Below the pieces are notes generated by a model, which was not told where the DNA came from, searched no databases, and was given only the letters and a program-made list of their open reading frames with translations. Source: Alphaproteobacteria bacterium (lineage in GTDB: Bacteria > Pseudomonadota > Alphaproteobacteria > CAAGCB01 > CAG-977). From it: a stretch of 37,222 nucleotides of DNA. The position numbers and the translations under genes are program-made. The stretch spans positions 1-37,222 of the forward strand of contig JAFYCE010000096.1 of NCBI GenBank assembly GCA_017539865.1, in the 5' to 3' direction. Shown here one piece after another: positions 1-37,222 of this stretch (position 1 is its first letter; each line of letters starts with the position of its first letter).

Positions 1-23
1 GGTCTCATAAGGAACGGTAAAGT

Positions 24-3000
24 TCATTCATGCAACAGTTCTTCGTCAATGATTTCCGTTTGAACCGTCGGATTGATCGGTTTGAAATTTTCTTTCTTTT
101 CGGGGGAAGACACTGTTTCTTTTTGGCTTAAATCCCCTTCTTCACGAATGATTTTCCCGACAATGGAGCGAAAGGCTCCGGGAGCAAGAGCGGAAAAAGC
201 ATTGACTGAAACGTCCGGAGAGGGCAGTTTGCCCATGACGGTATAGGTCGGCGCAATCAATCCGCCGCCCTTTTCGCCGGAAAACAGTCCGCCGATTAAG
301 GGGATTTTTCCTAAAAAGCTGTTGATCGAATAAAAGGGAATGATAGAACCGTACAAATTCATATAGCCGCTTTGATGATAATACTTTCCGTTTAACGTAA
401 TGCCCAGAGAAGAACCTGAGGCCAGAGCGGAATCTATTATCAGGCTTTCGTTGTCTGTTGTGAACGGAATTTCAGCTTGATTGAAGAACAAGCCTTCTCC
501 GCGCAAAGTGTCCAGAATGCCCGTAAAAGAGGTCAGCTGTAATATCTGAATCAGAATTTTATCGTCTTCCAGATAGAAATCGGATATGGATACGGTGCCT
601 TTTGAGCCGGAGCCGACCGTGTATACGCCGTTTAAATTCAACCGTCCGCCTTTGACGGTGGAAATGTAATCAAAGGCTTTGAGCGTGTATCCCGCGTCTT
701 CGGAAGTCAGCGTCAGAGTGTAAATCCCGCTTTCTTTTGTCGGTTCCATCAACAATTTCAACGGAACTTTCTGTTCTCCGATTAATCCGTTGAAGCGCAT
801 TTTTTTCCACCCGTCATGGTAACGGGTGGAAATGGTGTTTTGTTCCGAAAATCCGTTTTCGCTCAACCACAGTTTTTTGATGGACGCGTCCATGTATAAA
901 TGAACCGGATCGTTTGAATCATCAATACTTTCGCTTTCGCGTATGTTCAAAGACGTTCCCTTTTTCAGTAATCCGGATATATCCAAGGATGTTCCGCTCA
1001 ATTTGACGGACACGGCGTTTTTCGAGGAAAAGTCGACTGTGATTTTAGCATTTGTCCGATCCGTTTTTATCTGAGAAAAGGTCGCGTTTTTCAGCTTTCC
1101 GTTTTTTCTGAATTTTAAGCTGCCTTTAATTTTGCTTCCGTTTTGGTCTGTCATGGAAATCAAGGGCGCTGCCGTCGGTTTTCCATCGGCCAGATTAAGT
1201 TTGAATAAAACGTTTCCCGGAATTTTTTCAGGTTTGTTCCAACCGATTTCCCGTAAATCAATGGCAAGATTTGTTATATCGGCGGATATATCAAGAACGC
1301 CCGTGTTATCCGGTTTTAAAACCAGACTTAAATCCGTCGGCATAACTCCGGAAACGGCGGGATCCGTGAAAAACGCGTAATTCAGATGTTTTCTCGCCCG
1401 ATCGTTTAAATCAACGTGCAGATTGATGTCGGTCATTCTTTTCGCTGCCGGATCAAACGATTGGTGCAGTTTGTATTTCGCCGTCGCTCCGTAAAATAAA
1501 GCGGTTCCGTTTAAAAACAAATCCCGTCCGTCCATTTTGACGGCCAGAATGGCATCTTGGATGCCTAATCCGAGAATGATGTTTTCGACATCGGCATTGC
1601 GGACGGTTGCATCAACTTTAACATCGATTTGATCGGCGCTTTTTAACGCATCGCCCAGCGGAAACTTTAATTTTAAATTCCCTTGCGCCGTTCCCGTCGT
1701 TTTTTTAGGATCGATGCCGATCGCTTTCATAAAATTCAATGCCGGACTGTCCAGAATTTCCAAGATATCCGAAACATTACCCGAAATATCCGTATTCAGA
1801 ACGGCCGTAGTGACAGGATCCGTCATTCCCAGAATTGAAAATGTTCCGCCGTTTTCGGCCGAAACACCATTGGATACGCCGTGCTTTATCGTGATGAGCA
1901 GATCGTTCAGCGTCAAATGAGCCCTGCCGGACGCTTCATTTATCGGGGGCATGTCATCCAGATAGACAATCTGCGTGTCCGTAACGTCAATCCAACCGTC
2001 TACCATGTCGGGTTCAATACCGGCTTCTCCGGACAATCCTTTGAAATGCAAAGCAAAGGTTGTGTCGTCTATCATACCGCCGCGCAGGTTTCTTTTTACC
2101 CAGTCATGGACGTCCGGTCCCAAAGACGCCGGCCAATAAGAAGCCAGCTTTTCCATCGGAACATTTTTTGTTTTTGCATTCAGGGATGCTTGGATGTTTT
2201 CCCAATTTCCGGTATCGATTGCGCCGCCGACGCCAGAAACGCTGAGATTCCCTTGGGCGGTTCCCCCGTTTTGCAGGGTTACATTGAAATCCGAAATGTC
2301 AATATTATCGGCCGAAGCGTGCAAAGCGCCCGTAATAGTGAAACGTTCCAAATCGTAACGCGCAATAACCGGTTCGGGCAGATCGATAATTCCTTTGCCG
2401 CCGGCGATGGTAAAATCTATCCGGTCTAATGCTTTGCGCCAATAGGACAGGGTCGTGTCTTTTAAAGGCAGGGAATCCAGACGTATTTCAAGCCTCAAAT
2501 CAATAGGAGTTGTGATGTTTTTAAAAAAGGATCTTTCTGCCGGAAATAAACGTGTCAAATCCAGATTTTCCGCTTTGAACGTCAAGGGGATTTTTTTGCT
2601 TTTCTTTTTCCAACGGCCTTTCAGGGTTACGGATTGAAAGTGCATATCATCCAACGCTATTTTAACGAAAGCATCCAGCTTGTTTGTTTTAGAGCGTCTG
2701 GAATAGCTCAAATCGGCCTCCGGTATGTTCCAGACGGTATTATGCATGGCATCGGTGATTTTAACTTTGGCTTTGATTAAAGAAACTTCAATCAAATGTT
2801 TTTCGTGTTTCAGTATGTCAATCAGAAAAGCCAATTCCGTAACGGCTTCCCCGTCTTCGGGATTTTGTTGCAGTTCGCCGGTTTTATTCAAGGCCAAATT
2901 CAGATAAGGACGATAGATGGCCAGCGTTCTGGGGGATATCGTACCGCGCAGCAATGCGGACAGGCTGAATGAAAATGAAAGCTGCGGAATGGAAACAACC

Positions 3001-3269
3001 AATTTTTCTTCAGCATCAAAGATTTTGAGGTTTTTAATGTTGAAATCGATCGGATGACGTATGCCTCCCCATTGCATTTCCGCGGTTTCTATCGTTATTT
3101 TCATATTTGCGTCGACCGGCGCCGCCATTTTGGTTATATACGGAATATACCGGTCAATATTCAGCGGGGCGCTGTGCAATCGCCATAAAAAAACACCCGA
3201 TCCGACCAGCAGACAAAATACGACCGTCTGCAAAGAAATTAAAAAAAATCTGAAAAGCTTGCGCAGCAC
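24..3269 (-). CDS. YhdP/AsmA-like envelope protein (DUF3971 / AsmA-like C-terminal)
   Basis: A protein of about 1081 residues with one N-terminal membrane segment (roughly residues 8-28) followed by a very long periplasmic region rich in beta-strand-like sequence. The order and composition match the YhdP family of AsmA-like proteins, which are proposed to bridge inner and outer membrane and move phospholipid. The reading frame opens at a TTG at 3293 without a ribosome-binding site. I prefer the GTG at 3269, because AAGAGG lies 7 bases before it and the protein then begins directly with a short basic stretch and the membrane segment. It ends with TGA at 24-26. It diverges from glnE across a gap of about 70 bases. 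Family assignment rests on overall architecture, not a catalytic motif; the transport role is known for relatives and inferred here. Confidence 0.8.
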   Translation of the reverse strand: MLRKLFRFFLISLQTVVFCLLVGSGVFLWRLHSAPLNIDRYIPYITKMAAPVDANMKITIETAEMQWGGIRHPIDFNIKNLKIFDAEEKLVVSIPQLSFSFSLSALLRGTISPRTLAIYRPYLNLALNKTGELQQNPEDGEAVTELAFLIDILKHEKHLIEVSLIKAKVKITDAMHNTVWNIPEADLSYSRRSKTNKLDAFVKIALDDMHFQSVTLKGRWKKKSKKIPLTFKAENLDLTRLFPAERSFFKNITTPIDLRLEIRLDSLPLKDTTLSYWRKALDRIDFTIAGGKGIIDLPEPVIARYDLERFTITGALHASADNIDISDFNVTLQNGGTAQGNLSVSGVGGAIDTGNWENIQASLNAKTKNVPMEKLASYWPASLGPDVHDWVKRNLRGGMIDDTTFALHFKGLSGEAGIEPDMVDGWIDVTDTQIVYLDDMPPINEASGRAHLTLNDLLITIKHGVSNGVSAENGGTFSILGMTDPVTTAVLNTDISGNVSDILEILDSPALNFMKAIGIDPKKTTGTAQGNLKLKFPLGDALKSADQIDVKVDATVRNADVENIILGLGIQDAILAVKMDGRDLFLNGTALFYGATAKYKLHQSFDPAAKRMTDINLHVDLNDRARKHLNYAFFTDPAVSGVMPTDLSLVLKPDNTGVLDISADITNLAIDLREIGWNKPEKIPGNVLFKLNLADGKPTAAPLISMTDQNGSKIKGSLKFRKNGKLKNATFSQIKTDRTNAKITVDFSSKNAVSVKLSGTSLDISGLLKKGTSLNIRESESIDDSNDPVHLYMDASIKKLWLSENGFSEQNTISTRYHDGWKKMRFNGLIGEQKVPLKLLMEPTKESGIYTLTLTSEDAGYTLKAFDYISTVKGGRLNLNGVYTVGSGSKGTVSISDFYLEDDKILIQILQLTSFTGILDTLRGEGLFFNQAEIPFTTDNESLIIDSALASGSSLGITLNGKYYHQSGYMNLYGSIIPFYSINSFLGKIPLIGGLFSGEKGGGLIAPTYTVMGKLPSPDVSVNAFSALAPGAFRSIVGKIIREEGDLSQKETVSSPEKKENFKPINPTVQTEIIDEELLHE

Positions 3270-3338
3270 GGCCAAACCTCTTAAATTGAACAAACAGAAC
3301 CACTATAGAAGCAAGACGGCTTTCTTTCTACAAAGAAA

Positions 3339-6239
3339 ATGACTTTAGAACAAAAAAATGAATTTTTATTACCAAAGGATGCTCCCCTTTATATCCAATG
3401 GCGGGAAGAAACGGGGGAATTGTCCGATGATTTACAGACTTTTTTTGCTGCGGACGGTGAAGCGGATCTGTTCGTCAGAAAGTGGCTGGGACGGCTGGAC
3501 GGTGCCGCGCCATATCTGATTCGTTTGATGTTTGCGGAAAAGGAGTGCTTGTCCGCCGTGATTCAAAAAGGCTGTAAAAAAGCCTTTGCCGATTTGATGA
3601 AAGAGGCTTTTTCTCGTTTGTATAATCAAACCGATATCGAAACGGCAGGACGGGAACTGCGTTTATTGAAGCGACGGGCGGCGTTGATAATTGCATTGGC
3701 GGATATCGGCGGCGAATGGACTTTGGAAACGGTGACGCACGCTTTGTCCGTTTTGGCTCAAGCCGCTTTGCGTATTGCGGTTTGTTGTGTGCTGAAGCAT
3801 TACGCCGCACGGGGGGATTGGACTTTATCCGATCCGGATGATCCTGAAAAAAAAAGCGGTTTCTTTTTGATCGCTATGGGAAAGCTGGGCGCAAGGGAGT
3901 TGAATTATTCTTCGGACATTGATTTGATCGCTTTGTATGACGAAGAAAAAGTGCCATATACGGGAAAAAGGGAAACCGGCGCATTTATGGTTAAAATGAT
4001 GCGGGATATCATCGCTTTGATGGATGATAAGACGGAATACGGCTATGTGTTCAGAACGGATTTAAGACTGCGTCCCGATCCCGGTTCGACGCCGGTTGCT
4101 TTAAGCACGGCGGCTGCAACCGTTTATTATGAAAGTTTCGCTCAGAATTGGGAGCGCGCCGCCTTTATCAAAGCCAGAATCGTAGCCGGCGACAGACAGT
4201 CCGGAACGGAATTTTTAAAAGAAATCAAACCGTTTGTCTGGCGGCGGACAACGGATTTTTACGCGCTGCAGCAAATCAGCTCGATTAAAAGGTCTTTAGG
4301 TGCCAGAAGCGCGGATTCACCGGATAAAGCGGGCTTTAATGTCAAATTGGGACAGGGCGGCATTCGGGAAATCGAATTTTATACGCAACTGCAGCAGTTG
4401 TTATGGGGCGGGCGGGATCCGCATTTGCGTTCCCGAAGCACGCTGACGGCTTTAAAGGCTCTGACCAAAGCCGGATGGGTCAAGCCGGAAGATTGCCGAC
4501 AATTAAGGGACGCTTATATTTTTCTGCGCACTTTGGAACACCGGCTGCAAATGGTCGCGGATCAGCAGACGCAAACGTTACCGACGAATCAGCCGGATTT
4601 GGATGCTTTAAGCCGGCTGATGGATTTTAATTCATACGACGCTTTTTTGGCTGTTTTGAAAGAATACTGTGCCAATGTCCGTCGAATTTACGGTTCTCTG
4701 TTTGCCGAAGATGATCGCGAAAAGACAGAGCTTTTGTCTTTCAGCGGAACGGAATTGCCCGAAGAAACGGCAGCCTATCTGAAGCAGCTCGGTTTTAAAG
4801 ATTTGTCTGTTATCGCGGAAACGGTGCGCGGCTGGTTGTCCGGCCGTTATCGGGCTTTGCGCAGTGACAGTGCCAGAGAATTGATGTCGGAATTGTTGAC
4901 GTTGATTTTTAAGGCGCTGGGTAAAAACGAAAATCCCGATTTGGCTTTTTTGTCTTTTGACGAATTTTTGAGGGGACTCCCTGCCGGAGTACAGCTGTTT
5001 TCCCTGTTTCAATCCCGTCCGGCGTTGTTGGATTTATTGGCGGAACTGATCGGGGCGGTTCCGGCGTTGGCGCGCGAGCTGACGCATCACAGTTCTTTGT
5101 TTGACGCCGTTCTGTCGCCGGATTTCTTTTCCGCTTTTCCCGATGAGGAATGTTTGTGTCGGGAGGCGGCCTCTTTATTGGAATTTGCGGAAGATGAAGA
5201 ACAGGCGTTGGATGCTTTGCGCCGGTTTGTTCGCGAAAAGAAATTCAGATGCGCCGTTTTGTTTTTGCGCGGTCTGATTGATAGGGACGAATTGGGACAA
5301 AACCTGTCCTCGATCGTTACGGCGGCGCTGAATGTTTTGTGTCCCGTTGTTATCCGGACGTTTGAAAAAAAATACGGCCGTTTTGAAAATTCATCGTTCA
5401 GTGTGGTTTTGTTAGGAAAAGCGGGCAGTCGGGAAATGAGCTTTTCTTCCGATTTGGATCTGTTGTTCGTTTACGGCGTTCCTGACGGGGAAAACGGTTC
5501 CGTCGGCGGCGTATCATCACTGTCTGCCGGTGTTTATTTCGCACGTCTGGCTCAAAGGATTGTCAATGCATTGACGGTCAATACGCAGGAAGGCGTTTTA
5601 TGGCCGGTGGATATGCGGCTGCGTCCTTCGGGCAATGCCGGCCCTGCCGCCACTTCATTGGAAGCTTTTTCCCGTTATTATGAACAATCGGCTTGGACGT
5701 GGGAGTTCATGGCTATGACCAAAGCCCGTATCGTTTGGGGAAATAAAGCGCCTCTTGAACAAAAAATTCATTCTTTTTTAGGCACGCCAAGGGATGAAAA
5801 ACAGCTGAAAAAAGACGTTTCGGAAATGCGGGAAAAAATAGCGTCACAGTTTCGCGGGCAATCATTGACGGAGTTGATTAAATACGGCGCCGGAGGGATG
5901 ATAGATATTGAGTTTTCCGTACAATATTTACAGCTGCTTTATGCCGGAAATCATCCCGATTTGCTGCAAAGAGCCGTTCTGCCCGTTTTGGATAAAGCGG
6001 CTGTATACGGTTTGATTTCATCCGAAGAAAAAAAAGGTTTGGCTCAAGCGTACCGGTTGTGGGCTTTGATTTCGGGGACGCTCTCCCTTTGTCGGGAAGA
6101 TCCGAAAGCCGGTCTGGAAGAACTTTATCCCGCGACGGTCAAACTGCTGTGCGATTTTTGCTCGGTCAAAGACGCGACCGCTTTAAAGGAAAAAATACAA
6201 CAAACGGCGCAACAAGCGGCTCTATACCGGCTGTTCTGA
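3339..6239 (+). CDS. glnE: bifunctional glutamine synthetase adenylyltransferase/adenylyl-removing enzyme
   Basis: GlnE adds AMP to glutamine synthetase, or removes it, in response to the PII protein, coupling enzyme activity to nitrogen status in the cytoplasm. At 966 residues it has the usual family length. Two nucleotidyltransferase domains are visible. The N-terminal (deadenylylating) one has GKLGARELNYSSDIDL near residue 181, and the C-terminal (adenylylating) one has GKAGSREMSFSSDLDLL near residue 692. Both keep the DxD metal-binding pair. PII-responsive helical segments lie between and after them. The ATG at 3339 has only a weak purine-rich ribosome-binding site. The 3' end overlaps the convergent thymidine phosphorylase homologue by 18 bases, and no terminator lies between them. 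glnE is often a stand-alone gene, as here. Confidence 0.96.
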   Translation: MTLEQKNEFLLPKDAPLYIQWREETGELSDDLQTFFAADGEADLFVRKWLGRLDGAAPYLIRLMFAEKECLSAVIQKGCKKAFADLMKEAFSRLYNQTDIETAGRELRLLKRRAALIIALADIGGEWTLETVTHALSVLAQAALRIAVCCVLKHYAARGDWTLSDPDDPEKKSGFFLIAMGKLGARELNYSSDIDLIALYDEEKVPYTGKRETGAFMVKMMRDIIALMDDKTEYGYVFRTDLRLRPDPGSTPVALSTAAATVYYESFAQNWERAAFIKARIVAGDRQSGTEFLKEIKPFVWRRTTDFYALQQISSIKRSLGARSADSPDKAGFNVKLGQGGIREIEFYTQLQQLLWGGRDPHLRSRSTLTALKALTKAGWVKPEDCRQLRDAYIFLRTLEHRLQMVADQQTQTLPTNQPDLDALSRLMDFNSYDAFLAVLKEYCANVRRIYGSLFAEDDREKTELLSFSGTELPEETAAYLKQLGFKDLSVIAETVRGWLSGRYRALRSDSARELMSELLTLIFKALGKNENPDLAFLSFDEFLRGLPAGVQLFSLFQSRPALLDLLAELIGAVPALARELTHHSSLFDAVLSPDFFSAFPDEECLCREAASLLEFAEDEEQALDALRRFVREKKFRCAVLFLRGLIDRDELGQNLSSIVTAALNVLCPVVIRTFEKKYGRFENSSFSVVLLGKAGSREMSFSSDLDLLFVYGVPDGENGSVGGVSSLSAGVYFARLAQRIVNALTVNTQEGVLWPVDMRLRPSGNAGPAATSLEAFSRYYEQSAWTWEFMAMTKARIVWGNKAPLEQKIHSFLGTPRDEKQLKKDVSEMREKIASQFRGQSLTELIKYGAGGMIDIEFSVQYLQLLYAGNHPDLLQRAVLPVLDKAAVYGLISSEEKKGLAQAYRLWALISGTLSLCREDPKAGLEELYPATVKLLCDFCSVKDATALKEKIQQTAQQAALYRLF

Positions 6240-7508
6240 AATTTTGACGGCTCCCTTTAAATGGGTTATCGCCAAATTCGCCGTCTGTTCGTCTTCGGCG
6301 TGAACAAAAGCCAATGGAACTTGAGAGGAAACATACATTCCCGGATGGCAGATATTGCTTAATCCGGCAGAATAATCGATTCTTTGCTCCTGATAAAAGC
6401 GGCCGGCTCCCATTTGCAAAACAGTCAAGCCTATCCAACGCATGTTCATTTCCGAAACATAACCGTCCTTATCCGGATAAACGGGCTTGATGACTTGCGC
6501 TGTCGGCAGAAAAGCCGCCGGACTGGAAATAAAGTTCGGCAAAACCCCCTGCTCGTAGAGCATATGACCGAAACATTCCGCCGCTTGCCCCGAATTTAAA
6601 GCCTGTTCTATTTTGGAAAAAGCTTCATCCCGAGTCGCCGCAATTTTATTTTGAATCAAGACCGAGGCGCAAACGTTCTGAATTAAAGCGTGCAGTTCCG
6701 GATCCCGCGGACTGTATCCCGTTAAATAATCCCAAGCTTCAAAAATCTCCAGCGCATTGCCGATATTCTTGCCGACCGGATGATCCATCTGGGAAAAAGT
6801 GATATCCGTCGTGATGCCGAAAGCCGGGGCGCATTGCTTTATTTCTTCGGCACAGCTTTCGGCTTCTTTTTTCGACGGGGTGAAAGAACCGTTGCCGACT
6901 TTCATGTCCACTGTCAAATTTTTAATGCCGCTGGCGACTTTTTTCACGAACAGGGACATCAGCATCAAAGGAATGCTGGTTACAGTCGCCGTTACGTCGC
7001 GAATGGATTGAATGCGCAAATCCGCCGGAGCGATTTGTTCCGTCGGCGTCATGAATGCGCAGCCGCTTTCCCTTAAAGTTTTTCTGAAGCGCGCTAAAGA
7101 CGGACGGGAAACAAAGCCGTTGATGCTGTCCAGTTTATCCAATGTACCGCCCGCATGATATTGCATGCGTTCGCAAATCATCGGAACGTAGACGCCGCAG
7201 GCCGCCAATAACGGCGCGGCAATGATTTCCGTTTTATCACCGACTCCCGCCATTGCATAAACCGATGCCACGGGGCCGTTCAAATCAACGCTGTCCCAGT
7301 CCAGAATAATTCCCGTATCCACAATTGCGTTGACAAAGGCGATCAGTTCGTCGCGATTCAGGCCGTTGACCAGAGCGGCCATCAACAATGCCGCGATTTG
7401 TCCGTCGGTAATTGACCAATCGTCAATTCCTTGGACGAAGTCTTCAATGTCTTTTTCGGTTAAAACTTGTTTGTCACGTTTTTTGCGGATGGTTTCCTGC
7501 GGCAGCAT
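6222..7508 (-). CDS. divergent thymidine phosphorylase homologue with altered active site
   Basis: A 428-residue member of the thymidine/pyrimidine-nucleoside phosphorylase family and a paralogue of the deoA gene upstream in the same operon; the two align without gaps over their first 120 residues. The phosphate/substrate loop, DKHST at residues 82-86 of the neighbouring DeoA, reads SVYAM here, so the general-acid histidine, the lysine and the serine are gone. The following SGRSLGHTGG reads CERMQYHAGG. The Arg, Ser and Lys of the later region (RDVTATV...S...K) are kept. Either the activity is changed or the protein is a regulatory or non-catalytic homologue. The frame opens at 7562, but translation from there would run through a terminator hairpin. 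The ATG at 7508 has AAGGAA at good distance and matches the start of DeoA. The 3' end overlaps glnE. Confidence 0.88.
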   Translation of the reverse strand: MLPQETIRKKRDKQVLTEKDIEDFVQGIDDWSITDGQIAALLMAALVNGLNRDELIAFVNAIVDTGIILDWDSVDLNGPVASVYAMAGVGDKTEIIAAPLLAACGVYVPMICERMQYHAGGTLDKLDSINGFVSRPSLARFRKTLRESGCAFMTPTEQIAPADLRIQSIRDVTATVTSIPLMLMSLFVKKVASGIKNLTVDMKVGNGSFTPSKKEAESCAEEIKQCAPAFGITTDITFSQMDHPVGKNIGNALEIFEAWDYLTGYSPRDPELHALIQNVCASVLIQNKIAATRDEAFSKIEQALNSGQAAECFGHMLYEQGVLPNFISSPAAFLPTAQVIKPVYPDKDGYVSEMNMRWIGLTVLQMGAGRFYQEQRIDYSAGLSNICHPGMYVSSQVPLAFVHAEDEQTANLAITHLKGAVKISEQPV

Positions 7509-7529
7509 GATTTGTTCCTTGGAAGAAAG

Positions 7530-7559
7530 AAAAAGGGCATTCTGCCGAATGCCCTTTTT
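7530..7559 (-). terminator. hairpin terminator between deoB and the deoA-like gene
   Basis: A 13-bp perfect stem (7530-7542 with 7547-7559) around a 4-base loop, flanked by A-run and T-run so it would work in either direction. It lies just after the deoB stop codon and before the ribosome-binding site of the deoA-like gene, so it probably ends or attenuates transcription of the deo operon there. Confidence 0.85.
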
Positions 7560-7566
7560 CAAGGGG

Positions 7567-8799
7567 TTATTTCAAAAAGGATTTTCCATTTTCAAACGGT
7601 TCCAATCCGAAGTATTCGGCGATTGTCTGACCGATGTCGGAATAGGTTTCCCGACGACCGATATAACGCGGCGCAATGCCTTTGCCGAACATGAGGACGG
7701 GAACGTGTTCGCGGGTATGGTCGGTTCCTTTGAACGTCGGATCGCAGCCGTGGTCGGCCGTGATGAAGTAGATATCGCCTTCCTGCATTAAATCAAACAA
7801 TTCGGGCAGACGGCTGTCAAAATATTCCAATCCCGCGGCATAGCCGGAAACGTCGCGGCGATGTCCCCAATCCATATCGAAGTTCACAAAGTTCGGGAAA
7901 ATGATGGAATTGTCCGGCGCTGTTTTGATTTGTTCCAGCGTACGGTCGAACAGTTGTTCCAAACCGACGGCGGGCAGAGCCTGCGTAATGCCCTGGGCCG
8001 CGAAAATGTCGCTGATTTTTCCGATGGAAATGACGTTTCCGCCGGCTTCTTTCATCTTGTCTAAAACGGTTTTCGCAGGCGGCAGGACGGAATAGTCGTG
8101 ACGACCGCCCGTGCGCTTGAAGCCCGTTTCAATCTCGCCTTCAAACGGACGGGCGATGACGCGGGCGATCAATCCGTTTTCCGTGCGTTTGTTCAATAAA
8201 TCGCGGGCAATGTGACAGATTTCGTATAAACGTTCCAAACCGAAGTAACGTTCATGAGCGCAGATCTGGAACACGCTGTCGGCGGATGTGTAAACAATGG
8301 GCTTTCCCGTTTTAACGCTTTCGGCGCCCAGTTCGTCCAGAATGACCGTTCCGGAAGCCGCTTTGTTTCCCAAAACGCCGGGGAGTTTGGCTTCTTTGAC
8401 GAATTCGTCAATCAGATCCTGCGGAAAACTCGGGTATTCGGCAGGGAAATATCCCCATTTGAACATGACGGGCGCACCGGCCATTTCCCAGTGACCGGAA
8501 GTCGTGTCTTTGCCTTTGCTGACTTCTTTCGAAAAGCCGTAAACACCTTTGATTTCGGAAACGGGAATTTCCAGATTCGGCGCATATTCGCCGTTGCACT
8601 GTTTATAGGCTTCGCCCAACCCCAATTTGCACAGATTTGGAATTTTCAAAGCTCCCGTTCTGCCGTTTTCGGCTTTGCCTTCGGCGCAGGCTTTGGCAAT
8701 ATGCCCCAACGTATCGGCTCCGGTATCACCGAAAGCTTCCGCATCGGGAGCTTCTCCGCAGCCAAAAGAGTCCATCATCAAAATAATAGCCCGTTTCAT
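7567..8799 (-). CDS. deoB: phosphopentomutase
   Basis: Interconverts (deoxy)ribose 1-phosphate and 5-phosphate, linking nucleoside phosphorolysis to DeoC and central metabolism. The 410-residue length is typical. The alkaline-phosphatase-like metal site is visible: an N-terminal [18 protein letters not shown], the phospho-threonine loop [13 protein letters not shown], and the C-terminal ADHGCDP and HTREHVPV segments. The ATG at 8799 is preceded by GAGGTG at good spacing. It is the fifth gene of the operon, 24 bases after deoA, and is followed by a strong terminator hairpin. Confidence 0.97.
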
Positions 8800-8823
8800 T
8801 GTTTTTCACCTCGCTAATAAAAA

Positions 8824-10143
8824 TCAGGCGGCAACGGTTTCATAAACGACCGGCTGTTTGACCGGCGCCGAATCGTCGACCTGAATGGTTGACCGAAGCA
8901 TTTTTTCCGCTTCGGCGAATGTTTCTTCGCTATGCGCATGAATGATTGCAATCGGTTTATCAGTATTGACAATATCGCCGACTTGAACGAAATCGGTGAA
9001 ACCGACGGAAAAATCGATCTGCTGATCCGGTATTTTGCGCTGTCCGCCCAAAACAATGACTGTTTCTCCGATGCGACGAGTGTCCATCGCCGAAACATAA
9101 CCGTCCCTGTCGGCGTAAACCGGACGGATGACGGACGCTTTCGGCAGGTGTTTCTCCGGATTTTCAAGCAAATCGGCGGGGCCGCCCAGAGCGGCAACCA
9201 TTTTTGCAAACTTTTCCGCCGCCTTTCCGCTATCCAAAGCCTGCCGTAATCTTGCCATGGCATCCTCGCGTGTTTCAGCCAATCCCTTAAGCAGCAACGC
9301 TTCCGAGCATAAAGTCATGATTATTTCATTTAAACGCGGATTGCGATGCTCACCTTTCAGATAGGCGATGACTTCCCGAATTTCAAGAGCGTTTCCGACG
9401 TTTTCGCCCAAAACTTCGTTCATGTTTGTGATAACCGCGCGTGTCGGCATTCCGGCGGCTGTCGCGGCGGCGACCATGGTTTCAGCCAAGACGCGAGCGT
9501 CTTCAATATTGTTCATAAACGCTCCGTTCCCGCATTTCAGATCCATAATCAATCCTTCAATGCCGGCCGACATTTTTTTTGAAAGAATCGACGCGGCAAT
9601 CAACGGGACGGATTCTATCGTCGCCGTAACGTCGCGTACACTGTAAAAGCGTTTGTCCGCCAAAGCCAAATCGCTGGTTTGTCCGATGATGGCGCAGCCG
9701 ACTTCTTTGGTCACCTGATAAAACCGGTCCAAGGACGGAACGAGGGTATATCCCGGAATGGAATTCAATTTATCCAGCGTTCCGCCCGTATGTCCCAGAC
9801 TGCGTCCCGAAATCATCGGGACGAAGCCGCCGCAAGCCGCCAGTAACGGAGCCAGAATCAAACTGACGCTGTCCCCGACGCCGCCGGTCGAATGTTTATC
9901 CAAAACGGGCCCGTCCAACCCCTTGTCCGCCCAGTTCATCACGGCGCCGGAATAAGTCATGGCTTGCGTTAAATTTGTCGTTTCCTCAATATCCATGCCG
10001 CGGAGGTAAATCGCCATGGCAAAAGCGGCAATCTGACATTCGGAAACAGACCAATCGGCAACGCCTTTAATAAAAAAATCTATTTCCCCTTTTGTCAGTT
10101 TTTTGCCGTCACGCTTGTGGCGAATGACTTCCTGCGGCAGCAT
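8824..10143 (-). CDS. deoA: thymidine phosphorylase
   Basis: Cleaves thymidine or deoxyuridine with phosphate to free base and deoxyribose 1-phosphate. The 439-residue protein carries the complete family active site: DKHSTGGVGD at residues 82-91, SGRSLGHTGGTLDKL at 112-126 and RDVTATIESVPLIAASILSKK. This is the catalytically intact copy, in contrast to the paralogue at the end of the operon. The ATG at 10143 lies 3 bases beyond the deoC stop codon, with AAAGGA inside the end of deoC as ribosome-binding site, which suggests translational coupling. Confidence 0.96.
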   Translation of the reverse strand: MLPQEVIRHKRDGKKLTKGEIDFFIKGVADWSVSECQIAAFAMAIYLRGMDIEETTNLTQAMTYSGAVMNWADKGLDGPVLDKHSTGGVGDSVSLILAPLLAACGGFVPMISGRSLGHTGGTLDKLNSIPGYTLVPSLDRFYQVTKEVGCAIIGQTSDLALADKRFYSVRDVTATIESVPLIAASILSKKMSAGIEGLIMDLKCGNGAFMNNIEDARVLAETMVAAATAAGMPTRAVITNMNEVLGENVGNALEIREVIAYLKGEHRNPRLNEIIMTLCSEALLLKGLAETREDAMARLRQALDSGKAAEKFAKMVAALGGPADLLENPEKHLPKASVIRPVYADRDGYVSAMDTRRIGETVIVLGGQRKIPDQQIDFSVGFTDFVQVGDIVNTDKPIAIIHAHSEETFAEAEKMLRSTIQVDDSAPVKQPVVYETVAA

Positions 10144-10146
10144 ATC

Positions 10147-10899
10147 TCAGTATCCTTTGTTTTCGACAGGCGCTTTTCCGAAGCCCATTGAAGCCAACAG
10201 ACTGTCGCGCAAACCGCTGGCACCGAAACGGAAAGTTTTCGGCGTAGCCCACTTCGGCCCCATGATCTTGTCGGCCAAGGTCAAATAATCGGCCGCCTGT
10301 TCCGTTGTACGGACGCCGCCGGAAGCCTTGAAACCGACCGGTTTTCCGGATTCACGAATGACTTCCAACATGGCGTTGGCCGCTTCCAAAGTTGCGGAAA
10401 CGGGGGTCTTTCCCGTTGATGTTTTAACAAAGTCCGCGCCGATTTCAATGGACAGTCTGGTCGCATCGGCAATCAGGGAGGCATGTGCCAAAACGCCGCT
10501 TTCAATAATGACTTTCAGGACATGACCTTTGCACGCCTGACGCGTGGCGACCAATAAGGCCTTCGCCGTTTCTTTGTCGCCGTTCATGAAAGCTTTGTAG
10601 GGCAGGACGACATCGATTTCGTCGGCGCCGTCGGCAATCGCCTGTTTCGTTTCGGCTACCGTCGCGTCAATATCCGTTCCGCCATGAGGGAAGTTGACAA
10701 CCGTCGCAACGCGAATACCCGTCCCCTCCAACGCTTTTTTAGCTGTTTTGACAAAGCGGGGCCAAATGCAGACGGCGGCCGTTTTGCCGAATTCGCCGTG
10801 TGCTTTAGCGCACAACGCAATGACTTTTTCTTCCGTGTCGTCGTCGTTCAAGCTGGTCAGATCCAACAGGGACAATGCTTTTTGAGCGATTTCTTTCAT
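10147..10899 (-). CDS. deoC: deoxyribose-phosphate aldolase
   Basis: Class I aldolase that splits deoxyribose 5-phosphate into acetaldehyde and glyceraldehyde 3-phosphate, the last step of deoxynucleoside catabolism. The 250-residue protein shows the Schiff-base lysine in FVKTSTGKTP and the acid/base region DEIDVVLPYKAFMNGD, then the C-terminal KASGGVRT phosphate-binding loop. The reading frame can be extended to a TTG at 10905, but the ATG at 10899 has AAAGGAGA about 7 bases upstream and is clearly the better start. It begins 2 bases after the end of the preceding phosphorylase gene. Confidence 0.96.
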   Translation of the reverse strand: MKEIAQKALSLLDLTSLNDDDTEEKVIALCAKAHGEFGKTAAVCIWPRFVKTAKKALEGTGIRVATVVNFPHGGTDIDATVAETKQAIADGADEIDVVLPYKAFMNGDKETAKALLVATRQACKGHVLKVIIESGVLAHASLIADATRLSIEIGADFVKTSTGKTPVSATLEAANAMLEVIRESGKPVGFKASGGVRTTEQAADYLTLADKIMGPKWATPKTFRFGASGLRDSLLASMGFGKAPVENKGY

Positions 10900-10901
10900 T
10901 A

Positions 10902-11717
10902 TCAAATCTCCTTTACAAAGCGTGTTAAGATACGCTGCAGTTTTTTGCCGGCTTCGTTGGCCTGAGCAATCGTTTCTTCATGAGTCTGTTTTTCGGAAAC
11001 CATTCCCGCGCCATAGTTTGTAATGACGGAAACGCCGACAACTTTCATGCCGCAGTGAACGGCGCACAATGTTTCGGAAACGGTCGACATTCCGACGGCA
11101 TCCGCACCCAAAATACGGAACATTCTGATTTCCGCCGGCGTTTCAAAGTTCGGACCGGACGTCATCAGATAAACACCGGAACGCAGATTGATGCCTTCGC
11201 TTTCCGCCGTCTTTACCAGTTTTTTGCGCAGTTCCTGATCGTACGCGTAAGTCATGTCCGGAAAACGCGGGCCGACTTTGTCGTCGTTCGGGCCGACCAG
11301 CGGGTTGCAGCCCGACAGATTGATATGATCGGAAATGATCATCAGGCTGCCCGGCCCCATGTCGATATTCAAAGAACCGGACGCATTTGTCAGAATCAAT
11401 GTTTCGATACCGAGAGCCCGGTAAGAGCGAATGACCAAAGCCAGAGCGGCGGGAGAATGTCCTTCGTAAAAATGAACCCGTCCCTGCATGCAAAGAACGT
11501 CAACGCCGTTCAGCTTTCCGATAACCAGCTGTCCGGCATGGCCGGATACGGTGGAACGGGGAAAGCCTTCGATTTCTTCATAAGGAATTATGACGGGATT
11601 TTCGATGGCTTCGGCGACACCGCCCAGTCCGCTGCCCAAAATAATTCCGATTTTCGGATTGTAGCCGCCGATTTTCGCTTTGATCTGACGGGCGACCTGA
11701 TCGATATTTTCTTTCAT
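10902..11717 (-). CDS. punA: purine-nucleoside phosphorylase (trimeric PNP family)
   Basis: Splits purine (deoxy)nucleosides such as inosine and guanosine into base and sugar 1-phosphate. The 271-residue protein matches the trimeric PNP/MTAP family rather than hexameric DeoD. Seen are the phosphate loop ILGSGLGG, the segment GRVHFYEGHSP, the Glu-containing base site SGPNFETPAEIRM and GADAVGMSTVSE, and the base-contacting VITNYGAGM. Two ATGs are possible (11723 and 11717); AGAGG lies 6 bases before the inner one and directly abuts the outer one, so I chose 11717. It is the second gene of the nucleoside operon, between cdd and deoC. Confidence 0.94.
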   Translation of the reverse strand: MKENIDQVARQIKAKIGGYNPKIGIILGSGLGGVAEAIENPVIIPYEEIEGFPRSTVSGHAGQLVIGKLNGVDVLCMQGRVHFYEGHSPAALALVIRSYRALGIETLILTNASGSLNIDMGPGSLMIISDHINLSGCNPLVGPNDDKVGPRFPDMTYAYDQELRKKLVKTAESEGINLRSGVYLMTSGPNFETPAEIRMFRILGADAVGMSTVSETLCAVHCGMKVVGVSVITNYGAGMVSEKQTHEETIAQANEAGKKLQRILTRFVKEI

Positions 11718-11744
11718 AACCATCCTCTATTTTTTACAGCCGGT

Positions 11745-12146
11745 TTAACCTTTTAAATTTTCCGGACCGAACGAAACCGGCAAAAGTTCGTCCAGAGTCA
11801 TTGATTTGCGCACGCCGTTTCTGTCACAGATGTGAACAACAGTGCCGGGAATCGAAAATTCCCGAATGCGCTGACGGCAGGAGCCGCATGGAGAAACCAA
11901 CTGTTCGCCGTTTCCCATGACAACTATTTCCTGAATTTTTGTATCTCCGCCCAAAACCATCGCGGAAATAGCCCCTTGTTCCGCGCAAGAACCTGCGGGA
12001 TAGGAGGCGTTTTCCACGTTGCAACCGGCATACAGTTTGCCGCTTTGCGCTTTAATGACGGCGCCGACGGAGAATCCGGAATAAGGCGCGTAAGCCTTGT
12101 CCATCGCGTCGCGCGCCATTTGTAGCATTTCTTCAAGTGTATTCAT
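11745..12146 (-). CDS. cdd: cytidine deaminase
   Basis: Converts cytidine and deoxycytidine to uridine and deoxyuridine, feeding the phosphorylases downstream. The 133-residue protein has the zinc site of the homotetrameric class: the first cysteine and catalytic glutamate in GSCAEQGAI, and PCGSCRQ for the other two cysteine ligands, plus the substrate segment NVENASYP. The open frame extends to 12290, but the first 48 residues would cover the promoter region and do not resemble the family. GAAGGG lies shortly before the ATG at 12146, which fixes the start. It is the first gene of the nucleoside operon. Confidence 0.96.
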   Translation of the reverse strand: MNTLEEMLQMARDAMDKAYAPYSGFSVGAVIKAQSGKLYAGCNVENASYPAGSCAEQGAISAMVLGGDTKIQEIVVMGNGEQLVSPCGSCRQRIREFSIPGTVVHICDRNGVRKSMTLDELLPVSFGPENLKG

Positions 12147-12172
12147 CGTACCCTTCATAATCTGTTCTATGC

Positions 12173-12202
12173 ACTCTAAGATACAGCTTAAACCTTCGTC
12201 AA
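12173..12202 (-). promoter_or_regulatory. candidate promoter of the cdd-punA-deoC-deoA-deoB operon
   Basis: On the minus strand, TTGACG (12197-12202) is followed after 18 bases by TAGAGT (12173-12178). The predicted start lies about 20 bases before the cdd ATG. The -35 box is good and the -10 box fair. I cannot identify an operator. Confidence 0.5.
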
Positions 12203-12267
12203 GCCATAAAAATTTTTCCCTGTTCTCCGATAACCGTACGGAAACTTTTGAATTTATAAAAAAGGGG

Positions 12268-12296
12268 TTGGTTTTCTTTCGTCCGTACAATATAAC
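12268..12296 (+). promoter_or_regulatory. candidate promoter of upp
   Basis: TTGGTT (12268-12273), a spacer of exactly 17 bases and TATAAC (12291-12296) form a sigma70-like promoter. Its start would lie about 30 bases before the upp ATG. It diverges from the cdd promoter, so salvage and catabolic genes share about 185 bases of regulatory DNA. Confidence 0.6.
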
Positions 12297-12331
12297 ATTA
12301 TGAAGTATAAATCTGAAAAAAGGGGGCTTTC

Positions 12332-12988
12332 ATGACAAACAATTCCGGATTTCCTTCCCTGCATGTTTTGAATCATCCGTTGATTCAGCATAAATTGACG
12401 CTGATGCGGGATGTTACGACGTCGACTCGGACGTTTCGGGAACTTTTAAAGGAAATCGCTTTGCTGATGGGGTATGAAGTCACGCGGGATTTGCCGTTGA
12501 CGTTTGAAGAAATAGAAACTCCTCTGTGCAAAATGAAGGCCCCTGTCATCGCCGGAAAAAAACTGGCCATTGTTCCGATTTTAAGAGCGGGAATCGGCAT
12601 GGCGGACGGGTTGCTGCAGTTGGTTCCTTCCGCTCGTGTCGGTCATATCGGGCTGTATCGCGATCCGAAAACGTTAAAGCCCGTCGAATATTTGGTCAAA
12701 CTGCCTCCGGTGGACGACCGGTTGTTTATTTTGGTCGATCCGATGCTGGCAACGGGAAATTCGGCGGCGGCTGCCGTCGATACGCTGAAGAAAAACGGCG
12801 TTCCGGAAAATAAAATAATCTTTTTGGCTTTGGTGGCTGCGCCGGAAGGTGTGCGAGTCTTTACGGGATTGCATCCGGATGTGCCGGTCTATGTCGCGTC
12901 GTTGGATGAAAAATTGAACGATCACGGTTATATCCTTCCCGGACTTGGCGATGCGGGGGACAGATTGTTCGGCACAAAAACAAGATAG
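12332..12988 (+). CDS. upp: uracil phosphoribosyltransferase
   Basis: Joins uracil and PRPP to form UMP, salvaging the base released by the phosphorylases encoded on the other strand. The 218-residue protein is of usual length. It has the PRPP-binding loop [17 protein letters not shown] near residue 134, an upstream [14 protein letters not shown] segment, and the uracil-site C-terminus [21 protein letters not shown]-containing ribosome-binding site precedes the ATG. The gene is followed after 18 bases by the large AsmA-family gene, possibly in one transcript. Confidence 0.96.
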
Positions 12989-13006
12989 CAGGAACGGGGT
13001 TGTTTC

Positions 13007-16000
13007 GTGAAAAAACTTATTGTCATTCTCGGCTTTTTGATTGCAGCGGCGGGAGCCGGCATTTATTTTCTGCTGCCGACCAATATCAACTGGGAAAAGT
13101 ATGTTCAGGAAATATCGGCGCAGGTACAAGTCAGAACGGGGCTTTCTTTGGCGATACAAGGGACGCCCTCTTTTTCAATGAAACCGACCCCGATTTTAAA
13201 GCTGGGGCAGATCCGTTTGGGAAACGTCAAAGACGGAGCGTATCCGCAAATGATGACGGCATCCCGCGCCGAATTTTTGTTTGATACGGCTTCTCTGTTT
13301 CGCAGAAAAATCAAGATAAAAAAGATTACATTGTACTCTCCGCAGTTTTATTTTGAAACCGAGGCGAGTGGAAAATGGAATTGGCAGATTGCTTTTTTTG
13401 ATAAAGCCGGAATGAACGGAACCATCGGATTTGACAGTTTGATGTTGTCGGACGGCTCGGCCGAAATCAAAGCGGACAAATATGCGCCGGTTCAAAAATG
13501 GAGCCGGTTGAATGCGGAACTGTTCGCCGACAGTATTCAAGGACCTTTTTTCTTTGAAGGTAATTTCGGTGCGGCGTCGTCGAATTTCAACTTTTCTTTG
13601 AAAGTCGAGCAATATTTGAACGGCCAGTCGCCCGATTTTTCGCTGCGATTGATCAACGCGCCTGCCGAAGCGTCGTTCGTTTTGACGGGAAAATACGGTT
13701 TGTCCGAAGCGGACAGGGGAATTTTGACGGGACAGATGTCTTTCGACGTTCGCAAGCCGGATCGGTTTTTCGCATTGCTTTATCCTCAGGAAAAATTACC
13801 TCAGGCAGTTTTTCAGCCTGTTGTCGGCAATATGAAAATCAATAAATCGGCTCAAACCAGAACAACCGATCTGACGGATATTTTGTTTCAATACGGAACG
13901 TCTTCGGCGACGGGGAATTTGTCGATTCGTTCTCTGTCGCCGCAGGAAGCCTCTTCTCTTCAGGCGCAAAAAGAGGCATTGGCCGATGATGATGAAATAA
14001 TACTGCGCGATCCGGCCAATCCGTCTGAAGAAATCCGTTTGGATGGTGCGCCGGTTTCCCAGACGACGCTGGCGCAGAATCTGTTGCCTAAAGTCGTTAC
14101 GGGATCTTTCGTTTTTTCCAAGTTGGATGCCGATCCTTTCTTTGACAATATGTCGGCATTGGTCGATTTTCTGGCAAAACGGAAGATTTTTGTAAAAACG
14201 CAGGATTCATATGCTTTAAAAGTGATGTTTGATGTCGTCAATTATAAAAAGGACGCCATTCATCAGTTGGGCGGTCATGTCAAATCCGTTTCGGACGGTC
14301 TGGCTTTTGAAGGGATTTCCGCTACGTTGCCCAGCAATGCGTATGTTTCGGGAAATGCTGCTTTGAATTTGACTAAAAAACCGTTGCTGACCGGAAAGAT
14401 GAATATTGAAACCGATAATATCAATTCTCTTTTAGGCTGGTTGCAGATTCCCGTTCCGGAGGAAGTTCCTCAAAGTTTGCTGCATCCGTTTAAAGCGGAA
14501 ACCGAATTTAAGTTGGCCGAGAGCGGTCTTGTATTGAAACAGTTGAAAGGGAATTTGGATAAAATCGACTTTTCGGGAGATTTTGCTTTTCGTAACGGAA
14601 AGCGGAAGGCGGTCAGCTTTTCGGGGATTTTTTCGGAACTGGATTTTTCCCAATATTTTCCGGTCATCAGTAAGAATTTCATTCAGGAAAGAGAAGGCTT
14701 CGCCCGTCAATCGTCCGTCGAAAAAGTGAAGACGCTTTTCCGGAAGCTGGCTTTTTTTAATGATTTTGATTTAAATATCAAAATTAAATCGGATTCTCTG
14801 TCTTGGGCGGATATCAATGCCAAAAATATCAATGCGGATTTCTCGGTCGTTCGCGGTCAAATGAAAATCGATCGGTTGTCGGCGGATAAGTTGTTTGCTT
14901 CGTCCGTTTTCATTCAAGGAGAAACGGACGGTTTCGGAACGGAACCCAAATTTAATGATTTTAAGATTAATATTGACGCGCAGCAACTGTCGACGTTGGT
15001 TCAGTCCGTCGGCGTCGTGCTGCCGCGAAATATTGCTCCGCAGGATAAAATGAAGCTTTCGGCACGATTGACCGGAACATTGCAAGCTATGAGTTTCGAC
15101 GGGAGTGTCGATTTCGGTTCGTCGCGTTTTAGCGGACAGGGTGATTTCAAAGAAGCGGGCAACGACCTTTTCGATTGGAATGCGGAATTCGATATCTATC
15201 ATGAAAATTTCAGGAATTTCGTTCGGCTGTTTTCCGATGCCTATCGCCCCGTTTTAGCCAATCCGGGAGCTTTGAATTTTAAAGGACGGGTGCTTAAAAA
15301 TAAGGATTTTTTCCAATTGTCCGATATGCGTGTCCAGATCGGGGATAATGAAACGACCGGATCCGTTAAAGTGCGGTATCAAGGGGAAAAGCCCGTTATC
15401 AGCGCCGAAATAACGGGCGGCAATCTGGCTCCGTTAGGGATGTTGCCTCGGGTTAATTTCGCGGATTCGATTTCTGTCGACGCGGAAAAGAAAATCCCCG
15501 AAAATTTCTGGGAAAACGACGGGGTCTTGACTCGTTTTGCCGACGGATTGTCATTTTCCCAGAAGACCTTTGATTTTTCGTTTTTGGGAAAATATGAAGC
15601 GTCCATCGCTTTAAAAGCTAAAAACCTGTTTTTGAATTCGTTTGTTCTGTCGAATTTTGACGGTATTGTCAAATTGTTTGAAGACAAGGTCGTCTTGGAT
15701 TTGCGCCGGTCTTTATGGAACGGTTCGAATCTGGGCGGAATCATCAATTTAATGCCGGTTTCCGGAGTTTTGACGGTACGAGGCGCCGTGCGGCTTTCAA
15801 ACGTTGATATTCCGGCCGGATTATTTGATTCCGGTACGTTGAATCTCAGCGGTATCGAAAATATGATTGTTAACCTCAACGTCAACGGAAGCGGGCAATC
15901 GGCGGACGCTTTAGTGTCGTCTTTGACCGGAACGGGAACGTTGAGTTTTGAAAAAGCGGATCTGGACGGGATTGATATGTCCAAGCTGACGCAGATGTTG

Positions 16001-17299
16001 TCGACGGAACAGTCTTTGGAGAAAGAAAGCATTCAAAAAGAAGCTTTGACCGGTCGGACGGTCTTAAGTAAATTTTCCGGAACTGTCGGTTTGAAAGAAG
16101 GCGTTTTCGATATTAAGCCGGCCTCTTTTCTTTATAACGGCGCTAAAAACGCGTCGCCGTTTTTCAGTTACAATTATTTGACCCGCACATTATTTGCAGG
16201 TGTTTCTTTTCCGATCGATATCCAATCCGTTCCGGCCGTTTCTTTGACTGTAAACAAAAAGGCCGAACAACCTGCCGTTTTGGCTCAAAATATCGGCGAT
16301 GTCGTTTCAAAACGTGTCATGTTGGATAAAGAACGGAAAGAGCAGGTCGTTTTGGCTCAAAAACAATTGGAGCGGGAAAAGGAGGAAAAAGAGGAAAAGG
16401 AACGCCTTAAAAAATTGGAACGTCTGAACGGTCTGGAAAAACAGGTGACAATGGCTTTGACGGAACTGGTGAAAAAAAGGAAAAACGTTGAAAAGAACAG
16501 TTCGAAAATTTATCAGCTTCATAAATATCGGATGATTCTGATTAGAGCGAATGATGCTTTGTCTTCATTGAATGAGGAAATACGGGAAACCGGTAAAAAT
16601 ATCCAAAAGAAAACGAATGTTTCCGAGGCCGATATCGCCGCTCTTGAACAAAAACTCAAGGAAAACTATCTTGATAAGAGAAAAGATATCGACGAGGCGT
16701 ACAATACAATTCTGATCGTCGGAACAAAAGAGAGGATTTTTGATATTTTAAAACAGGCTGAAGAGAAATTGCGTCTTGAAAATAAAGATCGGGCAATATA
16801 TTCCGGCTTGTCGGGCGGCGATGAAAATATAAATCAAATCAAAGCCGAGTTGAAAAAGCTTCAGAATATCGAAAAAGAAATAAAAGCGGAGGGGATAAGT
16901 TATGACGATTTAATGGAATTTCTTGGGAAAGCCGAGGCGGGATTTGAAAAAATCAACGCTTTCAGACAAAAAACGTTGGCTGAAGTGGAGCGGGAAAAGA
17001 AAAAAATAGCCGCTGAAGAAAATGCTAAAAGGGAAGCGGAAGAGCAAAAGAAAATAGAAAAAGAAAAAGCCAAAAAAGCTGCGGAAGAAGCTGCTATGGC
17101 TGAAAAAGCAAGATTGGAAGCTGAAGAAAAGAAACAGAAAAGGGCAATCATTCGTAAAGACGGTATTCGGACGGAAACAATATCTTCTTCTGTAAAAGAA
17201 AAAAGTACATCGGCGACATTAAAACCGGAACAGGAAAAAGCGGATGAAAATCAGAAGGAAACAAAAAAGAACAATCCGATTGTTATTCGCCGCCGTTAA
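13007..17299 (+). CDS. large AsmA-family protein with C-terminal coiled coil
   Basis: A 1430-residue protein with a single N-terminal membrane anchor (residues 3-24) followed by an AsmA-type N-terminal region, including GTPSFSMKPTPILKLGQIRLGN, where relatives carry a similar pattern. A long beta-rich periplasmic body runs to about residue 1090. From about residue 1105 to the end the sequence changes to Lys/Glu/Ala-rich heptad-like sequence, a predicted coiled coil of nearly 300 residues, ending in a basic tail. AsmA proteins are proposed lipid-transfer or envelope-assembly factors; the long coiled-coil tail is not a standard part of the family as I know it. It starts at GTG 13007 with GGAACGGGG upstream. 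It sits between upp and a lipoprotein gene. Confidence 0.85.
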   Translation: MKKLIVILGFLIAAAGAGIYFLLPTNINWEKYVQEISAQVQVRTGLSLAIQGTPSFSMKPTPILKLGQIRLGNVKDGAYPQMMTASRAEFLFDTASLFRRKIKIKKITLYSPQFYFETEASGKWNWQIAFFDKAGMNGTIGFDSLMLSDGSAEIKADKYAPVQKWSRLNAELFADSIQGPFFFEGNFGAASSNFNFSLKVEQYLNGQSPDFSLRLINAPAEASFVLTGKYGLSEADRGILTGQMSFDVRKPDRFFALLYPQEKLPQAVFQPVVGNMKINKSAQTRTTDLTDILFQYGTSSATGNLSIRSLSPQEASSLQAQKEALADDDEIILRDPANPSEEIRLDGAPVSQTTLAQNLLPKVVTGSFVFSKLDADPFFDNMSALVDFLAKRKIFVKTQDSYALKVMFDVVNYKKDAIHQLGGHVKSVSDGLAFEGISATLPSNAYVSGNAALNLTKKPLLTGKMNIETDNINSLLGWLQIPVPEEVPQSLLHPFKAETEFKLAESGLVLKQLKGNLDKIDFSGDFAFRNGKRKAVSFSGIFSELDFSQYFPVISKNFIQEREGFARQSSVEKVKTLFRKLAFFNDFDLNIKIKSDSLSWADINAKNINADFSVVRGQMKIDRLSADKLFASSVFIQGETDGFGTEPKFNDFKINIDAQQLSTLVQSVGVVLPRNIAPQDKMKLSARLTGTLQAMSFDGSVDFGSSRFSGQGDFKEAGNDLFDWNAEFDIYHENFRNFVRLFSDAYRPVLANPGALNFKGRVLKNKDFFQLSDMRVQIGDNETTGSVKVRYQGEKPVISAEITGGNLAPLGMLPRVNFADSISVDAEKKIPENFWENDGVLTRFADGLSFSQKTFDFSFLGKYEASIALKAKNLFLNSFVLSNFDGIVKLFEDKVVLDLRRSLWNGSNLGGIINLMPVSGVLTVRGAVRLSNVDIPAGLFDSGTLNLSGIENMIVNLNVNGSGQSADALVSSLTGTGTLSFEKADLDGIDMSKLTQMLSTEQSLEKESIQKEALTGRTVLSKFSGTVGLKEGVFDIKPASFLYNGAKNASPFFSYNYLTRTLFAGVSFPIDIQSVPAVSLTVNKKAEQPAVLAQNIGDVVSKRVMLDKERKEQVVLAQKQLEREKEEKEEKERLKKLERLNGLEKQVTMALTELVKKRKNVEKNSSKIYQLHKYRMILIRANDALSSLNEEIRETGKNIQKKTNVSEADIAALEQKLKENYLDKRKDIDEAYNTILIVGTKERIFDILKQAEEKLRLENKDRAIYSGLSGGDENINQIKAELKKLQNIEKEIKAEGISYDDLMEFLGKAEAGFEKINAFRQKTLAEVEREKKKIAAEENAKREAEEQKKIEKEKAKKAAEEAAMAEKARLEAEEKKQKRAIIRKDGIRTETISSSVKEKSTSATLKPEQEKADENQKETKKNNPIVIRRR

Positions 17300-17325
17300 A
17301 ACAAAAGATTTAAAAGGGAAAATCG

Positions 17326-17868
17326 ATGAATAAAAAGAGTAGCGTGACTTTTTTATTTTTTCTGGCCGGTTTGATAGCGGGATGTGCCGCTAAAACGGAA
17401 GAAGCTCCGCAGATTTCTACGGCTGTTGCAGCCGAAAGAGTTCAGACGGAAAAAGAGTCTGAAACTGTAAATCTGGATTTTAAGCATGCCATTCAAACAG
17501 CAGTCAGAAATATGCTCCAATCCGGTGCTTTGGATAATCTGGCGGGCGAACGTTATACCGTTTCCGTTTCATATATTGCTGATACGACTAAAAAAGGCTT
17601 TAATATGGAAGATATAAAAAAGTACTTACGTTCCGATTTATCTTCCAGTCGGAAAGTACGTGTCATCTCTGCTAAAAACGGTTTGCCTCAGATTAACGTT
17701 TCCTGCAGAATCGCTCAGCGTACGGCGTATGTCCGCGGCGGCAAAAAAAGACAGGAGTATTACTTGCATCTGGTTTTAACAGAAGCTAAAAGCGGTATGA
17801 AATTATGGGAAAATACGACGCCTGTCGTTAAGAAAAAAATTAAAAATAATATTCCCAGTAAATCGTAA
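17326..17868 (+). CDS. LpoB-like outer-membrane lipoprotein
   Basis: A 180-residue lipoprotein: a hydrophobic signal ends in LIAGC, giving a lipidated Cys20. The mature part resembles the LpoB/YcfM fold in its order of elements: an amphipathic helix (FKHAIQTAVRNMLQSGAL), a segment where a name-like list of parameters is built up, and a final strand pair with LHLVLTEAKSGMKLWENT, similar to the conserved end of LpoB relatives. LpoB activates PBP1b; that role is not shown here. AAAAGGGA precedes the ATG. It follows the AsmA-family gene by 26 bases and overlaps the convergent pilin gene by 29 bases. Confidence 0.62.
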   Translation: MNKKSSVTFLFFLAGLIAGCAAKTEEAPQISTAVAAERVQTEKESETVNLDFKHAIQTAVRNMLQSGALDNLAGERYTVSVSYIADTTKKGFNMEDIKKYLRSDLSSSRKVRVISAKNGLPQINVSCRIAQRTAYVRGGKKRQEYYLHLVLTEAKSGMKLWENTTPVVKKKIKNNIPSKS

Positions 17869-18439
17869 CGGCACTTTTACCGTTGGCCGGAGTACATTCC
17901 GTCGCGGCAGCTTGCGTTTCCGCCGGCAGGGGATGTTGTGTCCCTGATAAATTGTTCGACCAGCGGAACGCTTTGGAAGAATCGCTGGTGGATAGTTCCG
18001 CCAATCCGGAAGATGCATCGCTTCCCCAGTCCGAAGTCAGAAGATCAACACATGTCTGAAAATCGACATCATATAAATACAGTCTGAATGTGTCGGAAAA
18101 AGTGGAAGTATATTGATTGTCGCCCGTTCCGGAAAGTTTAATCTGCATATTATAACCTAACGAACTGCCGCTGTATTTTTTTCCGCCGGATGTGAAAGAA
18201 TTATTGAAAACTCCTATTTTTTCCAATTTATCGGCGGAAACATCCGACGGGCGGAAAGATGCAAACTGTTCCCGCATACTTTTAATGACTCTTTTAATTT
18301 CATCATATCCGTTGGCCAGACGAAAACGCCCCTGAACGTTTGAAATACCCGCGTATATTCCTATCGTGGCCATGCCTAAAATAGCCATTACGCCCATGAC
18401 TTCTATCATGGAACTGCCTTTTTGATTCGTTTTCTTCAT
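17840..18439 (-). CDS. type IVb-like prepilin
   Basis: A 199-residue prepilin. The short basic leader ends at Gly8, followed by SSMIEVMGVMAILGMATIG, with glutamate at position +5 of the mature protein and an uninterrupted hydrophobic helix, as prepilin peptidase requires. The C-terminal part holds CVDLLTSDWGS and a second cysteine near the end (ATECTP), resembling the disulfide-bounded D-region of type IVb pilins such as TcpA and PilS. It would form a pilus or pseudopilus subunit. No assembly ATPase, platform protein or peptidase gene is in the window, so it depends on genes elsewhere. It follows a small gene by 15 bases and overlaps the LpoB-like gene at its 3' end. Confidence 0.8.
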   Translation of the reverse strand: MKKTNQKGSSMIEVMGVMAILGMATIGIYAGISNVQGRFRLANGYDEIKRVIKSMREQFASFRPSDVSADKLEKIGVFNNSFTSGGKKYSGSSLGYNMQIKLSGTGDNQYTSTFSDTFRLYLYDVDFQTCVDLLTSDWGSDASSGLAELSTSDSSKAFRWSNNLSGTQHPLPAETQAAATECTPANGKSAVTIYWEYYF

Positions 18440-18454
18440 ATTCCGCTTCCGTTT

Positions 18455-18694
18455 TTATACAAGAATATTCACATAAGAGCCGCGAGGGGCGTCAAGGAAG
18501 TATTTTTTGCCGTCAACTTCGACAAATGCACCGTTTTGCGGTATGGGGACCTCGCGCCGGAAAGCTTGAGACTGAAAATTCGAAACCGTCGTGTCGGCCG
18601 CCGAATCGCTTTTAGGCAACAATTGACGTGAAGCCGTTGATATCCGGTCTGTACTAAGGCTCGTGTTCGTTAATGAAGAGGATATGTTTTTCAT
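18455..18694 (-). CDS. small protein of unknown function
   Basis: A 79-residue protein that I do not recognise. It is Ser/Thr-rich in the first half, without signal peptide or membrane segment, and ends in a more ordered stretch (FVEVDGKKYFLDAPRGSYVN). The frame extends to an ATG at 18727 with no ribosome-binding site; the ATG at 18694 has GAGGAC upstream at slightly long spacing, so I favour it. It ends 15 bases before the prepilin gene in the same direction and diverges from chpT. The closeness to the prepilin suggests cotranscription, not a shared function. Confidence 0.55.
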   Translation of the reverse strand: MKNISSSLTNTSLSTDRISTASRQLLPKSDSAADTTVSNFQSQAFRREVPIPQNGAFVEVDGKKYFLDAPRGSYVNILV

Positions 18695-18803
18695 TTGAAT
18701 GTTGTCCTCTGCCAGTATCGTAAACATTGTTTAACTTAATTAGTATACAAAAAATAAAGGGGAAAGTCGATACCATACTTTGATGCAAAGAAAGGAACAT
18801 TTC

Positions 18804-19430
18804 GTGTCGCAAAAGGAATTCGCATTTTCAAAATCCGCAATCACCCGTTTCAGCCATGATCTGGCCGGCGTCATCAGTGCTGTTTCCAACAGTTTGGCGT
18901 TGTTGGATGAATTGGGCGGAGCCGATCAGGAAACATTGAAATTAGCTGCGGATAACGCGGATATACTGATGGGGCGGCTGCGTTTTTTTCGCGCCGCGTT
19001 CGGCAATGAAGGACCCTTGACCGACTTGAATGTGACTCGGCGTATTTTTGAAGGGTATTTAGCCACATTGGAAAACAGGATTGTACATTATGACTGTGTT
19101 TGGCAGACGGATTCGGAATTGCCGATTTTTATTTTCCGTTTGATTCTATTGGGCGGGACGATGGCGGTGGAAAGTTTGCCTCGCGGCGGGCGGATTACTG
19201 TTCAGGCTCGGGCGGGCAGACGGCGGATTTGTTTTGAAGCCGAAGGAAAAACGGCCGTTTTTGATCCGGCGATACAAGCGGCGCTGGACGATTCTTTGCA
19301 GGATGTTTCCTCGCCTAAGGCCATGCCGGCTGTTTTTTTGCAGGAATGTTTGTTTGAACAGGGATGGCAGGCATCCGTTTCGTATCAGGACGGAAAAACG
19401 CTTCTTGTGTTAAGTGAAAAAGAAAACTGA
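18804..19430 (+). CDS. chpT: histidine phosphotransferase ChpT
   Basis: ChpT relays phosphate from the hybrid kinase CckA to CtrA and CpdR in the alphaproteobacterial cell-cycle and motility pathway. The 208-residue protein has the DHp-like signature FSHDLAGVISAVSNSLALLDE, with the phosphorylated His at residue 18, and then a degenerate ATPase-like domain (RLILLGGTMAVESLPRGGRITV) typical of ChpT. An ATG at 18783 is in frame but lacks a ribosome-binding site. The GTG at 18804 has AAAGGAA 6 bases upstream, so I chose it. The gene is followed after 12 bases by a CheA-like gene, which suggests they act together. Confidence 0.85.
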   Translation: MSQKEFAFSKSAITRFSHDLAGVISAVSNSLALLDELGGADQETLKLAADNADILMGRLRFFRAAFGNEGPLTDLNVTRRIFEGYLATLENRIVHYDCVWQTDSELPIFIFRLILLGGTMAVESLPRGGRITVQARAGRRRICFEAEGKTAVFDPAIQAALDDSLQDVSSPKAMPAVFLQECLFEQGWQASVSYQDGKTLLVLSEKEN

Positions 19431-19442
19431 GGGATTTTCTTG

Positions 19443-22007
19443 ATGACGGATTTGACGGAAGACTTTTTAAATGGAGCGGCTTCGCGGCTTTCCGATTTGG
19501 AAAGTTTTTTTAACGTGTTGAAAGAAAATCCGGCAGAAAAAAAAGGATGGGACGCTTTATATTCGTTTTTTGATTTCGTGCGTTCGGTCGCGCCGTTTGC
19601 AGGTTTTATGCGTTCATACCGTTTGGCGGACGCCGGTATTCGGGAAATACAGGAATACCGTGAGCGGAAAAAAGGATTGGAAACGCTGCCGGTCATTTTA
19701 CTCAAGCTTCAACGCATCAGAAAAATTCTGTCGGCGGCCGCCCGTTTAAAAAGGGAGGTCAGACAGTCTGATGATGATATTTTGCCGCCGGTCGTCGAAA
19801 AAAATGATTTTCAACAATCCTTTGGCGATAAGGGAAAAAATGCCGCCGATTTAAGCGCTCAGGAAACGGCGCTGGATAAGCGTGAAGAAGAATTGGTCGT
19901 TTGGGCACAGACGTTGGCGGAACAGGAAGAGGAATTAAAACGCAAAGAAAATCTCATTTTTAAAGAAGAACGCAGTCAAGCCGTTTCTCAGGAAAAAATC
20001 AATGCGGTTTTAAACAAGCTCAGCGAACAGCAAAAAGTACAACTTGATTTGGAAGACGATTTGGCGGAAACCCGTCTGGCTTTGCAGAATTGTCAGGAAA
20101 AGATGATTTCTCAGGCCGATTTGCAAAGACAGGCGGAAAATTTGCTGAAAACAAAAGAAATCGCTTTGGCCGAAATGGGAAAAAAGATTCTGGAATTAAG
20201 AAATCTGCTGGAAGAAAAAAAGACTTTAAGCGAAGTGCGTGAAGAACAGCTTTGTCAGGAATTACAGCAAAATCGGGAACAAACGCAAGAACTGCAAAAC
20301 AACTTTGAAATATTGAAGCAAACGCATTCGGCGGAACAAAAAGACCGGCAGAGAATTTCCTCCCAATATCGCGAATTGGAACAGGAATACCAAAACAAAC
20401 TGCGGCTTTTGGCGGAAGAAAAAGAAAATAAAGAACAAATATTATTGGAAAAGCGGGAACTGGAACAACAGCATTTGGAATTTAACACGCGAATGGTCGC
20501 TCTGCAGGAAAATTTGAATGCTGAAAAGGAAAATCAGAAGCATACCGAAGCGTTGCTGCGTCAGCAAAAACATTACGGTGAAATCATTCAAAGCGAATTG
20601 CAGGTCGCCGGATGGCCTTATAATACGGAAAAAATTCAAAAGGACTTGGTTGTTTTGGCTCGGCAAGGGCGGGCAAAGGGGGCTACGGGAAGCCTGATTG
20701 CCATGAAAGAATTGATCGGTAAGATCAGAACACATTCCCTTGTCCGGATTCCTCCGTTTTTTGAAAATGTCGCGCAGGCGACGGCAAAACGGTATCGCCG
20801 CCCGTATCAGATCACGGTAAATTGCGATGCGACCTGCGGAATGGATAAAGATGCCATGGCCGTTTTAAAACAAATGATTGTGCAGATGACGGATAATGCA
20901 TTCAATTATGCCCTTCCTGCAAACAGGGGAACGCTGTCGCTGAATTTTGAAGCAAAAGAGGAAGGCGCTTTTGTGCATTGTTTATTCTTTGATAACGGAA
21001 CGGTGTTTGATTTCGACCGGTTGCGCAATATGGTTCAAATCGCGGGATTGACGGAAGGAAAAGAAACAAAACGATCCGGATTGTTGGATTATTTGTTCCA
21101 TAATGCCGTCAAGTTTAAGAACAGAACAAGGGGGCTGGTAAATGTTGTCCGGTCGATAGAAAAGGCCGGCGGACGGGTTTGCGCTGATTTTGATAACGGT
21201 CTGCGGATCGATTTTTCAGTGCCGAAACATTTTTTGTTTGATAAGGTTCTGGTTTTTCAACTGGCGGATCAACTGCTGGCATTGCCGTTGAACGCCGTTG
21301 AAGAAACTGTTTTCCTGAAGGACGGGGATGTCAAAACGAATCCGGAAACAAACGAGGGATTCTTTTATTGGAAAGGGGAGGCTTTGCCGGTTTTAAGTCT
21401 TTCACCTTCGGAACGAACGGATTTCGGACTGGTCCTCCAAGCCGGCGTTTTCCGGTTTTTCCTGCCTGTTCAGCAAGTGTCCGAGGCTGAAAACGTGATC
21501 GTTTTTTCAGAAAAGGCTTCCCGGAATGACGGTTCGTATTTGTCGCCATGCACTCTTTTGGAAAGCGGGCGGGAAGTGATGTGGGTGGATTTGTCCGAAT
21601 TGCTTCGGCAGGTTGTTTTGCCGTTGCCGGAAAAGGTTGTTGACGTTTCCGAAGAAGACGTTTCAAAAGAGCCGGACAAAAACGAGACGGCTTATCTTGT
21701 TTTCAAATCGGAGCCGTCTGTTCTCAGCGCCGTTCGGGTTGATCGTGTTTTGCGGGTGGAGGACTTCACTTTTTCGGCTCATGAATCTGCGCATAAGAAG
21801 CTTTTGGAAACGCAGGACGGTGTTTTGCCCCTCAGAGATTCTTGTCCGCGGGAGGGATATCCTCATGCCCGATTTGCTTTGATTTTTAAAGAATATGCCT
21901 TAGCCGTTCAAGAAGTGGTTGATATTGTGAATGTTCCGTCTTCGGATAAGCCGGAGTGCATCGTTTATTTAAATAAAAAAGTACCGGTCTTTGAAGCGGA
22001 TGCTTAA
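19443..22007 (+). CDS. CheA-like protein lacking the phosphorylatable histidine
   Basis: An 854-residue protein with the CheA domain order but degenerate motifs. Residues 1-100 resemble an Hpt domain, but the FxxVHTxKG position reads FDFVRSVAPFAGF, with Arg47 where the histidine should be. A long Gln/Glu-rich coiled coil fills about residues 140-386. A HATPase-like region follows (N-box-like MIVQMTDNAFNYA near 478, then DNG), but the glycine-rich GRGVGMDVV segment reads NRTRGLVNVV. Two CheW-like modules begin near residues 599 and 749. It looks like a scaffold or pseudokinase rather than a working chemotaxis kinase. GAGGGA precedes the ATG at 19443 (a TTG sits one codon earlier). The operon with chpT suggests a role in that phosphorelay; this is inference. 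The last 4 bases overlap the convergent DUF4105 gene. Confidence 0.72.
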   Translation: MTDLTEDFLNGAASRLSDLESFFNVLKENPAEKKGWDALYSFFDFVRSVAPFAGFMRSYRLADAGIREIQEYRERKKGLETLPVILLKLQRIRKILSAAARLKREVRQSDDDILPPVVEKNDFQQSFGDKGKNAADLSAQETALDKREEELVVWAQTLAEQEEELKRKENLIFKEERSQAVSQEKINAVLNKLSEQQKVQLDLEDDLAETRLALQNCQEKMISQADLQRQAENLLKTKEIALAEMGKKILELRNLLEEKKTLSEVREEQLCQELQQNREQTQELQNNFEILKQTHSAEQKDRQRISSQYRELEQEYQNKLRLLAEEKENKEQILLEKRELEQQHLEFNTRMVALQENLNAEKENQKHTEALLRQQKHYGEIIQSELQVAGWPYNTEKIQKDLVVLARQGRAKGATGSLIAMKELIGKIRTHSLVRIPPFFENVAQATAKRYRRPYQITVNCDATCGMDKDAMAVLKQMIVQMTDNAFNYALPANRGTLSLNFEAKEEGAFVHCLFFDNGTVFDFDRLRNMVQIAGLTEGKETKRSGLLDYLFHNAVKFKNRTRGLVNVVRSIEKAGGRVCADFDNGLRIDFSVPKHFLFDKVLVFQLADQLLALPLNAVEETVFLKDGDVKTNPETNEGFFYWKGEALPVLSLSPSERTDFGLVLQAGVFRFFLPVQQVSEAENVIVFSEKASRNDGSYLSPCTLLESGREVMWVDLSELLRQVVLPLPEKVVDVSEEDVSKEPDKNETAYLVFKSEPSVLSAVRVDRVLRVEDFTFSAHESAHKKLLETQDGVLPLRDSCPREGYPHARFALIFKEYALAVQEVVDIVNVPSSDKPECIVYLNKKVPVFEADA

Positions 22008-23950
22008 AAATGCATCAAAAAACCGATGCGTCCTTCGTGAATGTCGTTGAATTTCGTGTCTTCAAAGCTGAAGGAGGCTTCAAGCGACAGATTCTTTTTT
22101 AAGGAAAAAGATGCCGCGGCGTTGTATTTCCACATATCGGCATCATTGTTCGAATAAAATATTTTTTCAATATCGGCGTTCAGACGAACCTGCTTGAAAT
22201 CCGCCGCCATTCCGACCTGAACGCCACCGCCGATCATGGCATTATGCGGCAAATATCCGCCGGCTTTTATCCGTGCGCCGAGCATAAAATAAGTCGCCGT
22301 CTTTTCCGTCGGGTGCCATGAAACACCGCCGTCCGCTCCGGCGTAAAGAACATAGCCTTCTTTGGCTTTTGTCGGATAAGCGTAGCTTTCCACCCCTAAA
22401 TCGATTTTGAACGAAAACGGGCTGAACAACTCGTTTCTGGCGGGAAGGGAGGAAATATCGAGAAAAGCCAGTTGTTGCAGTCTTAAATCGTTTTCATTTT
22501 CATACCATCTGAGTGTCGTACTCATGTAGTTGATGGCGCCGAACGGAACGTAACCGTCCCCTTTGTCCAGTAAAGTGTGATAGGCGGGACGGATCATAAA
22601 ATCGATAAAGTTTTTATGGGCGCGTCGTCCGCCGTATATGGCGGCGGCGGCGGACAAATGCCCTTCATCCGGCCGTGTTTCGGGAACGGGGACTTCCGTA
22701 ATCGTCGATTTATCGCGAATGGAACTCAAAGCAGTCAGTATTTTGATTGAATCCCGCCGCATTTCATCCAGAGGCACGTCGCCGGCGATAAAAGAATACT
22801 GGATATATTCATAAGCCGTTATCAGAACATTGGCCTTTTGTTCGTCGTTTAAATCGGAAGCCATGACGGAATCGATTTCTCTGGGGGCTTTTAAAAGTTT
22901 GCGGAGCTGTTGTTTTTCCGGAGATTTCAGAAAAGCGTAAGCGTGTGTCAGTCGGGTTTGACGCGACGGACGGTAGACGGCTTTTTTCAGGATGTTCTTT
23001 TGCTTTAAAACGGCACGGACGGTATCGACGGGAATGGTATAGCTGGAAAACAGCGGCCGGTAAAAATCATCGGTCATATCGCGTTCCGGCAATGCGGCGT
23101 TCAATGTTTCCAGAAGCATATAGGAACAGTTTTCCGAAAAGAAATAATAATAAGCGGAATTATGCCCCAATTCCCATACATGGGCAATCAAACGGTCGAT
23201 TTGCTTTTTGTCGAGATTCAGCTGATATTCCCAAATATCCCTGTTTTCCATATTGTTGTACAGGTTGACGGTATCATAATAGGGATAAACGGAAAAAATG
23301 CCGTTATAGCCGCCGAATACGCCTTTGAACATAAAGGCTATGCCGCCGTCCGAGCCTGTAATCGCGCCGTAATTGACGGCGTGGGATAACAGCGGCGTTT
23401 CTCCCGCACTGTCCAGACGCAATAAAGTATGGCCGAACAACGAAGCCGGATTGCCCATATAAGCGCTGGTGAAAATCAAAGCGATTCGTTCCGGCGCGAT
23501 TGTGGATTTGAAAGTTTTGTAATCTTTGCAGGAAACGGGGGGCAATATTTTCCCGTCAAAGCTCAATCGGGCGTTCAGCCAATCGTAACGGGCGGGAAAT
23601 AAACATTGAGGATGATTATAACTGTCGTCTTTGCTTTTTACTTTTTCAACTTTATCCGGCGGGGTGAAAAAAGCCCGTAAAGTCGCCTGCAGTTCTTTTG
23701 CAAGGTCTTTTTTGCCTTCGGGCGACAGAAAAAAGGAAGCGGAATCGATCGTACTTTCCTTTGACAGCCAACGGTCGTGAAAGTGCAGTAACGCTCGCCA
23801 TTCCGGTGCTTTGGCCAATTCCAGCCGTTCGGCTTCCCGCTGCAGGGCGTTCAGGTAATTTTCCTGTTTTTCAGGCAAAGAAAACGGCTCTGCCGCGGCG
23901 GCCGTTCCACCCAGACAGAGCCATATTCCTAAAACCGGGGCAATGCGCAT
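22004..23950 (-). CDS. DUF4105 (Lnb N-terminal periplasmic domain) protein
   Basis: A 648-residue exported protein: a signal peptide ends at about AAAA-EPF, followed by the DUF4105 domain. Its papain-like hallmark region FSENCSYMLLETLNAALP contains the candidate catalytic Cys, and GHTLLRLDS, upstream, contains a conserved His. A C-terminal part of beta strands ending in a final Phe looks like an outer-membrane-type barrel (repeated alternating hydrophobic strands and a terminal LMHF). The activity is not known to me. The frame extends to a TTG at 23977; the ATG at 23950 has AAAAGGC upstream and starts a clean signal peptide. It follows the DUF3015 gene by 28 bases, a pairing I recall from other Proteobacteria. 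Confidence 0.82.
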   Translation of the reverse strand: MRIAPVLGIWLCLGGTAAAAEPFSLPEKQENYLNALQREAERLELAKAPEWRALLHFHDRWLSKESTIDSASFFLSPEGKKDLAKELQATLRAFFTPPDKVEKVKSKDDSYNHPQCLFPARYDWLNARLSFDGKILPPVSCKDYKTFKSTIAPERIALIFTSAYMGNPASLFGHTLLRLDSAGETPLLSHAVNYGAITGSDGGIAFMFKGVFGGYNGIFSVYPYYDTVNLYNNMENRDIWEYQLNLDKKQIDRLIAHVWELGHNSAYYYFFSENCSYMLLETLNAALPERDMTDDFYRPLFSSYTIPVDTVRAVLKQKNILKKAVYRPSRQTRLTHAYAFLKSPEKQQLRKLLKAPREIDSVMASDLNDEQKANVLITAYEYIQYSFIAGDVPLDEMRRDSIKILTALSSIRDKSTITEVPVPETRPDEGHLSAAAAIYGGRRAHKNFIDFMIRPAYHTLLDKGDGYVPFGAINYMSTTLRWYENENDLRLQQLAFLDISSLPARNELFSPFSFKIDLGVESYAYPTKAKEGYVLYAGADGGVSWHPTEKTATYFMLGARIKAGGYLPHNAMIGGGVQVGMAADFKQVRLNADIEKIFYSNNDADMWKYNAAASFSLKKNLSLEASFSFEDTKFNDIHEGRIGFLMHF

Positions 23951-23978
23951 TTTGAAAGCCTTTTGCCTTCCGGTCAAA

Positions 23979-24425
23979 TTAAGCCAACAGTTCGGAAACC
24001 TTCAGCGTAACGGTGACAGCGGAAACATCGTGGCTGTCAAAAATGAACGCAAAGTTTTCTTTGATGACCGTTCCGGCTTTATCGGCGTCGACGCCCATTA
24101 AAGCGGCAACCGTATCGATCGTTTCACCGTGACCGCGCGCGGCGTCAACGGCAAACTGTTCCAGATTGTTTTCCAAAAAAGCCAAGGTCTTGCCGGTACC
24201 GCCGGTGATGCGGCCGTTCTGATCGCAACCGGAAGAACCGGTCGTAATACCGAAAGTCTGGTTACCGAAAGAACCGTTCGTCGTGACCGCCAACAACTGG
24301 GGGATCATGCCGCTCTGTCCTTTAAGGATAATGGAACCCAAGCCGCATCCCGTGCTGTCGATCGCAAAGGCGGAAGAAGCCGAAAAAGCAACCGCGAAAG
24401 CGGCAAAAGCCAATAATTTTTTCAT
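23979..24425 (-). CDS. DUF3015 exported protein
   Basis: A 148-residue protein with a clear signal peptide (MKKLLAFAAFAVAFSASSAFA) and the DUF3015 signature: GCGLGSIILKGQSG, then LAVTTNGSFGNQTFGITTGSSGC, and a C-terminal helical part. Two cysteines may form a disulfide in the periplasm. The function of the family is unknown. The ATG at 24425 has GGAGG 8 bases upstream; the longer frame to 24455 has no such site. It is the first gene of a two-gene unit with the DUF4105 gene. Confidence 0.88.
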   Translation of the reverse strand: MKKLLAFAAFAVAFSASSAFAIDSTGCGLGSIILKGQSGMIPQLLAVTTNGSFGNQTFGITTGSSGCDQNGRITGGTGKTLAFLENNLEQFAVDAARGHGETIDTVAALMGVDADKAGTVIKENFAFIFDSHDVSAVTVTLKVSELLA

Positions 24426-24461
24426 CAATAAAGCCTCCGATAGATATAAAAACATTTAGTG

Positions 24462-24490
24462 ACAATAAAATAAAAATGTCATAGAATCAA
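24462..24490 (-). promoter_or_regulatory. candidate promoter of the DUF3015-DUF4105 unit
   Basis: On the minus strand, TTGATT (24485-24490), 17 bases, then TATTGT (24462-24467). The region is very A/T-rich, so chance matches are likely; I hold this loosely. Confidence 0.35.
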
Positions 24491-24510
24491 CACCAAATTA
24501 ACAAAAACGG

Positions 24511-25635
24511 ATGTATGACATGCCTTCCATTTCCCGTAAAGTTTCCGTTTGGGCTGAACAAGGATTGATTTCCCGACAGCAGGCGGATGAGATTGTTGCA
24601 TTCGAGCAAAATAAAAAACCGTTTTTATCGTTATTCACCGTTATTCTGTTTTTGGGAATGTTTTCGATCGCCTGCGGTATTGCGGCAATCGTTTCTTCCA
24701 ACTGGTACAGTATTCCGGACGCGGTGAAGCTGGGCGGAATGTTTGCTCTTTTAATCGGTGCCGGCAGTGCTTTGCCCGTGATTGAAAAGAAGCATCCCGT
24801 CGTATTTGACGCCGGTCTGTTTTTACTGATGCTGCTTTTCTTTGCGGCAATCGGATTGGTCGGGCAGATCTATCACTTGAAAAGCGATACGTATAAAGCT
24901 TTTCTGTTTTGGTCGGGATTGGCTTTTCCGCTGCTGTTTTTAACGAAAAGGGTATTGTTCGGCTGTATCTGGGAATTCGTTTTCGTCTGTGCCGTTCTGG
25001 CTTCGCCGCTGGGTGAGGAGTTTCTGCGCTTCGTCAAGAATTACTTTTTTTCGTCGCCGTTGTATTTTTCGTTTTTAAGTCTGGCCTTGTTCGTCGTGTT
25101 GTCGTGCGTGCAGAAAGCGGAATTGTTCGTTTTTCCCGCAAAAGCCGGCTTCTTTTTTACCGGTCTGGTGTTTTTGTTTTGCAGCCGGCTGCGTTTTTCA
25201 GGCGTTCATCCGTTGCCGATCGTCTTTTATGTTAAGACTTTGTTTTTATTGACGGCGACGGGGTTTGCGACATTCGTCGGGCAATATGACGGATTTAGCC
25301 GCCGCGAAAAACAGTCCCTTTGGATCGTTACGGGGATATACGCGCTGTTTTTCCTGATTCCGTTGGCAAAAGACACCGTTTATTTTTCCGAATTATTGTT
25401 GTTGATTTCTTTTATTTTTGTCGCGTATACCTTCCGTTGTGAAAAAATGGCGCGTGTGTTGGCTCTGGTCACGGCATTCAGAATATTAAACGCTTTTTTC
25501 GAATTGTTCGGGTCTTTGCTGTATACGGGCTTCGGATTGATTTTCTCCGGTCTGATTATTTTGGGAATAGCTTACGGTTGTTACAAGGCGGACGCATATT
25601 TGAAACGGACGATGGAGGGACAAAGCCATGAATAA
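24511..25635 (+). CDS. DUF2157 membrane protein
   Basis: A 374-residue integral membrane protein with a short cytoplasmic N-terminus (WAEQGLISRQQADEIVAFE, the DUF2157 signature for helix-turn-helix-like binding of the tail) and about ten hydrophobic segments. A conserved-looking GLVGQIYHL lies in the middle. The family has no known function. It is commonly encoded next to or fused with a GDYXXLXY protein, and here the next gene overlaps it by 8 bases. The ribosome-binding site is weak; an ATG three codons later (24520) is an alternative start. Confidence 0.85.
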   Translation: MYDMPSISRKVSVWAEQGLISRQQADEIVAFEQNKKPFLSLFTVILFLGMFSIACGIAAIVSSNWYSIPDAVKLGGMFALLIGAGSALPVIEKKHPVVFDAGLFLLMLLFFAAIGLVGQIYHLKSDTYKAFLFWSGLAFPLLFLTKRVLFGCIWEFVFVCAVLASPLGEEFLRFVKNYFFSSPLYFSFLSLALFVVLSCVQKAELFVFPAKAGFFFTGLVFLFCSRLRFSGVHPLPIVFYVKTLFLLTATGFATFVGQYDGFSRREKQSLWIVTGIYALFFLIPLAKDTVYFSELLLLISFIFVAYTFRCEKMARVLALVTAFRILNAFFELFGSLLYTGFGLIFSGLIILGIAYGCYKADAYLKRTMEGQSHE

Positions 25636-26170
25636 AACGAAAATTCTGCTGTTCATTCCCGTTTTTGTCTTGTTGGGCTGGACGTTGTCCGTTCAGGCGA
25701 TGATTTCCGGCGGCACGAAGCTTGATCTGCCGGTCAGGGGATACGATCCGCGCGATATTCTGGCCGGACATTACCTGTCGGTCGAAGTCGATTACGTCGC
25801 TTTTCCGTCAGACTGCAAAAAGGACAAAGAAACGAAGGGCAGGGAGCGCGTAAAGGACAGGGAATACTGGCAAAAACAGGATGCTTTTTTCTGTGCGGAT
25901 GAAGGTCGGGTTTCTTTAGGGACGCCGGAAAATTGTCAGGTGTTTATCAAAGGATATTGTCAGTACGGTCGTTTTCATGACGGTGTCAGCCGCTTCTATA
26001 TTCCGGAAAAGATGTCGCCGGCGTTGGAACGCGCCGTCCGTAATAAAGACAACAACCCGATGTTAAGACTTTCCGTGACGCCGGACGGGCGGGCTTTTCC
26101 GACAGACTTGATTTTGCAGGGAAGACCTTTCAAAGAACTGCCTGTTCAAGCACTGCTTTCACGGGGATGA
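25628..26170 (+). CDS. GDYXXLXY-family protein, variant motif
   Basis: A 180-residue protein with one N-terminal membrane segment (residues 6-24) and the family core PRDILAGHYLSVEVDY. The name-giving GDYxxLxY is changed to GHYLSVEV at residues 47-54. A C-terminal segment with RAFPTDLILQGRPFKEL fits the end of this family. Its gene overlaps the DUF2157 gene by 8 bases, the usual partnership. The function is unknown. A bidirectional terminator follows. Confidence 0.8.
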   Translation: MNKTKILLFIPVFVLLGWTLSVQAMISGGTKLDLPVRGYDPRDILAGHYLSVEVDYVAFPSDCKKDKETKGRERVKDREYWQKQDAFFCADEGRVSLGTPENCQVFIKGYCQYGRFHDGVSRFYIPEKMSPALERAVRNKDNNPMLRLSVTPDGRAFPTDLILQGRPFKELPVQALLSRG

Positions 26171-26207
26171 CATCCTTCCGGCGGAAAAGGGGATGATTTT
26201 ACCATGT

Positions 26208-26242
26208 AAAAAAACGGCGACTGTTCAAAAGTCGCCGTTTTA
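26208..26242. terminator. bidirectional rho-independent terminator
   Basis: An 11-bp stem (AAAACGGCGAC paired with GTCGCCGTTTT) with a 9-base loop, flanked by A- and T-runs. It sits between the convergent GDYXXLXY gene and the DUF6782-like gene and would serve both. Confidence 0.85.
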
Positions 26243-26255
26243 TCATTTTCCCCTC

Positions 26256-27482
26256 TTATCTGCCCGAAACCAGATTTTTAAGTTTTTTGGCAATACCCAA
26301 CTTGTCACAAAGACTTTCTCCGGGTTCTTTCGGGTTGTAAAATCTTCTGTAATAATGAGAACTCCCTTGGCCTACATTAAATGTTTTACCGGACAATGCG
26401 TCTTTAAATTCGATATCGTGTATTCCCATGCTTTTGGAAGAACGATGATTTTTTTTCATAAATGTGGTTACCGACAAGATAGGAGAAATCATCAAATCGA
26501 TTTTGTAACGGAACAAAGATTCCGAAACGCGCGCCGGTTCATTGGAATCTTTTACGCCTTTCAAGTAACAATTCCCGTCATAATCCTTGCAAACCGATTT
26601 CAGAATTTCCGGTGTCGTTTTGTTTTTGCAGAATTTTGTCGGATCGTTCGATTCTTCCATAACTTTGGAGATTTTGTCGCATTCGATTTTCACCCAATCT
26701 TCTTTACGGAAAGATTTTTCCTGCAAATAAGAAACGACTGCCGCGGTTTTTTCATTGCCCGCCTTTTTGTAAGCGTCATAAATCTTTTCATTGCCGCCAT
26801 TCCGTCTGAACGCTTTTAAAATTTTCGGATTTTTGTCTTTCATTTCTTCGGCAAAGGTCAGTTGCGCCGTTATCGCGTCGGCCTGACAAACTTCCGCCGT
26901 TGCCAGATAGGCGTTAACCGTCAAATCCATAGACTGAGTCTTTCCGGTTTCCTGTTGCCAGACGGTGCGTGCGGCGTGAACCAGAGACAACGCTCCCGAT
27001 TCCGGTGACCAAATCGAATTCAGCATTACCTTTTTATGTTCCGGATCGATATGGGGGGCGACGGTGTTTTCATAATCAAAATCAATAGAATAGCCGTTTT
27101 TCTTTAAAACATCCAAAGACTTCCGGCCGATGTCACTTTCGGACAGCATGGCTTCCAAACGCTCGGCTTTCTTTGCTTTGGCTTCCGGCTTTTGCGAAAA
27201 GTATCTGTGCAGTCGAAATATGCCGGCTATCGAACCGGAAATCATTCTGGTATCGCCGGCATGACGCATCATTTCGTCAAATCTCATAACGAATTCTATA
27301 TCGTCAGGGAAGCGTCGGTGCATTTCGTCCACATCCATCCCTTTCATCTCGTCCACCCGTTCATGCATGGCATTTATATTCTTGCCGTAATTAACAAGGT
27401 TTCCGAAAAAGCCCAGTCCGTTATTGTATTCCTTTTCGGCTTCTTTATATTCGGGGTTCTGTTCTTTCTCGTAATAGTCCAT
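26256..27482 (-). CDS. DUF6782-like protein with degenerate metallopeptidase motif
   Basis: A 408-residue protein without signal peptide or membrane segment. Residues 130-210 resemble the DUF6782 putative metallopeptidase family: a strand region (KKVMLNSIWSPE), a helix at LVHAARTVWQQ where relatives have an HExxH-type LxHExRH, and a following helix with AEVCQADAITAQLTFAEEM. Here His169 remains, but the glutamate is Ala170 and the second His is Thr173, so zinc catalysis is doubtful. The C-terminal third is basic and unrecognised. GGAGG precedes the ATG, and a strong promoter lies upstream. It is a stand-alone gene. Confidence 0.55.
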   Translation of the reverse strand: MDYYEKEQNPEYKEAEKEYNNGLGFFGNLVNYGKNINAMHERVDEMKGMDVDEMHRRFPDDIEFVMRFDEMMRHAGDTRMISGSIAGIFRLHRYFSQKPEAKAKKAERLEAMLSESDIGRKSLDVLKKNGYSIDFDYENTVAPHIDPEHKKVMLNSIWSPESGALSLVHAARTVWQQETGKTQSMDLTVNAYLATAEVCQADAITAQLTFAEEMKDKNPKILKAFRRNGGNEKIYDAYKKAGNEKTAAVVSYLQEKSFRKEDWVKIECDKISKVMEESNDPTKFCKNKTTPEILKSVCKDYDGNCYLKGVKDSNEPARVSESLFRYKIDLMISPILSVTTFMKKNHRSSKSMGIHDIEFKDALSGKTFNVGQGSSHYYRRFYNPKEPGESLCDKLGIAKKLKNLVSGR

Positions 27483-27517
27483 CTGTCCGCCTCCATTTAA
27501 TAATCTATATTAATGAT

Positions 27518-27546
27518 ATGTTATAGACAAAACGCTTGCGTGTCAA
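27518..27546 (-). promoter_or_regulatory. promoter of the DUF6782-like gene
   Basis: On the minus strand, a perfect -35 box TTGACA (27541-27546), 17 bases, and TAACAT (27518-27523); TATAAC two bases earlier is an alternative -10. About 35 bases separate it from the ATG at 27482. Confidence 0.65.
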
Positions 27547-27559
27547 TCTTTTTTTTGTC

Positions 27560-27589
27560 AAAAAAGCTCCGATATTTATCGGAGCTTTT
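27560..27589 (-). terminator. rho-independent terminator of the tadA-xseA-M23 operon
   Basis: A hairpin with stem AAAGCTCCGAT / ATCGGAGCTTT and a short loop, followed on the minus strand by a T-run. It lies 3 bases after the stop codon of the last gene of the operon. Confidence 0.88.
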
Positions 27590-27592
27590 CGT

Positions 27593-28408
27593 TTATCTCG
27601 GCGGCGGCGGAACGGATGAATCGGATATATCCGGTAGAGCTTCCGGTTCTTTTTCCTGCGGACGGACGGCACGGCGTCCCCACATTTTCGGACCTGCCGG
27701 TTTCGGTTCCGGCGGTGGGGCGTCTTCTTCTCCCGGCGCGCGTTTTCTGAACATGTTTGCGGCGGCTTTTTCCAATTCTTCCGGTTTGACGGGTTCCAGA
27801 TCGTTGGATACCGCTTCAATAAACGTATCCAGCCATTCTTTAATGGGTTTGGCGGAAAATTCTTTTGTATCCCCTCCGTACAGGAACTGGACCGCCGGAC
27901 AGTTTCCGCCGGACAGAATCACGTCGACGAAATCGAACCCTTTTCTGAAACGCAGCGCCAGCTTCGGATTGGTAACGCAGGAGGCGATTTTCATAATGCT
28001 CATATCGTAGCTTTCGGCGCTGAACAATTTGTTTTGGATTTCGGCCATTCCCGTTTCATTCAAAGAGCCGCAGTTTCCCGTATGCGCGTATCCGTCTATG
28101 GTCGCGCTTCGTTTTTTCGGGCTTTTTCTGGCAATGCCGTAACACAGTGTTTCTTCGGGTTCGCCGACGATATAAGCGGCATCCGCGCGGATGCGTTCGC
28201 GAATGCCGGCGGCGACAATTTTTTCAAAGGGGGCTTCCTCCCTGTTTGAATCATCGTCCGTATTTTTTTTCGGGGAGTTGTATGTCGACGATGTCGACCC
28301 CGTTTTATCGAAAGAGGATTTGGGATTATAAAACATTTGTGCCGAAACGCCGGACGTCCACAGGAAACCGGCAGCGCTCAGAAACAATAACAGTCTATTT
28401 TTTTTCAT
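27593..28408 (-). CDS. exported protein of unknown function, proline-rich tail
   Basis: A 271-residue protein that I do not recognise. It has a clear signal peptide (cleavage after GVSA), a Ser/Asn/Asp-rich linker to about residue 60, a compact central region with four cysteines (ETLCYG, HTGNCGS, ASCVTN, GNCPAV) that may form disulfides, and a Pro/Glu-rich C-terminus ending in PPPPR. AAGAGGTG lies just upstream of the ATG. It is the last gene of the tadA-xseA-M23 operon, 13 bases after the peptidase gene, so an envelope role is plausible. Confidence 0.8.
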   Translation of the reverse strand: MKKNRLLLFLSAAGFLWTSGVSAQMFYNPKSSFDKTGSTSSTYNSPKKNTDDDSNREEAPFEKIVAAGIRERIRADAAYIVGEPEETLCYGIARKSPKKRSATIDGYAHTGNCGSLNETGMAEIQNKLFSAESYDMSIMKIASCVTNPKLALRFRKGFDFVDVILSGGNCPAVQFLYGGDTKEFSAKPIKEWLDTFIEAVSNDLEPVKPEELEKAAANMFRKRAPGEEDAPPPEPKPAGPKMWGRRAVRPQEKEPEALPDISDSSVPPPPR

Positions 28409-28421
28409 ATGTCACCTCTTT

Positions 28422-29264
28422 TTATTTTTCAGCCTGAACGGGGCAGAACTTTTCCGAATTTTTCAGAAAGACGGAAGGATCGACCCGTTTGTTTTTCCAC
28501 GAAACGACCCAGTGCAGATGCGGCCCCGTCGCCCGTCCGGTCATGCCGATTTTTCCGATTTCCTCGCCTTTTTTGACGTTTTGTCCTTCTTTGACATTGA
28601 TTTGGCTCAAGTGGATGTAGCTGGTGACGACGTTTTGTCCGTGTCCGATCAGGATGGTCTTTCCGGACAGGAACATCCCGTCATGAACCAACAGGACGAT
28701 GCCGTCCGCCGGAGCGATAATCGGCGTGCCTTCCTTATTGGCGATATCCAACGCGTTATGCGGTGTCTTGGGAACGCCGTTCAGAATGCGCTGGGAGCCG
28801 TAAACGCTGGATATCCGTCCCTGCGCCGGCATGGAAAAGCACAACGGCATTTCCATATCGACGTTTTTTTGGCGGGCGTCCCGAGCCATGACCATTTCCG
28901 CCGCAATGCGTTTTTCTTCTTCGGGCGTCGGCGTCACCGTGTTTTGCGGCAGGCCGTCAATTCGCTGGATGCGCCATTTGCGCGGCTGAATGGTGAAGGA
29001 GCGGGTGAAGATTTTTCCGTCTTTTTCGATTTCGAATTTCAGTTTTCCGTCATCGTTTCGCCCGATGCCGAGCGCGAACCAGCCGTCTTTGCGCGGATTG
29101 AGAGTATCGCCGTTGACGGTGACTTTTGATTCCGGCGTTGCAAAGCCGAACAGCATTTCGCCCTGCCGGACTTCTCCGTTCAGGAAAAATACGGGATCGG
29201 CCGTCGCGCCCGTTGAAGCGCAAGCCGTTAAAAGGGACAAGGCGGAAAGAAAAAGGTGTTTCAT
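28422..29264 (-). CDS. M23 family metallopeptidase (LytM-like lipoprotein)
   Basis: A 280-residue exported protein: a hydrophobic signal with lipobox LTAC (Cys15), an N-terminal beta domain, and a C-terminal LytM/M23 domain from about residue 150. The zinc ligands are visible as HNALD and the HLH of GPHLHW, with GTPIIAPADGIVLLVHD and GHGQNVVTSYIHL between. Intact ligands suggest an active peptidoglycan endopeptidase. The ATG overlaps the xseA stop codon (ATGA), so the two are probably translationally coupled. AAGGAAG is the ribosome-binding site. Confidence 0.92.
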   Translation of the reverse strand: MKHLFLSALSLLTACASTGATADPVFFLNGEVRQGEMLFGFATPESKVTVNGDTLNPRKDGWFALGIGRNDDGKLKFEIEKDGKIFTRSFTIQPRKWRIQRIDGLPQNTVTPTPEEEKRIAAEMVMARDARQKNVDMEMPLCFSMPAQGRISSVYGSQRILNGVPKTPHNALDIANKEGTPIIAPADGIVLLVHDGMFLSGKTILIGHGQNVVTSYIHLSQINVKEGQNVKKGEEIGKIGMTGRATGPHLHWVVSWKNKRVDPSVFLKNSEKFCPVQAEK

Positions 29265-30730
29265 AGCAATCTTCCTTGTTTTTCGTCATCCGGAGTTTGT
29301 TTTTTCACCGTTTTATGCGGTTTTCCTGTTGTCGACACGGTGACAGGGCCGTCTGTGAATTTCAAAACCAGATCGGAATGCGTTTTTGCCTGCACTGCCG
29401 TTGTGACAGGTTTTCCCTGCGGGGTCAGCGCCAGAATGAAGCCGCGTTCCAGAATCCGTTCGTATGAAAAACTTTCTAGCAGACGGGCGGCCGTTTGAAA
29501 ACGGTTTTCCGCTTGTGTGATAAAACTTTTGATTTGTCCCTGCAAAGGCAGGGACGCTTGGATCAGTCTGTTTTGACAGCGTTCCAACACGACATCGGGA
29601 CGCGTAAGTCGCAAAGCCGTTGTATCCAATTCGCTTTTTTTGTTTTGGAAAAAGGTTTTGAAAGCGTTTTCCATCCGTTCCGTGCGGTCGTCCAGCCGTT
29701 GTGTCTGTTCCGAAACGATCTGATCCAAAGTGGGCAGTCCGCGCGACAAGCCGCTTAAAATGTTTTCCTGTTCTTTGAACAGTCTGTCGGCGGCGCGCTG
29801 TAATCTCAGTTCGATTTCCGTCAGCTGCATTTGCAGTTCCTGACGGACGGGGACGGCTTTTTTGGCAGCTCCGGTCGGGGTGGGGGCGCGCAGATCCGCC
29901 GCATAGTCGATCAGCGTTGTGTCCGTTTCGTGACCGACGGCGGAAATCAGCGGAATTTCGGATTCGGCGGCAGCCCTGACGACGATTTCTTCGTTGAAAG
30001 CCCATAAATCTTCCAAAGAACCGCCGCCGCGTGCCACGATCAGCACGTCCGGACGGGGAAGAAAGCCGTCGGGGGTTTGAAGCCCCTCTTTCGGGATGGC
30101 GTTAAAGCCTTTGATGGCGGCGGCGACCTGTTGGGCGGCTTCCTCCCCTTGCATCAGGGATGGCCATAACAGGACGTGACGGGGAAAACGGTCGTTCAAG
30201 CGGTGCATGATGTCGCGGATGACGGCGCCGGTCGGCGACGTGACGACACCGATGACTTCGGGCAGGAATGGCACGGGCTTTTTCCGCGCGGGCGAGAACA
30301 GTCCCTCCGCTTCCAGCTTTTGGCGGCGTTCCTCCAGCAGTTTCAACAAAGCGCCGACGCCGGCCGCTTCCATCGTTTCGACGACCATCTGGTATTTAGA
30401 CCGCCCCGGATACGTTGTGATTTTGCCCGTACAGACGACTTCCAGCCCGTCCTGCGGCACGATGCCCAGTCTGGACGCGCCGCCGCGCCAGCACACGCCG
30501 TCCAGAACGGATTCTTCGTCTTTTAAAGCAAAGTACAAGTGACCCGAGGCCGCTTTTTTCAATCCCGAGATTTCCCCTTTGACGCGGACGTCGGCGAAGC
30601 TTTTTTCGACCAGCGTTTTCAACACCAGCGACAAAGCGGTGACGGACAGCGGCTCGGCGGGCTTTTCGGCGGCGGGGGGCGTATCCTGCGTTAAGACGGG
30701 CGTATTCATAAAGAGGGGCTTTGTCGTCAT
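29261..30730 (-). CDS. xseA: exodeoxyribonuclease VII large subunit
   Basis: Catalytic subunit of exonuclease VII, which degrades single-stranded DNA and acts with several copies of XseB. The 489-residue protein has an N-terminal OB-fold (GEISGLKKAASGHLYFALKD), the catalytic core with VIGVVTSPTGAVIRD and VARGGGSLEDLWAFN, GHETDTTLIDYAAD, and the long coiled coil before the C-terminus. xseB is not in the window. The ATG at 30730 overlaps the tadA stop codon; the inner ATG at 30709 has no ribosome-binding site. Confidence 0.96.
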   Translation of the reverse strand: MTTKPLFMNTPVLTQDTPPAAEKPAEPLSVTALSLVLKTLVEKSFADVRVKGEISGLKKAASGHLYFALKDEESVLDGVCWRGGASRLGIVPQDGLEVVCTGKITTYPGRSKYQMVVETMEAAGVGALLKLLEERRQKLEAEGLFSPARKKPVPFLPEVIGVVTSPTGAVIRDIMHRLNDRFPRHVLLWPSLMQGEEAAQQVAAAIKGFNAIPKEGLQTPDGFLPRPDVLIVARGGGSLEDLWAFNEEIVVRAAAESEIPLISAVGHETDTTLIDYAADLRAPTPTGAAKKAVPVRQELQMQLTEIELRLQRAADRLFKEQENILSGLSRGLPTLDQIVSEQTQRLDDRTERMENAFKTFFQNKKSELDTTALRLTRPDVVLERCQNRLIQASLPLQGQIKSFITQAENRFQTAARLLESFSYERILERGFILALTPQGKPVTTAVQAKTHSDLVLKFTDGPVTVSTTGKPHKTVKKQTPDDEKQGRLL

Positions 30731-31233
30731 CGGTCGTTTCCGCGCAAAGTTTTAAAAAAGGAGGACAGCAATTCTTCACACCGTGTCTGGGCGATACCGC
30801 CGTAGACTTCCGGCGTGTAGAGGTTCGTCTGGTTTCGATAGACCCGACATCCGTGGTCGACGCCGCCGCCTTTGACATCGTAGGCTCCGAAATAAAGCCG
30901 GCGAAGTCGGGCGAAGGAAATCGCCGTCGCGCACATCGGACAAGGTTCCAACGTGACATACATATCATAATCGGTCAGACGGGTTTGACGCAAGAGGGCG
31001 GAGGCCGAACGGACGGCTAAAATTTCGGCGTGCGCGGTCGGATCGTGATCCTGTTCCGTGCGATTGGAGGCAATGGCGATGATTTTTTCGCTTTCGGGAG
31101 AGAAAATAACGGCGGCAACGGGGATTTCATTTCGCTCCATTGCATTTTTTGCGGATTTTAGTGCCGTATCTATAACATTTTTTAAAAAAGTATCCATATC
31201 ATCTAAGGTGTATTTCTTAGCGCGTGAAGTCAA
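30727..31233 (-). CDS. tadA: tRNA-specific adenosine deaminase
   Basis: Deaminates A34 to inosine in tRNA-Arg(ACG), needed for decoding CGN codons. The 168-residue protein has the zinc-deaminase signature HAE (proton shuttle Glu) and PCPMCA, plus the NRTEQDHDPTAHAE tRNA-binding region. The start looks unusual: the TTG at 31233 has AAGAGG 6 bases upstream, while the first ATG in frame (31197) has none. It is the first gene of an operon with xseA and the M23 peptidase. Confidence 0.94.
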   Translation of the reverse strand: MTSRAKKYTLDDMDTFLKNVIDTALKSAKNAMERNEIPVAAVIFSPESEKIIAIASNRTEQDHDPTAHAEILAVRSASALLRQTRLTDYDMYVTLEPCPMCATAISFARLRRLYFGAYDVKGGGVDHGCRVYRNQTNLYTPEVYGGIAQTRCEELLSSFFKTLRGNDR

Positions 31234-31296
31234 GAAAAACCTCTTTTAATGATTCAAAGCGATTGATATACTGCCGATTCGGAAGGAAAAAAGGAA

Positions 31297-32457
31297 GTGG
31301 CTGCGGATGTTGCAATAGAAAATACGGTTTATAAGATCGGCGGTTTTACGGTCGATCGCGAAATCGTGCGCTATATTCAGGAAGCCAGCGAAGCGACCGG
31401 CGTCAGCTTTGATTACATGCTGGCCAAAGCCGGACATGAAAGCCGCTTTGAGGTCAACGCCGCGGCGGAACGTTCCAGCGCCGAAGGGCTGTATCAATTC
31501 ACGGTCGATACGTGGCTGCAGCAGATGAAGCTGCACGGCGCGAAGTACGGCTATGCCCGATTGGCTTCGCAGATTTACCGCGACGGCAGGGGGCGTTACC
31601 GCGTGAAGAATGCCGATGACAGGGAGGAAATTTTGTCCCTGCGCCGTTCGCCGCGCATATCCGCTTTGTTGGCGGCCGAGTTTGCCAAAAGCAACCAGAA
31701 GATTTTAAGCGACCAGATCGGCGGAGAAATCACGCCGGTGGATTTGTATCTGGCGCATTTCATGGGGCCGTCCGGCGCGGTGATGCTGCTGCGGGCGGAC
31801 AAGTTTACGCCGAACAAATTCGCGGCGGATTTGTTTCCCGACGCCGCGATGGCCAACATGCCGATTTTTTATAATGAAAAGAAGAAAATGCGCACGGTGC
31901 GGCAGGTGCGGAAACGGATAGAAGAGATTTTTCAGGATAAAATCAGCCGTTTTACGGTGTTGCCGAAATCGTTGAAAGTCTGGCTGGACAATCAGCCGAA
32001 AGAGCGGAAATCAAAAAAATCGTCCGTTGTCGTGGAAGCGCCCGTTTTGAAATTGGAAGCCGGAACGGAACATTTGGCGGGGACAGGGGCTTTGCCGCCG
32101 ACGCCGAAAGTCGTCGAAAGTCTGGAATTGGCAAAGATTCTGCGGGGGGAGGGCGTGAATCTGGATGATGACGCGTCGTTGAAAGCGTTAAGCCGCCGCA
32201 TTGAAATGAAAGCGTCGTCCGGTCACAGCGATCGTGTGTCGGCCGATTTTCTGCCGGCGGTGCGCGCCAGCTATCAAACGGCGGGGGTGACGGCGTTGGA
32301 AGCGGAGCTTAAATCGCCGGCGCGGCCGGTGTATACGGCAAGGGAAGTGACGTTTTTTGAAACGGATGAGTATTTGATTCAGGCGCCGTTGCCTGTTTTA
32401 ATGACGGCGAACATAACGCCGGATGTTTTCAATCAACCTGAAAAGGAAATCAGATGA
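31297..32457 (+). CDS. lytic transglycosylase-like protein
   Basis: A 386-residue protein whose N-terminal 190 residues form a transglycosylase SLT-type domain: AGHESRFEVNA holds the catalytic-type glutamate, followed by the GLYQFTVDTW segment and HFMGPSGA later in the fold. No signal peptide is evident from the GTG start chosen here (31297, GGAAGGA upstream), which is unexpected for an enzyme acting on peptidoglycan. It may be exported by another route, for example as part of a secretion or flagellar system, or the start may lie elsewhere. The C-terminal half is low in recognisable features. Its stop codon overlaps the rluB start. Confidence 0.78.
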   Translation: MAADVAIENTVYKIGGFTVDREIVRYIQEASEATGVSFDYMLAKAGHESRFEVNAAAERSSAEGLYQFTVDTWLQQMKLHGAKYGYARLASQIYRDGRGRYRVKNADDREEILSLRRSPRISALLAAEFAKSNQKILSDQIGGEITPVDLYLAHFMGPSGAVMLLRADKFTPNKFAADLFPDAAMANMPIFYNEKKKMRTVRQVRKRIEEIFQDKISRFTVLPKSLKVWLDNQPKERKSKKSSVVVEAPVLKLEAGTEHLAGTGALPPTPKVVESLELAKILRGEGVNLDDDASLKALSRRIEMKASSGHSDRVSADFLPAVRASYQTAGVTALEAELKSPARPVYTAREVTFFETDEYLIQAPLPVLMTANITPDVFNQPEKEIR

Positions 32458-33227
32458 GCGTGGAAAAAGGCGAAAGAGTCGCCAAAGTCGTGGCGCGCGC
32501 GGGCGTTTGCTCCCGCCGCGAAGCCGAACGGTATATCGAACAGGGGCGGATCGCCGTCAACGGTCGGGTGTTGACGTCTCCGGCCTGCGTCGTCACGCCG
32601 GATGACGTGATCACGGTGGATTCAAAGCCGTTACCGGTCAGGGAAAGGACAAGAGTCTGGCGGTATTACAAGCCGGCGGGGCTGATTACGTCGCACAAAG
32701 ACCCGCAAGGGCGGCCGACGGTGTTTGATTCTCTGCCCGACACGATGCCGCGCGTCATTTCTGTCGGTCGTCTGGATCTGAATTCGGAAGGGCTTTTATT
32801 GTTGACGAACGACGGGGAGCTGGCGCGCCGCATCGAATTGCCGTCGACAGGATGGATCCGGCGTTATCGCGTGCGCATTCACGGCGACATGACGACGGAC
32901 ATCATGGCAAAGCTGGCGCAGGGCGTTACCGTAGAGGGCGTGCGTTACGCCGGCGTTCAGGTCGTTGTTGATAAAAAGCAGGGAACGAACACGTGGTTGA
33001 CGGTGGCGTTGAAAGAGGGCAAAAACCGTGAAATCCGCCGCCTGATGGAATCGTTCGGATTGAAAGTCACGCGTTTGATTCGCGTTTCATACGGGCCGTT
33101 TCAGTTGGGGGCTTTGCCCAAAGGCGGCATAGATGAAATCAGCGGCAAAATCCTGAAAGAACAAATCGGCGGGCTGATCGACTTTGCCGCGCCGGCGCCG
33201 GATAAGAAGCGGGCGGTCAAAAAGTAA
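32454..33227 (+). CDS. rluB: 23S rRNA pseudouridine synthase (RluB-like)
   Basis: RsuA/RluB/RluF-type pseudouridine synthase acting on ribosomal RNA. The 257-residue protein has an N-terminal S4 RNA-binding domain (residues 7-60, AGVCSRREAERYIEQGRIAVNG) and the catalytic motif GRLDLNSEGLLLLTND, whose Asp is the nucleophile, then KEGKNREIRRLMES. RluB rather than RsuA or RluE is inferred from length and from its position beside rsmD. The ATG overlaps the previous stop codon. Confidence 0.92.
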   Translation: MSVEKGERVAKVVARAGVCSRREAERYIEQGRIAVNGRVLTSPACVVTPDDVITVDSKPLPVRERTRVWRYYKPAGLITSHKDPQGRPTVFDSLPDTMPRVISVGRLDLNSEGLLLLTNDGELARRIELPSTGWIRRYRVRIHGDMTTDIMAKLAQGVTVEGVRYAGVQVVVDKKQGTNTWLTVALKEGKNREIRRLMESFGLKVTRLIRVSYGPFQLGALPKGGIDEISGKILKEQIGGLIDFAAPAPDKKRAVKK

Positions 33228-33228
33228 G

Positions 33229-33798
33229 ATGCGTATCGTTTCCGGAAAATACAGAGCCAGAAAATTATTCGCGCCGGAAGGGAAAAACACCCGTCCGACG
33301 TCGGATCGCGCGCGGGAGGCCGTGTTTAACGTATTGGAGGCCGGATTTCGCAAGCGAGGATTAAGTTGGCCGGAAATTTCCGTTCTGGACGTTTTCGCGG
33401 GGACGGGGGCTTTGGGATTGGAGGCGTTGTCCCGCGGGGCGGCATCTTTAACGGCGGCGGAAAAGGATGCGGCGGCGGCGGCGTGTTTTTGGAAAAATGC
33501 GGATGTGTTTGTAAAGGACGGCGTTCCCGTCCGGCTGTTTTCGGACGCTTTGACACCGCCGGGGGCGCCAAAATCGGTCGGGTTGGTGTTTATGGATCCG
33601 CCGTATGCGAAAGGGTTGGTCGCGCCGGCGTTGAAGGCACTGTGCGAACAGGGCTGGATTGATGATAAAACGCTGTGCGTGATTGAAACGGAACGGGGGG
33701 AAAAGGATGTTCTGCCCGCCGGTTTTGAAATATCGGACACCCGCATTTACGGCAAAGCGGCGGTAATGTTTGCGTGGATAAAAGAAACCGGCCGTTGA
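33229..33798 (+). CDS. rsmD: 16S rRNA (guanine966-N2)-methyltransferase
   Basis: Methylates G966 of 16S rRNA. The 189-residue protein begins with the typical MRIVSGKYRARKL, has the SAM-binding motif DVFAGTGALGLEALSRGA and the catalytic DPPY motif (FMDPPYA). The frame extends to 33184, but that part overlaps rluB; the ATG at 33229 lies 1 base after the rluB stop codon. rluB-rsmD is a common alphaproteobacterial pair. Its stop codon lies inside the loop of the terminator. Confidence 0.95.
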   Translation: MRIVSGKYRARKLFAPEGKNTRPTSDRAREAVFNVLEAGFRKRGLSWPEISVLDVFAGTGALGLEALSRGAASLTAAEKDAAAAACFWKNADVFVKDGVPVRLFSDALTPPGAPKSVGLVFMDPPYAKGLVAPALKALCEQGWIDDKTLCVIETERGEKDVLPAGFEISDTRIYGKAAVMFAWIKETGR

Positions 33799-33812
33799 AG
33801 GCCGGTTTCTTT
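33781..33812. terminator. bidirectional rho-independent terminator
   Basis: A 13-bp perfect stem (33781-33793 with 33800-33812) and a 6-base loop that contains part of the rsmD stop codon. A- and T-rich ends let it serve both rsmD and the convergent cysteine-rich gene. Confidence 0.88.
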
Positions 33813-33813
33813 G

Positions 33814-34188
33814 TTAATGGGGCCCCACACAACAACATCCGTTTAAAAAGCAGAGGCCTGTCTTCTTGCAGTTTACCGGAGTATTCCCGTCTGAACAGGT
33901 TATTCCGGTGCAAAGATCAACACAAGGATTCCCCGGCCCGCCCTTTCTGTATTGTCCGGCAGGACAGGTACTCAACGAAAGAAGCTTTGCTTCGGAACCA
34001 TTTACTGAACCGCCGCATCCCGAATTGTTCAGCACACGATCGTTGCTGTAATAATCCTGTTTTGATATCTGTCCCACTTTACAGGCTTTGGCAATCAAAA
34101 ACGGTTTGCCCGTGTCGATACCGTCCGCCGAAGAAACGGAACAAGGCAGAAAAACAAACAAAGCGAAAACGCAAAATAATTTTTTCAT
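33814..34188 (-). CDS. small secreted cysteine-rich protein
   Basis: A 124-residue protein with a signal peptide (MKKLFCVFALFVFLPCSVSSA) and about a dozen cysteines in the mature part, including a CPAGQYRKGG segment and a terminal CFLNGCCC cluster. I do not recognise a family; the CPAGxY piece resembles the ephrin-receptor-like / GCC2-GCC3 repeats of its neighbours. AAAGGAGC precedes the ATG at 8 bases. The gene follows the large cysteine-rich gene by 12 bases and is very likely cotranscribed with it, ending at the terminator shared with rsmD. Confidence 0.82.
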   Translation of the reverse strand: MKKLFCVFALFVFLPCSVSSADGIDTGKPFLIAKACKVGQISKQDYYSNDRVLNNSGCGGSVNGSEAKLLSLSTCPAGQYRKGGPGNPCVDLCTGITCSDGNTPVNCKKTGLCFLNGCCCVGPH

Positions 34189-34200
34189 GACAATGCTCCT

Positions 34201-35820
34201 TTATAATACACAGCAACGTCCGTCGTTGGAATGTTTCAACGGCTCCGGGCAGCTGAGGGGCGTAATCGGAGGAAGGCATTTTTTGTTTTCAGAATTCCAA
34301 GTATATCCATCTTTGCATTGGTCGCAGGTGTCTGTACTTTGACATTTTAAGCAGTTAGCCGAGCATCTTGTCGATTTTATCGGACAGATATTATCAGTCG
34401 CATCGTTCGTTTCGCAGAAAACACCGTCGGAACCTTCAGTGTACAACTTGTCTTTATACCAACTGCATCGATCCATGTCTAAAAAATAAGCGGTGTCGGC
34501 TAGAGTGCATGTGCATTCAATCTCTTGTCCGACAGTGTTGGCTGAGCAACGAGCTACGTTGCTTTTGTATTTCCCAAGTGCCTTAAACTGGGTGATGATG
34601 TCGTTTTCAGTTCCCGGATAAAACGACTCAGTACTGTCTTTTCCTACAGAACCTTTCTTATCGGTAAACATGATGGAATATTCCTTTACCTCTTTGCAAT
34701 AACCGTTTTCCAGTCTGAAACCGCTGCTGCATTCGGTACAGTTGCTAGACGTACATTTTTTACAGCCGTTTGAACAGTATTTTGCTACATATTGACAGTT
34801 GGGATGAGAGCTTGAATATCCGTCGATAACATCACAGAACCCTGGCAGGGAAGTCGGAGAGTTTATCCATGCCTCGCATCGGCTTTTGTCTTTAAAATAG
34901 CCGTGCCAGGAAGAACCGGCTCCCGAACAACTGCAGATGACTTTTTTATTTTCCTTATCGGTAACGCATCTATAATACTCTTTATTCCCATACAGATAGC
35001 CTATGTAAGCATCTACCTCTCTGGAGTTTTTTTCTTCGGAGTCAAACTTCCCGCTTTTATCATAGAACTCAAACGTATACTTTTCTTGTTGAATGCATTG
35101 ACCGTTTTCTAAAGTATAGCCAGAGTCGCAGGATTGACACCAAACTTTGCCTTTTTCATAAGCATAAGTGCATTTTGTACACCCCGTCGGACAAGTCTTG
35201 CATTTTTCAATACCTTTGCCTGATACCTCATCTGAATATTTCCCCGTCGGACAGGATTGAGGATTTCCGTTATTCATATAGCAGTTATACCACGCGACCA
35301 AATCTTTGCCATTAGGGCAATGACCGCAAGAGGGACATGATGAGCATTGACCGTTGTTTTTTACGTAATAGTTACCGACGCAATGCGAACAAAAAGGGAC
35401 GCCGTCTTTAACATCACATTTATCGCAATTATAGGGACAGGGCAAATAACATCCTTTATATTCCGAAAGGTCTATTTTATGATATTTAACAGGCGTATCT
35501 GTTCTGGGAATACTTTGACCGTTATACGTTGTGTCTTTTTTCCATGCGGCTTTATTCGTACATACAAGATGGAAATAATTTTTTCCGCCTTCTTCCACCT
35601 TAAAATAAGGGGACTTATCCTCTCCTTTAGTACTACATTTCGGAGCTGCATTTGAAGATATATAGCAATTTTGTCCTCCCAAAGTTATGGAACAAGCCAC
35701 CGGTTCCCCATCACTGCAAAGTTGCACTATTCGTCCATTTGCAGGTTCAGTTTGCTGTCCAAATGCATTTTGCGAAAAACATAAAAAAAGAATAAAAGAA
35801 AGTTCCCAAAGCCGCCGCAT
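34201..35820 (-). CDS. large secreted cysteine-rich repeat protein (copy A)
   Basis: A 539-residue protein with a signal peptide (about 21 residues, ending AFG) and a mature part full of CxxC pairs, resembling furin-like, TNFR-like or ephrin-receptor-like repeats and, superficially, Giardia variant surface proteins. Two copies of an approximately 125-residue module are visible (about 34680-35085 and 34270-34680). Each begins YxxxFxDKxG, has a CxCxxA...YFxDxxRC core and ends in CxxC repeats with a GYxxEN-like motif. No membrane anchor or sorting signal is seen at the C-terminus. The start is ATG 35820 with GGAGGGGGCT directly upstream; this leader is part of a perfect 26-bp inverted repeat shared with copy B. 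It is followed by the small cysteine-rich gene. Confidence 0.85.
   Translation of the reverse strand: MRRLWELSFILFLCFSQNAFGQQTEPANGRIVQLCSDGEPVACSITLGGQNCYISSNAAPKCSTKGEDKSPYFKVEEGGKNYFHLVCTNKAAWKKDTTYNGQSIPRTDTPVKYHKIDLSEYKGCYLPCPYNCDKCDVKDGVPFCSHCVGNYYVKNNGQCSSCPSCGHCPNGKDLVAWYNCYMNNGNPQSCPTGKYSDEVSGKGIEKCKTCPTGCTKCTYAYEKGKVWCQSCDSGYTLENGQCIQQEKYTFEFYDKSGKFDSEEKNSREVDAYIGYLYGNKEYYRCVTDKENKKVICSCSGAGSSWHGYFKDKSRCEAWINSPTSLPGFCDVIDGYSSSHPNCQYVAKYCSNGCKKCTSSNCTECSSGFRLENGYCKEVKEYSIMFTDKKGSVGKDSTESFYPGTENDIITQFKALGKYKSNVARCSANTVGQEIECTCTLADTAYFLDMDRCSWYKDKLYTEGSDGVFCETNDATDNICPIKSTRCSANCLKCQSTDTCDQCKDGYTWNSENKKCLPPITPLSCPEPLKHSNDGRCCVL
34628..35002 (-). repeat. inverted homologous arm within copy A
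   Basis: This part of copy A matches 36848-37222 of copy B in inverted orientation, with small gaps. The core 34859-34963 is identical over 105 bases to 36893-36997. The window ends inside the B arm, so the true extent may be larger. Confidence 0.9.
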
Positions 35821-35843
35821 AGCCCCCTCCAAAGAAACAGAAC
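35818..35843 (-). repeat. left 26-bp inverted repeat containing RBS and start of copy A
   Basis: Reading on the minus strand, this is identical over 26 bases to 35959-35984 on the plus strand. It begins with GTTCTGTTTC and ends with GGAGGGGGCTATG, so it includes the ribosome-binding site and start codon. Identity stops abruptly at both ends. Confidence 0.95.
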
Positions 35844-35853
35844 ATTATTTTTA

Positions 35854-35882
35854 ATGATAGTCATTGCATGTATTTTTGTAAA
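35854..35882 (-). promoter_or_regulatory. strong candidate promoter facing copy A
   Basis: On the minus strand, TTTACA (35877-35882), exactly 17 bases, and TATCAT (35854-35859), each one mismatch from the sigma70 consensus. The predicted transcription start is near 35847, just before the left inverted repeat, so the mRNA leader would consist of little more than the repeat itself. Confidence 0.72.
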
Positions 35883-35958
35883 CAAAATTTGAACAAACCG
35901 TTTTTTTTTCTCTATTTCTTTTCATTTTTAGAACAAAAACGACTCCTCTTGAAAAAAG

Positions 35959-35984
35959 GTTCTGTTTCTTTGGAGGGGGCTATG
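35959..35984 (+). repeat. right 26-bp inverted repeat containing RBS and start of copy B
   Basis: The partner of 35818-35843. It holds GGAGGGGGCT and the ATG of copy B. The 115 bases between the two repeats (35844-35958) hold the promoter for copy A and a run of nine T (35901-35909), but only weak promoter-like sequence towards copy B. Confidence 0.95.
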
Positions 35985-37222
35985 AAGCAAAAAAACGCAT
36001 ATTCCGGTTTGTCCTTATTTATCTGTTTTGTGCTTGTCACTCTGTCTTTAAAAAGTGAAGCGTATGCTTGGCCATGTTCTTCTCAATCAGATGTTACAAA
36101 TAAAACTTCCAGTTATTTGTGCGATGATTTGCATCCCTACCCTTGTGAGGATACTACTGTCGGAAACTGTCAATATCCTTCCAGCAATTACTCAGATACG
36201 GATAATTACTGGTTTTCTACTAAAACAAAGTCGGTAAACATAAGTGGTATAAACCATACAGTCTTTTATGCCATTTGCAAAGGATATAGAGAAACAGGCG
36301 CACCCTCCCCTAATGTTGCTACTTTTGCCCCATATATTGCCGGAGCAAATCGGACAATTTGTTCAGCCAAATGTCCGACAGGTTGTTCATCCTGTTCCAT
36401 CAAAAATAAAAAGGAAGGCCTTTTGAAGTGCGGCGGATGCTCTTCCGGCTATACGAAACAAGGGGATTTATGCTGTCATTCGGGTTATTATGTTCCTACA
36501 CATAATGCTTCCAATTCCTGCACTAAATGTCCGGACAATTATAAAACCTGTTCCGGAAATTCATTTACGTGTAAAGCCGGATTTTACAAAAATGGTAATA
36601 CCTGCAAAGCTTGTCCGGCGGGAACATATTCGGCGGACGGAAACACCGCCGCCTCTTGCACAGCCTGTCCGACGGAATGTTCCGCCTGCACGTCGGCGTC
36701 AGTTTGTACAGCCTGTAGCGATGGTTATGGTTTAATCGACCACAGTTGTGTCAAAACCGAGACCTATACGATTGAGTTTTATGATAAAAGCGGGAAGTTT
36801 CATACCGAATCAAAAACAGGGACCCCCAAGAATGTAAGTGTTTATACAGGCTATCTGTATGGGAATATTGATAAACATTATTATAGCTGCGCTACCGATA
36901 AGGAAAATAAAAAAGTCATCTGCAGTTGTTCGGGAGCCGGTTCTTCCTGGCACGGCTATTTTAAAGACAAAAGCCGATGCGAGGCATGGATAAACTCCCA
37001 GTCGGGGTTCTGTGATGTTATCGACGGATATTCAAGCTCTCATCCCAACTGTCAATATGTGGCAAAATACTGTTCGCGCGGCTGTAAAAAATGTACATCG
37101 TCTAGCAACTGTACCGAATGCAGCAGCGGTTTCAGACTGGAAAACAGTTATTGCAAAGAGGTAAAGGAATATTCCATCAAGTTTACCGATAAGAAAGGCT
37201 CTGTAGGAAAAGACAGTACTGA
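35982..37222 (+). CDS. large secreted cysteine-rich repeat protein (copy B, 3' end outside window)
   Basis: An open frame of 413 codons running off the right edge without a stop. It starts at ATG 35982 with GGAGGGGGC upstream. A signal peptide ends at about SEAYA, followed by a unique cysteine-containing region to about residue 125, then CxxC repeats (KCPTGCSSC, CPAGTYSADG, ACPTECSAC, typical of ephrin-receptor-like/GCC2-GCC3 repeats). From 36762 it has the same YxxEFYDKSGKF module as copy A, nearly identical in protein sequence, and a second module begins at about 37168. The N-terminal regions of A and B are unrelated, so the pair is mosaic. Function is unknown; secretion and surface exposure are inferred from the signal peptide and disulfide-type repeats. 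Confidence 0.85.
   Translation, partial: MKQKNAYSGLSLFICFVLVTLSLKSEAYAWPCSSQSDVTNKTSSYLCDDLHPYPCEDTTVGNCQYPSSNYSDTDNYWFSTKTKSVNISGINHTVFYAICKGYRETGAPSPNVATFAPYIAGANRTICSAKCPTGCSSCSIKNKKEGLLKCGGCSSGYTKQGDLCCHSGYYVPTHNASNSCTKCPDNYKTCSGNSFTCKAGFYKNGNTCKACPAGTYSADGNTAASCTACPTECSACTSASVCTACSDGYGLIDHSCVKTETYTIEFYDKSGKFHTESKTGTPKNVSVYTGYLYGNIDKHYYSCATDKENKKVICSCSGAGSSWHGYFKDKSRCEAWINSQSGFCDVIDGYSSSHPNCQYVAKYCSRGCKKCTSSSNCTECSSGFRLENSYCKEVKEYSIKFTDKKGSVGKDST
36848..37222 (+). repeat. inverted homologous arm within copy B
   Basis: The partner of 34628-35002 in copy A, including the perfect 105-base core 36893-36997. It is cut by the window edge. Confidence 0.9.

What the first reader, a model, noticed from the sequence alone, without database searches (positions are those of the whole stretch)
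35818..35984. Candidate invertible (phase-variable) promoter between two divergent cysteine-rich surface-type genes
A perfect 26-bp inverted repeat flanks 115 bp that contains one strong promoter (TTTACA-17-TATCAT) directed at copy A and only weak promoter-like sequence towards copy B. Identity stops abruptly at both repeat ends, the repeats include the RBS and ATG of each gene, and the predicted transcription start lies at the repeat boundary. Inversion of the segment would hand the same promoter and the same leader to copy B. This resembles known invertible promoters of surface antigens. The alternative is a duplicated gene start whose leader has been conserved. No recombinase is visible in the window.
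Basis: partly seen in the sequence, partly recalled or inferred. Interest (0 to 1): 0.87.

Follow-up and report, generated by a model that had tools for sequence, protein, structure and literature searches.

The report
Probable invertible promoter between paired genes
A stretch of about 115 bases, flanked by mirror-image copies of one 26-base sequence and carrying one strong promoter, sits between two back-to-back copies of a cysteine-rich secreted-protein operon; similar stretches elsewhere in the same genome and a promoter-flipping type of recombinase suggest that it can flip to switch which copy is on, but no DNA reads were available to show flipping.

Summary
35818-35843 and 35959-35984 are a perfect 26-bp inverted repeat (31/33 over 33 nt), by far the strongest such repeat in 925 kb of this genome. 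One good sigma-70 promoter inside it (TTTACA-17-TATCAT, 11.4 bits) faces copy A; the best facing B is background (6.0 bits). Both sides are two-gene operons: B continues in contig C56. They are paralogues with unrelated N-terminal parts and near-identical 3' parts, so the identical leader is not simple inheritance.

New evidence: the element has relatives at C31, C65 and, more weakly, C64. All have inverted 18-bp near-dyad cores 97-101 bp apart. The central dinucleotide always agrees within a locus (TT, TT, AT, GT) but differs between loci, as serine-invertase sites require. At C65 the conserved promoter points away from the only adjacent gene. The genome encodes a recombinase above NCBIfam's cut-off for Mpi-family master DNA invertases.

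Most likely (about 0.58): one of a small family of invertible promoters, perhaps flipped in trans by that invertase. Main rival (about 0.27): a fixed divergent promoter with leaders homogenised by gene conversion. Inversion itself is not shown; no reads or second strain were available.

The parts
33814..34188 (-). A2: small secreted protein, second gene of operon A
   Evidence: ORF; its paralogue B2 follows B on contig C56
34201..35820 (-). Copy A: Cys-rich protein with apparent signal peptide, 539 aa
   Evidence: ORF; 52 Cys; no Pfam match
35818..35843 (-). Arm at A: perfect 26-bp repeat = leader, ribosome-binding site and ATG of A
35833..35850 (-). 18-nt core at A: AAATAATG-TT-CTGTTTCT
35854..35882 (-). 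Promoter TTTACA-17-TATCAT facing A; same place in C31 (TTTACA-17-TATTAT) and C65 (TTTACA-17-TACTAT)
35844..35958 (.). 115-bp segment proposed to invert
   Evidence: homologous to C31 and C65 intergenic elements
35952..35969 (+). 18-nt core at B: AAAAAAGG-TT-CTGTTTCT
35959..35984 (+). Arm at B: perfect 26-bp repeat = leader, ribosome-binding site and ATG of B
35982..37222 (+). Copy B: Cys-rich protein, cut by the contig end; its 3' end and B2 most likely begin contig C56 (L011:3-727)
34628..34985 (.). Near-identical 3' block of A (92-98%), inverted relative to 36871-37222 in B
36871..37222 (.). Near-identical 3' block of B, partner of 34628-34985

Best explanation
35844-35958 is a promoter segment that can be inverted by site-specific recombination at the two inverted arms. 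In the assembled orientation the sigma-70 promoter drives operon A (A + A2). After inversion the same promoter would drive operon B (B + B2), because each arm keeps an identical leader, ribosome-binding site and ATG with its own gene. The switch would thus choose between two secreted Cys-rich proteins that share C-terminal parts and differ in their N-terminal parts. It is one of a small family in this genome (C71, C31, C65, probably C64), likely served in trans by one invertase; the Mpi-family serine recombinase on contig C103 is the best candidate. Shown: repeat, promoter, element family, core agreement, the recombinase gene. Inferred: that inversion occurs, that this recombinase does it, that B is off now.
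For: Strongest inverted repeat in 925 kb, with a promoter inside. Homologous elements: C31 (alignment score 97, shuffle maximum 44) and C65 (57 against 37); C64 found by the profile (E 2e-6) and independently in an unbiased repeat scan. Inverted 18-nt cores are 101, 98, 99 and 97 bp apart. The true pairing of arms is the best of 105 possible, the central dinucleotide agrees in every locus while varying between loci (TT/TT, TT/TT, AT/AT, GT/GT; only 3 of 105 pairings, the true one included, match all centres), and the cores are imperfect dyads around it. C31: promoter faces its gene; C65: the conserved promoter faces away from its only gene. NCBIfam NF009949 'master DNA invertase Mpi family' 281 bits, cut-off 272, for the C103 recombinase; two more at 246.
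Against: No reads or second strain show the other orientation. No recombinase within 37 kb left or 12.8 kb right; the Mpi-type gene is on a contig with a relaxase-like protein, and such genes also act as plasmid resolvases. Inversion alone does not need or keep 26 identical bases through the ATG. About 100 bp between sites is short for a serine invertase. The arm-pairing statistics rest on four loci (p about 0.01 to 0.03), and the C65-C31 and C65-C64 similarities are not significant on their own. B might use a promoter that the sigma-70 matrix does not see.
Confidence: 0.58

Rival explanations
1. A fixed divergent promoter region between inversely duplicated operons. The leader and start region stay identical by gene conversion between the inverted copies or by selection on translation initiation; the relatives at C31 and C65 are old duplicates of the same two-way promoter in which one side lost its gene. 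B-type genes would use a different, non-sigma-70 promoter (AAACGACTCCT is shared by B and the C65 gene).
For: The whole A-A2 / B-B2 unit is an inverted duplication with patchy, near-identical 3' blocks, as gene conversion gives. Identity ends exactly at the ATG. The AAACGACTCCT stretch upstream of B recurs upstream of the C65 gene. In every single-gene locus the gene could be served from its own side.
Against: It does not predict inverted cores that agree in the central dinucleotide within a locus but not between loci, nor a conserved TTTACA promoter at C65 that only reads into a terminator, nor retention of the second arm at C31 where no gene follows it.
Confidence: 0.27
2. The arms are paired operators of a dimeric regulator that loops about 100 bp of DNA over the promoter.
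For: Near-dyad A-tract/T-tract cores at nearly constant spacing, 97-101 bp, in four loci.
Against: No reason for the centre to match within a locus and vary between loci; no regulator identified.
Confidence: 0.1
3. A low-copy miniature transposable element with terminal inverted repeats that brought a promoter to several genes.
For: About 150-bp repeat family with inverted ends, not found in 60 relatives by pattern search.
Against: Only four diverged copies; similarity in C71 and C31 runs into the ribosome-binding sites; no target-site duplication seen by eye; the relatives' ends beyond the cores are not symmetrical.
Confidence: 0.05

Closest known systems
[quoted passage not shown] PMC4747536)
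   Same: Short segment with a promoter between inverted repeats, several loci per genome, surface-related genes, a serine recombinase of the same NCBIfam family encoded in the genome
   Different: Here the arms contain the ribosome-binding site and ATG and serve two divergent operons; core motif and promoter type differ; inversion not shown; a 1.95-Mb genome outside Bacteroidales (alphaproteobacterial by inference from its gene content)
Gut invertons catalogued by PhaseFinder (PMC8748976, PMC11892184)
   Same: Found by the same anatomy: inverted repeat, promoter inside, surface or glycan genes next to it
   Different: Those are called from reads in both orientations, which were not available here; Proteobacteria have few per genome (PMC8748976)
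Campylobacter fetus sap promoter inversion (own knowledge, not checked here)
   Same: One promoter between divergent paralogous surface-protein genes with conserved starts, alternating between them
   Different: There a segment of kilobases inverts by homologous recombination over long conserved gene starts; here about 100 bp with 26-bp arms
Salmonella Hin/hix (PMC11868660)
   Same: Serine invertase, imperfect-dyad 26-bp sites with a 2-bp centre (site details from own knowledge)
   Different: Segment of about 1 kb that encodes the invertase; one target side; different site sequence

Membership tests
Invertible promoter (inverton) | Inverted repeats flank an intergenic segment | tested here: met
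   26/26 bp perfect, 115-bp segment
Invertible promoter (inverton) | Promoter inside, directed outward | tested here: met
   11.4 bits toward A, conserved in C31 and C65
Invertible promoter (inverton) | Both orientations present in a population | not testable with these tools
   No reads; one assembly; no homologous element in other species of the genus
Invertible promoter (inverton) | A recombinase acting on the repeats | tested here: inconclusive
   Mpi-family invertase gene on C103, none near the element; action not shown
Mpi-type promoter family | Several loci in the genome with related inverted repeats | tested here: met
   C71, C31, C65, C64; cores 97-101 bp apart
Mpi-type promoter family | Recombinase of the Mpi family | tested here: met
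   NF009949, 281.3 bits, cut-off 272
Mpi-type promoter family | Repeat sequence matches the B. fragilis Mpi site | not tested
   The defining paper (PMC193581) is not held
Serine-invertase crossover site | Imperfect dyad with an identical 2-bp centre in both partner sites | tested here: met
   Dyad matches 4-7 of 8; centre identical in 4 of 4 loci
Giardia VSP-like family (Pfam PF03302) | Score above Pfam cut-off | tested here: not met
   B 23.5 bits, cut-off 31.4; A no match; the likeness is Cys-rich composition

The most novel reading that the evidence does not exclude
A regulon of at least four invertible promoters under a single Mpi-family invertase in a small genome that looks alphaproteobacterial, in which one element works as an either/or switch: the same promoter, with identical leader and start codon waiting on both sides, alternates between two paralogous secreted-protein operons whose N-terminal parts differ.
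Probability: 0.35. Interest if true: 0.72.

Novelty: new variant of a known kind. Interest (0 to 1): 0.55.

Why it matters
If true, promoter inversion controls secreted proteins in a little-studied lineage outside Bacteroidales, where such loci are reported as rare (PMC8748976), and does so as a two-way selector with translation starts built into the repeats. The sites are defined well enough (four loci, 18-nt cores) for existing metagenome reads to test directly.

Tried and rejected
Tight association with a nearby recombinase: none on C71 or C56 by Phage_integrase or Resolvase. FimB/FimE-type invertase: the short tyrosine recombinase on C24 is a fragment of an integrase, and the C49 and C75 proteins are Xer-type. 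Known RNA element: no Rfam match in the window or in the sampled loci. Relatives outside the genus: none by protein, genome-contig scans by protein and by leader pattern empty, viral contigs empty. More family members: 13-genome profile search gave only AT-rich background beyond the four, pattern search of 61 genomes only C31 and C64, matrix scan of the sampled 47% no further pair. Promoter direction at C64 and at the C17 repeat cannot be decided, so they are not used as evidence on orientation. The single-site motif with two mismatches is no more frequent than its control, so only the paired arrangement carries weight.

Full report
Setting. The window is the whole contig C71 of an unnamed 1.95-Mb, 131-contig genome (93% complete). 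Its last 3 kb hold operon A (A 34201-35820 and A2 33814-34188, minus strand) and, divergently, copy B, cut by the contig end. Contig C56 begins with what is almost certainly the rest of B followed by B2, a paralogue of A2. The locus is therefore an inverted duplication A2-A-[segment]-B-B2, next to RluB and RsmD genes on one side and PpiD and TpiA genes on the other.

Observation. In an unbiased scan of 925 kb of the genome for inverted repeats with loops of 30-600 bp it scores 53; the next is 34.8. The 26-mer occurs nowhere else in the genome with up to 3 mismatches. A weight-matrix scan gives 11.4 bits for the promoter facing A and 6.0 for the best facing B (matrix frequencies are approximate E. 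coli values from memory).

Not plain inheritance. Coding sequence right after the two ATGs is unrelated (about 45% nucleotide identity over the first 120 codons), while the 3' halves are 94-96% identical. A leader that is identical beside such divergence needs homogenisation or selection.

Relatives of the segment. BLAST found C31:25115-25268 and C65:107-165; full alignments cover the whole segment with scores of 97 and 57 against shuffle maxima of 44 and 37. A profile of the three found C64:8061-8206 (28 bits). C64 also came up independently in the repeat scan. C64 is significantly similar to C31 (48 against 41) but not to C71 or C65. Next to these elements are a DUF6782 putative metallopeptidase gene (C31), a secreted protein cut by the contig end (C65) and a gene that looks like rfbF, a nucleotide-sugar gene (C64).

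Architecture. All four have two inverted 18-nt cores, outward orientation, 101, 98, 99 and 97 bp apart. Core form: A-rich, G, two bases, CT, T-rich. The central two bases are TT/TT (C71), TT/TT (C31), AT/AT (C65), GT/GT (C64). Among the 105 ways of pairing the eight arms, the real one gives the highest identity, and only 3 pairings (the real one included) match all centres. None of the relatives was chosen for being an inverted repeat, so this is not selection bias, but the sample is four loci. Serine invertases need identical central dinucleotides in both partner sites (established knowledge), so this is what an invertible segment predicts.

Orientation. TTTACA-17-TATNAT-like promoters stand at the same place in C71, C31 and C65. 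At C31 the promoter faces the gene. At C65 it faces away, into a terminator, while the only gene lies on the other side. That is what one expects if such segments are sampled in either orientation. The rival reading, a two-way promoter with a second, unrecognised promoter on the other side, remains possible: AAACGACTCCT upstream of B recurs upstream of the C65 gene.

Recombinase. The genome has nine Phage_integrase and seven Resolvase matches. The tyrosine recombinases examined are Xer-type or integrase-like. The C103 serine recombinase passes the NCBIfam cut-off for 'master DNA invertase Mpi family' (281 against 272), and two near-identical ones on C88 and C49 reach 246. Best plasmid-borne relatives, 50-55% identical, carry the same name. 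C103 also carries a relaxase-like gene, so the recombinase may belong to a mobile element; its link to the segments is a hypothesis.

Relatives of the organism. None of the other six genomes of the genus has DNA similar to the segment. One (G005) has a single Cys-rich gene followed by an A2-like start at the same place after rsmD, with an unrelated leader. In three others (G001-G003) the place after rsmD is taken by an acidic repeat protein, with a PEPCK gene following. The element is thus recent or lineage-specific.

Verdict. Invertible promoter about 0.58, fixed divergent promoter with homogenised leader about 0.27, paired operators about 0.1, miniature transposon about 0.05. The decisive data, reads in both orientations, were not available.

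Noticed in passing
L151 (G000:C17) 59-176: A perfect 18-bp inverted repeat (TAAAAAAACCACCCTTTA) with an 82-bp loop at a contig start, upstream of a possible gene; different core motif. Could be another invertible segment.
   Followed up: partly
L080 / G000:C64:8061-8206: Between the two cores upstream of the rfbF-like gene lies a second 12-bp perfect palindrome (TTCAAACATTCG-N6-CGAATGTTTGAA), not followed by a T run; operator-like.
   Followed up: no
34628-34985 and 36871-37222: Long near-identical inverted 3' blocks of A and B could recombine and swap C-terminal parts and A2/B2; the contig ends inside this block.
   Followed up: partly
26256-27482: A second DUF6782 putative metallopeptidase gene lies in the window; in relative G003 (L048) a DUF6782 gene lies next to a Cys-rich secreted protein, and the C31 element drives a DUF6782 gene. 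Possible functional link.
   Followed up: partly
L044:1930-2230 (G005) and L048:7420-7700 (G003): Cys-rich genes in relatives have long, structured-looking leaders ending in terminator-like hairpins just before the ribosome-binding site; no Rfam match. Possible attenuator.
   Followed up: partly
L046, L042, L043, L047: In relatives a long acidic protein with many EYEYVEAP repeats sits after rsmD.
   Followed up: no
L028, L034 (G000:C88, C21): A divergent Resolvase-domain protein of about 195 aa lies next to the Mpi-like gene on C88 and again on C21; it lacks the usual N-terminal YxRVS motif with the catalytic serine.
   Followed up: no
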